Shown here piece after piece: positions 1 through 64,000 of a stretch of 64,000 bases of DNA. The notes under the pieces were generated by a model. It did no database searches. It was not told the origin of the DNA and saw only the letters and a list, made by a program, of their open reading frames with translations. Within the stretch, counting starts at the first letter, position 1; every line of letters begins with the position of its first letter. Position numbers and translations under genes: made by a program. Source of the stretch: Chryseobacterium koreense CCUG 49689 (lineage in GTDB: Bacteria > Bacteroidota > Bacteroidia > Flavobacteriales > Weeksellaceae); contig NZ_LFNG01000006.1 in NCBI RefSeq assembly GCF_001045435.1, positions 248,001-312,000 on the forward strand, written 5' to 3'.

Positions 1-1108
1 TTTTGATGGTGGAAAGCACTACCGGCTCTGCTTTTACCCCCACACTTCTTAAAAGCATGGTCAACAGAAGATTTATTTCTGCAGAATTTCCCACTTTGGT
101 GCTGATCAGATTACGAATGCCTTTATCGGTCACCACATTATCTTCCTTGTTCCAGGTATAGTTTTGCTGCACATATCTCAGAACTTGCCTAGCTTTCTCC
201 AAATTCGACGGTAAATCATTGATGGCTGCAGGCAAAAGACCTTTTACCAGATGATCCTTACTCAATTGCCCACCAAAATCGTCATGATCATAGAGCCGTT
301 TTCTAATATCTTTCCAGCTTATGGCCAAAGATTTCAATACCCCGTTATTCATTACCGAATTGATTTCCGCCTTCACTCCGGTTTTATAATTATCGTTGTT
401 TTGAACATATTTTTCATCCTTAAATGCGGGAATATCATCATAACCAAACCTATAAGTAAAGTAGGGACTTCCATACATGTTGGCTTCCTCCACCAGTCTG
501 TGCTGAGGAGATACATCGCCTTTGTAATTGATGGTGTAGCCGAAAGGTTTCGGGGTATCAAGCACAAATTCCACATAGCGAACTGGGATTTTGTCCTCAA
601 TTAAAACCCGCGGTGTGGAGCCCATAAAAGGAGTATAAACCGAATAACTACATTCCACCACCGAACCGTCTTTCACGCCCGAAAATGCAAATTTGGTGAC
701 CTTGTAATTTTTATCCTCGGTAGAATTGTATTTTTCATTCCGTTCCACTTTGGTCGTCACCTTTTTGCCGTTCTCGAAATTGTAGGTGTTTGCCTTTAGG
801 TTGCTCAAAGTCTCATAAAGTCCTTTCCCGTCGTCATAAAGCGTTATTTTCTGGTCCAGATATTCGGAGGCGTTGTTCTTGTTATAGATTTTCACCCGGT
901 CCACCACATTTTTTGTCAAAAAGCCATTATAATCTATCAAAAAGTGGATGGAGCGATACAGCACTTCCGCAGGAGCATCTGGATATTTCTCAGATTTTTC
1001 ACTTTTTAAATCTTCATCGGAAAGTTTAGGGATATTCAGGAATTTGTGCTGGGACAAAAGGATTCCATTCAAAAGAATTGGAATAATGAGGATAAATTTC
1101 TTGATCAT
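1..1108 (-). CDS. DUF3857 family exported protein, degenerate transglutaminase (partial)
   Basis: Only the first 369 codons are in the window; the gene runs off the left edge. A hydrophobic signal peptide (about residues 1-19) is followed by a DUF3857-type beta-rich domain and, close to the edge, the start of a transglutaminase-like fold. Where the catalytic Cys should stand (compare C324 in the gene at 1105-2991) this protein reads GNSAEINLL, so the nucleophile seems lost. That points to a non-catalytic envelope protein, but the role is unknown. The ATG overlaps the stop codon of the upstream gene in an ATGA arrangement, so the two are probably translationally coupled and made together. Confidence 0.8.
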   Translation of the reverse strand, partial: MIKKFILIIPILLNGILLSQHKFLNIPKLSDEDLKSEKSEKYPDAPAEVLYRSIHFLIDYNGFLTKNVVDRVKIYNKNNASEYLDQKITLYDDGKGLYETLSNLKANTYNFENGKKVTTKVERNEKYNSTEDKNYKVTKFAFSGVKDGSVVECSYSVYTPFMGSTPRVLIEDKIPVRYVEFVLDTPKPFGYTINYKGDVSPQHRLVEEANMYGSPYFTYRFGYDDIPAFKDEKYVQNNDNYKTGVKAEINSVMNNGVLKSLAISWKDIRKRLYDHDDFGGQLSKDHLVKGLLPAAINDLPSNLEKARQVLRYVQQNYTWNKEDNVVTDKGIRNLISTKVGNSAEINLLLTMLLRSVGVKAEPVVLSTIK

Positions 1109-2991
1109 AGCTTTGTTATTAAGACTTTAGCATTGTCATTTCCGGCGGTTTTTTTTCGGAAAGCGACGTATTCTTTATATTTTTCTTTGGGATAATTTCC
1201 TTTTTTTATCGTTAAAATCCGGCGCACCATCAATTTGTTGTCTTTTAAATCAAAATGGATGGAGTAAGAACCAAATTCTGAGCTCAATTCTGAGGATTTA
1301 GGTATTTCCGTCAGTTTATAGCCTGCAGGAATCTCAAATTCAATGGCGTAATCATCCTGGAACGGAAATGAGATTTCCAGCGGCAGCTTTCGCTCTTCAG
1401 TGGCAGAAAACATGGTTGCCTCATAAAAAGGTACTGCCTGGAAAAACAAGTCGTTTCCTATCTTTTTCGAAAATCCGTTCACCTCCATGTTCAGGTCATA
1501 GGTGATGGCCCCATAATCTTTATCGTTTTTCAGGTTTTCGATTTTGAGGCTTGAAAATTTGAGGTGATAATGTCGATTTTTCATAACTTCCTGCACCTCA
1601 TCATTTTTAAGGCTGAACAACCTTAAGTTTTGATCATATTGACCACCGGTAAATTCCATGTTGGCTTGAGAATTAAAACCTCCATCTTCTTTCAAAATAA
1701 TTTTTGCGGTGAGTTTTTCTTTGCTTTGTTCCGGACGGTAAACCGGCGTATCTATGATTTTGATTCCATTTTCATTCACACCGAGCACATTTCTATTGTA
1801 AGAGGAATAAGTCAGGTGATTAAATGCTACTTTTTGCGAAGTGTTTTCTAGCCAGATCTCTCCCTCTTCGGTCGGAACCATCAAAACCACATGGTTCCCG
1901 GAAAGCTTTGGGAAATCACGGTCAAAACTCCTCACAGAATCATCGCTGTAAATCACGGCGTAATAAGAAGGAATTCCCGCAGCGTTGAGCAGGGTGCGCA
2001 TGTAGTTTGTCAAAGCCTTACAGTCTCCATAACCTTTTTTGCTCACCTCCGAAGCCGGCATCGGCTGCCAACCGCCAATTCCCATGGAAATCAGCACGTA
2101 GCGTGTTTTGTCTTGCATGTACCGGTAAATGGTCTTTACTTTATCCGCGGTGGATCCCTGCAGATTCAGTGCCGAAATTTCCGCCGAAATTTCAGGAGTT
2201 ATCTTTGAAACGGGATTGATGAGTTGGTGGTAATACCACTTCCCAAAGGAATTCCAATCGCTGAGATCCCCCTGTTTCCCTTCCAAAGTAAACTTTTCGG
2301 GCGAAAACTCAATCCTTGGAACCAAATAATCAATGGTGGGCGCAAGTTCTTCTGCTTTAAGGGCCGGAACATTTTCGTAGGAATAAGTTGAAGTATTACC
2401 ATTCTGGGAAGTTTTCAGGATTGCCAAAGGGGTTTCGGTGATCTTTGTCCTGACATTTATTCCCGAATTATTGGTCAGAGTCATCTCACTTTTTTGCAAT
2501 GCAATGTCAAAGGAATTATAGGGTGCAAACCTGCTGATGTATACAGTATTTGAAGTATTGGTTTCATAGGAGTATTTCACAGTGTACGGATATTTCGTGG
2601 AAACCGGCTTTAAATAAAGCACTCGATCGTCCACATAAAGCGGGGAATCGCTTCCGTTGCTGACATCCGTGAAATCTCTTTTGCTAAAGGATTTAATGGT
2701 TTTTCCCTGGGCATCCAGGATCTCCACCTTGATGTCGCTTACTCTGGTCGTGGGATTGTAATGGATGACCACGTAGGCAAAATCGTCACCGCCCTCGTTC
2801 ATGATGGTTGTAGATCGGGAACTTTTGATGGTCAGGTTATCGATAGACTTCAACACATAATCTTCACGATTCTCGCGAATTACCGCCTTGGCGTTTTCCT
2901 TGAGGTTTTCAGGAATATTGGCAACATTTAAATCTTGTGAAAAAATGGCGAAAGGCAGCAAAAGCAGTAACAATCTGGAGAGTTTATTCAT
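1105..2991 (-). CDS. DUF3857/transglutaminase-like exported protein
   Basis: This 628-residue protein has a signal peptide (about residues 1-18, ending before FSQ), a DUF3857 domain over the first 240 residues, a transglutaminase-like core around residues 260-400 and a DUF3858-like beta C-terminus. The core keeps a plausible catalytic set: C324 in YGDCKAL, H367 in GNHVV and an acidic E382 in WLENTS instead of the more usual Asp. Members of this family are periplasmic or surface proteins of Bacteroidota with no firmly established substrate. It is the first gene of a two-gene unit with its paralogue at 1-1108, which has lost the Cys. Possible roles are peptide processing or a structural use of the fold. 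Confidence 0.85.
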   Translation of the reverse strand: MNKLSRLLLLLLPFAIFSQDLNVANIPENLKENAKAVIRENREDYVLKSIDNLTIKSSRSTTIMNEGGDDFAYVVIHYNPTTRVSDIKVEILDAQGKTIKSFSKRDFTDVSNGSDSPLYVDDRVLYLKPVSTKYPYTVKYSYETNTSNTVYISRFAPYNSFDIALQKSEMTLTNNSGINVRTKITETPLAILKTSQNGNTSTYSYENVPALKAEELAPTIDYLVPRIEFSPEKFTLEGKQGDLSDWNSFGKWYYHQLINPVSKITPEISAEISALNLQGSTADKVKTIYRYMQDKTRYVLISMGIGGWQPMPASEVSKKGYGDCKALTNYMRTLLNAAGIPSYYAVIYSDDSVRSFDRDFPKLSGNHVVLMVPTEEGEIWLENTSQKVAFNHLTYSSYNRNVLGVNENGIKIIDTPVYRPEQSKEKLTAKIILKEDGGFNSQANMEFTGGQYDQNLRLFSLKNDEVQEVMKNRHYHLKFSSLKIENLKNDKDYGAITYDLNMEVNGFSKKIGNDLFFQAVPFYEATMFSATEERKLPLEISFPFQDDYAIEFEIPAGYKLTEIPKSSELSSEFGSYSIHFDLKDNKLMVRRILTIKKGNYPKEKYKEYVAFRKKTAGNDNAKVLITKL

Positions 2992-3060
2992 AAGTTTTAG
3001 TGGTGATTACCACTCAATTGGATGTTGACTCAAATATACAATTATTTCGGAATGTGAAAT

Positions 3061-3089
3061 AAAAAAAAGCGGAGAAATTAATCCCCGCT
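3061..3089 (-). terminator. Rho-independent terminator of the Spy-like gene
   Basis: On the minus strand an 8-bp stem (AGCGGGGA with TCTCCGCT, one G-U pair) with a 6-nt loop is followed by a run of eight T. It lies 30 nt beyond the stop of the gene at 3119-3529. Confidence 0.85.
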
Positions 3090-3118
3090 CCCACTTAAAA
3101 ATAAAATTATGAACTTGT

Positions 3119-3529
3119 TCAGTTATTTTGCATTTTTTTCATCTTCATTTCTTTCATCTTCATTCCTCTATTCTGCATTTGTTCTTTTTTTTGTGCCTCC
3201 CACTTTTGGAACTGTTCCGGCGTAAGAATTTGTTTCATTTCCGCCATGTGCTGCTCTCTTTTAGCTCTCCATGCTTCCATTCTTGCTTTTCTTTCTGCCT
3301 GCATAGCTGGAGCCTGTTCTTTTCTTTCCGCCATTCTTTTGTCCTGCAAGGCTTTGATCTGGTTTACCTGCGCATCAGTGAGGTTCAGGTCAGTTTGCAT
3401 TTTTTTTAGATTTTCTGCTCTTTTTTGCTCCATTTGAGCAGGATCTTTCTGCATCATTCCACCGTTTTGCTGTGCCATTGCGAATACTCCTACTGTGAGG
3501 AAAGCCGCGGTTAAAACAATTTTTTTCAT
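3119..3529 (-). CDS. Spy/CpxP-like periplasmic protein (LTxxQ family)
   Basis: This 136-residue protein has a cleavable signal peptide (residues 1-19, ending AMAQ) and a mature part that is almost wholly charged alpha helix, rich in Lys, Glu, Met and Gln. Two LTxxQ-like motifs are visible, LNLTDAQ (about residues 48-54) and LTPEQF (about residue 102), as in Spy and CpxP. Spy-type proteins are ATP-independent periplasmic chaperones, and CpxP-type ones modulate envelope stress signalling; which role applies here cannot be told. The C-terminus is a Met/Lys-rich tail that might bind metal, which is a guess. It is a single gene with its own terminator. Confidence 0.7.
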   Translation of the reverse strand: MKKIVLTAAFLTVGVFAMAQQNGGMMQKDPAQMEQKRAENLKKMQTDLNLTDAQVNQIKALQDKRMAERKEQAPAMQAERKARMEAWRAKREQHMAEMKQILTPEQFQKWEAQKKEQMQNRGMKMKEMKMKKMQNN

Positions 3530-3625
3530 TTCGTAATAATTTTGTTAGTATTGTTATTTGGCTTTTTGATTGCTAGAATGATAATTGGTTAAACAGTTTA
3601 TTCATAAATTTTTGTTAAAAATGAA

Positions 3626-4606
3626 TTAACCGTAATTTTCCACCAGTTTTTTTACTATTTCGGCGGTCTCATCCGGAAAGTTGACCTTGATAACATCCTC
3701 ATTTTGCACCCAATGTTTCAATTTGTCATCAAATTCATTTTCCTTCCAGATGACGGGCACACCCAAATTTTCAAGTCCCAACGCGTTACATTGCTGTTCA
3801 TATTGATTTTTCATGGGGACGGCGAGCACTTTCTTTTTCAGGAAGAGTGCTTCGGCAGGACCTTCAAACCCTCCTCCGGTGAGCAATCCGGAACATTCGG
3901 CTAAAGATTTTTGAAACTTTTCATTACTGATGGGGAAAATTTCTGCATTAAACTTTTGATAATGTTCGCCGCTATGTTTTGAGAAAATCTCCCATTTAGA
4001 ATTGGGAATATCTTTTACTTTGCTTAAAATAAATTCATCGCAATAAGCGGGAAGATAAACCGTGTAATGACCCAGATTACCGGTCTTCAGGTTTCTGATT
4101 TCACTTCTGATGATCGGAGTATGGATGAACTCATCATATCTCTCAAAGTGGAACGCGACATGTTTTTTTACGGGAGCATAATGATCCATGATGATCTTGC
4201 CCCAGTGAAAACCTTTGATCTGCGGGGTTTTCGGTGAAAGATAAGCCGACTGGTGACTCATTGCCACAGATTTTTTTCCTTTCAGTTTACAAGACCACGC
4301 GGTAACCGGTTCGAAATCGTTGATAATCAAATCATAATCATGTACCGGAAGTTTTTTCAAATCCTTCAGAAACTGAATAGAATCAAATCTTCGCCAGGTT
4401 TCCTTGAAATCCACGCCGCCATCTTTGCCAAAGACAAAACCAAAACCTTGGAACCTGAACTTCACCTCATCTTCCAAACCAACTTCAGCCTGAGTTCCGC
4501 TTATAAGCAAATCCAGTTCACCATAATTCTTAAGGTGCGGAATAATTTCTCGCGCGCGGCTCACATGACCGTTGCCGGTTCCCTGGATGGAATACAAAAT
4601 CTTCAT
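3626..4606 (-). CDS. Glycosyltransferase, MJ1255/GT-B type
   Basis: This protein of about 326 residues opens with MKILYSIQGTGNGHVSRA, the N-terminal nucleotide-sugar transferase signature of the MJ1255-like family: a glycine-rich loop with a following His, as in UDP-glycosyltransferases of GT-B fold. A second glycine-rich stretch, LLTGGGFEGPAEAL (about residue 240), matches the donor-binding site in the C-terminal domain, followed by the conserved KYEQQxNA-like segment. It is cytoplasmic with no membrane segment. I start it at the ATG at 4606; an in-frame GTG one codon upstream is less likely. Donor and acceptor sugars are unknown. It stands alone between two exported-protein genes. Confidence 0.75.
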   Translation of the reverse strand: MKILYSIQGTGNGHVSRAREIIPHLKNYGELDLLISGTQAEVGLEDEVKFRFQGFGFVFGKDGGVDFKETWRRFDSIQFLKDLKKLPVHDYDLIINDFEPVTAWSCKLKGKKSVAMSHQSAYLSPKTPQIKGFHWGKIIMDHYAPVKKHVAFHFERYDEFIHTPIIRSEIRNLKTGNLGHYTVYLPAYCDEFILSKVKDIPNSKWEIFSKHSGEHYQKFNAEIFPISNEKFQKSLAECSGLLTGGGFEGPAEALFLKKKVLAVPMKNQYEQQCNALGLENLGVPVIWKENEFDDKLKHWVQNEDVIKVNFPDETAEIVKKLVENYG

Positions 4607-4673
4607 CACACAAAACTATAATTAAAATGCGGCCATCAAAACATTTCATTAAAAGTTAATGATAATTTAAAAT

Positions 4674-4704
4674 AAAAAAGGACGAACATCTCTGTTCCTC
4701 CTTT
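4674..4704 (-). terminator. Rho-independent terminator
   Basis: Minus-strand hairpin AAAGGAGGAAC/GTTCGTCCTTT (one mismatch) with loop AGAGAT and a T tract, just after the stop of the exported protein gene at 4717-5223. Confidence 0.8.
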
Positions 4705-4716
4705 TATTTGGATTTG

Positions 4717-5223
4717 TTAATCCCGGTCTTTGTTTGACTTATTTTTTCTAATCCACCGGTAACTTCCATCCTTGTCATTTTTTCTTTTTTTATATTCTTT
4801 CATTTTATTGGAATTTTCGCCCTGGTCATTTTGGGATTTGTATTTTTTGTACTTGCTGTTTTGGTATTTTTTGTAGTTGTTTTTGTTTCTGTTATACACC
4901 GCAACTGGATTTTGACCTTTGTAGTATTTATTTTTGAATTTCATATACTTGTCTTTCCCCATGATTTCTTCCATTTTGGAATATCGGTCTGTTCTCCATC
5001 TCACAGGATTATTTCCATAAACTCTGTTCCAGGAATCGTAATTCGGGTATTGGCTGTTCAGCGACAATAATTGATTTTGCTGAGTTTGCGACAGAGCGAG
5101 TGAAGTGATCACATCTGTCCAATCTACGGCATTGATACTTCGTTGATAATCATTGTAATAATCTGACTGTGAATATCCAAAGATAAAAACGCCAAGGCTG
5201 AGTGTCATCAATAATTTTTTCAT
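4717..5223 (-). CDS. Exported Lys/Asn/Tyr-rich protein, unknown function
   Basis: I do not recognise this 168-residue protein as a named family. It has a signal peptide (about residues 1-18), then a folded segment of about 90 residues, then a very basic, low-complexity tail rich in Lys, Asn and Tyr. The folded segment (about residues 22-112) lines up with residues 68-165 of the protein at 5354-6274: both have YYNDY-RSIN near the start, a W about seven residues later, a long helix, a W-x5-P-x-RW motif and a YY(K/G)G segment. The two neighbours are therefore paralogues that differ in their tails. The basic tail could bind DNA, polysaccharide or acidic surfaces; this is inference only. Confidence 0.75.
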   Translation of the reverse strand: MKKLLMTLSLGVFIFGYSQSDYYNDYQRSINAVDWTDVITSLALSQTQQNQLLSLNSQYPNYDSWNRVYGNNPVRWRTDRYSKMEEIMGKDKYMKFKNKYYKGQNPVAVYNRNKNNYKKYQNSKYKKYKSQNDQGENSNKMKEYKKRKNDKDGSYRWIRKNKSNKDRD

Positions 5224-5290
5224 TTCTAATAATTGTTTTGGTTGTTTGGATCAAGTTTCCATTTCTGTGCCAAAATAATTTCTAGCCTCA

Positions 5291-5322
5291 GAGAAAGGGC
5301 AGTCCCATTTCTGAAACTGCCC
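5291..5322 (-). terminator. Rho-independent terminator
   Basis: Minus-strand stem GGGCAGT/ACTGCCC with a 12-nt loop and a weak T-rich tail (TTTCTC), downstream of the gene at 5354-6274. Confidence 0.6.
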
Positions 5323-5353
5323 TCCATCATTACTAACATTAAAAAAACTAAAA

Positions 5354-6274
5354 TTATCGCGATGTCAATCGAATTCCGGAGTTTCCACCGGAATTTCGTG
5401 GAGTCCTGAATCCGGCGCCGTCATTGCTCCTAAAATTAGAACTGCTCTCTATTTTTCTTTCTGGCGTGGCATTTCTGATGGAACTTTCTTTTGTTCCCAC
5501 ATCATTTCTGAAACCGCCGCTTCTGGTCCCTGTATCAATTCTTGGCTGCGAACCTTCATTAGACCTGAAACCTCCGTTTCCTGCATCATTTCTGAATCCT
5601 CCATTCTGGTTTCCGGCGCTCGGTGTGTTGCCAATTCTTGGGGAATTGCTATTTCTTATTCCGTTGATCGAACCCCAATTTTGTCTCGGGTTGCTTGCAT
5701 GATAACTGTCCCGATCTAATCGATATACATTGATGTTGATATTCCGGTATCTGGGAACCACATAAATATTTCTGGCATAATGTCTCGTCCTGTATTTCTG
5801 GTAATAAACCACCGGACTGTAACCGCCATAATATATATTTTGAAATACCACGAAAATCCTAGGGCCTAAAATTCTTTCCAAAGCATAGAATCGGTCATAG
5901 TACCATCGGTCAGGATTGTATCTGTAATACTGGTCCCAAACGGCAAAAGACGGGAACATTTGGTTCAGGTGGATGATTTCTCGGATTTGCCACGGCGCCA
6001 ATCGATAGGTTGCGAAAAACCTGTTCCAATTGACGTCATTGATACTTCTTAAATAGTCATTATAATAGGCTTCATAGTAAGAAGGGGTATAATAATCTGA
6101 GGGGTACTGATAATAATAATCGTCCGGGAAATAGTATTGATCCTCTTCATCACCGTAATAGCCATAATTTTGGCTGCCGTTTCCCCAGCTGTTGTTTGGA
6201 TAGGAGTCCGGATAATTCTGCGCAGAGATCAATGTCGCAAACAACACTGAAAGTCCAAGTAGTATTTTTTTCAT
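5354..6274 (-). CDS. Exported Tyr-rich protein with GGFRN-type repeats, unknown function
   Basis: This 306-residue exported protein has a signal peptide (residues 1-18, ending SAQ) and three parts. Residues about 19-68 are extremely rich in Tyr, Asp, Ser and Pro. Residues about 68-165 form the module shared with the upstream neighbour at 4717-5223. The rest is Gly/Asn/Arg/Ser-rich with repeats of GGFRND or similar (four to six variants) ending in RLTSR. No catalytic motif is seen. Low-complexity Tyr and Gly-Asn-Arg tails are common in envelope or matrix proteins of Bacteroidota. Each of the two paralogues has its own terminator, so they are probably transcribed separately. Confidence 0.75.
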   Translation of the reverse strand: MKKILLGLSVLFATLISAQNYPDSYPNNSWGNGSQNYGYYGDEEDQYYFPDDYYYQYPSDYYTPSYYEAYYNDYLRSINDVNWNRFFATYRLAPWQIREIIHLNQMFPSFAVWDQYYRYNPDRWYYDRFYALERILGPRIFVVFQNIYYGGYSPVVYYQKYRTRHYARNIYVVPRYRNININVYRLDRDSYHASNPRQNWGSINGIRNSNSPRIGNTPSAGNQNGGFRNDAGNGGFRSNEGSQPRIDTGTRSGGFRNDVGTKESSIRNATPERKIESSSNFRSNDGAGFRTPRNSGGNSGIRLTSR

Positions 6275-6400
6275 AGTATTAAAGTCTCTTTTAAATATTC
6301 ACCTTTCAATATTAGAAAAGCATGCCAAATAATTTCCCTCAAATCCCCCATGAAGTCCTTTTATTAAAGAATTCACGAGAATTTTTTAGTTGTTTGATTT

Positions 6401-6440
6401 AAAAAGAAAAAGGAAGTTAAAACCAAAGTTTCAACTTCCC
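6401..6440 (-). terminator. Rho-independent terminator of the glucanotransferase gene
   Basis: Minus-strand stem GGAAGTT/AACTTCC, extended by GAAAC/GTTTT inside the loop, followed by a T-rich run (TTTTTCTTTTT). It lies about 110 nt past the stop at 6551. Confidence 0.75.
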
Positions 6441-6550
6441 TGAAAAATAATATATGACACTGATAATCAGAAGATAAAATATTTTTAACTCCAACCAATT
6501 TTCATCAAAATATTTGAATAAATTTTAAAAATAATTTTGTTTACAAATAT

Positions 6551-9208
6551 CTAAATCCGGTTGGACTCCACAATCCAGGAAGAAATCTTGCTGTTGAAAT
6601 CATCCTGTTTCACCAAATCTTCCAAATTCAAATGCATCCTGTATCGCCAGTAATGTGGAAAAACTGCCGGTTCATTGATCCTCTCGTTTTGCATTTCCGG
6701 ATTGGCCAAATGCGAATCTGTAGCAAAATATTCCTGGATCGGAAAAACTGCGAGCATGGCCTCATTGTACAGGTGCTGCTTCATGATCATTTCCGCCAAC
6801 TCTGGCTCCAGATTCCAAGGTGCGGTTCCGTACTGCCCCAATTGCTGGTTGAAATATTTCTGGGTCAAAGTACGGTCTTCATGCCACCACTGACGAAGCG
6901 TGGAACTATCATGCGAACTTGCAGTTACCACATTCATATAGCCGGAATTTTTAGGATTGTACCACGGACTATTATCAGAAGGCATTCTTTGAACCTTCAA
7001 CGCGGTAATTCCCAACCGCTCCATCACCTGGGGAACACAATTCGGAACCAGACCCAAATCCTCGCCACAAATCAGCATATCGGTTGAATTTAGAATGACG
7101 GGAAGTTTTTCCATGGCGCTTTGGTACCACAATCCATCCTGTCTTTTGAAAAAATAGTCGAGGTATAAATCATAAATGGCCTGTTTTTCCGCATCGCTCA
7201 GAAATTTGTAGGAATCGGTCTTGTCAATGTTGAACCTTGGGTGATACACCGCTTCCCCATTTTCTTTATCCTCCTGCAGGAACAGCACATTCGCACAGAG
7301 CGAAATCAGTTTTTCTTCTGCCCATGGATGCGGATTTTCCTCGAAATAATCTTTAAGTTTTCTTTGGGTATCAAATTCTTCTTTCAAGGTGTACGTTCCA
7401 TCACAGTGGTTATACATAAATTCATTATGAATTGCTTCCCTTTCCTCACCGAAATAATCCCAAAGAACCTCATCATTGATAAACGGTTTGCAATACCTCT
7501 CGAAATTGAAGGGAATATTTCTGGCATGAAACTCCTCCATTCTCACCGGAACTGCCGGATAAAAATATCCCAAGATTCCCTGAGTAGCGCTCATCGGCAT
7601 TCTCCAAATCCTGAAAAATCCTAAGATATGATCGATTCTCATCGCGTCGAAATACTGCTCCAGTGCTTTGAATCGGTTTTTCCACCATTGGTAGCCGTTT
7701 TCTTTCATCGCTTCCCAATTATAGGTCGGGAATTCCCAATTCTGTCCCAATTCCGTAAACTGATCCGGTGGTGCTCCCGCCTGAAAATCCATGCCGAATA
7801 ATTCAGGTTCCGTCCATGCTTCCACGGAATATCTGTAAATCCCTATCGGCAAATCTCCCTTCAGGGAAATTCCCAAACTGTGGCTGTAATCCACTGCATC
7901 TTTCAATTGGAGATGAAGCTGATACTGAACCCAGGAATGAAGCATCGCTTCCTCATAATCTTTGCTTTTCGGACTGAAAAAAACGGCTATTTTACCGGCG
8001 ATATATTTTTTGTGCGTTTTCCAATTACTGAAATTCGGTGTTTTGTATTTGTCTCTTTGCACGCAAAAAGCAGCGTATGGAAGCAGCCAACCTTCATGAT
8101 CCTTGATGAATTTTTTAAAGTTTCGATCTTTTAGGATTTCATCTTTCGATTCCTCAAAAACAGCTTTTATATATTTCCATTTTCCTGAAATCATCAGCTC
8201 GTAATCAATGAGATCCAAAGCATTCAGTTCGGACTTTTTGGTTTTAAATTCTTCAACTAAATTTTTCGGTAATGAATATTCCAGATTTTCAACGGAGAGG
8301 TATTGAGGATGAAGCGCATAAACTGAAATCGCTGCATAAGGATAGGAATCGGTCCATGTGAAATTTGCAGTGGTATCATTAATCGGCAAAATCTGAATGA
8401 GTGAAAGATTGGTTTTCTTCGCCCAATCTGCGAGGATTTTCAAATCCGAAAATTCACCAACGCCAAAACCATTTTCACTCCTCAACGCGAAAACAGGAAC
8501 CGCAACTCCGGCTGCGTGATACATTTCGTAAGACTTGAATTTAAAGAAATGGTCGGACTTGATTTGAAGGATGTTTTTTTCCGAATTAGCCAAAACGAAA
8601 CGGTTATTCCCGTATTCCAAATCGAAAACCTTTCCGGTATCAGTGTTCAGCAAACCGTATTTATACTGTATGATCTGATTTTGCGGCAATTCCACCGCAA
8701 CTTCCCAAACTCCGAAATCCGTTTGCGACATCGCTACTGAATTCAGCCACTCCCAATTTTCCAAAGCTTCGCAATTTCCCAGAAGAACCACCCTCCAATT
8801 TGTTTTATAGATCGGTGCTTCCAGCCTGAAAAGATGAGTATGTTTCTTCAGCACTGCAGCTTTTTCCGGTTTGAAATTTTGCCAAATATTTTTAAGGATT
8901 TTATTATTCAAATAATTTTCCGGGAAATTTTTCAGATTCCAGTAATCATAAATGCTGAATTCATTGTAATTGTGGGGAAAATTGAGATAATGCAGCGAAA
9001 TCTCCTCGTCCAGGATATTTCCGCCATCGTCCGTCAATTGGTATTTATAGGAAATCGTTTTTGAAAAATAATCTACTTCCGCATTCCAGTTTCCGTTGTC
9101 TGTGTATTTCAGGAAATGGATTTTATCCTCTGTTCCTTCTTCCATCACCAAAACCTGCAATTTCTCGCCCATTTTGGTTTTGAAGTTGATGTTAAAATAA
9201 AGTTTCAT
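6551..9208 (-). CDS. malQ: 4-alpha-glucanotransferase, DPE2-like (CBM20-CBM20-GH77)
   Basis: This 885-residue protein transfers alpha-1,4-glucan chains (disproportionation) in maltose or glycogen metabolism in the cytoplasm. Two N-terminal starch-binding CBM20-like domains (about residues 1-100 and 115-220) precede a GH77 catalytic barrel. The GH77 signatures are visible: nucleophile Asp in MRIDHILGFFRIW, acid/base Glu in ICGEDLGLVP and the third acid in SSHDSSTLRQWW. An insertion of well over 100 residues separates the first two, as in plant DPE2 and its bacterial relatives. Tandem CBM20 plus this insertion distinguishes it from the 500-residue E. coli MalQ. No other glycogen gene is adjacent. 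The gene is monocistronic with its own terminator. Confidence 0.92.
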   Translation of the reverse strand: MKLYFNINFKTKMGEKLQVLVMEEGTEDKIHFLKYTDNGNWNAEVDYFSKTISYKYQLTDDGGNILDEEISLHYLNFPHNYNEFSIYDYWNLKNFPENYLNNKILKNIWQNFKPEKAAVLKKHTHLFRLEAPIYKTNWRVVLLGNCEALENWEWLNSVAMSQTDFGVWEVAVELPQNQIIQYKYGLLNTDTGKVFDLEYGNNRFVLANSEKNILQIKSDHFFKFKSYEMYHAAGVAVPVFALRSENGFGVGEFSDLKILADWAKKTNLSLIQILPINDTTANFTWTDSYPYAAISVYALHPQYLSVENLEYSLPKNLVEEFKTKKSELNALDLIDYELMISGKWKYIKAVFEESKDEILKDRNFKKFIKDHEGWLLPYAAFCVQRDKYKTPNFSNWKTHKKYIAGKIAVFFSPKSKDYEEAMLHSWVQYQLHLQLKDAVDYSHSLGISLKGDLPIGIYRYSVEAWTEPELFGMDFQAGAPPDQFTELGQNWEFPTYNWEAMKENGYQWWKNRFKALEQYFDAMRIDHILGFFRIWRMPMSATQGILGYFYPAVPVRMEEFHARNIPFNFERYCKPFINDEVLWDYFGEEREAIHNEFMYNHCDGTYTLKEEFDTQRKLKDYFEENPHPWAEEKLISLCANVLFLQEDKENGEAVYHPRFNIDKTDSYKFLSDAEKQAIYDLYLDYFFKRQDGLWYQSAMEKLPVILNSTDMLICGEDLGLVPNCVPQVMERLGITALKVQRMPSDNSPWYNPKNSGYMNVVTASSHDSSTLRQWWHEDRTLTQKYFNQQLGQYGTAPWNLEPELAEMIMKQHLYNEAMLAVFPIQEYFATDSHLANPEMQNERINEPAVFPHYWRYRMHLNLEDLVKQDDFNSKISSWIVESNRI

Positions 9209-9363
9209 CTCGAAAATTTAAACATGATGTTTTAAAGGTGCAAGTTACAAAAAAACAGCATCAATTTCTGAAAAAACCAACACATTTCCAATGCATTAAA
9301 CAAGGTCTATTATCTCATTTTCAGACAATTACAAACAGAGTTTCATAACACGCTTAAAAACAG

Positions 9364-9397
9364 AAAAAAAGCCTCTTCAACTGAAATTGAAAAGGCT
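9364..9397 (-). terminator. Rho-independent terminator
   Basis: Minus-strand stem AGCCTTTTCAA/TTGAAGAGGCT with loop TTTCAG and seven T, 30 nt past the stop of the gene at 9427. Confidence 0.9.
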
Positions 9398-9426
9398 ATT
9401 TTGGGTAGTGATTTTTCTATTGAAAT

Positions 9427-10587
9427 CTATTCCACCGAAATCTTTTGACTCAGGATTACTTTTCCATTTTGAGCCAAAACCGAAACCACATAAATTCCTG
9501 ATTTCAAATTATTTAAATCAATTCTTTGCGGATTGTTTTTCTGGATGTTAGACAGTGTTTTCTGCAAAATCTGCACTCCTGAAAAATCATAGACTTCCAC
9601 GGAAATGTTTCCGTTCATTTTCTTATCGTCAATTCTCACATTGAAATAGTCTTCGGTCACTTTTGTCGGATAAATAGCCGAACCAGTTGCGGAAACCAAG
9701 GTCAGTCTTTCGCCGATTAAATAAGGACTGGCCAAATCGTAAACGGGCAGCTTCAGGTTTCCTGCGATGGGTTTCGCCTGCAAATCTGTAATTCCCACTT
9801 CGTACATGGGTTCTCCTTTTGCACTTGCTACCACCACATTTCCACTGGCATTCACGGCAGCTCCGTTTACGGAATAATTCTCAGGAAGCCCGGATATTTT
9901 GCCTATGAATTTGGCCGTCATTGACCTTAATGAAAGTTTAAAGACATTTCCGGAAGCCGAAAAAACGTAGAGATTGTTCGCCTGATCCGCCACCATGTCG
10001 CCACCAAAACCCTTGGTAACCACCTTCAAAGAATTCTCTCCGTTACCGGAATCATCCTCCACCAATCCTAAATCAACCGAAATATATTTTCCATCTTTTT
10101 TAGAAATCTGAATCAGCTGCGAACCGGAATTGCTCATCGCATAGATATTTCCATCGGCGCCAGTAGTCATTCTGGTGATATGGGAAGCCAAATCGCAAGC
10201 AGTAGTTTTAATGACTTGACTTTCCACCAACGTGATATTTTTTGATTTTTGGTCCAAAACATAGATATTCCCAGAAAACATAGGAATGTAAATCAATTTT
10301 CCATTCAACTGATCATAGGCGAGTGACGCCATGGAAACTGCCTGTGAATTATTGAAGGTATTCTGGATTTCCGTCACATTTCTGTTCTGAACCTGTGAAA
10401 AAACATTGGGCGCAGATTCCGAACTGAAAATGATTTGTCCTGAAATACCATGGTTCACATCAATTGCCCGGAAATCACTAAACTGAATCGCCTGAGTGTT
10501 TTTACCGGTAAGTGCATACACATCCTGTTGGGCGAAAATGCTTGCAGCAAAAGCCAACATTGTTAAAGTGAAGAGTTTTCTTTTCAT
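9427..10587 (-). CDS. T9SS type A sorting domain protein, beta-propeller-like
   Basis: This 386-residue cargo protein has a Sec signal peptide (residues 1-19, ending IFAQ), a body of repeated blade-like strands (for example GNIYAMSNSGSQLI and NNLYVFSASGNVFKL) suggesting an NHL-like propeller, and a C-terminal T9SS type A sorting domain of about 75 residues. That domain shows the expected pattern: VEVYDFSGVQILQK, then LNNLKSGIYVVSV, then KVILSQKISVE at the very end. It should cross the outer membrane through the T9SS, whose SprA translocon is encoded 3 kb away. The ligand or activity is unknown. It is a single gene with a terminator. Confidence 0.85.
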   Translation of the reverse strand: MKRKLFTLTMLAFAASIFAQQDVYALTGKNTQAIQFSDFRAIDVNHGISGQIIFSSESAPNVFSQVQNRNVTEIQNTFNNSQAVSMASLAYDQLNGKLIYIPMFSGNIYVLDQKSKNITLVESQVIKTTACDLASHITRMTTGADGNIYAMSNSGSQLIQISKKDGKYISVDLGLVEDDSGNGENSLKVVTKGFGGDMVADQANNLYVFSASGNVFKLSLRSMTAKFIGKISGLPENYSVNGAAVNASGNVVVASAKGEPMYEVGITDLQAKPIAGNLKLPVYDLASPYLIGERLTLVSATGSAIYPTKVTEDYFNVRIDDKKMNGNISVEVYDFSGVQILQKTLSNIQKNNPQRIDLNNLKSGIYVVSVLAQNGKVILSQKISVE

Positions 10588-10709
10588 AATTTGAAGTTTT
10601 AAAAGTGTGATTTTGAGAGAACTAAGTTAGGAATTATTTTGAAGTGGTATGGGATTAAATTGTTAAATTTAAAATGCAAAATCATAATTTTTCTGTAATT
10701 ACATGATGC

Positions 10710-10739
10710 AAAAAATGCCTCAATCTTTCAATTGAGGCA
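10710..10739 (-). terminator. Rho-independent terminator of cysS
   Basis: Perfect 9-bp minus-strand stem TGCCTCAAT/ATTGAGGCA with loop TGAAAG and six T, 22 nt beyond the cysS stop. Confidence 0.92.
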
Positions 10740-10761
10740 CTGTCTTATTGCATTTTTCCCT

Positions 10762-12228
10762 TTAACTCAAACTATAAGTCGTTCCATCCCTTCCATCTTT
10801 CAACTCAATTCCTTCGGCAAGCAACCGATCACGGATTTGGTCTGAAAGTTCGAAGTTTTTGGATTTTCTCGCTTGGTTTCGGAGCTCGATTAAAACCTGT
10901 AACGCCTGATCGAGTTTTTCGTTGTTGTTTTCCTCGATGTTTTGTAAGCCGAGCACTTCAAACACGAAACCGTGCATCAGTTTTTTCAGTTCTTCCAAAT
11001 CTTCGGAAGTGATGGTTTCTTTTCCATCCTTTAGCTTAAAGATGAAATTAACAGCCTCGAACAAATGGGAAATCAGAATCGGGGAATTGAAATCGTCGGT
11101 CAAAGCATCGTAGCATTTCTCTTTCCAAGATTTTAGGTCAAAACTTGAAGAAGCTGAAACCTGAAACGGGAAACCTGAAAGCAACTTCACGGCTTCCATC
11201 AATCGTTGATAACCTTTTTCACTCGCCACCATCGCTTCATTGGAAATATCCAAAACGCTGCGGTAATGTGCCTGCATAAAGTTGAAACGCACGATTGCAG
11301 GATGAAAAGGCTTTTCGAAGAAATCATTTTTCCCGGAAACCAATTCCATCGGTAAAATATAATTTCCGGTGGATTTGCTCATTCGCTGTCCATTCATGGT
11401 CAGCATATTGGCATGCATCCAGTAATTGACCGGAGCGGTTCCATTGCATGCTTTTCCCTGTGCGACTTCACATTCGTGGTGCGGAAATTTCAAATCCATT
11501 CCACCACCGTGGATGTCGAAATTTTCACCTAAATATTTCGTTGACATCGCGGTACATTCTAGATGCCATCCTGGGAAACCTTCTCCCCACGGAGAATTCC
11601 ACCGCATGATGTGCGCCGGAGAAGCCGATTTCCACAAAGCGAAATCCTGCGGATTTTTCTTTTCGTTTTGTCCGTCCAAATCTCTAGTGTTGGCAAAAAG
11701 TTCCTCAATATTTCTTCGGGAAAGTTCGCCGTAATTCAGTCCGCGTTTGTTGTATTCCAACACATCGAAATAAACGGAACCATTGCTTTCGTAAGCAAAT
11801 CCGGTATTAATTAATTTTTGGGCCAGTTCGATTTGCTCCAGAATATGTCCGGTTGCGGTGGGCTCAATCGTGGGTGGAAGCAAATTGAAGGCATCCAAAA
11901 CCTTATGGAAATCTACCGTGTATTTCTGCACGATTTCCATGGGCTCAAGTTTTTCCAGGCGGGATTGCTTTACGAATCGGTCGTTGTCCACATCGCCATC
12001 ATCGGTTAAATGTCCGGCATCCGTAATGTTTCGCACATACCGAACTTTATAGCCAAGAAAAATCAAGGTACGATAAATAAAATCGAAAGACATGAAAGTA
12101 CGCACATTTCCGAGATGCACGTTACTGTAAACGGTGGGTCCGCAGACATACATCCCGACATTATTTTCGTGGATGGGCTTGAAGGTCTCTTTTTCGCCGG
12201 AGAGGGAGTTGTATATTTTGAGGTTCAT
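10762..12228 (-). CDS. cysS: Cysteine--tRNA ligase
   Basis: CysS charges tRNA-Cys with cysteine in the cytoplasm. The 488-residue length is typical. Zinc ligands are present at C29 (YVCGPTVY), C225 (WHLEC), H250 and the ECE-like HHECE segment. The HIGH-type motif is HLGN at 38-41 and the KMSKS-type motif is QRMSKS ending at residue 286. The C-terminal helical DALR-like domain and anticodon-binding tail follow. The gene is separated from folE upstream by about 100 nt of simple repeats, so it may share a transcript with it, but this cannot be told from sequence. Confidence 0.97.
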
Positions 12229-12236
12229 CTCTTAGT

Positions 12237-12320
12237 TTGTTTCAGGTTTCAAGTTTCAGGTTTCAAGTTTCAAGTTAAGCACGTCCAAGAACTTGGAACC
12301 TTAAACTTGGAACTTGGAAC
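12237..12320. repeat. Imperfect tandem repeats between folE and cysS
   Basis: The segment consists of short direct repeats of TTTCAAG/TTTCAGG-like units (about 12241-12276), then of ACTTGGAACC/AACTTGGAAC-like units (about 12288-12320). It has no start codon or stable hairpin on either strand. It fills the gap between two genes and looks like simple-sequence expansion. Confidence 0.75.
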
Positions 12321-12327
12321 AAAAGAA

Positions 12328-12993
12328 TTAATCAAATTTTGCGTGGCTTCCCACATAATGCAGAAATTCCTGCCTTGTAATCGGGTTGGTTCTGAAGATT
12401 CCACTTAATTCCGCGGTGATGGTGGAACTTGCCGTATCTTTTATTCCGCGACAATTCACGCAAAGGTGTTTTGCATCAATGATACAGGCAACATCTTTAG
12501 TTCCCAGAGCTTCTTTCAGCGCATCCACAATCTGCATAGTCAGTCTTTCCTGAACTTGCGGCCGTTTTGCATAATAATCCACAATCCTGTTGATTTTTGA
12601 AAGCCCAATCACTTCCCCATTCGAAATATAGGCTACATGCGCTTTCCCGATGATTGGCAAGAAATGGTGTTCGCAAAATGAATATACCGTGATGTCTTTT
12701 TCTACGAGCATTTGCCGGTATTTGTACTTGTTTGAGAAGGTGGAAATTCCAGGTTTGTTTTCTGGTAAAAGTCCGCCAAAAATTTCATTCACGTACATTT
12801 TTGCCACTCGTTTTGGGGAATCCTTCAGCGAATCATCACTCATGTCCATTCCCAAAGTCTCCATAATGGCGCGGAAATGTTCCTGAATGATTTCGATTTT
12901 TTCTGCGGGTGATTTCTCGAAAGCGTCTTTCCGCAAAGGAGTGTGGTCTTTTCCGGTGAAGAGGTCGTCGTCATTTTCGAATTCTGGATTCAT
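12328..12993 (-). CDS. folE: GTP cyclohydrolase 1
   Basis: FolE converts GTP to 7,8-dihydroneopterin triphosphate, the first step of folate and tetrahydropterin synthesis. The 221-residue product has the catalytic zinc ligands C107 and H110 (SFCEHHFLP) and C178 (KHLCVNCRGIKD), and the conserved QVQERLT segment (about residues 146-152) that helps form the decamer active site. An N-terminal acidic extension of about 25 residues is unremarkable. A TAATTTTG -7 box lies on the minus strand at 13013-13020. Folate links it functionally to pabB-pabC at about 51 kb. Confidence 0.97.
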   Translation of the reverse strand: MNPEFENDDDLFTGKDHTPLRKDAFEKSPAEKIEIIQEHFRAIMETLGMDMSDDSLKDSPKRVAKMYVNEIFGGLLPENKPGISTFSNKYKYRQMLVEKDITVYSFCEHHFLPIIGKAHVAYISNGEVIGLSKINRIVDYYAKRPQVQERLTMQIVDALKEALGTKDVACIIDAKHLCVNCRGIKDTASSTITAELSGIFRTNPITRQEFLHYVGSHAKFD

Positions 12994-13103
12994 ATTTTTA
13001 ATGATGAAAAGGCAAAATTAGGGATTTTAAATATTAAAATAAAACCCATTCCCAAAAGCGAAGGAAGATTGGGTAAAAAAAAATAGAATGAATAAGCACT
13101 AAA

Positions 13104-13131
13104 GAAAAAACTCAGAATCGAAATCCTGAGT
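13104..13131 (-). terminator. Rho-independent terminator of ruvA-sprA
   Basis: Minus-strand stem ACTCAG/CTGAGT, extended inside by GAT/ATT pairs, followed by six T, 12 nt past the sprA stop. Confidence 0.85.
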
Positions 13132-13142
13132 TTTGTCTTTAA

Positions 13143-16100
13143 TTAAAATCCACCTTGTCCACTGAAGGTAAATGTCGCCGTCAAACCAGCCCGAATGGAG
13201 GACAATGGGAATGATGTGGAAATCTTGTATCGGGTCAATAACTGGTCGTAGAACAGACGCAGATTCAAATTTTTGGACATGTTGTAATCAGCAGAAACCT
13301 TGATGCTCATCATTCTTTGGCCACCGGTGATCTGTGAATCGCTTTGCAGAATGTTGGTAAGTCTGGTCTCGCTGTCCCTCAATGAGAAATCGGCACGCAT
13401 GTTCAAATCACTTTTGATGGTTCGCTCTTTTCCTTTGAAGGAAACTTTCATCGGTAAATCTTTCAATAGGTATCCAAATCCGAAAATATATTCCTTTCCG
13501 ATGTCTTCTGTCAAAGTATGGTTGATTAATCCCAACATTACGGTTCGGTCCCGATTGTAGGAAACACGGAACTGCATATTGTTTCTCATCGTGACATCTG
13601 CTCCGATCAGCGGCGAAAAAGCTTCCACATAACCAACCTGTGAGAAGGAATACGGATTATAGAAATCCCCGAAAGAATCTCGGTTTGGACCTCCGTTATT
13701 TTGGTAATTGTAGTAATTAATGCTGGACTGGATTCCACTTGCGGTATATGTTGAAGTATATCCGTGCAGAATATCAAATTTGGAGAACTGACTGTTGACG
13801 ATTGGGATATTTTTTAATCCCGAATAAACAACTCTCCAGTTGGGAAGTGGGAAACCGGATTTCTTGGCATCGGTAACCGGACCATTCGGAGTTTTCCCTT
13901 CTACTGCCGCCTGGAAAGCAGGAACCAAAACATAGGCATTTGCCAAGGAATGACCATCTGTGAAACCATCGGGATTCACCGCACCTCCCATCTGCAAGGA
14001 GATGTGTTTGGCATTGGCAATCAAATTGTCATAGATGGAAGTTCCTCCCGAGAAAGAAGTTCCGAAAGTCCATGCGGTTCTGGAATAGGAAATAATATCA
14101 CTACCAAAAGAGAACTGGAATCCGTCCTTAATTGGATCTGCATCTACGTTGTAACCGCCCTGCACAAAATTGCTGTTGTAATTCTTCATCACATTCAAGT
14201 CAATTCTGAAATCGTTCACCGGCATAATCTGCACGTTCGCAAGGAAGTTTTGGTTCTTCATCTGAGAATACGCATCATTCATGTAATTTGAATTGGAAAT
14301 CCAACCATTTTCAATGACCGTCCTTCGAATATCTGCTTGCGAACCCATGAGGAATCCATAAGTTGGACCACCTATAGTTTGTCCATATCCAAAGAAATTA
14401 GGTGCAGAAAGCAAACCCGGAAGTACTGTTCCATTACTTTCATTATAAGAAATATCGAGTTGCTTAATTGAAGTCAACGCATAAGCAATACTTTGTAGCG
14501 GATTAAGCTTATTTTTAAACTTATAATTTTTAAATGTTTTCTTGGCATTTTTCTTTTGCCACATTGCGTTATAGGCATTGTTCAAGGAGTCAATTTCCTG
14601 TTTTCTTTTCTGCATTTTCGAGTTCATTTTTTGGAAATACTTGAATTTGCTGAAGAATTTTGGCATATCCACCGCGGCGGTTCCGATGATGTTGTTGGTA
14701 TTTTGACCAATACTTCCCAAACTTTCCGGCTGATTGGTATCCGGGTTGATGAACTGGGTCATTACGGTACTTCTGGCATTCCAGTTGTAGGTAAATCCAT
14801 AACCGACTTCTGCGCTCATGAAATCGAGGTATGGCAAATATTCAAACGGGAACTTGTAGTTGAGCTGAACTCTGTGGTTGTAAAGCACCGGTCTTCCTGC
14901 CCTGAAAGGATTGGCAAAAATGGATTTGTCGTTCATTTCCAGTGGATTCACATTATCATTCAAAGTACGCATCGCAGAATTGATCTCCATCTTCAGCGAT
15001 TTGGTGAAGTTGAATCCCAATCCATATTGCCACCCGAAGAAGAAGTTCCTGTTTCTAATCACATCGAATTCCTGTCCCGCATTCCCACTCAAAATAGCTT
15101 CTATATTTCTAAATTGAAGTTCGTTGTAATTACGGTCAAGTTCAGTTCTGAAGGAAAGCCTTGTGGGAACAGGATTAAGGTTGAATTCTTTAAACCATCT
15201 GAGGTATTTAGCCGATTTTGCGGTATCGCTTACCATTTTATTGAAAGGACGCAGAACCCAAGGTTTGAACGAATAATTATAATCAATATATCCTTTCAAA
15301 TACTGTCTGTAATTCTTTTTGGTGTACACGTCACGGAAATAATCGTCGTTGTAAACCACTGTTGCAGAAAGGTTTTCCACATCATAGAATTTCGGTTTTT
15401 TATTGGGGTTCATCCGTTCTTTACGCATATTTACCACACCGATACTTCTCTGCTGGGTGAAAGTTCTGGCGACTTTCTTCAGCTCATCTTTGTTTAAAGC
15501 TTTATCAAAAGTCACGTCATTATCCAGAGGGTTGTATTTGGGATCTTCAATGGTTTGGGTATAGGAATAGTTCACCGGAATTTTCATTCCTGCTTTTTCA
15601 GGCAAGAATTTATCAGCATTCACTGAAGTATTGATGGTGAAAGCCGTGTGCGCAGATTGTGATCTTTCCGAAGGTTTTTCGGTAATCGCGCCAAATCCCA
15701 CTGTGGAATGGGAAGCATTCGCATTCACGATTGCAAAATCTCCCAGGTTAAAGTTTACGCTTGCATTTCCTGCCCATCCACCTTTATTCTCGATTTCAGA
15801 AAGGCGGATTTCATTGACCCACAGTACCACTTCTTTGGCAATAGCGGCATCTTTGTTCCGCACACCCAACATGATTGTGGTGACATTTCCTAAACTCGGA
15901 CGCCCTTTGATGAATATTTTTTTGTTCGGATCAGCGGCGCCAAATTCTGCATCTTCACTTCTTTGGTCAATCGCACTTGGCGTATTCTGGTCCCTTCTCA
16001 TTTTCGCATCCACGAAATTTTGAATTTCCAGATTCACCGTGTTTTCTAATGGCCAGATTTCAAGTGGTGATCTCGCAGTTTTGGAAGTATATTTTAAGGA

Positions 16101-19100
16101 AGCTTCATATTCGTAATAGTTGTCAGTCGCGTCACTACCGAATCTGATGAAGAATTTCGCGTCCGGGTCGTATGCGGAAGAAGATACATCTCGAAGGTTT
16201 TCGGCATGCACGAAAAGTTCAAGCTTTTTGTATCTTCTCATGTCTAATGCCACATTTTTGAAAACTCCTCTTGAAGTTTTTGCCATCAATGGAGCGGCCT
16301 TCATATAAAGTGAAGATTCATTTTGTCTTTGTGCTCCGGAATTCCCACTTAAAACTTGTCGGTCGATTCCCGGAGGAAGAACGTAAGGAGGTTCATTTAA
16401 TCCGTTTTCTTCTAAGTTGACACTTCCCACGTCCAGATTTTGGTCAGTTACCATGGTGGTTCCTTCAGGATCTGGGAGGTTGGTCGCGATATCTTTGGTA
16501 TATTTTCTCCAATCACTTCTTACCAAATCCAAAGTACCGAAACGGAGGGTGGCATTCTGCTCAAAACCGGTCAACAACATTCTGGCGAAGCGCACATTAT
16601 TAAGAATTGATGGATCCGCTACCCCGCCTACAGAGTTGGGATCAAATTGGCTCACCGGAACCCGGAATAGGTACCATTTATTGGTTCCGGTCTGTCCGTT
16701 TTGGAATTTGGCTTCCACTTCTTTCACATCCACGATAAAGTTTTGGCCCAAAACCATATTGGATTTATCTAGTTTGATGGTGTACTGGTTATAATTTTCG
16801 TTTTGATCCAGGTTGTAATCGCGGTTCACGTCCTCTGCATCCGGAGTTTGGGTAGCAACCTCCAAAGAGTTGGATTGAGAGTTCCCTTCCGGACCTCTAA
16901 AATATTTGTATCGTTCTGTCACAGATGAAGCCTGATCACCCTGGAATTTGTCGGATAAATAAAATACGAAATCATCGGAAGCCGGATCCATATTATTGGT
17001 CACCGGATTCACAAAATTAGTTCCGAATTTAGCAGCTTCACCATCAGCATCCAATCCGTCATAGCCTAAATCCTGTGCGCTTCTGTCAGCTCCTTCTGTA
17101 GAAAACGCATAAAGAATCGGAAATTGGTTGGGCTGGGTTCCCCAATTGGTGTTACTGGTATTTGCCGGAATAGTGGGAGTTGGCAATCCGTTTTCGTATT
17201 GAAGTTTTCCATCCTTCAACACATCTTCTGAAACATTTCCAAGATGCAGTAAAAGTTTAGGATTGTTTCCAAAAGTATTTCCATCTGCATAAGGGTCCAT
17301 CATCCAAAATTCCACATATTCGATATTGGAGTTGATAAAATTGGACACAGAAATAGACCTCATCAATCCACCCCATCTTTGGAGCGGAGTTTCCGTTGCT
17401 TTGTTGACGTTGTATGGGCCTCTTTCATTTGGAAAATAGGAAATATCCAGAGTATTGGTGAAAATCTGCTCTCCTGCTACAAAATCCCTGCTATTGTAGA
17501 GTTCCCTCATTTGCACCCGCCTTGAGGTGTGGTTGGAAACCGCTTGTGCATTAATTCCTTTTGGTGCGCTTCCACCTACACCATAAAATCTTGGATCAAT
17601 GTTGTACCATGTAAGCAAACCTCTTCCGTTTCCATAATCTAAATTATCATTGAGGCCCGCAGTGGAGAAAATAGGTTCGGGGTTTTTCTCCGGTTTTGAA
17701 GCAAGTGCCCATAATCCCGGTTCCTTCAAGGATATTTTGGAAGTAGTTTGTTCAAAATCATCAATATAGGACTGGTCATTTGTTCCTTTGCTCTGTCCCG
17801 GCATCAAATAGGCAGCTTCTGCCATAAAATTTAGATTTGATGGTGCTTCTGTGTTGATCAATGGAATCTTATCCGTCAATCTGGTGAGGAATGGCAATTC
17901 GTTATTATAGAGCATGTTGAACCCAGCCATCGTGTTGTTGACCGCCTCCTGACCGAAATTGACCTTTTGGGTTAAAGGCGTTTCGGCATAATTGACAACG
18001 GTTGCACCAATGGTCAAATGTTCGTTAAATTTCCTTTCTAAGTTTAATCCTAAGAACCTTTTTCTCTGCGTATTAAAAGTCAACTGGTTTTCCAGGGAAA
18101 TATTGATCGCCTGACCAGATTGTTTCACCGCCTCATTGATGATGTTCACCGTTCCCAGCATATAATCCACCGTGTAGTCTATTCCTTCTTGCAGGAGCAC
18201 TCCGTTTGCAGTCACTTTCACCGAACCTTGCGGAACATTAATTGCACCGAGCGAAATTCCGCTTCCTTGTGAACCTTTATAGCGACCTTCCATGGTGTAT
18301 CGCAAGGCTAGGTTGTTTTGGGTTGCGACTTGCTTAAGCTGGTCATAGAGGTCGTTGAACACAAATTTCGGATCATTGCTTCCCAACTTGGTTTGCAAAT
18401 ACTCCCCAAATGGTTTTTTCTTTGTGAAGATCACCTTTCCATTTTCGGGGTCAATGGTGATATTAGGCACAAAGTCGAAAATCCCATCGCCGGTGGAGCC
18501 TCCGTTTTGCTGCAAGTCTCCATTGATGTTCAGTCGGTCCCAATTGAACAGTTTCAATAAGTTTTGTCCGTCCACATCCGGGTTGCCCGACGTGGATGGC
18601 AAATAATTCACCTTGCCATTTTGAGCGTCGCGGTAATAGACATTGAGCAAGAAACCGTCGGCAGAAACCGCATTTGAATTGAGGGAATAAATATTCTTCA
18701 TCATCAAATTCCACATTGGCGAAGTGGTTTTCACCGTGGTATTGGGTTTCAAAACTTTGGTAACCAAGACTGATCCATCCTCAGAAAACTCACCGACTTT
18801 ATACACCTTGCTGTCTCCGTTTAAGGTATAGGAATATGCAACCGCCAACAACTGGTTGTCATTAAGCCTTTGATTAAGTGAAAGGTAACCAAGCTGTGCA
18901 TGGAATTTATACTCGTTTGGATTCAGTTTTCTTGCTTTTCGGTTAAAGATGAACTGTTCGCCATCGGTATAGGTTTCCGGAACACCGTTCGCATTTGGGA
19001 AACTCTGTCCGTTGATGGCATTGTATGCGGTATTCACATCACGAATTGCAGGCCCCAAAGCGGTTATACTCTGGTAAAGGTTGTTCTGCGAGTTATCCGG

Positions 19101-20216
19101 ATATCCACTTGCTCCCTCTCCCAAATCACGAATACCAAGAATTCCTTTCTGATCCTGAAGATTCCCCGATCCCTGATCCAAAACCCAAGCTTCAATTCTT
19201 GTGATATTGATTCTGGAATTCACTTGCGGGTAATTCAAAAGTGCATTGTCATAACTATTAAAGAAATAATGCCCCATGAAGTAGTGCTGGTTATCCTCAT
19301 AATCAATCGCGTTTAATTTGAAGGTGTTCATCACGCCTCCTCCCTGTGCCACGATTGTCCGAGCTTCACCTTGTTGTTGGGAGAATACCACAGTACCATA
19401 AGTTTTTCCCAATTGGAATTCGGTTTTCAGACCAAAAAGTGATTCCGAACCGCGGATTAAACTGGTCGATAGCGGCATATTCACATTTCCGAATTCTATT
19501 CTTTTGATGATTTTATCCTCTCCACCTGTGGTTTTGTCATTCAGACCTTTGCTCATCAAATCTTTCCAAGTTCCTTTTGCCTGCCAAACCAAATTCATTT
19601 TGTTTTCAAAGGCAAATCCACTTTGGGTGTCGTAATTGGCTTTGAGCTGAAGGTTCTCACCTACTTTTCCCAATAATCCCAACTGGATTCTCTGCCGAAT
19701 GTCTATTGCGAAACTGGTCCGGTTTTGTGGTAAAATTAATGGATTGTCTATTTTTTGATAAAGGATGCCAAGATCAAAAGAAGCGAAACCTTGTGGAATC
19801 AGCTCGATTTTGGTGCCTCCAAATAGGGTTTCGAAAAGTTTATTCTTAATATTTAAAGTAGGTAGAAGTCCCTTCTTCACCGCATCCGATTGATCTTTTC
19901 GGTAACCGAGATTGTTGAGCGCCGATTTTTCTCTGTAGTAAGCTGCAAGCTGATTGCTTAACACATATTGATGATATTCATCCGTAGTCATGGAAACGGG
20001 TGTCCCGACCACCATATTACCAACTTTCGGGTACAGAATGTACATCCCACTGTGAACATCATAAAACGCCTCATAGTGAAGGGGGTTTGGCAGGGGAAAA
20101 TCCTGGCGAACTGATGCACTGTCTGCTGGTTTCACCTGTGCAAAGACTGAAGCAAAGGAAAAACATAGAAATAGAAATGCGAATAATTTATGCTGAAAAA
20201 TAGTTTTCTTCTCCAA
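13143..20216 (-). CDS. sprA: SprA, outer-membrane translocon of the type IX secretion system
   Basis: SprA (Sov) is the very large beta-barrel through which T9SS cargo, including gliding adhesins, crosses the outer membrane. The product has 2357 residues, the usual size. It has a signal peptide (residues 1-26, ending VFAQ), the SprA N-terminal repeats, long beta-strand-rich barrel segments throughout and an aromatic C-terminal strand ending in GQGGF. The reading frame begins with TTG: the in-frame codons just upstream are CAT and the ruvA stop, and no in-frame ATG occurs before the signal peptide, so TTG is the best start. It lies 3 nt after ruvA and is almost certainly co-transcribed with it, an arrangement known in flavobacteria. 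Confidence 0.96.
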   Translation of the reverse strand: MEKKTIFQHKLFAFLFLCFSFASVFAQVKPADSASVRQDFPLPNPLHYEAFYDVHSGMYILYPKVGNMVVGTPVSMTTDEYHQYVLSNQLAAYYREKSALNNLGYRKDQSDAVKKGLLPTLNIKNKLFETLFGGTKIELIPQGFASFDLGILYQKIDNPLILPQNRTSFAIDIRQRIQLGLLGKVGENLQLKANYDTQSGFAFENKMNLVWQAKGTWKDLMSKGLNDKTTGGEDKIIKRIEFGNVNMPLSTSLIRGSESLFGLKTEFQLGKTYGTVVFSQQQGEARTIVAQGGGVMNTFKLNAIDYEDNQHYFMGHYFFNSYDNALLNYPQVNSRINITRIEAWVLDQGSGNLQDQKGILGIRDLGEGASGYPDNSQNNLYQSITALGPAIRDVNTAYNAINGQSFPNANGVPETYTDGEQFIFNRKARKLNPNEYKFHAQLGYLSLNQRLNDNQLLAVAYSYTLNGDSKVYKVGEFSEDGSVLVTKVLKPNTTVKTTSPMWNLMMKNIYSLNSNAVSADGFLLNVYYRDAQNGKVNYLPSTSGNPDVDGQNLLKLFNWDRLNINGDLQQNGGSTGDGIFDFVPNITIDPENGKVIFTKKKPFGEYLQTKLGSNDPKFVFNDLYDQLKQVATQNNLALRYTMEGRYKGSQGSGISLGAINVPQGSVKVTANGVLLQEGIDYTVDYMLGTVNIINEAVKQSGQAINISLENQLTFNTQRKRFLGLNLERKFNEHLTIGATVVNYAETPLTQKVNFGQEAVNNTMAGFNMLYNNELPFLTRLTDKIPLINTEAPSNLNFMAEAAYLMPGQSKGTNDQSYIDDFEQTTSKISLKEPGLWALASKPEKNPEPIFSTAGLNDNLDYGNGRGLLTWYNIDPRFYGVGGSAPKGINAQAVSNHTSRRVQMRELYNSRDFVAGEQIFTNTLDISYFPNERGPYNVNKATETPLQRWGGLMRSISVSNFINSNIEYVEFWMMDPYADGNTFGNNPKLLLHLGNVSEDVLKDGKLQYENGLPTPTIPANTSNTNWGTQPNQFPILYAFSTEGADRSAQDLGYDGLDADGEAAKFGTNFVNPVTNNMDPASDDFVFYLSDKFQGDQASSVTERYKYFRGPEGNSQSNSLEVATQTPDAEDVNRDYNLDQNENYNQYTIKLDKSNMVLGQNFIVDVKEVEAKFQNGQTGTNKWYLFRVPVSQFDPNSVGGVADPSILNNVRFARMLLTGFEQNATLRFGTLDLVRSDWRKYTKDIATNLPDPEGTTMVTDQNLDVGSVNLEENGLNEPPYVLPPGIDRQVLSGNSGAQRQNESSLYMKAAPLMAKTSRGVFKNVALDMRRYKKLELFVHAENLRDVSSSAYDPDAKFFIRFGSDATDNYYEYEASLKYTSKTARSPLEIWPLENTVNLEIQNFVDAKMRRDQNTPSAIDQRSEDAEFGAADPNKKIFIKGRPSLGNVTTIMLGVRNKDAAIAKEVVLWVNEIRLSEIENKGGWAGNASVNFNLGDFAIVNANASHSTVGFGAITEKPSERSQSAHTAFTINTSVNADKFLPEKAGMKIPVNYSYTQTIEDPKYNPLDNDVTFDKALNKDELKKVARTFTQQRSIGVVNMRKERMNPNKKPKFYDVENLSATVVYNDDYFRDVYTKKNYRQYLKGYIDYNYSFKPWVLRPFNKMVSDTAKSAKYLRWFKEFNLNPVPTRLSFRTELDRNYNELQFRNIEAILSGNAGQEFDVIRNRNFFFGWQYGLGFNFTKSLKMEINSAMRTLNDNVNPLEMNDKSIFANPFRAGRPVLYNHRVQLNYKFPFEYLPYLDFMSAEVGYGFTYNWNARSTVMTQFINPDTNQPESLGSIGQNTNNIIGTAAVDMPKFFSKFKYFQKMNSKMQKRKQEIDSLNNAYNAMWQKKNAKKTFKNYKFKNKLNPLQSIAYALTSIKQLDISYNESNGTVLPGLLSAPNFFGYGQTIGGPTYGFLMGSQADIRRTVIENGWISNSNYMNDAYSQMKNQNFLANVQIMPVNDFRIDLNVMKNYNSNFVQGGYNVDADPIKDGFQFSFGSDIISYSRTAWTFGTSFSGGTSIYDNLIANAKHISLQMGGAVNPDGFTDGHSLANAYVLVPAFQAAVEGKTPNGPVTDAKKSGFPLPNWRVVYSGLKNIPIVNSQFSKFDILHGYTSTYTASGIQSSINYYNYQNNGGPNRDSFGDFYNPYSFSQVGYVEAFSPLIGADVTMRNNMQFRVSYNRDRTVMLGLINHTLTEDIGKEYIFGFGYLLKDLPMKVSFKGKERTIKSDLNMRADFSLRDSETRLTNILQSDSQITGGQRMMSIKVSADYNMSKNLNLRLFYDQLLTRYKISTSFPLSSIRAGLTATFTFSGQGGF

Positions 20217-20219
20217 ATG

Positions 20220-20804
20220 TTAAATATTTTTTAATATTTGTTTCACCAATTCTTCCACGGAAAGATCTGGATTTTGCTTCAGGATCCGGTCTGCAATCTT
20301 CTCGCTCATCTTCTTAGGAATTCCCAAAACCTCTAATGCAGATAACGATTCTTCTTTCACTTTATTATCTGCAAATGTAGAAATATTTTCATCGGAAACC
20401 TTGAATTTTTGGACTTTATCACGCAAATCGACGATGATTCTTTCAGCCGTTTTTGTACCGATTCCCTTCACTTTTTGCAAAACCAAACTTCTTCCGGTAA
20501 GGATGGCCGATGAAATTTCTTCCAGCGAAAGTGAAGACAGCATGATGAGGGCGGAAACCGGACCTACTCCGTTAACACTAATTAACAGATTAAACATTTC
20601 TTTTTCCAAAATGGTGTTAAACCCGAAAAGCAAATGTTCATCTTCACGGATAATCTGCTGAATATTCAGAAAGGTTTCTTTTCCCAAAACCAATTTCTCG
20701 CTAGTCTGCAAGCTGATTCCCACAAAATATCCTACTCCATTCACATCGACCACGGCGGAGGTTGGGTTGAGTTGCTGCACAACGCCCTTTAGAGAATAAA
20801 TCAT
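20220..20804 (-). CDS. ruvA: Holliday junction branch migration protein RuvA
   Basis: RuvA binds four-way junctions as a tetramer and loads the RuvB motor during recombination. The 194-residue protein shows the N-terminal OB domain (residues 1-63), two helix-hairpin-helix motifs (VNGVGPVSA at 77-85 and VKGIGTKTA at 112-120) and the C-terminal domain III (about 150-194) that contacts RuvB. It is the promoter-proximal gene of the ruvA-sprA unit. The association is positional; no functional link between RuvA and secretion is implied. Confidence 0.97.
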   Translation of the reverse strand: MIYSLKGVVQQLNPTSAVVDVNGVGYFVGISLQTSEKLVLGKETFLNIQQIIREDEHLLFGFNTILEKEMFNLLISVNGVGPVSALIMLSSLSLEEISSAILTGRSLVLQKVKGIGTKTAERIIVDLRDKVQKFKVSDENISTFADNKVKEESLSALEVLGIPKKMSEKIADRILKQNPDLSVEELVKQILKNI

Positions 20805-20931
20805 TACGGATGGAGTTTAAGATTTGTGTTTTTTAAAATGGGGATAAATATAATATTTTAAAATGAAACCAAAAAAATCAATTTCGATGAAAACCCAATT
20901 CCAGCATAAATTTTACTTTTCCTCTGGCGGA

Positions 20932-23217
20932 TCACATATTTTCACGGCGTTGTGCGTCCAAAACCGCAATCGTTGCCAAATTCACAATTTCATCCACACT
21001 TGCGCGCATCTGTAACACGTGAACCGGCTTTTTCAATCCCATCAGAATGGGTCCGACCACTTGTGCGACTTTCATTCCGCGAATTATTTTGTAGGAAATA
21101 TTGGCACTCTCCAAATTGGGGAAGATAAACACATTTGCCGGCGTAGTTCCCAATTTTGAAAACGGATAATCCGCAAGGTGATCGGAATTCATGGCGAAAT
21201 CCGGCTGAATTTCCCCATCCACAATCATGTTTGGGTATTTCTCGTGAAGAAGGGAGACCGCTTTTGCCACTTTTTTTGATGTATCGGAAATCGCGGCGAA
21301 ATTTTCGAAGGAAAGCATGGCAATCCTTGGTTCGATGGCGAAAGTTTTCACAGTCATTTCCGCCATTTTTGCGATGTTCACCAAATCATCGGCCGTTGGA
21401 TTTTGAATAATTGACGCATCGGCGAAGAAAATCGGTTTCTTTTCCGTGAGAATCATCATCATGGAAGAAATCTTATCCACTCCTTTTTCTTTTTCCACGA
21501 TTTTCAGGATCGGTTTTAAAACCGAAGAATAGTTCTTAGAAAAACCAACGATCAAGGCATCCGTATCACCGTGGTGAAGCATCAGCGGACCGAAATAATC
21601 TCTTTGGCGGACATACCTTTTCGCTTTGTACTCGTTCATTCCTTTTCGCTGGCGCATTTTCCAAAGGGTTTCGCGGTATTTGATACGGTATTCTTCCTGG
21701 TCGTCATCCATTGGATCCACGATTGGAACCTTCAGATCGATTCCGAACTTCTTCATCTGTTCCTTGATGAATTTTTTCTCGCCCAAAAGAATCGGCTGTG
21801 CAATTCCTTCTTCGTACAGAATCTGGGCAGCTTTCAAAACATTGTATTCTTCGGCGTTTCCAAGGGTGACTCTTTTCGGGTTAGATCGTGCCCGGTTTTG
21901 CATCATTCGGATGAGTTTTTCATCGCGACCCATTCTGTCCAAAAGTGCATTTTCATAATCCTCGAAATCCTCAATTGGTTTTCCGGCGATTCCGCTTTCC
22001 ATCGCAGCTTTTGCAACCGCGATAGAAACCTTCGTAATCAGTCGGTTGTCAAAAGGTTTAGGAATAAAGTATTCTCTCCCGAAATTCAATCCCTTTAAGT
22101 TATAAGCCAAAATCACCGCTTCCGGAACAGGTTCTTTCGCCAGATCTGCAATTGCGCGAACCGCTGCCAATTTCATGGCCTCATTGATTGAAGTGGCCTG
22201 AACATCCAGCGCACCTCGGAAAATATATGGAAAACCGAGAACATTATTCACCTGATTAGGATAATCGCTTCTTCCGGTTGCCATGATGGTGTCTGGTCTG
22301 GTTTCCATCGCCAAATTATACTCGATTTCCGGATCTGGATTTGCCAGTCCGAAAACCACCGGATTGTCCGCCATGGATTTCAGCATTTCCGGAGTCATCA
22401 CATTTCCTTTGGAAAGCCCCACAAAAACGTCAGCTCCTTTCAGTGCATCTTCCAGGGTTTCAAGATCGGTTTCTGCGATGAAATCAATTTTTTCCGGGGT
22501 GAGATTTTCTCTTTTATGATTGATGACGCCTTTTGAGTCGCACATCAGGATATTTTCCTTTTTCAGACCGAGCTCGATGTAGAGTTTCGTACACGCGATG
22601 GCGGCAGCTCCTGCGCCGTTCACGACCATTTTCACCTCATCTATTTTTTTGTTGGCAATTTCCAGCGCATTGATCAGCGCAGCCGCAGAAATAATCGCGG
22701 TTCCGTGTTGGTCATCGTGCATCAATGGAATATCGAGTTCGTCTTTCAGGCGCTGTTCGATGTAGAACGCTTCCGGAGCTTTGATGTCTTCCAGGTTGAT
22801 TCCGCCAAAAGTCGGAGCAATTCCTTTTACAATTTCGATGAATTTGTCGGGATCTTTTTCATCGATCTCAATATCGAAAACATTGATGTCGGCGAAGATT
22901 TTGAACAAAAGTCCTTTTCCCTCCATCACGGGCTTTGATGCTTCTGCACCAATATTTCCCAAACCCAGAACTGCGGTTCCGTTTGAAATTACCGCGACCA
23001 AATTCCCTTTTCCAGTATAGTCGTAGACGGTTTTCGGATTTTTTTCAATCTCCAGACAAGGAATTGCCACACCGGGAGAATATGCCAAAGACAGATCTCT
23101 CGCTGTGGAATGGGGTTTAGAAGGAATCACCTCTATTTTTCCTTTAGGTTCTGCTTTATGATAATCCAAAGCGGCTTGGTTAAAGTTTTTTTCGTCTCTT
23201 TTATTTTTGTTGGGCAT
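20932..23217 (-). CDS. maeB: NADP-dependent malic enzyme with phosphotransacetylase-like domain
   Basis: MaeB decarboxylates malate to pyruvate and makes NADPH. The product (761 residues from the ATG at 23217) has an N-terminal malic domain (YSPGVAIPC near residue 50, DQHGTA near 175), a Rossmann NAD(P) domain (VVNGAGAAA near 200) and a C-terminal half resembling phosphate acetyltransferase (about residues 430-760), the hybrid architecture of MaeB. The frame is open 19 codons further to an ATG at 23274, but that extension is not conserved-looking and MPNKNKRDE is the usual beginning. The PTA-like half is thought to be regulatory, through acetyl-CoA, rather than catalytic. Confidence 0.95.
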   Translation of the reverse strand: MPNKNKRDEKNFNQAALDYHKAEPKGKIEVIPSKPHSTARDLSLAYSPGVAIPCLEIEKNPKTVYDYTGKGNLVAVISNGTAVLGLGNIGAEASKPVMEGKGLLFKIFADINVFDIEIDEKDPDKFIEIVKGIAPTFGGINLEDIKAPEAFYIEQRLKDELDIPLMHDDQHGTAIISAAALINALEIANKKIDEVKMVVNGAGAAAIACTKLYIELGLKKENILMCDSKGVINHKRENLTPEKIDFIAETDLETLEDALKGADVFVGLSKGNVMTPEMLKSMADNPVVFGLANPDPEIEYNLAMETRPDTIMATGRSDYPNQVNNVLGFPYIFRGALDVQATSINEAMKLAAVRAIADLAKEPVPEAVILAYNLKGLNFGREYFIPKPFDNRLITKVSIAVAKAAMESGIAGKPIEDFEDYENALLDRMGRDEKLIRMMQNRARSNPKRVTLGNAEEYNVLKAAQILYEEGIAQPILLGEKKFIKEQMKKFGIDLKVPIVDPMDDDQEEYRIKYRETLWKMRQRKGMNEYKAKRYVRQRDYFGPLMLHHGDTDALIVGFSKNYSSVLKPILKIVEKEKGVDKISSMMMILTEKKPIFFADASIIQNPTADDLVNIAKMAEMTVKTFAIEPRIAMLSFENFAAISDTSKKVAKAVSLLHEKYPNMIVDGEIQPDFAMNSDHLADYPFSKLGTTPANVFIFPNLESANISYKIIRGMKVAQVVGPILMGLKKPVHVLQMRASVDEIVNLATIAVLDAQRRENM

Positions 23218-23387
23218 AGGACTTTGGTTTAAAGTATTAGAAAAACATTTTGAGTTCCAAAAGAATGGACTCAAAATTCTGATTGTGATTTTGAAAATTC
23301 AAAATTGCGGATGCAAAGTTCGGAAATTGAAACGAATTACTATTCGCCACATGGTAGAGATTTTCAAAAACACTGAAAAATTAAGGG

Positions 23388-24248
23388 TTAATCCAGATTC
23401 AGGATGTATTTTTTGTGATAATCCACCAAACTTTCAATGGGTTTCTGCACGATGTTTCCAACCGTGAGATTTAATTCTGCTGCAGCTGCACGAATAAAAT
23501 CCTCATAGTAAAACGCAATGGAGCCGATGAAATTGATTTCGGCCTCTCTTGCTTCATCATAAGGCAAAACCTGGTAATCGAGAAAATTCTTCATCTCGTC
23601 GAAAAGCATGTTCTGAAAATACGGATGACTTTTATGCTGCACTACAAATCGGTTGAAATCTGCTAAATAAGCGTTCGCTCTGGGATTATGATACATGTTT
23701 TTAATGGCATCTTCAATGGTGAGGTTGTATTTTTCCACGAAAGCATGATGCAAATCTGAAGGAAGTTTTTTCATGAAATACCTCCGCAGAAGCAGCTTCC
23801 CGATTGCGCTTCCACTCCCTTCGTCACCGATTAAAAACCCGAGCGAGGGCAACTCTCGTTTTACGGTTTTTCCATCGAAATAGCAGGAATTGGAACCTGT
23901 GCCGAGAATGCAGACAATCGCCGGTTTTCCGTTATAAGCCGCATAAGCCGCCGCAGTAAGATCTTCTTTCACCGTGATTTCAGCGTTTTTAAAAACTTTC
24001 TGAAACTCATTTTCCACCAAAGCTACATTTTCAGGAACGCCACAACCAGATCCGTAAAAAAACACCTTTTGCAAAGAATCCCTGATCGAAAGCAGATTAT
24101 TGTTTTTCTCGATTTCGGGAACGATCATTTCAGCGTCTATGATATTGGGATTAAAGCCGATGGTTTCCGTTTTCAGGAAAATCTTCCCGAACTTGTCCAG
24201 AATCACCCAGTCGCATTTTGTGGAGCCGCCGTCAACAATGGCAATCAT
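23388..24248 (-). CDS. BadF/BadG/BcrA/BcrD ATPase family, N-acetylglucosamine kinase-like
   Basis: This 286-residue ASKHA-fold kinase has the phosphate-1 loop IVDGGSTKCDW at residues 3-13, the phosphate-2 loop ILGTGSNS near 115 and the adenosine motif GDEGSGSAIG near 142. Family members phosphorylate GlcNAc or related sugars in the cytoplasm, feeding amino-sugar recycling. The short length and the absence of the Fe-S ligands of BadF activators favour the sugar-kinase subgroup. It is separated by over 100 nt from its neighbours, and the substrate is not provable here. Confidence 0.8.
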   Translation of the reverse strand: MIAIVDGGSTKCDWVILDKFGKIFLKTETIGFNPNIIDAEMIVPEIEKNNNLLSIRDSLQKVFFYGSGCGVPENVALVENEFQKVFKNAEITVKEDLTAAAYAAYNGKPAIVCILGTGSNSCYFDGKTVKRELPSLGFLIGDEGSGSAIGKLLLRRYFMKKLPSDLHHAFVEKYNLTIEDAIKNMYHNPRANAYLADFNRFVVQHKSHPYFQNMLFDEMKNFLDYQVLPYDEAREAEINFIGSIAFYYEDFIRAAAAELNLTVGNIVQKPIESLVDYHKKYILNLD

Positions 24249-24302
24249 ACAGTAAAGTTTAATCTGCTAAAATATTAATTTAATTTCAAAAATGGATTTG
24301 AA

Positions 24303-24330
24303 ATAAAAAAAACAGTTCAAAATGAACTGC
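24303..24330 (-). terminator. Rho-independent terminator of the nifU-like gene
   Basis: Perfect minus-strand stem CAGTTCA/TGAACTG with loop TTT and eight T, 23 nt beyond the stop at 24353. Confidence 0.9.
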
Positions 24331-24352
24331 CTTTCTTTATAGTAGCGGAAGT

Positions 24353-24598
24353 TTATTCAACATTCAGAACCTCAACAATTTCCGGAACGAACTGCTTAAT
24401 GGTGTTTTCCACCCCTAACCTCATCGTGGAGAAACTCATGGGGCAACCGTTGCAATTCCCGACCAGTTTTACAAAAACCGTTTTTCCCTTTACATCCACC
24501 AGTTCAATATCTCCACCATCTTTGTTCAAAAATGGTCGGATACTTTCCAGTGCATCCAAAACCTTCGTTACGGTTTCTTCGTATTTTATATTTTTCAT
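24353..24598 (-). CDS. NifU C-terminal domain (Nfu-type) Fe-S scaffold or carrier
   Basis: The product of 81 residues (ATG at 24598) is essentially one NifU-like domain. The CxxC pair at C49 and C52 (GNCNGCPMS) would bridge a [4Fe-4S] cluster between two subunits for delivery to apo-proteins. An ATG 48 nt upstream would add 16 residues that do not resemble the family, and the chosen ATG follows a purine-rich AAAGAA stretch. It is about 100 nt downstream of the Mrp/ApbC gene in the same orientation, so the two probably form an Fe-S maturation operon ending at the terminator at 24303-24330. Confidence 0.9.
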   Translation of the reverse strand: MKNIKYEETVTKVLDALESIRPFLNKDGGDIELVDVKGKTVFVKLVGNCNGCPMSFSTMRLGVENTIKQFVPEIVEVLNVE

Positions 24599-24701
24599 AA
24601 TTCTTTCTTTTTTTTCGAGATACAAGCTTCCGGATACATCTTCCATCTATCGGTTCCCTAAACCTCTATTCCATTCACTCCTCCAATCGCCAACGCTGCC
24701 A

Positions 24702-25805
24702 CTATTTCTTCGGCGAACATCCGGCCATGGTGGTAATCTTCACCGCTTCAGTTGGAGGCAGGTTTTTATTTCTTTCCACCAAACTTTCGATCATATTTTG
24801 AGTGGTTTTGGTGTAGATTTCGGCAATCTTTGATCCATCCTGCAATGCTGCAGGGCGGCCCACATCACCCGATTCACGGATGCTTTGGATTAATGGGATT
24901 TCGCCCAGAACCGGGATTCCCAAATCTTCCGCAAGAAATTGAGCTCCCTGATTTCCGAAGATATAATATTTATGGTCCGGTAATTCTTCCGGAGTGAAAT
25001 ATGCCATATTTTCTATCAGCCCCAAAACCGGGATATTGATACTGTCCATGGTAAACATTGCGATTCCTTTTCTTACATCGGCTAATGCGATATGTTGCGG
25101 TGTTGAGACAATTACCGCTCCAGTGACGGGAACTTCTTGAACGATGGATAAATGGATGTCTCCTGTTCCCGGAGGAAGGTCGATCAAAAGAAAGTCCAGC
25201 TCACCCCAATGTGCATCTCTGATCATCTGATTCAATGCTTTTGAAGCCATTGGTCCACGCCAAACTACGGCCTGATTTGCACCGGAGAAATACCCTATCG
25301 AAAGCATTTTCACGCCGTAATTCTCAATGGGTTTCATCAGGTTTTTTCCATCTACTTCTATGGATAATGGTTTGTCGCCGAAAGTATCCAGCATGGTCGG
25401 AATGGATGGCCCATAAATATCGGCGTCTAAAACGCCAACTTTGAATCCCATTTTAGCCAAAGTGACCGCGATATTGGTGGTAACAGTAGATTTCCCAACA
25501 CCTCCTTTACCGGAAGCGATGGCGATAATATTCTGAATACCGGGGATTTGCTTCCCTTTAATTTGATTTTGCTGAACTTCGGTTGGTTCTGGAGAAGCGA
25601 TTTTCAATTTCAAGACCACCTCTTCACCGAACTCTGTTGCAAACGCCTGCTTCATGGCCACTTCCAACTTCTTCTTTTCGTGCATTGCGGGTGAATGTGC
25701 GGTCATATCGATATACACGTCGTTTCCCATCACCTGGAAATTGTGAACCAAATCGTCCACTTCTATCTCTTTCAGGAAATCCTGAACTTTTGCTTTCGTC
25801 AACAT
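24702..25805 (-). CDS. apbC: Mrp/ApbC-family iron-sulfur carrier ATPase
   Basis: This 367-residue P-loop ATPase has an N-terminal MIP18/DUF59-like domain (residues 1-75) followed by the ParA-like NTPase core with Walker A GKGGVGKST at 99-107 and the ID.PPGTGD switch region near 210. Mrp/ApbC proteins transfer [4Fe-4S] clusters. The CxxC often found in this family is not visible here (the corresponding region reads FTPEELPDHKYYIFG), which seems usual in Bacteroidota. A TAAATTTG -7 box sits on the minus strand at 25830-25837. It is upstream of the Nfu-type gene in the same probable operon. Confidence 0.93.
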   Translation of the reverse strand: MLTKAKVQDFLKEIEVDDLVHNFQVMGNDVYIDMTAHSPAMHEKKKLEVAMKQAFATEFGEEVVLKLKIASPEPTEVQQNQIKGKQIPGIQNIIAIASGKGGVGKSTVTTNIAVTLAKMGFKVGVLDADIYGPSIPTMLDTFGDKPLSIEVDGKNLMKPIENYGVKMLSIGYFSGANQAVVWRGPMASKALNQMIRDAHWGELDFLLIDLPPGTGDIHLSIVQEVPVTGAVIVSTPQHIALADVRKGIAMFTMDSINIPVLGLIENMAYFTPEELPDHKYYIFGNQGAQFLAEDLGIPVLGEIPLIQSIRESGDVGRPAALQDGSKIAEIYTKTTQNMIESLVERNKNLPPTEAVKITTMAGCSPKK

Positions 25806-25890
25806 AATTTTCTTCTAAAAATTGAGTGACAAATTTAGGCAAATTTTTTCTTATTTAGAATGAATAAAATCTATGACTTTTGTCTTTCAA

Positions 25891-25920
25891 ATAAAATGAC
25901 CGCCTTTTCAGCAGTCATTA
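25891..25920 (-). terminator. Rho-independent terminator of the symporter gene
   Basis: Minus-strand stem ATGACTGC/GCGGTCAT (one T-G pair), loop TGAAAAG, then a T-rich tail TTTTATTT, about 30 nt after the stop at 25949. Confidence 0.8.
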
Positions 25921-25948
25921 TAATATTTTATTTAAAGTAAATTTGATT

Positions 25949-27199
25949 TTACAGTTCGCCGCCGTGATTATCAAGTTGCCCCTCCCATTTGGAGACGGCA
26001 GAAGTGGCCAACGCATTTCCGAGAACATTGGTCATGCTTCTTCCCATATCGCAGAAATGGTCGATCGGGAGGATCAATGCGATTCCTTCGGGCGGAATCC
26101 CAAACATGGTACAGGTTGCGACAATGATGACCAGACTCGCTCTTGGCACTCCGGCGATTCCTTTGGAAGTCAACATTAAAACCAAAAGCATTGTGATTTG
26201 TTGGCCGATGGTCATGTCGATTCCATAAATCTGGGCAATGAAGATCGCTGCGAAAGTCATATACATCATACTTCCGTCTAAGTTGAAGGAATATCCTAAA
26301 GGCAAAATGAACGACACCACCCTATTGTTACAGCCAAATCGCTCTAGTTCCTCCACCAGTTTCGGGAATACCGCTTCTGAACTCGTGGTGGAAAATGCGA
26401 TGAGTAAAGGTTCTTTGATTCTGCGGAACAATTCAAATAGTCTGTTTCCGAGGATGAAATATCCCACGATGCAAAGCACTAACCACAAAACACCCAGTGC
26501 GAAAAAGAAATCCCGGAGATAAATGGCATAAACCTTAAAAATTTGAAATCCGTTTGTGGCAACCACTGCGGCAATTGCGCCCAGAACTCCCAATGGTGCA
26601 ACCCACATGATGTAACCCACCATTTTCAGGATGGCGTGTGCACAAATATCAAACGCTTTGATGATGGGCTTGGTGTATTCTTCGCCCATATTTGCTAGAG
26701 CGATTCCGAACATGATTGAAAAAACCACAATCTGCAAGACTTCATTTGTGGCGAATGCCTCGAAAATACTTTTCGGGAAAATATGCTTTACGAAATCATC
26801 CATTGAAAATCCCTTGCTGGACTTGATCAAATCTTCTGCTGAAGAATGGTCCTGAATCGGAAGTTGCGTGACATGTCCCGGTTCCAGCCAGTTTACAAAA
26901 ATCAACCCGATGAACAGTGAAACCAGTGATGCGGAAATAAACCAGAGCATCGCTTTTGTACCCACTCTTCCGATCATGCGCATATCGCTCATTTTGGCAA
27001 TCCCCACTACCAGTGTCGTGAAAACCAGCGGCGCGATAATCATCTGAACCAATCTGATGAAAACGGTTCCCAAAAGTTTGATGTTTTTCGAGAAAGAATC
27101 TATGCTTTCAGGATATTGCGTGTGCACCACTCCGCCCATGATCACGCCCAGAATCAAACCGATGACAATGGCGATGAAGAGTTTGTTTTGACCTTTCAT
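25949..27199 (-). CDS. Dicarboxylate/amino acid:cation symporter (DAACS family)
   Basis: This inner-membrane protein of 416 residues has eight or so hydrophobic segments and re-entrant loops of the GltP/DctA fold. Diagnostic motifs are the serine-rich FSTTSSEAVFPK (hairpin 1, near residue 280), the NLDGSMMY unwound helix and the SKGIAGVPRAS hairpin 2. It imports C4-dicarboxylates, glutamate or aspartate with H+ or Na+. The ATG at 27199 is preferred; a TTG at 27220 would add seven residues. A perfect TATATTTG -7 box lies upstream on the minus strand (27227-27234). Confidence 0.93.
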   Translation of the reverse strand: MKGQNKLFIAIVIGLILGVIMGGVVHTQYPESIDSFSKNIKLLGTVFIRLVQMIIAPLVFTTLVVGIAKMSDMRMIGRVGTKAMLWFISASLVSLFIGLIFVNWLEPGHVTQLPIQDHSSAEDLIKSSKGFSMDDFVKHIFPKSIFEAFATNEVLQIVVFSIMFGIALANMGEEYTKPIIKAFDICAHAILKMVGYIMWVAPLGVLGAIAAVVATNGFQIFKVYAIYLRDFFFALGVLWLVLCIVGYFILGNRLFELFRRIKEPLLIAFSTTSSEAVFPKLVEELERFGCNNRVVSFILPLGYSFNLDGSMMYMTFAAIFIAQIYGIDMTIGQQITMLLVLMLTSKGIAGVPRASLVIIVATCTMFGIPPEGIALILPIDHFCDMGRSMTNVLGNALATSAVSKWEGQLDNHGGEL

Positions 27200-27350
27200 T
27201 TGTTTTGATTTATTTTTCAAAGGTTACAAATATAGATTTTTTTTGGTTGGGTGGAAATTGCGCTTTGCATGATTTTTGGCAGCGGAGTGCGGGAATCCTG
27301 CGAAAAGAAGGGTGGTTTTCCATTGTTCAGGATGTTTTTGGGAACATGCG

Positions 27351-27495
27351 GAATCCCGGACAAGCGATAGTAACGGAAATCCTTTTTGTTTTTTGGCATG
27401 GGGAACTGCTGGGGAAAAACAAAAAGATTGCAGTGGATAGCGCGGTCCCGAAAATTTTTGGGTTGGATGTGGCGTGGCGAAATTTTTCGGGATGG
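27351..27495. ncRNA. Candidate structured RNA or repeat element, no protein coding
   Basis: The 378-bp gap between the symporter start and the SH3/BON gene is G-rich on the plus strand and can fold extensively. An outer helix GGACAAGCG/CGCGGTCC (27358-27366 with 27441-27448) encloses a near-symmetrical internal loop and then a long A/T helix (27378-27394 with 27413-27429). A second hairpin follows, TCCCGAAAA with TTTTCGGGA (27446-27492). Short open frames cross it on both strands but resemble no protein. From memory, the motif with GGAAATCC on one side and GTGGATAGCG on the other recurs in flavobacterial genomes, but I cannot verify that here. Strand and function are unknown; Rfam Flavo-1 is one family to test. 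Confidence 0.4.
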
Positions 27496-27549
27496 CCCCA
27501 AAAAAAATTTCACGAGGAAGATGATCGGGTGTAATGAATTTTGGGGAAA

Positions 27550-27577
27550 CAAAAAAACCCCTGGAAATGCAGAGGTT
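27550..27577 (-). terminator. Rho-independent terminator of the BON operon
   Basis: Minus-strand stem AACCTCTG/CAGGGGTT with loop CATTTC and seven T, 22 nt past the stop at 27599. Confidence 0.88.
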
Positions 27578-27598
27578 TGATTTGGATTTTGTTTTAGA

Positions 27599-28018
27599 TT
27601 ATGCCTGCAAATATCTGGCGTAAGCATAGCCTTCTGTTCCTGAAGCGGTTTTCACCTTCCACCAGTCGTCAGAAGTTTGTTCTACCAAGGTTACGTTTTC
27701 ACCTTTTGCGGCTTTTCCTATGATCGCGGCTTCGGTGGATGGTTCCTGTCTGATGTTGAGGTTGGAATCTTCGGTAGCCACGGTTAATGAGGTGCCGGCT
27801 GCCAATCCGGAAACCTGCACATCTACATTGATATCAGAAGCGGTATAGGTGGAATCAATTGCTCCCAATGCGTTCCAAACGGCATCTTTGGCCGCGGAAT
27901 TGGCTGCATTCCCGGACACGTAAAGAATCCCGTTTTGTTCGGTAACCTGCAGGTTCGAAATTCCTGCAGATTGCGCTGCGGAGATTACTCCGGCGTATTT
28001 ATCTTGTAATGCACTCAT
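27599..28018 (-). CDS. BON-like and bacterial SH3 domain protein
   Basis: This 139-residue protein has no signal peptide. Residues about 1-70 resemble a BON/YgaU-like alpha-beta domain (LQVTEQNGILYVSGNAAN) and residues about 78-139 are a bacterial SH3 domain (LNIRQEPSTEAAIIGKA, then WWKVKTASGTEGYAYARYL). BON domains bind phospholipid or carbohydrate and SH3b domains bind peptides or cell wall, so an envelope-stress role is plausible though without a secretion signal. It lies 6 nt after the BON lipoprotein gene and shares its transcript and terminator. Confidence 0.8.
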   Translation of the reverse strand: MSALQDKYAGVISAAQSAGISNLQVTEQNGILYVSGNAANSAAKDAVWNALGAIDSTYTASDINVDVQVSGLAAGTSLTVATEDSNLNIRQEPSTEAAIIGKAAKGENVTLVEQTSDDWWKVKTASGTEGYAYARYLQA

Positions 28019-28024
28019 CTTAAA

Positions 28025-28501
28025 TTATTTTACGGTGTAATTGTAATTGACTTTTCCTGCTTTCAAAGCATCTACAGACATTTTGATCTTTTTTGCCTGT
28101 TCTGGAGAAACGTTTCCGGTAAGGGTAAGTTCTCCATTCACCACTTCCACTTTCACTGAAGGGAAATCTTTCACGGCATCAGCCACTTTTTGCTGAACTT
28201 CGGGATCCACAGCGGAAACGGTTTCTACCACTGGAGGAGCGATGGTTGCCATGTCCATCACGTCTTTAATTCCCGGAATTGCTTTTAGGGAGGCGATCAT
28301 CGCATCTTTTGAAGCTTCGTCCGCGAAAGTTCCGCTCAAATGTGCAGTTCCGTCTTTCACTTCCACGGAAGCACTCGGATTAGAAGTTACTACAGTGGTT
28401 GCCGTGGTTTGAAGTTCGGCATCGGAAATTTTTTTCTTACAGGCAATTGTACCGAATGACACAGCCAGTGCCAAAACTGCCATAGCGAGTGTTTTTTTCA
28501 T
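28025..28501 (-). CDS. Double BON domain lipoprotein
   Basis: From the ATG at 28501 the product has 158 residues, with a lipoprotein signal (MKKTLAMAVLALAV, then TIACKKK, lipidated Cys near residue 21) and two BON domains (about 30-85 and 95-158). BON lipoproteins of the OsmY/DolP kind stabilise the envelope against osmotic or membrane stress. The frame is open 37 codons upstream, but the lipobox fixes the start at 28501. It is the first gene of the BON pair. A promoter candidate lies at 28538-28564. Confidence 0.85.
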   Translation of the reverse strand: MKKTLAMAVLALAVSFGTIACKKKISDAELQTTATTVVTSNPSASVEVKDGTAHLSGTFADEASKDAMIASLKAIPGIKDVMDMATIAPPVVETVSAVDPEVQQKVADAVKDFPSVKVEVVNGELTLTGNVSPEQAKKIKMSVDALKAGKVNYNYTVK

Positions 28502-28537
28502 AGTTGGATTATTTAATGTTAATAAAAAACTTATGCT

Positions 28538-28564
28538 CAAATTTAGCAATAATTTATGTGCCAA
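28538..28564 (-). promoter_or_regulatory. Promoter of the BON operon (TTG-N16-TAAATTTG)
   Basis: The minus strand carries TAAATTTG at 28538-28545, a perfect TAnnTTTG box, with TTG 16 nt upstream. The spacer is 1 nt under the usual 17-23, so the -33 assignment is less sure. The leader to the ATG would be about 30 nt. Confidence 0.5.
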
Positions 28565-28704
28565 TTTGGTAAAAAAATATAAATTTTTCTTAAAGTATCT
28601 GAAAAATTCCAACTAATTTGGGGATTTCGAAATGGTTTTCTTTTAAAGATCAATCGAAAAAAACCGCGCTGAAATTACTCGTCCGACCAGATTTTGCGAG
28701 GTAA

Positions 28705-29325
28705 TTATTTTTCCGTAATCGTGCGGAAAGTGAGGTTGATTCTGGGCGAAAATATTTTTTTGGTCGGTGGCAGCCGGTGAAGCCAAAAGGTTTGAGTTTC
28801 GTCTTTCATCACCAAAAGACTGCCGTGTTCCAAAACCAGTTCCACTTTCTCTTTGGTTTCTTTGTGTTTAAAGGAAAACTTTCTTTCCGCACCGAAACTC
28901 AGTGAAGCGATGGCGCCATTTTTCTTCAGGTCTTTTTCGCCATCGCTGTGATAGGCCATTCCTTCGGTTCCGTCGTGGTACAGGTTTAAAAGACAGGAAT
29001 TGTAGGTTTCACCGGAGATTTCCTCGACCCGTTTTTTCAGCTCCAACAATTCAGGAATCCATGGCAAAGCTTTTTTGGTGGATTTCGAATAGGTGTATTC
29101 AAAATCTTCATTTCCATACCACGCCACTTTTCTCTTGGTTAAAATCTTTTTCCCAAAAATTATGGCTTCGTCGTTTTTCCAGTTGATCTTTTTCAGCAGT
29201 TGCTCGAAAAAATAATCTGCTTTTTCAGGATCTAATATTTTGCCATAATAGTTCACCGTTCCATCTCTTGGAAGGAGGTTTGTTTCCGGGTCGGATTCTT
29301 GGTCGAAAAGGTGATGCATACTCAT
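28705..29325 (-). CDS. alkB: AlkB-like 2-oxoglutarate/Fe(II) dioxygenase
   Basis: AlkB proteins repair alkylated bases by oxidative demethylation. The 206-residue product has the HxD iron motif in GMAYHSDGEKD, the distal His in TFWLHRLP and the 2OG-binding Arg segment SPRINLTFR near the C-terminus, with the nucleotide-recognition lid before them. It is closest to the AlkB subgroup found in many Bacteroidota (ALKBH2/3-like). I use the ATG at 29325; the frame stays open about 36 codons upstream but with only a TTG at 29361. A perfect 14-bp inverted repeat lies about 120 nt upstream. Confidence 0.88.
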   Translation of the reverse strand: MSMHHLFDQESDPETNLLPRDGTVNYYGKILDPEKADYFFEQLLKKINWKNDEAIIFGKKILTKRKVAWYGNEDFEYTYSKSTKKALPWIPELLELKKRVEEISGETYNSCLLNLYHDGTEGMAYHSDGEKDLKKNGAIASLSFGAERKFSFKHKETKEKVELVLEHGSLLVMKDETQTFWLHRLPPTKKIFSPRINLTFRTITEK

Positions 29326-29443
29326 AAAATACGGAGAATTAAATTCACCATAGAAAGTCAAATCCTGGCTATGCCGGAAATCGGGATAAAATCCGCCCCT
29401 ACTGAACTGTTCATGAATCTCCTCTAAGAAATCTCATTGAATA

Positions 29444-29476
29444 AACGCTTTTAATTTCTGCAAAATTAAAAGCGTT
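29444..29476. repeat. Perfect 14-bp inverted repeat between speB and alkB
   Basis: AACGCTTTTAATTT (29444-29457) and its exact reverse complement (29463-29476) flank a 5-nt loop. No T run follows directly on either strand, so it is not a textbook intrinsic terminator, though it sits 40 nt after the speB stop and probably marks the end of that transcript. Confidence 0.7.
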
Positions 29477-29516
29477 CAGTTTAGGACCATGTCTTTAGAC
29501 GTAATGAATTGCGTTT

Positions 29517-30371
29517 TTACGATTTACTGATGTGGTAATACGCCAACATTTTGTAGTACAGTTTCGCGGCCAAAAACGCAGTCGGTTTCGGCATCGGCGA
29601 ATCCATCAGTTCCACAATGTCAAAAGCCACCACATTGCATTTCTCAAAAACCTTTCTCAATAATTCCAAAGTGGGATACCACTGCAATCCGCCCGGTTCC
29701 GGAGTTCCTGTGGATGGCGCGATGGATGGATCGAAAGCATCCAAATCGATGGTGATATAAACATTGCCGGAAACTTTTTCCAGAACGTCATTCACCCAGT
29801 TTTCATTGACGGCGATCTGGTGCGCCCAAAAACATTGCTCTTCCTTCACGTGCTCCATTTCTTCAATGTCGCATGATCGAATTCCCACCTGTACCAAATT
29901 ATGCTTTTTGCTGGCTTCGTAAACCGCACAAGCGTGATTGCAAGTGGAACCGTGGAAATCCGGTCTCAAATCGGTGTGCGCATCCAGTTGCAAAACCGTC
30001 AGGTTTTCATATTTTTCGCCAACTGCACGAATTGAGCCGATGGAAACGGAATGTTCGCCTCCGAAAAGCGTGAACAATTTTCCCTCGTGATTCAGCAATT
30101 CTTTGGTTTTCTGATAAACCGCTTCCGTCATTGCTTCCGGAGAAGATTTTTCAGAAACTTCACCCGCGAGGTAAACTCCTTCCAGATAAGGTTCGGTTCT
30201 GGTTTCAATATCGAAAAGCTCCATGTTTTCTGAGGCATCCAGGAAGAGTTCCGGGCCTTTGTCGGCACCTTTTCCCCAGGTTGAAGTTCCATCATAAGGA
30301 ACGGTGACAAGCATTACTTTTGCGTTTTCAAGGGTCGCGTTTTCTTCTGGAATTCCGGCGTAAGTATTCAT
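29517..30371 (-). CDS. speB: Agmatinase (ureohydrolase family)
   Basis: Agmatinase hydrolyses agmatine to putrescine and urea using two Mn2+ ions. The 284-residue product carries the metal ligands in order: GGEHS (His), LDAHTDLR (Asp, His, Asp) and TIDLDAFDPS (Asp, Asp), with the substrate loop near the C-terminus (FDIVELMDSP). The family includes formiminoglutamase and guanidinobutyrase, so the substrate is likely but not proven. The ATG at 30371 begins MNTYAGIPEE; the open frame upstream to 30443 is not family-like. A TATCTTTG -7 box lies at 30397-30404 on the minus strand. Confidence 0.9.
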   Translation of the reverse strand: MNTYAGIPEENATLENAKVMLVTVPYDGTSTWGKGADKGPELFLDASENMELFDIETRTEPYLEGVYLAGEVSEKSSPEAMTEAVYQKTKELLNHEGKLFTLFGGEHSVSIGSIRAVGEKYENLTVLQLDAHTDLRPDFHGSTCNHACAVYEASKKHNLVQVGIRSCDIEEMEHVKEEQCFWAHQIAVNENWVNDVLEKVSGNVYITIDLDAFDPSIAPSTGTPEPGGLQWYPTLELLRKVFEKCNVVAFDIVELMDSPMPKPTAFLAAKLYYKMLAYYHISKS

Positions 30372-30539
30372 ATTTTGATTGGTTTTTTCTGAGTGACAAA
30401 GATATGAAAATGTTCGGCTTGATTTGGTTTGAATGAGTTTCAATTGGCTTGAATATCATTAGAAAATTTAAGATTAAATTCAAAAAAACTTTTATTCCTA
30501 AGGAAACTTCCAATTTCATATATTTGAAAAAATAAACGA

Positions 30540-31637
30540 ATGAAACGGGATCTCTACATTGATTTTGCAAAAGGAATGGCGACCATTGCCATTATTTTCA
30601 TCCACACCGTTTTCTGGTCCGGTCAGTTTTATGTCCCTACAGAATTGCGGGTTTTGTCTTTGCTGGTGGATGTTCCGCTGTTTTATGCGCTGAGCGGGCT
30701 GACTTCCGGTGGCAATGTGGAAAAAACGATGTACCGCTTGCTGAAGCTGCAGATCACCTATATGATTTTCGTGACGTTTTTGTTTTTCCTTGATTATTTC
30801 TTTAAAGTTTTCGGGCTGAATTTCTTTGGTTTGGATTGGATGAAAGATTTCTATTCCACATTTGGTGCAAAATATACCCCAAAAAATATTTCCACCGAAC
30901 CGCAATGGCAAAATCTCGGGAACTGGTATCTGCATCAATATACAATGGCGGACACTTTTCCTGTGGTGATGGGAAGTTTCTGGTATTTGAAGGTGTATTT
31001 CATTTTAACGGTTTTCGGTGTTTTGATTTTAAGGTTTTTTCCAAAACACGTCAAATGGTTTATCGCGCTTTGTTTCGGTTTGACCTTACTTTTCAATATT
31101 TTGCCATGGTATTATCCTAATGGACAAGTCGGCTATGTGGCGTTTTATCTCGGATTGTTTTTAGTAGCCCATCAGCTGAAAGGAAAACAAATTCCGAAAA
31201 AGTGGATTCCTGCGCTGTATGGAGTTTTAATTGCAATTTTGGTCATCCTGTTCTGGAATTTCGGCAAAGATTTTTTCATGAAGATGAACAAAGCCAAATT
31301 CCCGCCGAAACTGCTCTACATTTTCTGGTCCTCTTTCTCTTTGTTGACGCTTTTTGTTTTGTACAACCGCTTGAAAATCGAGAAGGACAACTTCGTCACC
31401 TATATCGGGAAAAATGCGATTTTCTATTATTTCGCACAGGGAATGAGTTCGTCTTTGGTCTATTTCATCGCGGTTCCTTTAAAAGAATATATGGCGTGGT
31501 GGATTTTGATGATTCTGATATTTTGCATCAATCTCCTTTTAGCCGTCATCATTGCCGAAGGCGCCAAAAAACTGGATGATTTCGGCTGGAAAGTTTTGGA
31601 ATTTCTGCGAAAAAAAACCGCTTCAGCAATAAACTGA
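30540..31637 (+). CDS. Acyltransferase 3 (OafA/NodX-like) membrane protein
   Basis: This 365-residue inner-membrane protein has about ten hydrophobic helices. The N-terminal motif RDLYIDFAKGMATIAIIFIHT carries the Arg and His pair that defines acyltransferase 3 proteins, which move acetyl or similar groups onto sugars of LPS, peptidoglycan or exopolysaccharide. The acceptor is unknown and no polysaccharide genes are adjacent. A TATATTTG -7 box is at 30519-30526, giving a leader of only a few nt. It converges on the small membrane protein gene at 31667. Confidence 0.82.
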   Translation: MKRDLYIDFAKGMATIAIIFIHTVFWSGQFYVPTELRVLSLLVDVPLFYALSGLTSGGNVEKTMYRLLKLQITYMIFVTFLFFLDYFFKVFGLNFFGLDWMKDFYSTFGAKYTPKNISTEPQWQNLGNWYLHQYTMADTFPVVMGSFWYLKVYFILTVFGVLILRFFPKHVKWFIALCFGLTLLFNILPWYYPNGQVGYVAFYLGLFLVAHQLKGKQIPKKWIPALYGVLIAILVILFWNFGKDFFMKMNKAKFPPKLLYIFWSSFSLLTLFVLYNRLKIEKDNFVTYIGKNAIFYYFAQGMSSSLVYFIAVPLKEYMAWWILMILIFCINLLLAVIIAEGAKKLDDFGWKVLEFLRKKTASAIN

Positions 31638-31666
31638 AACGGCAATGGATTGACCATAGCGGCAAA

Positions 31667-31906
31667 TTATTCTTTCTTTCCGCCGCCTCTCACAATTACT
31701 GCGATCAAAATGATGAAAAGCAGCGCTCCAATCACCCAGTAAACCGGATTGGTAAACCATTCCTCGGTGGTGGTGGTTTTGGTGGAAGTGGTGGTTACAT
31801 CTACTTTAGGCGTTTCTTCTTGTGCCAAAGCAAGGATGCTGAAGAAAAAAGTAAGTAAGAAAATCCCCAGATTTTCAATTTTTTTGGAAATAACATGCGT
31901 GTTCAT
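31667..31906 (-). CDS. Small exported single-span membrane protein, unknown function
   Basis: This 79-residue protein has an N-terminal signal-like hydrophobic segment (about residues 13-28, ending ALAQ), a Thr-rich spacer (TTTSTKTTTTEE) and a C-terminal transmembrane helix (about 51-72) followed by a short basic end GGGKKE. No catalytic motif is seen and I do not recognise the family. It is divergent from miaE and convergent with the acyltransferase gene. Confidence 0.65.
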   Translation of the reverse strand: MNTHVISKKIENLGIFLLTFFFSILALAQEETPKVDVTTTSTKTTTTEEWFTNPVYWVIGALLFIILIAVIVRGGGKKE

Positions 31907-32085
31907 AATTTAATATTTTAATGTTGTTTATTCTACTTTCAAGTTTTATGCCAATATTTTAGACCTTTATTTATCAATTATTCAAATCAGAATCCCAATA
32001 TCCGTATTTTTGACAATCCTGACGCGAGGAAAAGAGCACAGGTGACCTCAAATAGAATCACTATTTTTACCGAAAAGTTTTCCAC

Positions 32086-32667
32086 ATGTTTAAACTGAAA
32101 TTATTGACCGATCCGCGATGGGCAAATATCGCCGAAGGAAATCTCTCAGAAATCCTCACCGACCACGCATGGTGCGAACAAAAAGCTACCACCAACGCCA
32201 TCACATTGATCACGATGCTTCCCGAATATCCTGAAATCGTGAGCGAACTTTTAGCGATTGCACAGGAAGAGCTGGAACATTTTCAAATGGTTCACGAGAT
32301 CATTAAAAAACGGGGTTACGAATTCGGCAGGGAAAGAAAAGACGATTATGTAGGCGAACTCATGAAATTCGTCCGACAAGGCGGTACCCGAGACGAAAGG
32401 ATTATCGACCGCATGCTCTTCGCCGCGATGATTGAAGCCCGAAGCTGCGAACGCTTCAAGGTTTTGACTGAAAACATCAAAGACGAAGAACTGAAAGTTT
32501 TCTATAAGGAACTCATGATTTCCGAGGCCAATCACTACACCACCTTCATCGGTTTTGCCAGAAAATTGGGCGATCCCGAAAAAGTCAACCAGCGCTGGGA
32601 AGAATGGCTGGAGTATGAATCCAAAGTCATTCAGTCTTACGGTAAAAAAGAAACCATCCACGGATAG
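32086..32667 (+). CDS. miaE: tRNA-(ms2io6A)-hydroxylase
   Basis: MiaE hydroxylates the isopentenyl group of ms2i6A at position 37 of tRNAs reading UNN codons. The 193-residue, all-helical product has the diiron ligands of the ferritin-like fold: an early Glu in CEQKATTNA, EELEHF (Glu and His), the Glu of MIEARSCERF and EANHYTTF. Oxygen is required, fitting an aerobic organism. Its neighbours (DUF502 protein downstream on the same strand, 70 nt away) suggest no pathway link. Confidence 0.92.
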   Translation: MFKLKLLTDPRWANIAEGNLSEILTDHAWCEQKATTNAITLITMLPEYPEIVSELLAIAQEELEHFQMVHEIIKKRGYEFGRERKDDYVGELMKFVRQGGTRDERIIDRMLFAAMIEARSCERFKVLTENIKDEELKVFYKELMISEANHYTTFIGFARKLGDPEKVNQRWEEWLEYESKVIQSYGKKETIHG

Positions 32668-32736
32668 TATTTTTTAGCCCAGGTTTTCGGATTTTTAGTA
32701 TTTTTACCATCATTAACAATAAGTCTGAAAACGTCA

Positions 32737-33357
32737 ATGGACCGTACCCGATTCGAACAACTTCTCAACACTCTGGCAAAATCATTTTTTCAGGGATTGC
32801 TCATTATCGGGCCGTTTGCGCTCACCGTGTGGATCATCTGGTACATTGTTTCGACTATCGATAACATCATCCCCGCCCTTTCGGAGAAACTGTATCCCGG
32901 AATCACCTTTCTGATTGTGATTCTGGGGACCACACTCATCGGATATTTAGGCAATAAATTCATTATCGGGCGTGTGGTGGTCGACAGTTTCGATTATCTC
33001 CTGGAGCACACCCCGGGAATCAAATTCATCTACACCTCGCTGAAAGATGTGATGACCTCATTCGTGGGCGACAAAAAGAAATTCAACCAACCCGTACTCA
33101 TCAAGACCGGTGAAAATCCGGAGATTTGGCGCGTGGGATTTTTAACCCAAAATGATTTGAGCTCAGTGGGTTATCCGGATTACGTTTCGGTTTATCTGCC
33201 GCATTCTTATGCGGTTTCCGGTTGGGTGGTTTTTGTTTTGGCCACCAATATCGTGCATCTCGAAAATGTTTCCGCAGCGCAAGCGATGAAGTTTGCCGTG
33301 AGCGGCGGCGTTGCAGGTTTCCATTCTGATGACAATGTTTTCAAGGCACCGGAATGA
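32737..33357 (+). CDS. DUF502 family membrane protein
   Basis: This 206-residue inner-membrane protein has two N-terminal transmembrane helices (about residues 17-38 and 55-76) and a soluble beta-rich part with the family's GVSxxGxxxS-like stretch reading TNIVHLENVSAAQAMKFAVSG. DUF502 proteins are widespread in bacteria and plants (the LIKE COV family) and have no defined biochemical activity. It is followed at 100 nt by tryptophanase in the same orientation. Confidence 0.85.
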   Translation: MDRTRFEQLLNTLAKSFFQGLLIIGPFALTVWIIWYIVSTIDNIIPALSEKLYPGITFLIVILGTTLIGYLGNKFIIGRVVVDSFDYLLEHTPGIKFIYTSLKDVMTSFVGDKKKFNQPVLIKTGENPEIWRVGFLTQNDLSSVGYPDYVSVYLPHSYAVSGWVVFVLATNIVHLENVSAAQAMKFAVSGGVAGFHSDDNVFKAPE

Positions 33358-33457
33358 AATAATGAACAATTAATAATGAACAAAGAAACGGCAGTAGCCC
33401 CAATTTTTGTTTAAAACTCTCAATTTCCAATCATTATTTATTAATTATTCATTATTT

Positions 33458-34834
33458 ATGAAACTCCCATACGCTGAACCTTTCAGAATAAAAATGGTGG
33501 AAGAAATCCAACAATCCACCCGCGAACAAAGAGAACAATGGCTGAAAGAAGCCAATTACAATTTATTCAACCTGAAATCATCGCAGGTATTTATCGATCT
33601 GTTAACCGATTCCGGAACCGGCGCCATGAGCGACCAACAATGGGGCGCCCTGATGACGGGCGACGAAAGCTACGCCGGCTCCAGAAGCTTCCAGCAGCTG
33701 CATGAAACCGTGCAAAAAATTTCCGGCTACCAATACCTGCTCCCCACGCACCAAGGAAGAGCCGCCGAAAACGTGCTGTTTTCAGTTTTGGTGAAAGAGG
33801 GCGACGTGGTTCCCGGAAACTCGCATTTTGACACTACAAAGGGACACATTGAATTCAGAAAAGCACATGCCATCGACTGCACGGTGGACGAAGCTTTCGA
33901 TATTGAAAACCTATATCCATTCAAGGGAAATATAGACCTGGCAAAATTGGAGCACGTTTACCAAATCTATCCGAAAGAAAAAATTCCGTTCTGTTTAATT
34001 ACCATTACCTGCAATTCTTCCGGCGGACAACCGGTTTCCCTGGAAAACATGAGGGCCGTGAAAGAACTTTCAGACCGTTACGGAATCCCGATTTATTTCG
34101 ATTCCGCGCGTTTTGCAGAGAACGCCTATTTCATCAGACAAAGAGAAAAAGGCCAGGAAAACCGTTCGATAAAGGAAACCGCGCGAGAGGTATTTTCTTA
34201 TGGAGTGGGAATGACGATGAGTTCCAAAAAAGACGGCTTGGTCAATATCGGCGGATTTATCGCCCTAAACGATGAAAAAATCTACCGCGCCGCATCCAAT
34301 TTCACCATCATCTATGAAGGGTTCATCACCTATGGCGGCATGGCGGGAAGAGACATGGCCGCATTGGCGGTTGGCTTGAATGAAGCCACGGAATTCCCCT
34401 ATCTGGAAAGCCGCATATCGCAGGTGGAATATCTCGGAAACAAGATGATTGAATACGGAATCCCAATCCAGAAGCCGATTGGCGGACATGCCGTTTTCAT
34501 CGATGCCTTAAAGTTTTTGCCCAACGTAAAAAGAGCGGAATACCCCGCACAAACCCTGGCCAACGAAATCTACAAGGAAGCGGGAATCCGCACGGTGGAA
34601 ATCGGGACCATTTTGGCAGACCGCGATCCGGACACCAGAGAAAACCGCTACCCAAAACTGGAACTGGTTCGCCTCGCCATCCCGCGCAGAACCTACACGA
34701 ACAACCACATGGATTATATCGCGGCAGCGGTGAAAAACGTTTTCGACCGACGAGACGAGATTCTGAAAGGGTATCACATCACGTGGGAATCTGAAATCCT
34801 GAGACACTTCACCGTGAAACTGGAGGAAGCTTAA
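33458..34834 (+). CDS. tnaA: Tryptophanase (tryptophan indole-lyase)
   Basis: TnaA is a PLP enzyme splitting tryptophan into indole, pyruvate and ammonia. The 458-residue product is close to tyrosine phenol-lyase, but its specificity residues fit tryptophanase: FDTTKGH keeps the Asp equivalent to E. coli D137, VEIG keeps the Val and Ile of the indole pocket, and ILRHFTVKL keeps the His equivalent to H463. The PLP lysine lies in MSSKKD. The ATG at 33458 is chosen; an in-frame TTG at 33407 is unlikely. No Trp-containing leader peptide of TnaC type and no tryptophan permease gene is adjacent. Confidence 0.93.
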   Translation: MKLPYAEPFRIKMVEEIQQSTREQREQWLKEANYNLFNLKSSQVFIDLLTDSGTGAMSDQQWGALMTGDESYAGSRSFQQLHETVQKISGYQYLLPTHQGRAAENVLFSVLVKEGDVVPGNSHFDTTKGHIEFRKAHAIDCTVDEAFDIENLYPFKGNIDLAKLEHVYQIYPKEKIPFCLITITCNSSGGQPVSLENMRAVKELSDRYGIPIYFDSARFAENAYFIRQREKGQENRSIKETAREVFSYGVGMTMSSKKDGLVNIGGFIALNDEKIYRAASNFTIIYEGFITYGGMAGRDMAALAVGLNEATEFPYLESRISQVEYLGNKMIEYGIPIQKPIGGHAVFIDALKFLPNVKRAEYPAQTLANEIYKEAGIRTVEIGTILADRDPDTRENRYPKLELVRLAIPRRTYTNNHMDYIAAAVKNVFDRRDEILKGYHITWESEILRHFTVKLEEA

Positions 34835-34857
34835 AATTTAGAGAAAATCATGAGGAG

Positions 34858-34895
34858 CATTGCTGATGTTTTGAGCTTCAGCAATGTTTTTTTTT
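34858..34895 (+). terminator. Rho-independent terminator of tnaA
   Basis: Perfect 9-bp stem CATTGCTGA/TCAGCAATG with an 11-nt loop and nine T, 23 nt past the tnaA stop. Its ATTGCTGA core recurs in the two terminators at 35439 and 36097. Confidence 0.92.
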
Positions 34896-34924
34896 GCGTA
34901 ATTTTGAATAAATAATATACCGAC

Positions 34925-35149
34925 ATGACAACCATTACGATCAACAACCCAAATAATTTCAGTCTGGCAACCTTAAAAAAGCTGCTGCAATCATTGGATA
35001 TTGAAGTGGTTAAGATAGAAAGTGAAGAGGAAGAAATTCCGGCGGAACATTTGCCAAGCATACAGAAAGGACTGGAAGAGCTGAAACAGGGATTGGGAAA
35101 AGACAGTACCGAAATCCGCAATAAGGCAAGAGAAATATGTTCAAGATAA
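34925..35149 (+). CDS. Antitoxin-like protein of a ParE-type toxin-antitoxin pair
   Basis: This small acidic protein of 74 residues precedes and overlaps (13 nt) a RelE/ParE-type toxin gene, the usual antitoxin-first order. The N-terminus (TITINNPNNFSLATLKKLLQSL) is followed by a Glu-rich linker and a helix ending in REICSR, which would wrap the toxin. No clear ribbon-helix-helix signature is seen, so the DNA-binding class is uncertain. A TAATTTTG -7 box lies at 34899-34906. Confidence 0.7.
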   Translation: MTTITINNPNNFSLATLKKLLQSLDIEVVKIESEEEEIPAEHLPSIQKGLEELKQGLGKDSTEIRNKAREICSR

Positions 35150-35439
35150 GGTGGATGCCCGAAGCGGAACAGGAGTATTATTCGACCCTGGAATATTGGA
35201 TTGAGCACAACAAATCCACCGAATATTCGCTGAAAATAATGCAGGAAGTAGAAAGATTTGAGGAAATTCTGATCTCTAATCCTCATCTGGGCAAAACGAC
35301 CAATACCGAACTTTCTGTTTTAAAAATCACGATGCTCAATCAATTTTACATTTATTATAAAGTAACGCAGCGCACGATAAATATCATTGCTTTCAAGAGC
35401 ACCCACGAAGATCATCACAAACATGGTTTAGGCATTTGA
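35137..35439 (+). CDS. RelE/ParE-family toxin
   Basis: This basic protein of 100 residues has the ParE/RelE fold pattern: WMPEAEQEYYSTLEYW at the N-terminus, two helices, then a C-terminal strand set (LSVLKITMLNQFYIYYKV, then INIIAFKSTHEDHHK). The ParE subgroup poisons DNA gyrase and the RelE subgroup cleaves mRNA on the ribosome. The order of the strands and the lack of a clear catalytic Arg-His-Tyr set favour a ParE-like type. It ends directly at a strong terminator. Confidence 0.78.
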   Translation: MFKIRWMPEAEQEYYSTLEYWIEHNKSTEYSLKIMQEVERFEEILISNPHLGKTTNTELSVLKITMLNQFYIYYKVTQRTINIIAFKSTHEDHHKHGLGI

Positions 35440-35468
35440 TCCGTTCGGCATTGCTGAGCGGATTTTTT
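35439..35468 (+). terminator. Rho-independent terminator of the ParE-type pair
   Basis: A 10-bp stem TCCGTTCGGC/GCTGAGCGGA (with G-U pairs) and loop ATT is followed by six T and begins at the toxin stop codon. Nearly identical to the terminator at 36097. Confidence 0.9.
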
Positions 35469-35556
35469 AATTCGCTATGTTGTAGGTAATTATTGTTTGG
35501 TGGATTGAGTTTTTAGTTGGATATTTGAGAGTTGCTGCTAATTTACACCCTTATCA

Positions 35557-36078
35557 ATGATAAGATTTTTCATCACCTTTTCACTTATTTTATTTTTTGG
35601 CTGTAATAATTCTGAAACACAACAAAACGAAGAATTAAACAGAATAGTTCAAAGCATCTGTATTTACCATTCGCTAACGAATAAAATTAATCCAGAAATA
35701 CTCCCGCTCACAGTATATTCATCGAATGAGCGTGATAATATAATCTATCAATATCCTTCTGTTGATATAGAAGAGATTTTAAACGCTTACCCAAATTACA
35801 CTAAAACTGATTCTTTAAAAATTCTTAATAATACCTATGAGCTGAATAGAATAAATATTATAAAAGATATTAATCCTAAATTGAAATATAACACTGCAAA
35901 AAGTAATAAAAACACCTTTCAGGTTTCAAGTCCAATTTTCCTCAGCAATGATCAGATGGCTTTTATTGTAGTTACAAAGTGGGATAAACTTGGTTATTTT
36001 CAGGAAAATATTTACATCCTTAAAAGAGATCTAGAAAAGTGGAATGTTGTTAATTCAAGAATTGGACAAAAACAATAA
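35557..36078 (+). CDS. Small lipoprotein, unknown function
   Basis: The 173-residue product has a lipoprotein signal (residues 1-16; FFGCNNS, lipidated Cys near residue 16) and then a sequence rich in Asn, Ile and Lys. No family is recognised and no catalytic motif is seen. The gene is noticeably more A/T-rich than its neighbours, which together with its place next to a toxin-antitoxin pair suggests acquired or accessory DNA. It has its own terminator, a near copy of the one before it. Confidence 0.65.
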   Translation: MIRFFITFSLILFFGCNNSETQQNEELNRIVQSICIYHSLTNKINPEILPLTVYSSNERDNIIYQYPSVDIEEILNAYPNYTKTDSLKILNNTYELNRINIIKDINPKLKYNTAKSNKNTFQVSSPIFLSNDQMAFIVVTKWDKLGYFQENIYILKRDLEKWNVVNSRIGQKQ

Positions 36079-36096
36079 AGTAGTAAAAACCACAAA

Positions 36097-36129
36097 ATCC
36101 GTTTGGCATTGCTGAACGGATCTTTTTTT
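36097..36129 (+). terminator. Rho-independent terminator of the lipoprotein gene
   Basis: An 11-bp stem ATCCGTTTGGC/GCTGAACGGAT (two G-U pairs) with loop ATT, then seven T after one C. Related in sequence to the terminator at 35439. Confidence 0.9.
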
Positions 36130-36210
36130 GCATTTACAAAGCTTCAATTACCAAAGCCTCCCCACTTTGCGCCCGCTACTTAGCCAGTTTACTTTCCAAC
36201 ACCAAATGAT

Positions 36211-36372
36211 ACGTCCACATACCCATCCTTGACGTCCACAACCCCAAATTCCCGGTCCCAAACCACAAATTCCCGGTCTATAACCCCAAATTCCCGGTTC
36301 CAAACCACGATGTCCCGGTCCCGAACCACGAATTCCCGGTCTGCAACCGCGTTGTGTTGCCTCGGAACCACG
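36211..36372. repeat. 21-bp tandem repeat (minisatellite)
   Basis: Five well-matched 21-bp units of the form AACCACAAATTCCCGGTCT plus two bases occupy 36240-36344, with degenerate units on both sides (36211-36239 and 36345-36372). Because 21 is a multiple of three, two minus-strand frames stay open and give heptapeptide repeats: DREFVVW-like in one and PGIWGYR-like in the other. The DREFVVW frame (36189-36371) keeps its D/V pattern into the degenerate units, so it is the likelier ancestral coding frame, but it lacks a convincing start and lies beyond a terminator. Confidence 0.85.
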
Positions 36373-36379
36373 ATTGCAT

Positions 36380-36405
36380 AAAAAATCCCCGCACGAGGCA
36401 GGGAT
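36380..36405 (-). terminator. Rho-independent terminator of the helical protein gene
   Basis: Minus-strand stem ATCCCTGC/GCGGGGAT (one T-G pair), loop CTCGT and a T run. It lies between the stop at 36428 and the 21-bp repeats, so the repeats are not normally part of that transcript. Confidence 0.88.
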
Positions 36406-36427
36406 ATGGTAGTGAAATGTTGGCCAG

Positions 36428-36919
36428 TTATTCGCCACTCGGCTGTTCACCAGGGGGTTTTCTGTTGCCTCTCGACAAAAAGAACTGCTTCAGCTCGTTC
36501 ATCTTCGTTTCGTAACCCGCCACCTGGGAGCCGGCCCTGTAAACGGTGTAGGCGTAATCTTCCAGCGCGCTTTGGTAATTGTCGTGATCGTGCAAGATTT
36601 TGGTGTTTTTGATTTTTTCCTGCAAGGCACCCAAACGGTTCTCCAGATTTTCCATTACCAAGCGGCTTTTGTAATCGTTTTCAAACTCCGTCCAATCCAG
36701 ATCCGGCACCGAAAGGTTGGGCATATTCTGGCGGTAATCCCACACCTTGTTGACCAGGAGTTTGTTTTGCTCGTTGATGCTTCCGTAGATCATGCGCTCA
36801 TGGGGAGTCAGGGTCACCGTCAGCATTGCGAGGGTAGTTTCCAATTGGGTGAGGGCGTCTTCTGCGGCAGCGATCTCAGCCGGGGTGAGATGTGCATTGT
36901 TGAGATTTGTTAAAGGCAT
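36428..36919 (-). CDS. Helical hypothetical protein
   Basis: I do not recognise the family of this 163-residue protein. It has no signal peptide and no membrane segment. It is predicted mostly helical, with heptad-like stretches (LTQLETTLAML, MENLENRLGALQEKI) suggesting coiled coils, and a polar Pro/Gly/Glu tail. A central segment LPNLSVPDLDWTEFENDY-like and a DNYQSALEDYAYTVYRA segment may be family landmarks. It is monocistronic, with a terminator downstream. Confidence 0.7.
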   Translation of the reverse strand: MPLTNLNNAHLTPAEIAAAEDALTQLETTLAMLTVTLTPHERMIYGSINEQNKLLVNKVWDYRQNMPNLSVPDLDWTEFENDYKSRLVMENLENRLGALQEKIKNTKILHDHDNYQSALEDYAYTVYRAGSQVAGYETKMNELKQFFLSRGNRKPPGEQPSGE

Positions 36920-37002
36920 AACTATAAGTTTTAATGGTTAGCATTAAGAAAATACTATAACCCAGTCAACTAAACACCCGTGAAAACACCCTATTTGATG
37001 TT

Positions 37003-37773
37003 CTACCTGTGATGCCTTTTGAAAAACGCCACCATTTCGGGGAGGGATTCTTTGGGAAATTCGTGTCCGGCATTGCGTTCTTCCACGACAAGTTCCGTAT
37101 CATTGATTCCCTTATAAAAAGTTTGGTCCCCTTTTACCACGGCGGTTTTAGCGTCCGTTTTCAAATTGGACGCCACGATATCGATGGACTGTTTCTGCAT
37201 GCGGTACGGAACCAGCGGATCATTTTTGCCCATGCTCATCCAGATCGAAACAGGCTTTGCATTCTTCACCATCAAACCTCCCTGTGCGGCCACGGAGCAG
37301 ATGGCCGCGATCTTGTCGCCTCTTTCTTTCCACAAAACATTCACGAAACGCGCACCGTTGGAATGGCCCGCCAAGTAAATCCTATCGGAATCCAAGTGGA
37401 ATTTGTTCTGCAATTGCTTTAAAACCTCGTCGAAAAAAAGCACATCCCGGTTTCCATTTTCGTTCGGGAACATTTGCCAACCGTTCAGCAGTCCCTTTTT
37501 ATCGATCACATAGCCCGAAGTCCCGGGGATGCCCTGCATGAAGACCACCAAAGCTTCCGGAAAATATTTTTGGAAAGGCATGGTTCCCGATGCGTGCTTT
37601 GCGTTGCCGCCATGTCCGTGAAAGACAAAGACCACGGGAATTTTTTCGCCGGTTTTGTCTGGTTCATAAATCAGCGCTTTTCGCTCGGCACCATTGATAT
37701 TGAAAGTGAATTCCTTTTGTGCAAAACAGCATGGAGACAGCGCTGCCAGCAGAAAAATCAAAATGTTTTTCAT
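37003..37773 (-). CDS. Exported alpha/beta-hydrolase, PHB depolymerase/LpqC-like esterase
   Basis: This 256-residue protein has a signal peptide (residues 1-18, ending CFAQ). The alpha/beta-hydrolase set is complete: oxyanion motif FHGHGGN near residue 50, nucleophile Ser in AGHSNGARF, Asp in MGKNDPLVPY and His in NAGHEFP near the C-terminus. Relatives are carboxylesterase family 1 enzymes acting on hydroxybutyrate polymers or on feruloyl or acetyl esters of plant polysaccharide. Periplasmic or secreted location is expected. It follows the DUF59 gene by 90 nt on the same strand, but I see no functional link to that cluster. Confidence 0.85.
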   Translation of the reverse strand: MKNILIFLLAALSPCCFAQKEFTFNINGAERKALIYEPDKTGEKIPVVFVFHGHGGNAKHASGTMPFQKYFPEALVVFMQGIPGTSGYVIDKKGLLNGWQMFPNENGNRDVLFFDEVLKQLQNKFHLDSDRIYLAGHSNGARFVNVLWKERGDKIAAICSVAAQGGLMVKNAKPVSIWMSMGKNDPLVPYRMQKQSIDIVASNLKTDAKTAVVKGDQTFYKGINDTELVVEERNAGHEFPKESLPEMVAFFKRHHR

Positions 37774-37863
37774 ATAACTTTTTGAGGTAAACGAAAAAAT
37801 TGCCGGTTTTCTTATTTCAATAAAAGCGAAGTTATGCGTGATTTGCCCATTTCAAAAAACCAG

Positions 37864-38193
37864 CTACCGATTCTGCAGCTCCATCATGCCTTCCGGGGAG
37901 ACAAAATCATAGTTCCAGGCGGGTTCGAAGGTGAGTTCTATTTCCACTTCTATTTCCGGAAATTCTTTTTCCAGGGCGTTGGTCACCCCCATTTTGATGG
38001 CGTCACCCATCGGACAAAATGGCGAGGTCAAAGTCATCAACACGTGCACTTTATCTTCAGCCGGGAAATCAATGTCATACACCAATCCCAAATCGATGAT
38101 ATTGACCATTAATTCAGGATCCATCACTTCATAGAGCACCATTTCTGCGCGTCTTTGGAAGTCGTAATTTTTATCGTTTTCGTCGAAAGTCAT
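37864..38193 (-). CDS. SufT/MIP18-type (DUF59) Fe-S assembly factor
   Basis: This single-domain protein of 109 residues has the MIP18 signature: DPELMVNIIDLGLVYDI early on and TLTSPFCPMGDAI with the functionally important Cys near residue 60. Such proteins help mature Fe-S proteins; the PaaD subgroup does so for an oxygenase. It starts with an ATGA overlap with the membrane protein gene at 38190, so the two are translationally coupled. The company of RIC and hemerythrin proteins suggests Fe-S repair under nitrosative or oxidative stress. Confidence 0.85.
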   Translation of the reverse strand: MTFDENDKNYDFQRRAEMVLYEVMDPELMVNIIDLGLVYDIDFPAEDKVHVLMTLTSPFCPMGDAIKMGVTNALEKEFPEIEVEIELTFEPAWNYDFVSPEGMMELQNR

Positions 38194-39461
38194 GCTAATT
38201 TTTTTGTTTTGTGTAAGAGTAATTTAAAGACATTCACATTATAAATCACCGCCAAAACCACCCACAGGAAAAGGCCGATTCTGATGACGACTAAATGCTG
38301 CAAAATCAGTCCTAAAGCGAAAGTGAGCATCGCCGCGATAAAAATCCGGAACTGCCAAATGGTGAGTCGCTCGCTATACAAATGCTTCGGGAGCGGCACT
38401 TTCACCTTCCCCGAAAGGTGTTTGTAATGGCCATTCCAAATGATGAAAGGCAAGGTCTTGAAGGTTTTTCCTAAAATAATATTGGTGATCCAACCCAGGA
38501 AAATCAGCGTCCCATAAACCATCACCCATCGGTAACCTTCGGAATAATAAACCACGGGAATGATAAGCACCGCTATTATTAAACTTAAAAAGGAAAGAAA
38601 GGCATGCTTCATCAGGAGTTCGACCCTTTTTCGCAAACGGTTTTTGTAGGCATCATAAAGATACGTCAGCCAAAAGACGATTCCGAGAAAAACGAGACCT
38701 GCTTCAATGAAAATCCGCCAGGTGATCTGGAAGAAAAAGCCGTCTATCAAAAATAAAATTAACCCGAGGTTTTGAAAAAAGAATGCCCTTTTCAGCAAAT
38801 ATTCTTTGGTAGATTTCCCCAACAAAAACATGGGAACCAGTTTGGTGGAAACGCCCGCAATGAGCTGCAGAAACCATCCCGCAATTCCCATGTGCGCATG
38901 AAGTTTCAGCACCTCCAAATGGCTGATCGGAAAAATGGACGACCTCATCTTCAGGTTGATTGCCAACAAAAGCCCCACAGAAACCGTGAAAAGCAACCAA
39001 ATTGCCGAACCGGTAATGAACATTTTCTGGGCGGAATATCTGGCGCAAATCCTGGCGGTTTTCAGCACATTCACCACAAAAAGCACCACCGAAAAAACGA
39101 TGAGCGAACCACCCGAAATCATCACCCAACCCACATCGAGGTTCCAAAATTTCCAGGTGAGCAAAATAATACCCAAAGTGAGGGTGTACCAACTTAAGGA
39201 AGCCATTTTTTCGCTGTAGAGATCCTGCTCGCAAATCACGGGCAGCAACTGATGAACCGCCCCAAAAATAATCATCGTTCCCCATCCCAAAGCGGCGAGG
39301 TGCACAATGGTCAATAAATGCGGGGTGAAATAATGCCGGGTAAAGGATTCCGGCGTCAAAAACATCACCACGCAAAGAACCAGAAAAACCACTGCTCCTG
39401 TTGCATAAAACGGAAGAATTGCGCTGTTTCCCGGTGCTTTACCGATGTTGATTTCTGCCAC
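38190..39461 (-). CDS. Multi-pass membrane protein, heme-copper oxidase subunit I-like
   Basis: This 423-residue integral membrane protein has roughly 11-12 transmembrane helices. Histidines fall inside or near helices in patterns like CcoN/NorB-type heme proteins: H48 and H54 (PHLLTIVHLAALGWG), H70 (GAVHQLLP), and H188 and H190 (KLHAHMG). I infer a heme-binding role, perhaps nitric oxide handling or electron transfer, but the match is structural and by eye. An NnrS-like protein is the alternative. The start is a GTG with no in-frame ATG nearby. It is coupled to the DUF59 gene downstream. Confidence 0.7.
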   Translation of the reverse strand: MAEINIGKAPGNSAILPFYATGAVVFLVLCVVMFLTPESFTRHYFTPHLLTIVHLAALGWGTMIIFGAVHQLLPVICEQDLYSEKMASLSWYTLTLGIILLTWKFWNLDVGWVMISGGSLIVFSVVLFVVNVLKTARICARYSAQKMFITGSAIWLLFTVSVGLLLAINLKMRSSIFPISHLEVLKLHAHMGIAGWFLQLIAGVSTKLVPMFLLGKSTKEYLLKRAFFFQNLGLILFLIDGFFFQITWRIFIEAGLVFLGIVFWLTYLYDAYKNRLRKRVELLMKHAFLSFLSLIIAVLIIPVVYYSEGYRWVMVYGTLIFLGWITNIILGKTFKTLPFIIWNGHYKHLSGKVKVPLPKHLYSERLTIWQFRIFIAAMLTFALGLILQHLVVIRIGLFLWVVLAVIYNVNVFKLLLHKTKKLA

Positions 39462-39482
39462 TTTTTGAATTCGGTTTAGAAA

Positions 39483-40319
39483 TTATTTTTTGTAAAAAAT
39501 GAGCATCCTCACATTTCCCTCTTCGATATTGTGAATGTGGACCTCAAAATCTTTTTCTGCCAACTCTTCCAAAAGGTACACAGGAATCCTTTTGTGGTCT
39601 ATGTACAGCGCGTTTCCGGCAGGAAGCGTTTCCAGTTCGCCGAGAATCGCCTGCATGGGACCGGGCATTTCCAGTTCGCGCACATCAATCTTGGTGAGTT
39701 GGCCTTCTTCAAATCTGGAAAGAACCTCGTCGAAATGTGCCGCATCGTGCATTATCACTTTGCTGTCTGCGGTTTCGGAAGCCGGTTCCTCCTCTTTCTT
39801 TTTCTTCAGGAAATAGGTGTGGAATTCTTTGTCGGAAATGTTTTCCACAAAGGAATCTTCGGCTTTCTGCTGCTTCAAAAGATGGATCAAAGGAGTAGGA
39901 ACGAAATTATTGACCACACAAAGAATCTTCCCGTTTGGAACTTCCTTGAAGCGGTGCAGAATTTCCTTCAGCGGATCGGCTCCGTCATCAATAATCGGAC
40001 GAACATCATAAAAATCGATATCTTCTTTCGGGGCGTTTTGTAGCCAGCCCGGTCTCGGCTCGTGCGAAGTTTCCTCTTTTGGCGATTCCATTCCCTCGAA
40101 AACAAATCCGAGCGGAGCAAGCACCCTTTTGAAGTCTTCCACTTTCGCGCCGCCCATTTTCGCAGCTTCCGCAATGGTTACCCGGGAAGCCATGATTTTT
40201 CTTAAAATCGGATTCTTCAGTTTTTCCAGTGGTTTTGCAATGGAGGCGATGGCTTCCACAGATTGCGAATTCTCTTTAATCAACTCGGATATTTTTGTTT
40301 TTGCCGTAATTATTTTCAT
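39483..40319 (-). CDS. DUF1858-DUF2249-DUF2249 protein
   Basis: The product (279 residues from the ATG at 40319) has a DUF1858-like N-terminal helical domain (about residues 2-65, ISELIKENSQSVEAIASIAKP), a linker and two DUF2249 domains (about 98-170 and 205-279; the second contains DHKRIPVYLLEELAEKDF). DUF2249 occurs with hemerythrin and RIC proteins and is assumed to be a redox or metal-related sulfur-carrier-like fold; its biochemistry is not established. A TTG two codons upstream is ignored. It is in a tight minus-strand run with the hemerythrin and the heme-copper-like genes. Confidence 0.82.
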   Translation of the reverse strand: MKIITAKTKISELIKENSQSVEAIASIAKPLEKLKNPILRKIMASRVTIAEAAKMGGAKVEDFKRVLAPLGFVFEGMESPKEETSHEPRPGWLQNAPKEDIDFYDVRPIIDDGADPLKEILHRFKEVPNGKILCVVNNFVPTPLIHLLKQQKAEDSFVENISDKEFHTYFLKKKKEEEPASETADSKVIMHDAAHFDEVLSRFEEGQLTKIDVRELEMPGPMQAILGELETLPAGNALYIDHKRIPVYLLEELAEKDFEVHIHNIEEGNVRMLIFYKK

Positions 40320-40355
40320 CTTCAATTTTCGATTTTATGGTCCGTTTTCGCGCTA

Positions 40356-40850
40356 TTATTTTTGAATCTGTTCTTTCGCCCAAAATTCATCGTCATAGTC
40401 TTCCAAAGCGTTGTGTTCCTCACCGTGAAGGATTTCCCCGATTTTTTGGAGTTCCTCTACTGAAAGTTTATTTTCCAGATATGGGAAAAGCTGCCGCTCC
40501 TCGAATCTGGTGTGGTCATCTATCAAATCTGCGAGTTCCAGATAAAGCGGATAACTTTTTTCCTCGGTTCTCACATTGATTTCGTTGATTTTAGCAATAA
40601 TCAGTCTGTGTTCATTCAATCCACGGTTCACCATTTCATCTTCCACATCAAGGAAAAGCAACTGTTCTTCAGACTGGAAATGGTGCTCCAGATGATGTTT
40701 CCAAAACCAGTTGATGTACCTGTTCATTCGCTCGGGTTGCACTTCGGCTTTCACGCCTTTTCTGAGTTTCCAGCAAAATAGCAGTGTAGCGTGATGTTCA
40801 CGGGAAATCGGGACGATGTTTTCGTTTCGTTTGATGGGTTTTTTTTCCAT
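40356..40850 (-). CDS. Hemerythrin-domain protein
   Basis: This 164-residue four-helix protein should bind a diiron site. Ligand candidates in order are H19/H20 (SREHHATLLF), the HHLEHHFQSEEQLLF block (His and Glu), NEHRLII, and DDHTRFEERQLFPYLE (His, Glu). Hemerythrin-like proteins sense or scavenge O2 or NO and deliver iron for Fe-S repair. It is in line with DUF2249 and NDH-2 genes (gaps 36 and 51 nt), so one transcript is likely. Confidence 0.9.
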   Translation of the reverse strand: MEKKPIKRNENIVPISREHHATLLFCWKLRKGVKAEVQPERMNRYINWFWKHHLEHHFQSEEQLLFLDVEDEMVNRGLNEHRLIIAKINEINVRTEEKSYPLYLELADLIDDHTRFEERQLFPYLENKLSVEELQKIGEILHGEEHNALEDYDDEFWAKEQIQK

Positions 40851-40901
40851 ATCATTTTTTTTGCCTTAATATTTGCCTTTAAATACCACAATTTGAATCA
40901 T

Positions 40902-42176
40902 CTATTGATAAATCCATTGTGGTTTTTTAAGCTTTAAACTCCCCTTTTCCGCAATTATAAGGCGTAGTGAAGAATCATTGGTAAAGAAAGTCCACATCCA
41001 ATTGATGAAGATGATGAGTTTATTCCGAACGCTCAGAATCAGCATTAAATGCAGGAACATCCAGAAAACCCATGCGAAAAATCCCTTAAAACTGAACAGG
41101 GGCAAATCCACCGCGGCTTTGTATTTGCCAACGGTCGCCATGCTTCCCTGATCTTTGTACAGGAAAGGTTTTATCGTTTTCCCTTTAATGATTTTATTAA
41201 AATTCAAGGCCAGATTCTTCGCCTGATTGATGGCAACATTTGCCACTTGCGGGTGACCTTTTGGATATTTTTCGGAAATCTGCATCGCAATGTCTCCCAC
41301 CGCAAAAATATTTTCGAATCCTTCTATTTTGTTGAAATCATCGACCAAATATCTATTTCCCTGAATGATTTCCTTTGAAAAACCCTCGATGATATTTCCG
41401 GTAACTCCTGCCGCCCAAATTACATTTTCGGATTTGATGGCATAGCCGTCTTTCAAGATCAGATTTCCATGTTCATACCGGTCCACAAAACGGTTGAGCA
41501 AGACCTCCACTCCTAGTTTTTTCAAATATTCCAAAGAGGCCGTTTGAGCCAGTTCGCTCATATTTCCAAGCGTTTTTCCACTTCCTTCGACCAGGATAAT
41601 CCTGATTTTCGAAGTGTCGATTTCCGGATAATCTTTTGGAAGGATATTCTTTTTCATTTCTGCAAAAGCACCGGCCAATTCCACACCGGTCGGTCCGGCT
41701 CCCACGATCACGATATTGTTTAGACCGCTGTTGTAATCTTGGGTGGAATTGATGCGCTCGAAATTCCTTAAGACCCTGTTTCTGATCTGGATTGCCTCAA
41801 AAGTGCTTTTCAGTGGCAATGCGGATTTTTCCAGTTCCGAGTTGTTGAAATAATTGGTTTTGCAGCCGGTTGCAATGACCAAATAATCATATCCAAATGC
41901 TCCGGCATCGGTTGAAATTGTTTGTTGATCAGGATTTACCGAATTTACTTCTGCCATCTGAATACGGACTCCTTCCCTTTTCTGAAAAATTTTCCGGAAA
42001 GGAAACGAGATGCTCGAAGGTTCCAGCTGCGCAGCCGCGACCTGATAAAACAACGGCTGAAACTGGTGGTGATTGGACTTATCCAGCAAAAGCACATCGT
42101 AATGCTTGTTATCAATGTGTTTCACGAACTGAAGTCCCGCAAATCCACCGCCGATGACGGCTATTTTCTTTTTCAC
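40902..42176 (-). CDS. ndh: Type II NADH:quinone oxidoreductase
   Basis: NDH-2 passes electrons from NADH to quinone without pumping protons. The 424-residue product has the FAD dinucleotide motif GGGFAG at residues 9-14, the NADH motif VGAGPTGVELAG near 160, the FAVGDIA motif near 290 and a C-terminal membrane-anchoring region with hydrophobic helices (WVFWMFLHLMLILSV). It starts with GTG, directly before the FAD motif, so no other start is possible. In this cluster it may supply reducing power to the quinone pool or to NO-reducing partners. An unusual perfect hairpin lies 25 nt upstream. Confidence 0.93.
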   Translation of the reverse strand: MKKKIAVIGGGFAGLQFVKHIDNKHYDVLLLDKSNHHQFQPLFYQVAAAQLEPSSISFPFRKIFQKREGVRIQMAEVNSVNPDQQTISTDAGAFGYDYLVIATGCKTNYFNNSELEKSALPLKSTFEAIQIRNRVLRNFERINSTQDYNSGLNNIVIVGAGPTGVELAGAFAEMKKNILPKDYPEIDTSKIRIILVEGSGKTLGNMSELAQTASLEYLKKLGVEVLLNRFVDRYEHGNLILKDGYAIKSENVIWAAGVTGNIIEGFSKEIIQGNRYLVDDFNKIEGFENIFAVGDIAMQISEKYPKGHPQVANVAINQAKNLALNFNKIIKGKTIKPFLYKDQGSMATVGKYKAAVDLPLFSFKGFFAWVFWMFLHLMLILSVRNKLIIFINWMWTFFTNDSSLRLIIAEKGSLKLKKPQWIYQ

Positions 42177-42200
42177 AATAATTGATTTTGCTGTTGGTAG

Positions 42201-42233
42201 AGCGTTGTTAGCGCTTCAAGCGCTAACAACGCT
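42201..42233. repeat. Perfect 15-bp inverted repeat ahead of ndh
   Basis: AGCGTTGTTAGCGCT (42201-42215), loop TCA, then its exact reverse complement (42219-42233). A T run (TTTTTAATT) follows on the plus strand, where there is no gene to terminate; on the minus strand, where transcription runs, an A run precedes and no T run follows. It sits between the RIC fusion stop and the ndh start and may stabilise or attenuate the transcript. Confidence 0.85.
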
Positions 42234-42239
42234 TTTTAA

Positions 42240-43376
42240 TTAAACTTCCGTAAGTTGCCGATCCAGCTCCAAAGCTTTTGGAAACAGGTAATCGTTTTCC
42301 AGCCGGAAGTGCTCGTTTAAATCTGCCTCAAATTCTTTAAGTTTTCCATAAAGGAAGGAAAATGAGTTACATGCATTCTTAGGAGGCGTGAAATTGTGGG
42401 TGATTCTCCTGATCAAATTCAGGTCCTCATTTGCAATTTCGTGATCCTTTAATAAAACCCTGATCGGCAAATCCAAAGTCCCGACTTCATAAGTCGTTTT
42501 TTCTTCCGGATTTCTTCTTTTCGCCAAACCTTGTTTGATGACCGGGAAAAGCACGCCTTCTTCGTTGGCAATGTGATCCAATAAATCCTGGAGGAAATGG
42601 TGAGTCTGGGTTGCAACCCGGTGAAGCTCCGGATGATCTGTTCCATGGTGTTCGGAAACCTTGATCGCCAAACCATTCAGTGCTTCCGCGTTATCTTTGA
42701 TGTACTGATGGTGTTTTTCCACGATATAGTCTGCAAGTTCATCAAGCTCCCATTCATCGAAATCATCACTTTTAGCCGAATTTGAACCGGAATCGCTGCA
42801 GCCGAATTTCACTCCTTTTTCTTTGAGCAATTCCGCCTTTTTCACATCCTTTTCGGGAATCGCACCTTTAGCAGTTTGTTTTTCTGCCGGATTTTTTGCG
42901 ATTAACACTTTGTACCATTCCGGACCCTTTTGAAGGTATTCCCAGGTAAAGATATTTCCTCTTTCCGCCAAAAGTTCATAATACAGCGGTTTTGGATCAT
43001 GGTCATTATCAATGATGAAACTTTCGCCGGGATTCAGTGCATCGAAATGTTGAAAGATCGTCGGATGCTTGAATTTTGGTTCAATTTTGGTCACGTCCAA
43101 AGTTTCCTTCGGTTCAGGTTTCGCTTCCTCTTTGGTTTCTTCGGCAGGATTTTTCGCGATCTGCACCATAAACCATTCCGGTCCCTTCTGCAGATATTCC
43201 CAGGTGAAAATATTTCCTCTTTCGGCAAGAAGCTCGTAATATAAAGGTTTCGGATCATGGTCGTTTTCTATGATGAAACTTTCACCTGCTTCCAGAGCGT
43301 CGAAATGTTTAAAAACGGTGGGGTGTTTCAGGCGAGGTTCTATTTTGGTAACGTCCAAAGTTTCCAGTGTTGCCAT
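42240..43376 (-). CDS. DUF2249-DUF2249-RIC/hemerythrin fusion (ScdA/YtfE-like)
   Basis: RIC proteins (YtfE, ScdA) repair Fe-S clusters damaged by NO. This 378-residue fusion has two nearly identical DUF2249 domains (about residues 5-79 and 91-165; by eye 65 of 75 positions agree, including NDHDPKPLYYELLAERG), then a short remnant of the ScdA N-terminal domain (LLKEKGVKFGCSDSG, about 184-198) and a hemerythrin domain (about 205-375) with HH, HTDHPE, HHF, HIANEE, KDHEIANE and NEHFRLE ligands. The usual CC pair of the ScdA N-domain is reduced to one Cys. It is probably regulated by the Rrf2 protein encoded just upstream. Confidence 0.88.
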   Translation of the reverse strand: MATLETLDVTKIEPRLKHPTVFKHFDALEAGESFIIENDHDPKPLYYELLAERGNIFTWEYLQKGPEWFMVQIAKNPAEETKEEAKPEPKETLDVTKIEPKFKHPTIFQHFDALNPGESFIIDNDHDPKPLYYELLAERGNIFTWEYLQKGPEWYKVLIAKNPAEKQTAKGAIPEKDVKKAELLKEKGVKFGCSDSGSNSAKSDDFDEWELDELADYIVEKHHQYIKDNAEALNGLAIKVSEHHGTDHPELHRVATQTHHFLQDLLDHIANEEGVLFPVIKQGLAKRRNPEEKTTYEVGTLDLPIRVLLKDHEIANEDLNLIRRITHNFTPPKNACNSFSFLYGKLKEFEADLNEHFRLENDYLFPKALELDRQLTEV

Positions 43377-43457
43377 TGTTGTTTAGATTTATTTGTTTAA
43401 AAATTGGTTTATTCGATATTTATGGGTCTTTCCATTAAAAAATTAATCAAAAAAAAT

Positions 43458-43473
43458 AAGACCATTTTATCCT
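43458..43473 (-). promoter_or_regulatory. Operator-like site ahead of the RIC fusion gene
   Basis: AAGACCATTTTATCCT agrees with the palindrome-centred sequence AAGACAAATTTGTCCT at the Rrf2 promoter in 13 of 16 positions. It lies 82 nt upstream of the RIC fusion ATG. No clean -7 box is seen between it and the gene, so its role is tentative. Confidence 0.4.
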
Positions 43474-43492
43474 TTTTAGGTTTAAAAATTTT

Positions 43493-43927
43493 TCATCCTC
43501 TTTTTAATTGCAAAACTTCGTCCACATCTTCATTTCTGAATCTGCTTAAAGTGACCTTTCCATAGATTTTATAGAGTTGGTCTCTCGCTTCCTTGTATTC
43601 ATTGTGTATCGGACAAGGATTGGATTCCGAGCAGAATGCCAAACCGAGACCACAACCGTGAAACATTTTATCTCCGTCAATGGCTTCCACGATGTCTGCC
43701 AAAGAAAATTCCGCCGCTTTATCCGAGATATAAAATCCGCCGTATCTCCCTTTTGCAGATTGCAAAAATCCCTGCCTGCTCAATCCCTGCAGAATCTTCG
43801 CGATGAAAAGCTCGGGAGAATTAATCTTCTCCGAAATTTCTTTGATATTTACCATGGTTCCGTCTTTGGATTGCTGCGCGATGTAAATCATCGCCCTTAA
43901 CGCATATTCACATGTTTTCGAAAGCAT
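43493..43927 (-). CDS. Rrf2-family transcriptional regulator with three Cys (NsrR/IscR-like)
   Basis: From the ATG at 43927 (MLSKTCEYALRAMIYIA) this is a 144-residue winged-helix regulator. The recognition helix region (SPELFIAKILQGLSRQGFL) and wing (KGRYGGFYI) are typical. C-terminal cysteines in CGLGLAFCSESNPCP are spaced C-x6-C-x5-C, close to the Fe-S ligands of NsrR and IscR, so it likely senses NO or Fe-S status through a cluster. A TTG seven codons upstream is ignored. It heads the RIC/hemerythrin cluster and has a palindrome over its own -33 box, indicating autoregulation. Confidence 0.9.
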   Translation of the reverse strand: MLSKTCEYALRAMIYIAQQSKDGTMVNIKEISEKINSPELFIAKILQGLSRQGFLQSAKGRYGGFYISDKAAEFSLADIVEAIDGDKMFHGCGLGLAFCSESNPCPIHNEYKEARDQLYKIYGKVTLSRFRNEDVDEVLQLKRG

Positions 43928-43945
43928 ATCTCTAATTCTACCCGA

Positions 43946-43984
43946 CAAAGGTAAAGATAATTTTTTAAATAGGACAAATTTGTC
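43946..43984 (-). promoter_or_regulatory. Rrf2 promoter with palindromic operator
   Basis: The minus strand has TACCTTTG (43946-43953), a TAnnTTTG -7 box, and TTG 21 nt upstream (43975-43977). The TTG lies inside a perfect 12-bp palindrome GACAAATTTGTC (43973-43984). Binding there would block the -33 element, as expected for autorepression. The leader to the ATG would be about 10 nt. Confidence 0.65.
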
Positions 43985-44002
43985 TTAATTAAATTTAAGC
44001 AT

Positions 44003-44036
44003 AAAAAAATCCTCCGAGAAAAATGCTCAGAGGATT
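44003..44036 (-). terminator. Rho-independent terminator of the EF-G-like gene
   Basis: Minus-strand 11-bp stem AATCCTCTGAG/CTCGGAGGATT (one T-G pair) with loop CATTTTT and a T run, 18 nt past the stop at 44054. Confidence 0.9.
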
Positions 44037-44053
44037 CAATAAAACTATTCGGG

Positions 44054-46180
44054 TTAAACTTCCACACTTTCTACAGCATGTTGTTTCACCAGTTCCTGCT
44101 GCACATTTGGCGGAACCAGTTGATAATCCGAAAACTTCATTTTGAATTTGGCTCTTCCTCCCGTAATGGAGCGAAGTGTGGAACCATAATCATGCATTTC
44201 GGCTAAAGGAACATTTGCCAGAATTTTTTGGTAATGTCCTTCGGAATCCATTCCGGAAATCACGGCGCGTCTGGTTTGCAAATCTCCCATTACATCACCA
44301 GTATCTTCGTCCGGACAAAGGATTTCCACAGCATACATCGGTTCCAAGAGTTGAGGTTTCGCCAAGTGGAAAGCAGTTTTAAACGCTCCGGAAGCCGCGA
44401 GTTGGAAGGAAATATCGTTGGAATCCACACTGTGCATTTTTCCGTCATAAACAGAAACACGAATATTTTGGCAGTGAGAGCCGGTTAAAGGACCTTCTTT
44501 CATCTGCTGCATAATTCCTTTCTTAATGGCACCGATGTATCGGTTATCGATTGCTCCGCCCACGATGCACCAGTAGAAAGCGAGTTTTCCGCCCCATGGT
44601 AAATCCTCGATTTCTTTTTGGCGGATGCTCATTCCGGTTGGCTCTTCCATTCCTTCGTAGAAATTTTCAACACGCATGTGGATTTCCCCGAACTGTCCTG
44701 CTCCACCGGATTGCTTTTTGTGGCGATAATCGGCATCAGCTTTAGAGGTAATCGTCTCTCTATACGGAATCTTAGGATTACTGAAATTCATTTTCACGCC
44801 AAATTCGTCCTGCAGTCTTTGTTTCACCAAATCCAGGTGCAACTGACCTTGACCGTGAAGCAAAGTTTGTTTCAATTCCGCAGATTGTTCTACCCTCAAA
44901 GTGGGGTCTTCCTCAGAAATTCGGTTGAGTGCGGTCACCAATTTTTCCATATCTGCTGAAGAATCTGTGGAAACAGCTTTTCTGATTCTGCTTTCCGGGA
45001 ATTCCATCGGGCGGATTTTTCGATCCAGACCTTTTGTATTCAAAGTATTGTTGGAGTGTCCGTATTTCAATTTCACGGTGGCTCCCAAATCTCCGGCGAC
45101 CAGTTCATTTACAGGAATCCTGTCTTTTCCTTTAGCCAAAAATATTTGCGAGATTCTTTCTGTTTCGCCATTGTTTGCATTGACCAGTTCGTCTCCTGCC
45201 TTCAATTTTCCGGTCAGAACTTTAAAATAAGAAACCATTCCCACTTGCGGTTCGGATAAGGTTTTATAGATAAAAATGGTTGTTTTGTCGTTCGGATCGT
45301 ATGTGATTTCTTCACCGTTTTCCAATTTCCTTGCCGGTCGATCTGCTGGTGACGGCGCGATATCGTTGATGAATCCCATCAATCTTCCACTTCCCATATC
45401 TTTCAAACCGCTGGTCACGAAAACCGGGAAAAACTGCTGGTTTGCAATGGCAATGGTGATTCCTTTTGCCAATTCTTCTTCGGAAAGATTTCCTTCCTCG
45501 AAATATTTTTCCATTAACCCCTCCTCATTTTCGGCCGCGATTTCCACCAAAGCGTTGTGCATCGCGTTGGCTTTTTCCATTTCAGATTCCGGGATCGGCT
45601 TTTTCTCAGGTTTTCCACCGTTTTCCGGAAATTCATACATCACCATTCTCAGCGCATCGATGATCTGGTTAAAGTGGGGTCCGGAATTATATGGATACTG
45701 AATAGGAACCAGTTTCGGGCCGAATCTTTCTTTTGCCTGTTCCAAAGTTTTCTCGAAATCCGCCTTCGGGTGATCCATCTGGTTGATGACGAAAATAGTC
45801 GGCGTGTGGTTTTTTTCCACATATTCCCAAACGAGTTCGGTTCCTACTTCCACACCGTTTGCTGCGTTCAAGACGATTACTGCGGTATCGGCGACTTTCA
45901 AAGAAGAAACGATTTCACCTACGAAATCGTCAAATCCGGGAGTGTCGATGATGTTGATTTTATTGTTGCGCCAGTTGACAAACATTTGGTGGGAGAAAAT
46001 AGTTTTGCCTTTTTCGTGTTCCAAATCGGTATTGTCGCTCACGGTGTTCTGTGTTTCCACAGTTCCGCGGCGCTTAATCTCCCCGCCTTCAAATAACATG
46101 GCTTCAATGAGCGTGGTTTTCCCGCTATCGGAATGTCCGAGCATGACCACGTTTCGTAAATTTTTGGTTTCAGCACTCAT
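44054..46180 (-). CDS. EF-G-like translational GTPase (divergent paralogue)
   Basis: This 708-residue GTPase has the full EF-G domain order: G domain (P-loop GHSDSGKTT at 15-23, DTPGF as G3, NQMD as G4), beta-barrel domain II, domains III, IV and V. It differs from housekeeping EF-G, where the P-loop reads GHIDAGKTT and G4 reads NKMD, and the G2/switch I region is shifted. It therefore belongs to the second EF-G class, whose members act in ribosome recycling, stress adaptation or an unknown step. The ribosomal operon neighbours of normal fusA are absent. A TAACTTTA -7-like box with TTG 22 nt upstream lies at 46288-46320. Confidence 0.88.
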   Translation of the reverse strand: MSAETKNLRNVVMLGHSDSGKTTLIEAMLFEGGEIKRRGTVETQNTVSDNTDLEHEKGKTIFSHQMFVNWRNNKINIIDTPGFDDFVGEIVSSLKVADTAVIVLNAANGVEVGTELVWEYVEKNHTPTIFVINQMDHPKADFEKTLEQAKERFGPKLVPIQYPYNSGPHFNQIIDALRMVMYEFPENGGKPEKKPIPESEMEKANAMHNALVEIAAENEEGLMEKYFEEGNLSEEELAKGITIAIANQQFFPVFVTSGLKDMGSGRLMGFINDIAPSPADRPARKLENGEEITYDPNDKTTIFIYKTLSEPQVGMVSYFKVLTGKLKAGDELVNANNGETERISQIFLAKGKDRIPVNELVAGDLGATVKLKYGHSNNTLNTKGLDRKIRPMEFPESRIRKAVSTDSSADMEKLVTALNRISEEDPTLRVEQSAELKQTLLHGQGQLHLDLVKQRLQDEFGVKMNFSNPKIPYRETITSKADADYRHKKQSGGAGQFGEIHMRVENFYEGMEEPTGMSIRQKEIEDLPWGGKLAFYWCIVGGAIDNRYIGAIKKGIMQQMKEGPLTGSHCQNIRVSVYDGKMHSVDSNDISFQLAASGAFKTAFHLAKPQLLEPMYAVEILCPDEDTGDVMGDLQTRRAVISGMDSEGHYQKILANVPLAEMHDYGSTLRSITGGRAKFKMKFSDYQLVPPNVQQELVKQHAVESVEV

Positions 46181-46393
46181 AACTATCTGTTTTGTTTAAA
46201 GTTTGACTTTTGAATGGATTTCACGTTTGGTATTTCAAGAAATGACGCTACTGCATTTGAACCTATTTCCTCCATTTTTTGGAAAACTAAAGTTACGAAG
46301 TTTTTAAATTGGTTTGCCAAAAAATAAAGATTTGAAGGAATGACATTTGGCAGATTATTTTGAAGTCCGAATTTTTGTTACATTTGTACTATC

Positions 46394-46681
46394 ATGCTTA
46401 ATCAACAACAGATTAATATCATTATCAATACTTTAAAACCATTTCATCCGAAAAAAATTGGGATTTTCGGTTCCTTTTCCCGTGGGGAAAATCATGATCA
46501 AAGTGATATTGATATCCTGTATGTCTTTGAAAATTCAATAGGACTATTTAAACTTCTGCAAATCAAAGATGATCTGGAGAAAAAACTCAATAAAAAAATT
46601 GATTTGGTTTCAGAGAAATATGCGCATCCAAAATTGAAACCTACCATTATGGAGGACTTAAAAGTGATTTATGAAAACTGA
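46394..46681 (+). CDS. mntA: Minimal nucleotidyltransferase antitoxin (MntA)
   Basis: This 95-residue protein is a MNT-type nucleotidyltransferase with the catalytic pattern GSFSRGE (residues 26-32) followed by SDIDI (Asp, Asp), the Pol-beta fold signature. MntA neutralises HepT by adding AMP to it. The gene overlaps the hepT reading frame by 11 nt. A TACATTTG -7 box lies at 46379-46386 with TTG 16 nt upstream, giving a leader close to zero. Confidence 0.88.
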   Translation: MLNQQQINIIINTLKPFHPKKIGIFGSFSRGENHDQSDIDILYVFENSIGLFKLLQIKDDLEKKLNKKIDLVSEKYAHPKLKPTIMEDLKVIYEN

Positions 46682-47024
46682 GAAAGACTTGTTCAGATTA
46701 GGTCATATTAAAGACTGCATCATAAAAATCTTAGAATTGGTCAAAATTTCAAGAACATTTTAAAATTTTGAAGTTAAGTGGATTGAACAGGATGCCATGA
46801 TTAGAAATTTTGAAATCATCGGTGAGGCGTCCAACCATATCTCTGACGAAACCAAAGAAAAACATCCTGAAGTTGAATGGAATCTGATGCGTGGAATGCG
46901 AAATTTTATCTCTCATGAATACTTTGGCGTTGATTTAGAAAATATTTGGGAAACAGCCGTCCACGATATTCCCATACTCAATTTACAGATAGAACAAATA
47001 ATTTCCGATTTAAGTAAGCCTTAA
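46671..47024 (+). pseudogene. hepT: HepT (HEPN) toxin gene broken by an in-frame stop
   Basis: A HEPN/DUF86 protein of 117 codons can be read in one frame from the ATG at 46671 to 47024, but TAA at 46761-46763 interrupts it after 30 codons (MKTEKDLFRLGHIKDCII onwards to SRTF). The frame continues without shift into NFEVKWIEQDAMIRNFEII and the HEPN active-site motif RNFISHEY (R-x4-H). One base change (GAA, AAA or CAA to TAA) explains it. Unless the stop is read through or translation restarts at the ATG at 46797, no full toxin is made. A sequencing error is possible. Confidence 0.8.
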
Positions 47025-47069
47025 CATCCCGCCCCTTTTTCCAAATTCAGCAATCTTATGGAAGAATCA

Positions 47070-47101
47070 CAAAAAAAACGGACAGAAAAATTCTGCCCGT
47101 T
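47070..47101 (-). terminator. Rho-independent terminator of the oxygenase gene
   Basis: Minus-strand stem AACGGGCAGA/TCTGTCCGTT (one G-T pair), loop ATTTT and eight T, 22 nt beyond the stop at 47124. It may also end the mntA-hepT transcript from the other side. Confidence 0.88.
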
Positions 47102-47123
47102 CTACTATATAAAGTGAAAACCC

Positions 47124-48071
47124 TTACTTAATAAGTCCCAATTCCACCAATCTTTCGTGCAGGAATTCACCTGCAGTAGTGTCCGGATAAAGTTTGGGGT
47201 TGTTTTCATCATAGGTCCCTTCCAAAGCATTGAGCGGCATTTCGCTTACCGGATGCATAAAGAACGGAATGGAATATCTGGAGCTTCCCCACAATTCTCT
47301 TGGCGGATTGACCACTTGGTGAATCGTGGATTTCAGTTTGTTGTTAGTATGTCGGGAAAGCATATCTCCCACATTGATCATCAACTCATCCGGTTGAGCA
47401 ATCGCATCAATCCATTCTCCATCGTGGTTTTGAACTTGAAGCCCTTTTCCTTGAGCGCCCATCAACAAGGTGATTAAGTTGATATCGCCATGTGCCGCTG
47501 CACGAACAGCATTTTCCGGTTCTTCCGTAATTGGCGGATAGTGAATCGGACGAAGAATCGAGTTCCCTTCTTTCACAAATTTGTCGAAGTAGAATTCATC
47601 CAATCCGAGATGCAACGCGAGCGCCCTCAAAACGTAAACACCGGTTTTTTCCAACATTTGGAAGGCCACTTTCCCAACTTCGTTGAATTTCGGGGTTTCT
47701 TTTACCGTAACATTTTCGGGATAAACTTCGGCATATTTTGAACCTTCGTCAAGGTATTGTCCAAAATGCCAGAATTCCTTCAGGTCACCTTTTTTGAAAC
47801 CCTTTGCGGTTTCTTTACCGAATCCCACATAACCGCGCTGTCCGCCGATTCCCGGGATTTCGTATTGTTGTTTGGTCTCCACAGGAAGGTTGAAAAAATT
47901 TCTTACTTCGCCATAAAGTTCATCAACCAACTCGTCATCCAGAAAGTGACCTTTCAGGGCAACAAAGCCGATTTCTTCGTAAGCTTTTCCGATTTCATTT
48001 ACAAATTTTTGCTTGCGTTCCGGGTTGTCCGAAAGGAAATCACGCAAATCCACACTAGGAATTTGATTCAT
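47124..48071 (-). CDS. Isopenicillin N synthase-like 2OG/Fe(II) oxygenase
   Basis: This 315-residue protein has the DIOX_N domain (residues 4-110, IPSVDLRDFL) and the 2OG-Fe(II) double-stranded helix. Iron ligands are visible in AAHGDINLITLL (His, Asp) and STIHQVVNPP (His), and the 2OG-binding Arg-x-Ser is in SRYSIPFFMHP. Family members oxidise very different small molecules, so the reaction is unknown; there is no antibiotic or hormone gene nearby. A TATTTTTG -7 box lies on the minus strand at 48097-48104. Confidence 0.85.
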   Translation of the reverse strand: MNQIPSVDLRDFLSDNPERKQKFVNEIGKAYEEIGFVALKGHFLDDELVDELYGEVRNFFNLPVETKQQYEIPGIGGQRGYVGFGKETAKGFKKGDLKEFWHFGQYLDEGSKYAEVYPENVTVKETPKFNEVGKVAFQMLEKTGVYVLRALALHLGLDEFYFDKFVKEGNSILRPIHYPPITEEPENAVRAAAHGDINLITLLMGAQGKGLQVQNHDGEWIDAIAQPDELMINVGDMLSRHTNNKLKSTIHQVVNPPRELWGSSRYSIPFFMHPVSEMPLNALEGTYDENNPKLYPDTTAGEFLHERLVELGLIK

Positions 48072-48525
48072 TGTATTTGCTTAAAAATTACGGCTGCAAA
48101 AATAGGGAAAATTTACCGGAGCAGAAATCTCGTTGAAATGATTTGTATAAAACAATTCACAATGATCATTGAGATTGTTTTCACCCGTTTTGTAGCCTCC
48201 GGAAATCACCCATGAAAATTATTTTGAGGACAAGAAGAAATGATCCGCAACATAAAGGGATTTATGGGCAAAAGCAAAGATTTTGTTTCGAACAACCAAT
48301 TTGGTGAATATGCGTTCATCAGCGGCGGAATAATGAGATCAAAAATTAACTTTTCGAAAAAAAATAGGATTTAGCTTAATCAAATTAACTGAAAACCACC
48401 ACTTCTTTCAGCGGCAGTAAAAATCTGAAAGCACTTGGCGGACCATTAAAAGTAAATCCATTTCCCGCTTAAAAAAGTTGGAAAAGAATTATTATGACTA
48501 AATTTGCATCCATTCAAAATTTCCA
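48072..48525. other. Intergenic region between the oxygenase gene and menD
   Basis: This 454-bp divergent gap holds the two promoters facing outward (oxygenase -7 box at 48097-48104, menD promoter at 48478-48506). It also contains an inverted repeat CTTTCAG/CTGAAAG at about 48404-48432 and a 36-codon open frame from 48264 (MGKSKDFVSNNQF) without family resemblance or good start signals. I see no RNA gene. Confidence 0.6.
48478..48506 (+). promoter_or_regulatory. menD promoter (TTG-N18-TAAATTTG)
   Basis: TTG at 48478-48480 and TAAATTTG at 48499-48506 are separated by 18 nt, matching the flavobacterial consensus. The ATG lies 20 nt after the -7 box. Confidence 0.75.
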
Positions 48526-50196
48526 ATGAAACAGTTCTCTTCCAAACGAAGCATCCAGATTTTAGCACATCTTTTAGAGCAGTACGGAATCCACAATATC
48601 GTGATTTCGCCGGGTTCCAGAAATGCACCTTTAGCCATCCATTTTTCGGAACTGGAAAGTTTCAACTGTTACAGCATCGTGGACGAACGAAGCGCCGGTT
48701 TCGTCGGTTTGGGAATGGCGAAAAGCGAGAAGAAACCAGTTGCCATCACTTGCACAAGCGGTTCGGCGTCAGCAAATTATTATCCAGCAATTACCGAAGC
48801 ATTTTACCAGAATATCCCGCTTTTGATTTTAACGGCAGATCGTCCAACCGATTTTGTGGATATTTTTGATGGGCAAACCATTCGCCAAAAAGAGATTTTT
48901 GCGCAGCATTCTTATGGAGACTTTCAACTTTTGGAAGATGGAAAGGAAGGCGCAGATGAAACCAATTTCGATCTCATCAAAAAAGCGGTGGAACTTTGTT
49001 TCGAGAAAAAAGGTCCGGTCCACATCAATATTCCTTTGGAAGAACCTCTTTACGAATTGATTACGGAAATCCCAAAGTTTCCGCCCATTGAAAAAACCAT
49101 CAGAAAACCCCATTACGAACTCCCGTCAAACCTAGCCGCAGAATGGAATACCGCAAAAAGAATCATGATTCTAGTCGGTACCAGAGATTACAGCGAGGAG
49201 CTGGAAATGCAATTGTCTCAGCTGGTTAAAAATCACAGTGTGGTCATTTTATGCGAAGCCAATTCTAATCTGAAGAACGAAAAGTTTTTCTCGCATATTG
49301 ACCGGTATATCTATAATTTTAAGGAAGAAGATTTCAAAACTTACGCTCCGGAACTTTTGATCACGATCGGCCAAAACGTGGTCTCCAAAAAAATCAAACA
49401 GTTTTTGAGAAAAGCAAAACCGAAAAGCCATTGGCATATCGACGAAGTTTGGCATCCGGACACTTTCTTTTCCCTAACCGAAAAAATTGAAGCCACCGCC
49501 GAAAATTTCTTCGCGAAACTGCTGAATTTCGCCAAATTAGAACCACAACCGTACTACAATTTGTGGGATATTTTGCGGGACAAAAAAGATTTGAGGCATC
49601 AGGAATATTGCCTTTTGAGCAACTTTTCGGATTTCAAATTCTTTGAATCCCTTTCCTATAAACTGCCGGAAAATATCAACCTGCATTTCAGCAATTCGTC
49701 TGCAATACGCTATGCGCAACTTTTTGACTTTAATAAAAACAAAGTTTATTGCAACCGAGGAACCAGCGGAATTGATGGCTCCACTTCCACCGCTATGGGA
49801 TTTGCTATGCGCAGTCCGAACCAGACGGTTTTGGTTACGGGAGATCTGAGTTTCTTCTATGACATCAACGGACTTTGGAACAATTACATACCGCCGTATA
49901 CCCGAATTATCATTTTCAATAACGGCGGTGGAGATATTTTCAAGATTATTCCCGGACCAAGCTCCACGAACGCTTTAGACGAATTCATCTTGACAAAACA
50001 CCATAAAAGCGCAGAACTTCTGGCGAAGCATTTCGGATTTGGTTATACGAAAGTGGACGATGAGGAAACGCTTCTGCGGGTTTTGGAAAACTTCTTTAAA
50101 CCTGATGAAAAGGCGAAAATTTTAGAGGTTGATACCTCCAAAGTTGAAAACGCCGATGTTTTGAAAGGGTACTTTGAATTTTTGAAAAACTCCTAA
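48526..50196 (+). CDS. menD: 2-succinyl-5-enolpyruvyl-6-hydroxy-3-cyclohexene-1-carboxylate synthase
   Basis: MenD is the ThDP enzyme that joins isochorismate and 2-oxoglutarate in menaquinone synthesis. The 556-residue product has an N-terminal ThDP-binding part (YSIVDERSAGFVGLGMA with the catalytic Glu, then TSGSASANYYPAI) and a C-terminal ThDP/Mg domain (GDLSFFYDINGLWNN, then NNGGGDIF). Menaquinone would be the quinone served by NDH-2 at 41 kb. It converges on pabC with a 4-nt overlap of the 3-prime ends. Confidence 0.95.
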   Translation: MKQFSSKRSIQILAHLLEQYGIHNIVISPGSRNAPLAIHFSELESFNCYSIVDERSAGFVGLGMAKSEKKPVAITCTSGSASANYYPAITEAFYQNIPLLILTADRPTDFVDIFDGQTIRQKEIFAQHSYGDFQLLEDGKEGADETNFDLIKKAVELCFEKKGPVHINIPLEEPLYELITEIPKFPPIEKTIRKPHYELPSNLAAEWNTAKRIMILVGTRDYSEELEMQLSQLVKNHSVVILCEANSNLKNEKFFSHIDRYIYNFKEEDFKTYAPELLITIGQNVVSKKIKQFLRKAKPKSHWHIDEVWHPDTFFSLTEKIEATAENFFAKLLNFAKLEPQPYYNLWDILRDKKDLRHQEYCLLSNFSDFKFFESLSYKLPENINLHFSNSSAIRYAQLFDFNKNKVYCNRGTSGIDGSTSTAMGFAMRSPNQTVLVTGDLSFFYDINGLWNNYIPPYTRIIIFNNGGGDIFKIIPGPSSTNALDEFILTKHHKSAELLAKHFGFGYTKVDDEETLLRVLENFFKPDEKAKILEVDTSKVENADVLKGYFEFLKNS

Positions 50197-50819
50197 AGCT
50201 CCAAATAATCCCCATTTTCTGGAAGATTGGTGATTCTGGAAATCGGATAGATGAACATATCATCGAAATCGTTCATCGCATTGATGATTTGAAAATGCGA
50301 AAACTCCTGGATGTTTTGCAGCGTGATTTCCGTTTCCTTGATCTTTTTGGCTTTCAGCAAATGTTGTCTTTGAACGCCGTTTAAGAGGAAAGTCGATGGC
50401 GTGAACCATTCTTTCCCTTTCTGAAAAAGCAGGTTGGAAAAGGAAGTGTCGGTAATATGGTTGTTTTTCACGATGATGATTTCGTCTGCTTTGGCTTTAA
50501 TCTTCATCCGTTCAAATTCTTTTCTGTCCTCAAATTTGAAGGAATAACTGAAGGAATTGTTTTCTACCAGCTGAAAATCCGAGATTTCGGAAATCGCATA
50601 AGGAATCAATTGGGTTCTAAAACCCTTATTTAAATCATAAGAAATCCTCAGTTTGAATAGTCCGTCTTCATCATGGTTCAGCGACTTGTAAATCTTGCCC
50701 AAATCTATGGAACCTTCCTTCCCGAAATTCGCAAAAGTCTCATTCACACGTTTTTGGTGAAAATCCAGCAGGGAAATTTCCTGGTCTTCTATCTTGATGC
50801 TTTCAAAGAATTGGAACAT
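50193..50819 (-). CDS. pabC: Aminotransferase class IV, 4-amino-4-deoxychorismate lyase-like
   Basis: This 208-residue protein of the class IV PLP fold is shorter than most PabC proteins, but keeps the central motif region KADEIIIVKNNHITDTSFSNLLF and the C-terminal NGVQRQHLL segment. PabC converts aminodeoxychorismate to p-aminobenzoate and pyruvate for folate. It overlaps pabB by 17 nt and is thus translationally coupled, which supports the assignment. A branched-chain aminotransferase is unlikely given size and context. Confidence 0.85.
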   Translation of the reverse strand: MFQFFESIKIEDQEISLLDFHQKRVNETFANFGKEGSIDLGKIYKSLNHDEDGLFKLRISYDLNKGFRTQLIPYAISEISDFQLVENNSFSYSFKFEDRKEFERMKIKAKADEIIIVKNNHITDTSFSNLLFQKGKEWFTPSTFLLNGVQRQHLLKAKKIKETEITLQNIQEFSHFQIINAMNDFDDMFIYPISRITNLPENGDYLEL

Positions 50820-51780
50820 AAATTTTGTTGATCATTTCTTGGTATTCGTCGGCTAATTTACTTAAATGCGTGATTCCGCCACCACTTTTGAAGAATAATT
50901 TTCCATTTTCTTTTTCTATGAACCTGATCATCACGCAGGAATCCAGGTTTTTCCCATCAAACCAACCGCAAACTCCGCAATAGAAACCGCGGTCGTAATT
51001 TTCTGCTTCCAAGATGATTTCCAAGGTTTTCGGTTTAGGCGCTCCCAGAATGGAACCGGCCGGAAGAATCGTTTTCATGATGCTTCCGATTTTGTGCTGA
51101 AACTCGGGTTTCAGTTTCCCGGAAATCTCAGAACTCATCGCATAGAGGTTTTTTTGTTTGGTTTCAATGAAATCAATCCGTTGAAAATCATTCACTTTCA
51201 CCTCATCTGCAACCATGCTCAAATCGTTTCTGAGCAAATCCACCACGGTATAATGTTCCGCTTTTTCCTTCACGTCGTTTTTCAAAACTTCCGCCGCATT
51301 TTCTTTGGAAGCATCTATGGTTCCCTTCATTGGAAATGTGAAAACCTCATCATCTATAATCTCCACAAACGTTTCCGGCGAAAAAAACACAAACCTGTCT
51401 TTGAGCAAAACCTTGTATTTTGCCTTTGAAAAAAGAAAAATTTCCTCCAAAGAAAAATTGGTTTCAATTTCGGTTTTGCAGGTGTAATTGGCGAGGTAGG
51501 AATTCCCGAAATTGAGATTTTTCTGCACGAAATCGAATCCTTTTCTGTATTCCACCATCGCTTCCGGAAATGAGTGCAATTCCAATATTTTATTCGGACT
51601 TTCCTGAAGACTGCTGTTTTTAAAACCTTTAAAATCAATGAATAATCCTGAATCCGGCAGTATATTTTCAGTGAAAACTTCCACATTTTCCATTAAGAAA
51701 TCCACCATAAAAAAGAACGGAACTCCCTCTTCTGAAAGTTGATCCATTCTATCGAAATTTTTCTGTACTTCTGAATTCAT
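50803..51780 (-). CDS. pabB: Aminodeoxychorismate synthase component I
   Basis: PabB aminates chorismate to 4-amino-4-deoxychorismate, using ammonia from a PabA subunit not found in this window. From the ATG at 51780 the product has 325 residues, equal to the chorismate-binding domain alone, and shows DLLRNDLSMVA, GSILGAPKPKT and ENYDRGFYCGVCGWF, the last being the conserved chorismate-site region. A GTG two codons upstream is less likely. It forms an operon with pabC and complements folE (12 kb) in folate synthesis. Confidence 0.92.
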   Translation of the reverse strand: MNSEVQKNFDRMDQLSEEGVPFFFMVDFLMENVEVFTENILPDSGLFIDFKGFKNSSLQESPNKILELHSFPEAMVEYRKGFDFVQKNLNFGNSYLANYTCKTEIETNFSLEEIFLFSKAKYKVLLKDRFVFFSPETFVEIIDDEVFTFPMKGTIDASKENAAEVLKNDVKEKAEHYTVVDLLRNDLSMVADEVKVNDFQRIDFIETKQKNLYAMSSEISGKLKPEFQHKIGSIMKTILPAGSILGAPKPKTLEIILEAENYDRGFYCGVCGWFDGKNLDSCVMIRFIEKENGKLFFKSGGGITHLSKLADEYQEMINKIYVPIL

Positions 51781-51902
51781 TCCCACAAAAGTAAGATTTT
51801 ACCAAAAAACTCCGCATCCTTTTTCTGAGTCTTGATTCTATTTCTTCTTTCCGAGAAGCGCCCAGATTCTTCGGGATTGTTTCTTTTCCCTATTTTTGCG
51901 GA

Positions 51903-52625
51903 ATGGAACAAAACAACCCGCCGAAACCCGAACTCAAAGCGATCCTTTCAGACGCATTCAGTTATTGGAACCGCACGCTTTCATTTCAACTGATTTACAG
52001 CCTTTTGTTTTTTTCGCTGTTTTTTCTCGGCTATCTCTACCTTTTCCAGCGTTTTGGTTTATGGGAAGAATACGCAAAATATCTGGAAGTGTCCAAAAAC
52101 AACATTCCCGCACTGAACGAAAAAATGAAGGAATTTGCCGCACTGCCGCAGATGGGCAGTTTCATTTTGTCCGTTTTCATTCTGCTTGCATTGCTCAATC
52201 CCTTGAATGTGGGATTTTATAAGATCTACCGAAAAATCGATCTGGGCGAAAAACCCGAACTCAACGATTTATTCGCCGGATATTTAGGTTTTAATTTTTT
52301 CAAATATTTTGGATTTTACCTGTTTTGGTTTATCGTCTTCAGTTATGGCAACTCGCTTTTGGTGTTGGGACTGGTTTGGATTTTCATCACTTTGTTTTCG
52401 GTTCCGCTGATGTTTTTTATGGATGTGAAAACTTTTGATGGAATTGCGATTACCATAAAAGGATTACGCCGTGATTTTCCCACGATGGTGGTCGCGCTGT
52501 TTGTTGCACTATTATTTGGTCTGAGCGGAATTTTGCTGTTTGGATTCGGCTTCCTCTTCACTTTTCCTTTTTGGAATGCGATGATTTATTCGCTTTATCA
52601 ACATTATTTTAAAGAGCTTTCTTAA
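51903..52625 (+). CDS. Membrane protein, paralogue of the next gene
   Basis: This 240-residue protein has about five or six transmembrane helices and no enzymatic motif. A cytoplasmic loop motif (DLFAGYLGFNFFKYFG) matches DLFIGYRQNLVNIL in the protein at 52695-53429 at the same topological place, so the pair arose by duplication. Relatives are uncharacterised integral membrane proteins of Bacteroidota. A TATTTTTG box at 51891-51898 would start transcription almost at the ATG, which may mean a nearly leaderless message. Confidence 0.72.
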   Translation: MEQNNPPKPELKAILSDAFSYWNRTLSFQLIYSLLFFSLFFLGYLYLFQRFGLWEEYAKYLEVSKNNIPALNEKMKEFAALPQMGSFILSVFILLALLNPLNVGFYKIYRKIDLGEKPELNDLFAGYLGFNFFKYFGFYLFWFIVFSYGNSLLVLGLVWIFITLFSVPLMFFMDVKTFDGIAITIKGLRRDFPTMVVALFVALLFGLSGILLFGFGFLFTFPFWNAMIYSLYQHYFKELS

Positions 52626-52694
52626 AATTGTTTTTGAATTCACTGAAAGTTTCATGAAAAATTTTATATTTGATAAACCTTAAAAATAAATAAC

Positions 52695-53429
52695 ATGGAC
52701 GCTTTTCAAGAATTCGATCAACCTTCGGCACCACAAAAATCGACGGGTGCAATTATTTCTCACGCCCTGGAAACTTACAAAGGAGTTTTTCTGTATGCAC
52801 TTTTGGCAATGGTGATTTACATTGTTGCCTCTATGCTGATTCAGGCAATTTCAGGATTTGATTCCAAAATGATGATGGAAGAAATCCGAGATTCCTCGGG
52901 AGACTACTCGTCGCTAAGAATTTGGGAAATTCCGGGAATGAGAGTCTATTACGGGTTGTCTGGATTGGTGGGCGTTTTGATGGCTCCGCTTTATGTGGGT
53001 TTGATCTACGTTGCGAATAAATATGATTTCAAGGAGCAAATTCAGATTTCAGATTTGTTTATCGGCTACCGACAAAATCTGGTTAATATATTGATTTACA
53101 GCATTATTTCGAGCATCATTCTAGCAATTTCATTTGCTTTGTGTGTTTTACCTGGATTTTTCGTGATGCCATTGTTGCTCTTGGGGTATCCAATTTTGCT
53201 CTTTGAAAATGCAAGTTTTGGTGATGCAATAAGCAAGTCGTTTCAAATTGCCAAAGAAAATTATGGAGTCATGCTTGGAACTTCGGTTTTAGGTTTGCTC
53301 ATCAGTTTATCGGGGATTCTGCTGTGTTTTGTCGGGATTTTGCTCACTTTCATGTTTTTCCTTGTGGTAATGTATTCTGCTTACACCGCATTTTTAGGAA
53401 GACCGAAACAGGTTGAGTTCAAAAGTTAA
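52695..53429 (+). CDS. Membrane protein, paralogue of the previous gene
   Basis: This 244-residue protein has six predicted transmembrane helices, preceded by an N-terminal cytoplasmic stretch (FDQPSAPQKSTGAIISHAL). Similar proteins are often left as hypothetical or misnamed as beta-carotene monooxygenases; no such activity can be read here. A TATATTTG -7 box lies at 52665-52672. Its transcript ends at the hairpin at 53461. Confidence 0.75.
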   Translation: MDAFQEFDQPSAPQKSTGAIISHALETYKGVFLYALLAMVIYIVASMLIQAISGFDSKMMMEEIRDSSGDYSSLRIWEIPGMRVYYGLSGLVGVLMAPLYVGLIYVANKYDFKEQIQISDLFIGYRQNLVNILIYSIISSIILAISFALCVLPGFFVMPLLLLGYPILLFENASFGDAISKSFQIAKENYGVMLGTSVLGLLISLSGILLCFVGILLTFMFFLVVMYSAYTAFLGRPKQVEFKS

Positions 53430-53460
53430 GAACAGATTTAAAATATTTGTACATTTGAAA

Positions 53461-53486
53461 GCAACAGTTCTTCTGTTGCTTTTTTC
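53461..53486 (+). terminator. Rho-independent terminator
   Basis: Perfect stem GCAACAG/CTGTTGC with loop TTCTT and seven T, 31 nt past the stop at 53429 and only 15 nt before the next ATG. A TACATTTG -7 box at 53450-53457 would start the next message at or inside this hairpin. Confidence 0.88.
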
Positions 53487-53500
53487 TTAAAAACCAAATT

Positions 53501-54583
53501 ATGTCAAACCTAAAACAACAGATCAGTGCGGTGCAAATCAAGCAAGTATTTCTTCTTGTGGCCATCATCGCACTTGTAATTTTGATTTTCTTCAATCTCT
53601 CCATGTTTATTCCTGCGGTTTTGGGTGCGATCACGCTCTATATCATTTGCAGGAAATACAATCTTTATCTCCAAGAGGACAGAAAATGGAAACCCTGGAT
53701 TGCTTCAACCGTTTTGATTTTGGCGACTTTGGTCATTTTAATTCTTCCGATCTATTTTATTGTGGATTTATTGCTGGAAAAACTGGGAAACGCTTCCGTT
53801 TACATGGAGAAATTCAACGTTTTTATCGATAAGATTCATACTTTCGTTTATCAGAAAACCAATCTGGACATTCTAAGCAAGGGCAATTTGGAAAAACTCA
53901 AGGAGAATGTCGGGAAGTATTCCACTGCGGCTTTGAGTGGGACTTTCAATACTTTAACGGTGGTGGCTTCCATGTACTTCATCCTTTATTTTATGCTGGA
54001 AAAACCGCGGTTTTTCGAACGATTGGTAAGAGATGCGGCACCTTTGAAAAAAAGCAACATCAATCTGATCGGCGACAAAATCCAGAAAATGGTGGTGGCA
54101 AACGCAATCGGAATACCGGTTACTGCGATTGGTCAAGGTTTGGTTGCGCTGATTGGTTACTGGATTTTCGGTGCACCGAGTGCGATTCTTTTATTTGCAA
54201 TAACCTGTTTCGCATCTATGCTTCCTGTTGTTGGCGCATCGATTGTCTGGATTCCGGTCTGTATTTTCATGATTGCCGAAGGAAGAGTGGGACCGGGAAT
54301 CGGACTTGCAATTTATTCGTTGGTAGTAGTTGGATTAACCGATAACATATTGAGGTTCACTATTTTAAAAAAACTAGAAAACATCCATCCTTTAAATACC
54401 GTTTTCGGAATTATTGCCGGACTCAACCTTTTTGGATTCATGGGTTTAGTTTTCGGACCGATCATGATTTCGATTACCATTTTGCTGATCCAGGTGTATC
54501 GCGATGAGTTTGCCAATGACGAAAATGAAATTATTTTACCCGAACCGAAGGAAATCGAAAAGAAAATCAACCTAGACATCTGA
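53501..54583 (+). CDS. AI-2E family transporter
   Basis: This 360-residue membrane permease has about seven transmembrane helices in the AI-2E/PerM pattern: paired N-terminal helices, a long amphipathic soluble section, and conserved GQGLVALIGYWIFGAP and GIIAGLNLFGFMGLVFGP segments near the C-terminus. Proteins of this family include the autoinducer-2 exporter TqsA and Na+/H+ antiporters, so the substrate cannot be named. Its stop codon overlaps the next gene by 1 nt (TGATG). Confidence 0.88.
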   Translation: MSNLKQQISAVQIKQVFLLVAIIALVILIFFNLSMFIPAVLGAITLYIICRKYNLYLQEDRKWKPWIASTVLILATLVILILPIYFIVDLLLEKLGNASVYMEKFNVFIDKIHTFVYQKTNLDILSKGNLEKLKENVGKYSTAALSGTFNTLTVVASMYFILYFMLEKPRFFERLVRDAAPLKKSNINLIGDKIQKMVVANAIGIPVTAIGQGLVALIGYWIFGAPSAILLFAITCFASMLPVVGASIVWIPVCIFMIAEGRVGPGIGLAIYSLVVVGLTDNILRFTILKKLENIHPLNTVFGIIAGLNLFGFMGLVFGPIMISITILLIQVYRDEFANDENEIILPEPKEIEKKINLDI

Positions 54584-54843
54584 TGGAAGAATTACATCCG
54601 GAAATATTAAAAGAAATCTGCCAAGTTGAAATGCCATTTGGCAAATACAAAGGTACGATCCTGGCCGATTTGCCGATTTCCTATCTGGAATGGTTTCATC
54701 GACAAGGAATGCCGAAAGGAAAACTCGGAATGCAGCTTTCCACGATTTATGAGATTAAGCTGAATGGCTTGATGGATTTGCTGGCACCGATTCGCGGGAA
54801 AGTGAGGGAGGAAAAAATGAAGAGGAAAGTGTATAGGTTTTGA
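54583..54843 (+). CDS. DUF3820 family protein
   Basis: This 86-residue protein shows the conserved MPFGKYKGTILADLPISYLEWF core (residues about 18-39) of DUF3820, followed by a helix. Members are short proteins, some described as quorum-sensing-regulated in Pseudomonas, and are close to exonuclease accessory domains. The function is unknown. It overlaps the permease stop by 1 nt and is surely co-transcribed. Confidence 0.82.
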   Translation: MEELHPEILKEICQVEMPFGKYKGTILADLPISYLEWFHRQGMPKGKLGMQLSTIYEIKLNGLMDLLAPIRGKVREEKMKRKVYRF

Positions 54844-55022
54844 ATGGTGGGAACCGCTGCGGTTCTAACTTATTTAAAGTGGCTGGTTTTTACTCCAATT
54901 CATTTTTGGCAAAAATATTTTGACTTTCTGCTAAAGTTTTTGGGTATTGCGGATAGAAACTTAAAACCGATTAAAGTGGTGGGGTTTTAGTTTTTTCTGC
55001 AACATGCCGTATTTTTATTAAC

Positions 55023-57017
55023 TCAAACGCCCTTCAATGCTGCAATCTCGTCCCGCAATCTTGCTGCAGTAATGAAATCCAGATTTTTTGCCGCCTTTTC
55101 CATCGCCTTTTGTCTCTCGGTGATAAGCTTCTCCAGATCTTCCCCTCCGTATTGTGCACGTTCTTCGGCAACTTTTTGCAGGATTTCTTTTTGAATATAT
55201 TTTTCGTCCGGGAAATCTTTGCTTCTTCCCACCAAAATTTCGGAAATCTTTTTGTTTAAAGCCGTTGGAACCAAACCGTGTTCCTCATTGTATTTCATCT
55301 GTTTTTCCCGGCGGTAATTGGTTTCGTCTATGGTGGCCTGCATCGATTTGGTCATTTTATCGGCGTACAAGATCGCTTTTCCGTTCACATTTCTCGCGGC
55401 ACGACCCACGGTTTGAATCATCGATCGGCGCGAACGAAGCATTCCTTCTTTATCCGCATCCAAAATCGCGACCAGCGAAACTTCGGGCAAATCCAGACCT
55501 TCTCGCAAAAGGTTCACCCCCACCAAAACATCAAAAAGCCCGACACGCAAATCCTGCATGATCTGAATCCGTTCCAGCGTTTCCACATCAGAATGGATGT
55601 AGCGCGTTCTGATTCCCACTTTCGTGAAATATTTCGAGAGTTCTTCCGCCATTTTTTTGGTGAGCGTCGTCACCAAAACCCTTTCGTCCTCTTCCACCCT
55701 TTTCTGGATTTCCTCAATGAGGTCGTCGATTTGGTTTAAAGTCGGGCGAACTTCAATCACAGGATCAAGCAATCCAGTCGGACGAATGATCTGTTCGATA
55801 TATTCGCCGCCGCTTTTTTCCAGCTCATAATCAGCCGGTGTCGCAGAAACATAGATGACCTGGTTTTGCATTCCCTCGAACTCGTCAAATTTTAAAGGCC
55901 GGTTGTCCAAAGCCGCCGGAAGCCGAAATCCGTACTCCACCAAAACCTCTTTTCTGCTTCGGTCACCGCCGTACATCGCATGGATTTGCGGAATTGTGGC
56001 GTGACTTTCATCAATCACCATCAAATAATCTTTCGGGAAATAATCCAGAAGGCAGAATGGTCTGGAACCGGGCAATCTTCCGTCAAAATACCTGGAATAA
56101 TTCTCAATTCCGCTGCAGTAACCGAGTTCCTTCATCATTTCCAAATCCAGTTCGGTCCTTTCCTGCAATCGTTTTGCTTCAAACGGTTTTTCAATTCGGT
56201 TAAAGAAATCAACCTGCTTCACCATATCGTCCTGAATTTCGCGAATGGCATTTTGCTGGGTTTCCTTGGACGTCACGAAGAGATTAGCCGGATAAATCTG
56301 AATTTGGTCAAAATCCGACATCACGTTTCCGGAAACCGGATCAAAACTCTGAATCCCCTCAATCTCATCCCCAAAAAACTGAACCCGGACTGCATTATCT
56401 GCGTATGCCGGATAAATATCCACCACATCGCCTTTCACCCGGAAAGTTCCGCGCTGAAATTCATTCAATGTCCTTGCATACAAAGCATTGACCAAAGAAT
56501 GAAGCAAATTCGTTCTGGTCAGTTTTTGGTTTTTTTCAATGGAAATCAGCGACTTGTTGAATTCCGTAGGATTTCCGATACCGTAAATGCAGGAAACCGA
56601 GGCGACAATCAGCACATCTCTTCTTCCGGAAAGCAAACTTGCCGTTGCAGAAAGCCGAAGTTTTTCCACTTCTTCATTAATGGACAAATCCTTTTCAATA
56701 TAAGTATTTGTGGAAGCGATGAATGCTTCCGGCTGATAATAATCGTAATAACTCACGAAATACTCTACCGCGTTTTCAGGAAAAAACTCCTTGAACTCCA
56801 TAAAAAGTTGCGCCGCCAAAGTTTTGTTGTGTGCCAAAACCAAAGTTGGTTTCTGCACATTCTGCACCACATTTGCCACGGTGAAAGTTTTCCCGGAACC
56901 GGTAACTCCGAGCAGGGTTTGGTATTTTTCGCCGCTTTCTATGCCATTCGTCAATTTTTCAATCGCTTGCGGTTGGTCGCCGGTTGGTCGGTATTCTGAT
57001 TGGAGGTTGAAATTCAT
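55023..57017 (-). CDS. uvrB: UvrABC system protein B
   Basis: UvrB verifies DNA damage and recruits UvrC in nucleotide excision repair. The 664-residue product has Walker A GVTGSGKTFTVAN near residue 38, the beta-hairpin (YYDYYQPEAFIAS near 92), DEAH-like DESHATIPQ near 336, helicase motifs V and VI (GLDLPEVSLVAI and QTVGRAARN) and a C-terminal UVR helix pair (LEKLITERQKAMEKAAKN). Length and motifs are complete. A TAATTTTG -7 box lies on the minus strand at 57096-57103. Confidence 0.97.
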   Translation of the reverse strand: MNFNLQSEYRPTGDQPQAIEKLTNGIESGEKYQTLLGVTGSGKTFTVANVVQNVQKPTLVLAHNKTLAAQLFMEFKEFFPENAVEYFVSYYDYYQPEAFIASTNTYIEKDLSINEEVEKLRLSATASLLSGRRDVLIVASVSCIYGIGNPTEFNKSLISIEKNQKLTRTNLLHSLVNALYARTLNEFQRGTFRVKGDVVDIYPAYADNAVRVQFFGDEIEGIQSFDPVSGNVMSDFDQIQIYPANLFVTSKETQQNAIREIQDDMVKQVDFFNRIEKPFEAKRLQERTELDLEMMKELGYCSGIENYSRYFDGRLPGSRPFCLLDYFPKDYLMVIDESHATIPQIHAMYGGDRSRKEVLVEYGFRLPAALDNRPLKFDEFEGMQNQVIYVSATPADYELEKSGGEYIEQIIRPTGLLDPVIEVRPTLNQIDDLIEEIQKRVEEDERVLVTTLTKKMAEELSKYFTKVGIRTRYIHSDVETLERIQIMQDLRVGLFDVLVGVNLLREGLDLPEVSLVAILDADKEGMLRSRRSMIQTVGRAARNVNGKAILYADKMTKSMQATIDETNYRREKQMKYNEEHGLVPTALNKKISEILVGRSKDFPDEKYIQKEILQKVAEERAQYGGEDLEKLITERQKAMEKAAKNLDFITAARLRDEIAALKGV

Positions 57018-57125
57018 ATTTGTTAGAAAATAGAGAAAAGAGGATGTCTCGAAGTATCGGGACGTTTCGCGCAGGATTAGATTTAATTATTTATGCAAAA
57101 TTAGGAAAAATCGAGTAGTTCGTTT

Positions 57126-57416
57126 TTAATCAAATAATTCTGAATGCGAACCGATTCTCAAAAGTTTTATTGTTTTCGTGGGTTCATCGTATTGAAACCA
57201 CATAAGAAGTAAATCTGGACGAATGTGACATTCCCAATTATCTAGGTATCTTCCTTTTAACTGATGAGGCAGCATCGACGTAGGTAATCCATTAACTCCA
57301 TCTTGTTCCAATATTTTTAAGGTTTTGGAAATGAGCATCATGGATCTTGGATTATTCAAAACTTTCTTTAAATCCTTCTTGTACTGCGTCGAACTTAAAA
57401 GTTTATATTTCGCCAT
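57126..57416 (-). CDS. YafQ/RelE-family mRNA interferase toxin
   Basis: This 96-residue toxin has YafQ hallmarks: KYKLLSSTQYKKDLKKVL at the N-terminus, HQLKGRYLDNWECHIRPDLLLMW in the middle with the conserved His and Asp, and a final strand LLRIGSHSELF with the His of the active site. YafQ-type toxins cut mRNA in the ribosomal A site. It overlaps its antitoxin gene by 14 nt. Confidence 0.88.
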   Translation of the reverse strand: MAKYKLLSSTQYKKDLKKVLNNPRSMMLISKTLKILEQDGVNGLPTSMLPHQLKGRYLDNWECHIRPDLLLMWFQYDEPTKTIKLLRIGSHSELFD

Positions 57417-57654
57417 CTCTCACCTTTTCCAAAAACGCATCAATGTTGGTGATCTGCTCCAATTTTTCCGGATGATTAATTGCTTCATCCATTGCTGCAA
57501 GTGTTTCCTCATTAGGTTCGCGATAGAGCACCTCGAATAATGTGGTTTCAATAAAATTATTCACACTTCTATTTTCCTCTTTTGCCCTTTTTTGAAGCGC
57601 TTTATATAATTCTCTGTTCAAACGAATGGAGGTAAGTTTCTTTTCCTGTATCAT
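57403..57654 (-). CDS. Ribbon-helix-helix antitoxin
   Basis: This 83-residue antitoxin has an N-terminal ribbon-helix-helix DNA-binding part (KLTSIRLNRELYKALQKRA, then NRSVNNFIETTL) and an acidic C-terminus (EETLAAMDEAINHP onward) to mask the toxin. It is the first gene of the pair and would repress it through the repeated half-sites at 57654-57700. Confidence 0.85.
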   Translation of the reverse strand: MIQEKKLTSIRLNRELYKALQKRAKEENRSVNNFIETTLFEVLYREPNEETLAAMDEAINHPEKLEQITNIDAFLEKVRDGEI

Positions 57655-57715
57655 TTTGTAATGCTTTGTATATTAATTGTAATACAAATGTAATACAAAA
57701 TTCGTGCAAGATCAA
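57654..57715 (-). promoter_or_regulatory. Promoter and operator of the YafQ-type toxin-antitoxin pair
   Basis: The minus strand has TACATTTG at 57685-57692 and TTG 20 nt upstream (57713-57715), a good consensus promoter. Over it lie two exact tandem 11-bp repeats TGTAATACAAA (57678-57688 and 57689-57699) and, on the other side, inverted half-sites TTTTGTA (57654-57660) and TTTGTAT (57665-57671). Half-sites one helical turn apart around the -7 box suit a ribbon-helix-helix repressor. Confidence 0.7.
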
Positions 57716-57809
57716 GATGATTTTAGATTTAATATTTTAATTCCCAAAAACTTGCTATTTTTAAGGAATAAATTTTGCTCTCCAAAATAACCTCCCGAAC
57801 AATTCTAAA

Positions 57810-59048
57810 ATGAAAACCAATCTAAATCATAGCATCCCTTTTCTGGCCCTAATTCTTCTAATTTCCTGCGGCGGAAATTCGAAATCCCAAAACACCAACT
57901 TAAACGAAACTGTTTCGGAAAGCGGGAAACTTCCCAATCCTGAAACCTCTCAGCCGAATTCACCAGAATACCGATCAGCTTTTGTGGGACAAACCAGAAT
58001 TCAAGGGGTGAAAACCTCCACGCCTTATCATGTTGAAGTCATTAATTCTGATTTAGGAAAACCTTGGGGAATTGCAAATTTGCCCGACGGAAGATTTCTC
58101 ATCACCGAAAAATCCGGGTTCATGAACATAGTTTCCACCGATGGAAAAACAGTTTCAAAAGTGGAAGGTTTCCCGAAAGTGGATTCCCGAGGACAGGGCG
58201 GACTTCTGGATGTGGCACTGGATCCTGACTTTAAAAACAACCGCATGATTTTCTTTAGTTTCTCAGAACCGGTTTCCGGCGGAAATCACACGGCAGTGGG
58301 AAAAGGAAAACTCGCCGCAGATGAGAAATCGATTGAAAAACCAACTGTGATTTTCCGAGCCACCCCAACTTATGACGGAAGACTTCATTACGGCAGCAGA
58401 TTGGTTTTTGACCAAGATGGAAATTTGTTCGTGAGCACCGGTGAACGTTCTGATTTGGCCACAAGACCTTTTGCACAAAAACAGGATTCCTATTTGGGAA
58501 AGGTTTTAAAAATCACGAAAGATGGAAAACCGGCACCGGGAAATCCTAACATTCCGGGATGGAAACCTGAAATTTATTCCACCGGACACAGAAATCCGCA
58601 AGGTTTGGCAATGGATGAGAAAGGCCAACTTTGGGAAGCTGAAATGGGACCGAGAGGCGGCGATGAATTGAACCTCATCCACTCCGGAAAAAATTACGGA
58701 TGGGGCGATGTGAGTTACGGAATTGAATATAGCGGCAAAAAAATCAACCATGGAACCACTCAAAAATCCGGAACAGAACAACCCGTCTATTATTGGGATC
58801 CTTCAGTCTCCATGAGTGGGATTACTTTCTATAACGGAAATATCGACGAGTGGAAAAATAATCTTTTTTTGGGATGTTTAAGTGGTGAGAAAATAATCCG
58901 GTTGGTCATAAAAAATAATAAAGTAGTTGGCGAGGAATGGCTTTTGGAAGACCAAAAAGACAGAATCCGAGATGTGCTGAATGGACAAGATGGAAATCTA
59001 TACGCCATTTCAGACAGTGGAAAACTCTATAAAATTTTTAAAAAATAA
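57810..59048 (+). CDS. PQQ-dependent aldose sugar dehydrogenase, lipoprotein
   Basis: This 412-residue soluble-quinoprotein-type dehydrogenase has a lipoprotein signal (ILLISCGGN, lipidated Cys near residue 20) and a six-bladed propeller (about residues 70-410). PQQ-site motifs are YDGRLHYGSRLVF, TGHRNPQGLAMD and EMGPRGGDELN. It oxidises aldoses in the periplasm. No PQQ biosynthesis gene is in the window, so the cofactor may be scavenged. The TonB-dependent receptor gene converges on it across a shared terminator. Confidence 0.88.
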   Translation: MKTNLNHSIPFLALILLISCGGNSKSQNTNLNETVSESGKLPNPETSQPNSPEYRSAFVGQTRIQGVKTSTPYHVEVINSDLGKPWGIANLPDGRFLITEKSGFMNIVSTDGKTVSKVEGFPKVDSRGQGGLLDVALDPDFKNNRMIFFSFSEPVSGGNHTAVGKGKLAADEKSIEKPTVIFRATPTYDGRLHYGSRLVFDQDGNLFVSTGERSDLATRPFAQKQDSYLGKVLKITKDGKPAPGNPNIPGWKPEIYSTGHRNPQGLAMDEKGQLWEAEMGPRGGDELNLIHSGKNYGWGDVSYGIEYSGKKINHGTTQKSGTEQPVYYWDPSVSMSGITFYNGNIDEWKNNLFLGCLSGEKIIRLVIKNNKVVGEEWLLEDQKDRIRDVLNGQDGNLYAISDSGKLYKIFKK

Positions 59049-59054
59049 CCAAGT

Positions 59055-59087
59055 AAAAAGTCTGACGGAAATTTCGTCAGACTTTTT
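59055..59087. terminator. Bidirectional rho-independent terminator
   Basis: Perfect 13-bp stem AAAAAGTCTGACG/CGTCAGACTTTTT with a 7-nt loop lies between the converging sugar dehydrogenase (+) and TonB-dependent receptor (-) genes and gives a T run in both directions. Confidence 0.95.
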
Positions 59088-59104
59088 CTTTACATTTTGA
59101 TTTC

Positions 59105-61546
59105 TTAGAAATTGAAATTCACTCTCGCAAAAACCTGTCTTCCCGCAAATCCCATTTGAACCGGGTCGAAAATCCCCCCAGACTCGGTGTTTCCGGCAGA
59201 AACCTGCGTAGTTTGCAAAGTTGGATATTCATTAAAAATGTTTTTTCCGCCTAAAGTCAGACTGAATTTTGGGGTAAAATGATATCCAAATGATAAATCG
59301 GTTGTAATTCTTGCGTCATAATTTTGGAAATCATCCGGGCCTTCATAACCGAGATAGGTCACCTTGTCAAATCTCACCATCTGTAGATTCGCATTAAATT
59401 TCTTAACTGCATAATTCAGATTTAGATTGAATTTTGTACGTGGCGCAGAACTCAGTATAAACGCTCTTTCTCTTGGACTCAAATAAACCTCTTCTTTTCC
59501 CACGAGTTTCCCGGAGGTATGAACCGCGGTGATGTCCATATTGTTATAGTTTCCAGCTAGAGTTGCGACTAGGCTTCCTGCACCGATGTTTTCGCGGTAA
59601 GTTATGATCACATCCACTCCGCGGGTCTCAGTATCGATTGCATTGGTGAAGAACTGAGCCTGGTCAATGTGATTTGCCGCCAAAATTGATCCTATGGCAT
59701 CATCATCTTGCCCGAAATATCCTGTAAGCACGATTCTATCTTTCACCTTTACGTAATATCCATCGACTGTTGCGGTAAATTTTGAAGAATTAAAAGTAAA
59801 ACCTGCGCTTCCATTGAGTGAAGTTTCCTGTTTTAACTGAGGAATCCCTACTGCTTTTGCCAAATCGCTATCATTGGAGGCCAGCTGAATGGTGACGAGT
59901 TGCTGTGCGATAAAATTCGTAAACTGCAAACTGTAATATTTTTGAACCAATGAAGGTGCGCGGAAACCTGTGGAAACCGAACCTCTTAACGCAAATTGCG
60001 GCGTAATGGCGTATCTTGTAGAAAACTTCCCATTCAGCGTACTCCCGAAATCACTATAATTCTCGAATCGTGCGGCTGCACTTACCATCCAATTTTTGGT
60101 CACATCCAATTCCGTATCAACATAGCCGGCAATATTGTTACGGTTCTTGTTGACTTCCTGCGAATATCCGGGAAAACCCTGGCTTCCACCGGGACGAATT
60201 TCCCCCGAAATCGGATTGGTCACATATAGACTCGGGTCGGTATTTTCATTCACCACGTTTCCATTGATGTCGTACATGGCGTAGGAGCCTTCTTCCCCTT
60301 TATAGATATTGAATTCCTCAAATCGGAATTCCGAACCGAAAGCGATGTTTAACCCTTCCAGAACATTGAATTTTTTCACTGCGTTGAAACCGGTGGTATT
60401 CTGTAGCAGCGCATGTCCACCTGCGTCAAAACTGGTTTTTGATTTCGTTCCTAGAGTTGCATTTAAGGTATTTTCAATTTGATACCTGAAATTATTATTT
60501 CCAAAAGCATTGAAAAAATCTACATCCCAGTCTGCAACTTTAAACTTCAAACCATTGTCGAAGGTAAAATCGTTAATCTTTGTGTTTTCAATCGGGTTGA
60601 AACCATCCGGATAAATTTCCGGAATATTACCGTCAGAATCGGCAGATCTCGTCCATGCATAAGCTTTTGTGTTTCGGTAGGAAAATCCCGGATGAGAGTA
60701 GAAATTCAAGCTGTTCGCAATTGGGATTTCGATGTTTCCAAAGAAATAGAAGTTTTTGGAAGCAGCGTCGCCAAACCTTTTTCTTGGCGCATCATATTTG
60801 TCCGGATTTGCATTCCGGAAAGCGTATTGCTTATCGATATATTCCACGGTGAAATTCCCAAATCCCCCTTTTGAGCCAATATTTGTACCATAATTTCCGC
60901 TAAAATCGAAGGTATTTCCATCCACAGATTTATCAGAAACCACATCGTTGTTTCCTGGACTTTTGAAAAGATTCGCGCCATAAAAAGCATCGCCTTCAAA
61001 ACCTTTATTTCGGTCATTCAAAATCACATTAATTACACCTGCAATCGCATCGGAACCATATTGTGCAGAAGCTCCGTCACGCAAAACCTCAATTCTTTTG
61101 ATTGCGGCAATCGGAATCGTGTTCATGTCTGTACCGGAATTCCCCCTTCCTTTTGTCCCGAAAAGATTCACCAGCGAGGATTGATGGTATCTTTTTCCAT
61201 TGAGCAGAACTAAAGTCTGATCAGGACCTAAACCCCGAAGCGTTGCCGGATCCACGGCATCTGACCCATCTGAGCCGGACTGTTTGTTTGAGTTGAAAGA
61301 AGGTGCCGAAAATTGTAGAAGCTGGTTAAGGTCCACCTGTCCCGTGTTTTTACTCACCTCTTTGATGTCGATCACATCCACCGGAACCGGACTGTTCACC
61401 ACAGTTCTGTTTTTGTTTCGGGAACCGGTGACGATGACCTCATCAATTAATTTGTCATGACTGATGGTGTCGCCAGATTTGGTTTGCGCGCTGATCAAAG
61501 TGATTCCTCCCAGGAAGAAAGCAACTCCCGCTGTTTTGAGTTTCAT
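59105..61546 (-). CDS. TonB-dependent outer-membrane receptor
   Basis: From the ATG at 61546 the product has 813 residues, with a signal peptide (residues 1-21, ending ISAQ), a plug domain with the VEVLRDGASAQYGSDAIAGVINVIL-type motif (here IEVLRDGASAQYGSDAIAG), and a 22-strand barrel ending in the aromatic residue of ARVNFNF. There is no N-terminal carboxypeptidase-like repeat as in SusC proteins, so a siderophore, vitamin or metal substrate is likelier than a glycan. A GTG at 61570 is less likely. A TAAATTTG -7 box is at 61570-61577, with TTG 24 nt upstream. Confidence 0.92.
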   Translation of the reverse strand: MKLKTAGVAFFLGGITLISAQTKSGDTISHDKLIDEVIVTGSRNKNRTVVNSPVPVDVIDIKEVSKNTGQVDLNQLLQFSAPSFNSNKQSGSDGSDAVDPATLRGLGPDQTLVLLNGKRYHQSSLVNLFGTKGRGNSGTDMNTIPIAAIKRIEVLRDGASAQYGSDAIAGVINVILNDRNKGFEGDAFYGANLFKSPGNNDVVSDKSVDGNTFDFSGNYGTNIGSKGGFGNFTVEYIDKQYAFRNANPDKYDAPRKRFGDAASKNFYFFGNIEIPIANSLNFYSHPGFSYRNTKAYAWTRSADSDGNIPEIYPDGFNPIENTKINDFTFDNGLKFKVADWDVDFFNAFGNNNFRYQIENTLNATLGTKSKTSFDAGGHALLQNTTGFNAVKKFNVLEGLNIAFGSEFRFEEFNIYKGEEGSYAMYDINGNVVNENTDPSLYVTNPISGEIRPGGSQGFPGYSQEVNKNRNNIAGYVDTELDVTKNWMVSAAARFENYSDFGSTLNGKFSTRYAITPQFALRGSVSTGFRAPSLVQKYYSLQFTNFIAQQLVTIQLASNDSDLAKAVGIPQLKQETSLNGSAGFTFNSSKFTATVDGYYVKVKDRIVLTGYFGQDDDAIGSILAANHIDQAQFFTNAIDTETRGVDVIITYRENIGAGSLVATLAGNYNNMDITAVHTSGKLVGKEEVYLSPRERAFILSSAPRTKFNLNLNYAVKKFNANLQMVRFDKVTYLGYEGPDDFQNYDARITTDLSFGYHFTPKFSLTLGGKNIFNEYPTLQTTQVSAGNTESGGIFDPVQMGFAGRQVFARVNFNF

Positions 61547-61709
61547 ATTTTTAGTTTTTAAGATTAACACAAATTTAACATAAATTTTTTCACTTTATCA
61601 TCAAACTAATGATAAAAATATTATTTTAACTTAAAACTTATTGCTATTTTAACTTAAATACATCAATCATTAAAATTCATTGCGTTTTCAAAAATCCGAC
61701 TGGCGAAAA

Positions 61710-61746
61710 AGAAAAAAAATAAACCATCAGCAAAAGTTGATGGTTT
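61710..61746 (-). terminator. Rho-independent terminator of the threonine aldolase gene
   Basis: Perfect 9-bp minus-strand stem AAACCATCA/TGATGGTTT with loop ACTTTTGC and then ATTTTTTTT, 28 nt past the stop at 61774. Confidence 0.9.
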
Positions 61747-61773
61747 TTGGATTTTTGTCAGCAAAATATTCAT

Positions 61774-62802
61774 TTAAATTCCAGCGATTTCTTTGGCAAA
61801 ATAATCAACAACATCATCATTGGTTGCCCAGGAAGTGATCAATCGGATTGCCGCTTTCTCATCGTCGATTTTTTTCCATACATAAAAATCAAAATTCTCG
61901 GAAAGTTTTTCAATCTGACTTTGGCTTAAAATGGGGAAAATCTGATTTGTAAAGGTTTCTGATAAGAAATCGCAACCTTTATCTCTAAATGCTTTCTTAA
62001 TCTTCATCGCCTGTTTGTTGGCATGGTCTGCCAAATCAAAATACAGATTATCCTTCAAAAGTTCCTGGAACTGGACTCCCAGAATACGTCCTTTTGCAAG
62101 CATTGCTCCTTTCTGTTTGAGGTGAAATCCAAACTCCTCCTGAAGATTTTCATTATTGATTACTATGGCTTCACCTATTAAAGCACCGTTTTTGGTGCCA
62201 CCCAAATAGAAAGCATCGGTATATTTTGCAAGATCTTCCATAGTCAAATCGTTGGTTTCCGCAGTTAAAGCATGGCCTAATCTGGCTCCGTCCATGAAAA
62301 GAATAAGGTCCCTTTCCTGACAATAATGATAAAGTTCCTGCAATTCTTTTTTACAATAAATCGTTCCAATTTCAGTGGAATTGGAGATATAGACCATTTT
62401 TTGCTTTACCTGATGGGGTTTGTTTTGGTGTACGTCGATTACCTTTTGGATATTTTCCGGCCGAAGTTTGCCGTCTTCGGTTTCCACGCCATGAACTTTG
62501 TGACCGGTCGCTTCTATGGCTCCGCTTTCATTGGTGAAAATATGTCCGGTGGAAGCAGAAACCACACTTTCATGCGGCCGCAAAAACGCAGAGATCACAA
62601 TTAAATTTGCCTGCGTTCCGCCAGAAACGAAATGAACTTTTGAAATTGGGTTTTTAATTTTTTCCAAAATCAATCTTTCTGCATTTAGGGAATAATCGTC
62701 CAAACCATAACCGCCTTGCTGTTGGAAGTTAGTGTCTGTCAGTGCTTTTAAAATCTGAGGATGGGCTCCTTCGGAATAATCGTTTTTGAAAGAATACTTC
62801 AT
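61774..62802 (-). CDS. ltaE: Low-specificity L-threonine aldolase-like PLP enzyme
   Basis: The 342-residue fold-type I PLP enzyme splits L-threonine (or allo-threonine) into glycine and acetaldehyde. It has the N-terminal FKNDYSEGAHP motif, the SGGTQANL phosphate loop, the MDGARLGHAL Asp that holds the PLP ring and the PLP lysine in LGGTKNGALIGEA. Related beta-eliminating lyases share these motifs. The ATG at 62802 is used. It is monocistronic. Confidence 0.88.
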   Translation of the reverse strand: MKYSFKNDYSEGAHPQILKALTDTNFQQQGGYGLDDYSLNAERLILEKIKNPISKVHFVSGGTQANLIVISAFLRPHESVVSASTGHIFTNESGAIEATGHKVHGVETEDGKLRPENIQKVIDVHQNKPHQVKQKMVYISNSTEIGTIYCKKELQELYHYCQERDLILFMDGARLGHALTAETNDLTMEDLAKYTDAFYLGGTKNGALIGEAIVINNENLQEEFGFHLKQKGAMLAKGRILGVQFQELLKDNLYFDLADHANKQAMKIKKAFRDKGCDFLSETFTNQIFPILSQSQIEKLSENFDFYVWKKIDDEKAAIRLITSWATNDDVVDYFAKEIAGI

Positions 62803-62805
62803 CAA

Positions 62806-63036
62806 GTAAAATTAAGAAAAAAGGTGATTTCACCCATAAAAAATCCGTGAAAACACTTTTTCATGTGATGATATAAATTACCATCTTTGAACAGCCAAAT
62901 CAAAACACCAACTCAACACCATTAATACCACTGATAACCACGACGAATCATTAAGAGCTTATCTGAAGTATTCTACTCAAAAAAAGTTTTTTTCATTCAT
63001 TATTTTAAACAGATAATCAATTAAATGAGATTCGAG
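62806..63036. other. Gene-free region before the DtxR-type gene
   Basis: About 230 bp without a convincing open frame lie between the divergent ltaE and DtxR-type genes. A T-rich stem on the minus side near 62846-62868 and a weak CATCTTTG box at about 62883 are the only signals. The region ends in a strong plus-strand terminator (63037-63064) although no plus-strand gene precedes it. Confidence 0.5.
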
Positions 63037-63064
63037 ACGCACATTCTGGAAATGTGCGTTTTTG
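63037..63064 (+). terminator. Orphan rho-independent terminator
   Basis: Perfect 9-bp stem ACGCACATT/AATGTGCGT (63037-63045 and 63051-63059) with loop CTGGA, then TTTTTG. It lies 43 nt before the DtxR-type ATG and has no upstream gene, so it may end a small RNA. Confidence 0.8.
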
Positions 63065-63106
63065 TATGTAAAATTGTTAGATTTGCATTCACCTTTATCT
63101 AACTTT

Positions 63107-63757
63107 ATGATTTCGCTTACCGAAGAAAACTATTTAAAAGCTATTTTTCATCTCAATAATGATGAAAACACGGTGACCATCAATGAGCTCAGCAAGTTGC
63201 TGAACGTGAAAATGCCGAGCGTGAATAATATGATGAAGAAATTTGCCCAGAAAAAATGGGTGATATACGAAAGCTATAAACCATTATACATCACTGACTC
63301 CGGAAAAAAGCAGGCCGCTCTAGTGGTAAGAAAACACCGACTGACAGAGATGTTTTTGGTAGAAAAAATGAATTTCGGCTGGGAAAATGTGCATGAAATA
63401 GCCGAACAACTGGAGCATGTCCATTCTGAACTCTTCTTCGATAAGATGGACGAAATCCTGAACTACCCGAAATTTGATCCACACGGCGAACCCATCCCCG
63501 ACAAAGACGGGAACATCATCGCGCAGGACCTCACCAAACTAAGCCAGTGCAACTTGGGCGATCAAGTCACTTTCAGTTCTGTAACCAGTTCAGAGGACGA
63601 CTTTTTAAATTTTCTCAACGACAAAAATCTAGAATTGGGAAAAAAAATCACGGTTTTGAAAATTGAGAATTACGACCGATCCATGACCATCCAAATCGAA
63701 GGAAGGTCAATTATCCTCAGCAAAATGGTTTGCGACAAAATCCTGGTTTCGCACTGA
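63107..63757 (+). CDS. DtxR/MntR-family metal-dependent transcriptional regulator
   Basis: From the ATG at 63107 the 216-residue product has the winged-helix N-terminus (MISLTEENYLKAIFHL, SVNNMMKKFAQKKWVIYESY), the metal-binding and dimerisation helices (RKHRLTEMFLVEKM, EIAEQLEHVHSELFFDKMDE with DPHGEPIP) and a C-terminal SH3-like FeoA domain (about 145-216). Such repressors sense Fe2+ or Mn2+ and control metal uptake. A possible target is the TonB-dependent receptor 1.5 kb away, which is inference. A TAGATTTG -7 box lies at 63078-63085. Confidence 0.92.
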   Translation: MISLTEENYLKAIFHLNNDENTVTINELSKLLNVKMPSVNNMMKKFAQKKWVIYESYKPLYITDSGKKQAALVVRKHRLTEMFLVEKMNFGWENVHEIAEQLEHVHSELFFDKMDEILNYPKFDPHGEPIPDKDGNIIAQDLTKLSQCNLGDQVTFSSVTSSEDDFLNFLNDKNLELGKKITVLKIENYDRSMTIQIEGRSIILSKMVCDKILVSH

Positions 63758-63766
63758 TTTTCGTTT

Positions 63767-63797
63767 TTGCCACTTTCCCACAATTGCCGTAACTTTG
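63767..63797 (+). promoter_or_regulatory. pruA promoter (TTG-N20-TAACTTTG)
   Basis: TTG at 63767-63769 and TAACTTTG at 63790-63797 are 20 nt apart, matching the flavobacterial consensus. The ATG follows 34 nt downstream. Confidence 0.78.
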
Positions 63798-63831
63798 TAT
63801 CATTCACAAAAAATCAATAAAAATTAAAAAT

Positions 63832-64000
63832 ATGTCGAAAGCTATTTCACAGGTTCCTTACGCGGTAAACGAACCCGTAAGAAGTTACGAACCAGGATCT
63901 GACGATGTGAAATCACTGATCTCCACCTACAAAAAAATGTGGAAGAAAAAAGTGGAAATCCCCATGTACATCGGAGGAAAAGAAGTGAAAACTAAAACCA
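63832..64000 (+). CDS. pruA: L-glutamate gamma-semialdehyde dehydrogenase, N-terminal part
   Basis: The gene starts at 63832 and runs off the right edge; 56 codons are visible. The sequence begins MSKAISQVPYAVNEPVRSYE and continues with a helical segment rich in Lys and the strand IPMYIGGKEVKT, as in stand-alone bacterial 1-pyrroline-5-carboxylate dehydrogenases. The enzyme oxidises the proline degradation intermediate to glutamate. The catalytic part is outside the window, so the assignment rests on the N-terminus only. Confidence 0.8.
   Translation, partial: MSKAISQVPYAVNEPVRSYEPGSDDVKSLISTYKKMWKKKVEIPMYIGGKEVKTKT

Follow-up and report, generated by a model that had tools for sequence, protein, structure and literature searches.

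A conserved Rrf2, DUF2249-RIC and COX1-fold gene cassette linked to nirK and nosZ in Bacteroidota, with a predicted NsrR-like regulon

Introduction

The described systems closest to the locus analysed here centre on nitric oxide (NO) and on COG4309, which we take to be DUF2249. In proteobacteria the NsrR regulon includes RIC/dnrN, nirK, norB, the heme-copper oxidase (HCO)-related nnrS and COG4309 under the operator gATGyAT-N5-ATrCATc, and a link between DUF2249 and NO was predicted in 2005, all in the portion of Rodionov et al. (2005; PMC1274295) used here. The excerpted work on Thermus gives the DUF2249 protein DrpA a nitrate-sensor model (PMC6282519), and that on Haloferax mediterranei reports four DUF2249 genes raised under denitrification (PMC11218638). 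A 2025 survey, in the extract that we draw on, finds that, of the genomes carrying denitrification genes, 9% of those from Bacteroidota have nir and nosZ without nor, and does not settle there how such genomes handle NO (PMC12569097).

Results

The window is a 64,000-nucleotide stretch of DNA from Chryseobacterium koreense CCUG 49689. An ORF check combined with Pfam searches confirmed seven ORFs on the minus strand at 37864-43927 (Table 1), and the seven-gene cluster of the initial annotation is real, with gaps of 116, 63, 51, 30 and 21 nt from rrf2 to the COX1-like gene (gene 6) and an ATGA overlap of the latter with the MIP18 gene at 38190-38193. The sister locus L091 has a hairpin resembling that of the window, with altered stem bases.

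Table 1. Coordinates of the genes and putative control elements of the cluster within the window
Feature	Position	Strand	Remark
Putative operator, 28-bp palindrome	43965..43992		TTAATTAAGACAAATTTGTCCTATTTAA as read on the minus strand; 37 nt ahead of the rrf2 start codon (ATG)
-7 element of the rrf2 promoter	43946..43953	-	TACCTTTG; matches TAnnTTTG
Rrf2-family regulator, NsrR-like	43493..43927	-	Pfam Rrf2 1.3e-28
Weak second copy of the putative operator	43452..43479		Upstream of the DUF2249-RIC gene; score 13.0 (null: 4 hits scoring at least 12 per 3.0 Mb)
DUF2249-DUF2249-degenerate ScdA_N-RIC/YtfE-type hemerythrin fusion	42240..43376	-	Pfam DUF2249 1e-49, Hemerythrin 2e-14
Perfect hairpin, DUF2249-RIC/NDH-2 gap	42204..42230		
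NDH-2, type II NADH dehydrogenase	40902..42176	-	Pfam NDH2_C 5e-10
Hemerythrin-like protein, single domain	40356..40850	-	Pfam Hemerythrin 2e-10
DUF1858-DUF2249-DUF2249	39483..40325	-	Pfam DUF2249 5e-23, DUF1858 8e-11
COX1-like 12-TM membrane protein (gene 6)	38190..39461	-	Pfam COX1 5e-5, below gathering score
MIP18/DUF59 protein	37864..38193	-	Pfam FeS_assembly_P 3.3e-14

All seven YtfE di-iron ligand positions are present in the DUF2249-RIC protein (H223, H244, H268, E272, H312, H356 and E360), as read by eye from an alignment to YtfE chains; the YtfE ligand numbers other than the four that follow are common background. Ligands H129, H160, E133 and E208 of YtfE are given in the excerpt of a review (PMC9268430). 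The RIC-type domain that had been claimed is thus present, while of its N-terminal DfCCgG motif the window protein keeps a single cysteine (Cys193) in a degenerate ScdA_N region, and its match to TIGR03652 (E 9e-44, 149.9 bits) lies under the 204.7-bit cut-off. Five distant cassette RIC proteins retain DFCCGGK or DFCCGGN. The MIP18 protein falls below the NCBIfam equivalog cut-offs, though its FeS_assembly_P domain is present.

The claim of a heme-copper-like membrane protein stood as to fold and failed as to ligands. The gene 6 model matches cbb3 oxidase (3mk7) with Z 36.3 and rmsd 2.6 over 384, and NOR (4xyd) with Z 34.0 and rmsd 3.2 over 380; as modelled, gene 6 has the 12-TM fold of HCO/NOR subunit I. 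The catalytic subunit has six ligand histidines, one each in TM2 and TM6 and two each in TM7 and TM10. The only ones conserved here are H54 in TM2 and H188/H190 in TM6, and the TM7 HH and TM10 HxH ligands are missing, on which ground a working heme-copper oxidase or NOR was rejected despite the clear fold. Because most ligand histidines are missing, gene 6 is, by its sequence, no ordinary NO reductase. Nor was NnrS supported by sequence, as only one of 49 family members touches Pfam NnrS (PF05940), at E 0.6; no NnrS entry came up in the fold search, which is uninformative either way. By sequence, the only solved structure matched was a sterol reductase (E 0.15).

Modelling places the C-terminal DUF2249 domain of DUF1858-DUF2249-DUF2249 in the TusA/SirA beta-alpha-beta-alpha-beta-beta fold, with Z 9.2 and rmsd 2.2 over 74 against E. 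coli TusA and Z 9.6 against TsuB. The first DUF2249 domain has the same order of strands and helices with only middling structural matches, and a plain Foldseek search with the whole model gave no match at E<=0.001. Pfam TusA matches 23 of 42 DUF1858-DUF2249 members (best 3.4e-7; window protein 0.055). In the C-terminal domain the sulfur-carrier Cys of the TusA CPxP motif is replaced by M220, invariant in 42/42, and the DUF2249 of the RIC fusion has His-Pro, read by eye, at the matching place.

The conserved cassette consists of six genes, encoding Rrf2, DUF2249-DUF2249-RIC, hemerythrin, DUF1858-DUF2249-DUF2249, the COX1-fold protein and MIP18. Besides the window's, the family set comprised 20 loci from 19 genomes, the G079 region being left out; the DUF2249-RIC, DUF1858-DUF2249, COX1-like and MIP18 genes each occur in all 20, and rrf2 in 19 (L047 stops at a contig edge). 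In L048 the DUF2249-RIC gene is truncated. The gene order of the window is not chance, because it recurs in relatives, and the linkage survives reordering, since rrf2 comes first in 15 family loci and last in five. Hemerythrin is an optional member (11/20 family loci); in a wider set of 80 loci (80 retained of 269 relatives), where cassette and nos genes were counted from sequence clusters each named after one member, hemerythrin occurs in 19 and MIP18 in 67.

The neighbourhood conservation that the initial annotation had proposed as a check is borne out, as the cassette is found again both in relatives from the window's family and elsewhere in Bacteroidota. Its reading of all seven genes as one unit is not, and NDH-2 was rejected as a core gene: apart from the window, its sister (L035/L091) is the one locus, of the 20 other family loci, that has it inside the cassette; L134 and L137 have an NDH-2-related gene downstream of the cassette on the opposite strand. 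Given this restricted distribution, the rewiring of electron input by NDH-2 that the initial annotation suggested would at most be an addition specific to this lineage. That annotation had also passed over the operator, the association with denitrification by nirK/nosZ and the TusA-like fold of DUF2249.

The putative operator before rrf2 scores 40.2 with a 28-base matrix and overlaps the rrf2 promoter, a -33-like TTTG at 43975-43978 lying within it. TAnnTTTG is the -7 promoter consensus of Bacteroidetes; it was found in 15/15 loci, as against 1.8% of random 45-mers of the window, and a script detected the -33/-7 pair in nine of the 15. (A sigma-70 scan found 7 sites, fewer than the mean of 12 in shuffles, and was left unused.) The operator precedes rrf2 in all 15 loci where rrf2 comes first, the same 15 that trained the matrix, and 3.0 Mb of Markov sequence held no site scoring at least 18. 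An initial 17-base pattern was dropped in favour of the 28-base matrix and pattern because, over nine genomes, it gave 24 hits and its reversed control 31.

With up to three mismatches allowed, the only occurrences of the 28-mer in the genome of the window precede rrf2, nirK and the canonical RIC gene; the control for the 28-mer returned a single forward and a single reverse hit. A weaker operator-like site is located 32 nt upstream of the norC-like ORF of a NOR-like operon. The matrix found no site in the nosZ region of this genome. Sites were present at nirK in 17 of the 18 genomes examined, none being found in the nirK region of G137, and upstream of the DUF2249-RIC gene in 8/80 wider loci (scores 15.4-25.2). 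In the two genomes examined of the eight with nirK and nosZ and no cassette (G110 and G118), the operator still precedes nirK, and the regulon is therefore independent of the cassette. Only 20/80 wider loci have an operator scoring at least 15. It is absent from most nos-linked cassettes of other families, and a Crp-type gene lies nearby in 24/80 loci, so that control of these cassettes may differ.

Cys92, Cys99, Cys105 and His108 of Rrf2 are invariant in 18/18 sequences. The protein belongs to the Rrf2 winged-helix family and scores similarly on the RirA, IscR and NsrR models (59.7, 55.8 and 52.0 bits), the last far under the 182-bit cut-off of the NsrR equivalog model. Together, the operators at rrf2, RIC and nirK, with weaker ones at the NOR-like operon and DUF2249-RIC, make up a predicted NsrR-like regulon.

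Matches to gene 6 occur in 130/148 family genomes at E<=0.001; the other matches listed being mostly frames of ~750 aa of the cbb3 type, only the 21 at E<=1e-60 were counted, and DUF2249 is found in the identical 21. Both nirK and nosZ are present in 20 of these 21 genomes and in 8 of the 127 others (Fisher 2e-17, uncorrected for ancestry among related genomes, one per species and some of them drafts). The exception, G057, has the cassette with neither gene detected and is a draft of ~460 contigs. In a phylum sample of 395 genomes, nosZ is present in 24/26 carriers and 104/369 non-carriers; nosZ is missing from G269 and G516, both of which have gene 6. In Bacteroidota outside the family, nos genes are frequent neighbours of the cassette: in the cluster-based counts, nosZ lies within the fetched DNA of 33/80 wider loci. 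Near the cassette, nirK occurs in 3/80 wider loci, immediately after MIP18 in L118 and L140.

Discussion

We propose that the cassette is probably an NO-inducible protection and repair module of NirK-type denitrifiers. The dedicated NO-defence module of the initial annotation thus survives in that the cassette is conserved and is linked to NO by the operator before RIC, nirK and the NOR-like operon, though not as a module of all seven genes. Rrf2 would probably carry an Fe-S cluster on its three conserved cysteines and bind the palindrome over the -33 region, where promoter and site are seen to overlap, repressing RIC, nirK and the NOR-like operon as well as its own operon; NO from NirK would nitrosylate the cluster and turn the genes on. 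By analogy with YtfE and with SufT/PaaD relatives, the RIC di-iron protein, the second hemerythrin and MIP18 would handle NO and nitrosylated iron and restore Fe-S proteins. NO binding at the membrane has been proposed for NnrS-type HCO homologues, and the HCO-fold protein may bind NO there through its leftover TM2/TM6 histidines and open heme face. The weakest step of the scheme concerns the DUF2249 domains: with their TusA fold and a Met or His in place of the carrier Cys, they could serve in docking or in metal/NO handling and so link the soluble di-iron proteins with the membrane protein. In the window's lineage NDH-2 may add electron input.

It is unlikely that the cassette serves instead in assembly or maintenance of NosZ, NOR and NirK, with MIP18 and the DUF2249/TusA-like proteins carrying cofactors or metals. 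The frequent presence of nosZ beside the cassette would fit, as would the membership of the TusA fold and MIP18 in Fe-S/sulfur-delivery families and a NOR-type protein of G069 with a DUF2249-like C-terminus (2e-5, below cut-off), but the sulfur-carrier Cys is gone from DUF2249 and 31 of the 51 family genomes with nosZ lack the cassette. The operator, moreover, precedes RIC and nirK and was not found in the window genome's own nosZ region, which indicates an NO response.

Improbable, too, is a role of the cassette as a non-canonical NO reductase in its own right, converting NO to N2O with the di-iron site as catalyst and electrons passing via the HCO-fold protein, and so bridging NirK and NosZ without cNOR or qNOR. 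None of the 18 family genomes with nirK only, and none of the 23 with nosZ only, has the cassette, and 15 of the 20 cassette genomes with nirK and nosZ show no canonical NOR (11 with no NOR-type HCO found, four with a NOR-like HCO only). Among nirK-bearing genomes, qNOR-sized proteins, a class assigned by frame length and Pfam score, occur in 1/20 with and 16/26 without the cassette (Fisher 1e-4, a value inflated, like the other, by shared ancestry). E. coli YtfE and NO give FeNO species in a reaction yielding N2O, according to the excerpted review (PMC9268430); it has nevertheless been reported as a very poor NO reductase and as a nitrite reductase that generates NO (PMC9052748). Gene 6, as noted above, lacks the TM7 and TM10 ligands. 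NOR loss, furthermore, does not track the cassette, because six of the eight non-cassette genomes with nirK and nosZ also show no canonical NOR (found in 5/20 with and 2/8 without the cassette, p=1), which weakens the notion of gene 6 as simply the "missing NOR".

These counts may have missed divergent NORs: the PF00115 search can miss divergent HCOs, since it missed gene 6 in its own genome. Besides gene 6, motifs were inspected in 17 HCO proteins, the qNORs of G137 and G002 among them, and for frames of ~585-600 aa in the window's own genome only. We likewise consider it unlikely that "initiator-terminator" Bacteroidota (nir and nosZ, no nor) have in the cassette their missing NO-to-N2O or NO-to-enzyme handover step, one that would combine a di-iron non-heme NO consumer, a de-catalysed HCO scaffold and coupling by TusA-fold DUF2249. 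An operon for general Fe-S or oxidative stress, controlled by an IscR/SufR-like Rrf2 and linked to denitrification as a by-product of shared ecology, would suit the similar RirA, IscR and NsrR scores and the Fe-S factors MIP18 and RIC, but is very improbable, the operator before nirK and the NOR-like operon and the physical linkage to nos and nirK being specific to N-oxide metabolism.

Against the open-licence papers searched, the cassette, its operator and its regulon appear new. The cassette is present in 15 of the 21 family genomes with nirK and nosZ and no canonical NOR found (six lack it) and supplies named genes; it further places DUF2249 in a fold and a functional setting and offers a testable NO regulon for Bacteroidota.

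Comparison with known systems

Like the proteobacterial NsrR regulon, the cassette has an Rrf2 regulator, presumably a repressor, and overlapping kinds of targets. It differs in that its Rrf2 falls under the NsrR model cut-off, its putative operator is unrelated (TTAATTAAGACAAATTTGTCTTAATTAA-like rather than gATGyAT-N5-ATrCATc), its parts are gathered in one cassette with DUF2249 fused to RIC, and its HCO-like protein is not NnrS by Pfam. Pei and colleagues, in Protein Sci in 2014, reportedly described NnrS and other HCO homologues with a 12-TM HCO fold and few histidines left, for which a role in NO metabolism or denitrification is said to have been proposed; the gene 6 family resembles these and has its own conserved pattern of TM2 His54 and TM6 His188/His190, which may set it apart. 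The window DUF2249-RIC protein resembles YtfE/RIC/ScdA in its complete set of di-iron ligand positions and its TIGR03652 match, and departs from them in its two leading DUF2249 domains and in the reduction of the di-Cys motif to one Cys. Finally, as in Thermus DrpA and the DUF2249 genes of Haloferax, DUF2249 is linked here to nitrate respiration or denitrification (PMC6282519, PMC11218638); unlike the proteins in the excerpts of those papers, which are mostly single-domain, the cassette carries tandem DUF2249 domains joined to DUF1858 or RIC, within an NO-type regulon.

Conservation of the cassette

The seven minus-strand genes proposed in the initial annotation were borne out by ORF and domain searches, at the same places and with the same domains. 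The window spans C6:248001-312000 in a 3.15-Mb genome; the cluster has an EF-G2 gene carrying a terminator-like hairpin upstream and an esterase-like gene 90 nt downstream. A perfect hairpin between DUF2249-RIC and NDH-2, with no other copy within the window, is present also in the sister locus L091, with stem bases changed. For gene 6, which encodes the COX1-like membrane protein, the closest named relative is in Chryseobacterium sp. R2A-55 (90%).

Counted at E<=1e-60, gene 6 is carried by 21 of 148 family genomes, and the 21 carriers of DUF2249 are the identical set. The expected conservation of the neighborhood holds for the core of the cassette and fails for NDH-2: among 20 loci from 19 genomes other than the window's, DUF2249-RIC (one copy truncated), DUF1858-DUF2249, COX1-like, and MIP18 genes each occur in all 20, and rrf2 in 19, the remaining locus ending at a contig edge, while hemerythrin occurs in 11 and NDH-2 within the cassette in only one, the window's sister. 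The rrf2 gene is first, actually or would-be, in 15 of these loci and last in five distant ones.

A wider scan of named genomes gave 269 relatives, from which 80 loci were kept, nearly all labeled Bacteroidota and one Chlorobiota. Contig ends truncate a number of these loci, so the gene counts are lower bounds: DUF1858-DUF2249 in 73, DUF2249-RIC and MIP18 in 67 each, Rrf2 in 35, and hemerythrin in 19. The neighbors include nosZ in at least 33 (28 of these on the cassette strand), nosD and an ABC ATPase gene in the position of nosF in 29 each, nosL in 25, cytochrome c in 32, and a Crp-type regulator in 24; nirK occurs in three and directly follows MIP18 in loci L118 and L140. In 12 of the 80, NrdD (class III ribonucleotide reductase) is encoded nearby on the cassette strand, and a second membrane protein with an HGHSHFAFAGW motif, which has no Pfam match at 1e-5, is found in 20, sitting inside the cassette in Mucilaginibacter.

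Coordinates of features in the window and in the fetched loci (L numbers)
Feature	Location	Strand
Seven-gene cluster	window 37864-43927	-
Gene 6	window 38190-39461	-
Hairpin, DUF2249-RIC/NDH-2	window 42204-42230	
28-bp palindrome upstream of rrf2	window 43965-43992	
Terminator-like hairpin	window 44007-44037	
NOR-like HCO, window's genome	L058:9628-10959	-
NOR-type catalytic subunit	L225:2712-4634	-
NOR-type catalytic subunit	L227:470-2383	+
NrdD (example)	L138:11722-13827	
HGHSHFAFAGW protein (example)	L160:12724-13983	
HGHSHFAFAGW protein (example)	L153:11506-12798	

Co-occurrence with nirK and nosZ

With nirK counted above the model cut-off, the 148 family genomes include 46 with nirK, 51 with nosZ, and 28 with both. 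The cassette is present in 20 of these 28 and in none of the 18 nirK-only or 23 nosZ-only genomes; both genes occur in 20 of 21 cassette genomes vs 8 of 127 without it. In the remaining cassette genome, G057, neither gene was found. In a phylum sample of 395 genomes, nosZ accompanies gene 6 in 24 of 26 carriers vs 104 of 369 others, and in 8 of the 24 genomes with both, the match starts lie 4-16 kb apart.

NO reductases

COX1-family proteins were listed in 47 genomes, and active-site motifs were read in 17 proteins besides gene 6. Proteins of qNOR size, as judged by frame length and Pfam score, occur in 1 of 20 nirK-positive cassette genomes vs 16 of 26 other nirK-positive genomes. Among the 20 cassette genomes with nirK and nosZ, five have a canonical-type NOR (qNOR in G137, cNOR in G011 and G040, and NorB-like proteins of ~640 aa in G069 and G079); four (G000, G085, G024, and G067) have as sole NOR type a NOR-like HCO in which the TM6 His is absent and the second TM10 His replaced; and in 11 the COX1-family listing yielded no NOR-type HCO. 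Of the eight nirK+nosZ genomes without the cassette, two have qNOR and six have no NOR in that listing. From these tallies, the cassette is common where NOR is absent, yet NOR loss does not depend on the cassette. A 2025 survey (PMC12569097) terms genomes with nir and nosZ but without nor 'initiator-terminators'; of the Bacteroidota genomes that carry denitrification genes, they make up 9%.

The NOR-like HCO at L058 adjoins a small cytochrome c and lacks both the TM6 His and the second TM10 His, the Rrf2 operator nonetheless being present; it has matches in 19 of 148 family genomes at E<=1e-30 and is possibly an unusual NOR or a different N-oxide enzyme. The subunits at L225 (from G069) and L227 are ~640 aa with a VVHYWVE motif. 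A DUF2249-like C-terminal domain in the former (2e-5, below the cut-off) makes a physical fusion of NOR and DUF2249 likely; none was found in the latter at 0.001.

A shared putative operator

The 28-bp palindrome lies upstream of rrf2 in all 15 rrf2-first loci, window included, overlapping a promoter of the Bacteroidetes type at its -33 region; the -7 consensus, TAnnTTTG, follows with almost constant spacing in all 15. A matrix derived from these sites never reached a score of 18 in 3.0 Mb of Markov sequence. In the window's genome, operator-like sites score 38.3 at the canonical RIC promoter, 29.0 at nirK (40 nt upstream of the ATG), 20.7 at a norC-like/NOR-like operon (32 nt before the ORF), and just 13.0 upstream of DUF2249-RIC, and no site >=12 turned up when the matrix was run over the regions of nosZ, cbb3, and a second oxidase. 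A 28-mer search of the same genome with <=3 mismatches returned RIC, rrf2, and nirK only (control, one forward and one reverse hit); a shorter pattern was dropped as no better than control.

The nirK site was present in 17 of 18 genomes examined (exception, G137); the 17 include G110 and G118, in which the cassette is absent. In four relatives (G026, G110, G114, and G126), canonical RIC lies behind a gene for a second Rrf2 that shares the cysteine pattern of the cassette Rrf2, and the operator sits between the two; in the genome of the window and in its sister, the RIC gene is solitary and has the operator as well. Five distant family cassettes have another repeat (AAAAGTA-N6-TACTTTT type, read by eye) and just 20 of 80 wider loci have a site >=15; the predicted operator therefore covers part of the cassette's range. 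At L177 and L193, in G126 and G118, an operator-like site directly precedes a putative porin-like gene (~430 aa, assigned by eye).

Protein features and proposed mechanism

All 18 Rrf2 sequences compared keep C92, C99, C105, and H108. Alignment of DUF2249-RIC with YtfE covers all seven ligand positions; the DfCCgG motif is intact in the distant cassettes, and one Cys is left in the window protein. As the YtfE di-Cys motif is described as serving electron delivery (PMC9052748), delivery may differ here. In the RIC fusion of L043 and L045, Asn replaces the residue at the YtfE His129 position, and both strains also lack a separate hemerythrin gene.

The predicted structure of DUF1858-DUF2249x2 has a mean pLDDT of 90 and a pTM of 0.43, the latter leaving domain packing uncertain. 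Its DUF1858 domain matches 2fi0 (Z 10.8). For the C-terminal DUF2249 the matches are TusA (Z 9.2) and TsuB (Z 9.6); those of the first DUF2249 are no more than middling (best IF3, Z 7.4). The gene 6 model (pLDDT 91.6, pTM 0.91) matches cbb3 subunit I (Z 36.3) and NOR (Z 34.0); the TM7 HH and TM10 HxH ligands are absent, and H54 and H188 are invariant in 49 members.

Beside the observed linkage, co-occurrence, folds, and ligand presence and loss of the cassette, and the operator common to several genes of the window's genome and its near relatives, we suggest that NO would lift Rrf2 repression, that RIC, hemerythrin, and MIP18 would act in repair or NO-iron handling, that gene 6 would hold an NO-binding heme, and that DUF2249 would serve as a coupling domain.

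Relation to known systems

In the open-licence literature we found no account of the full cassette, its operator, or a TusA fold of DUF2249. HCO homologues were reportedly linked to denitrification by Pei et al. in 2014. COG4309 corresponds to DUF2249. COG4309 was tied to norB and NsrR in 2005 (PMC1274295), and DUF2249 has been tied to denitrification in Haloferax (PMC11218638) and in Thermus (PMC6282519).
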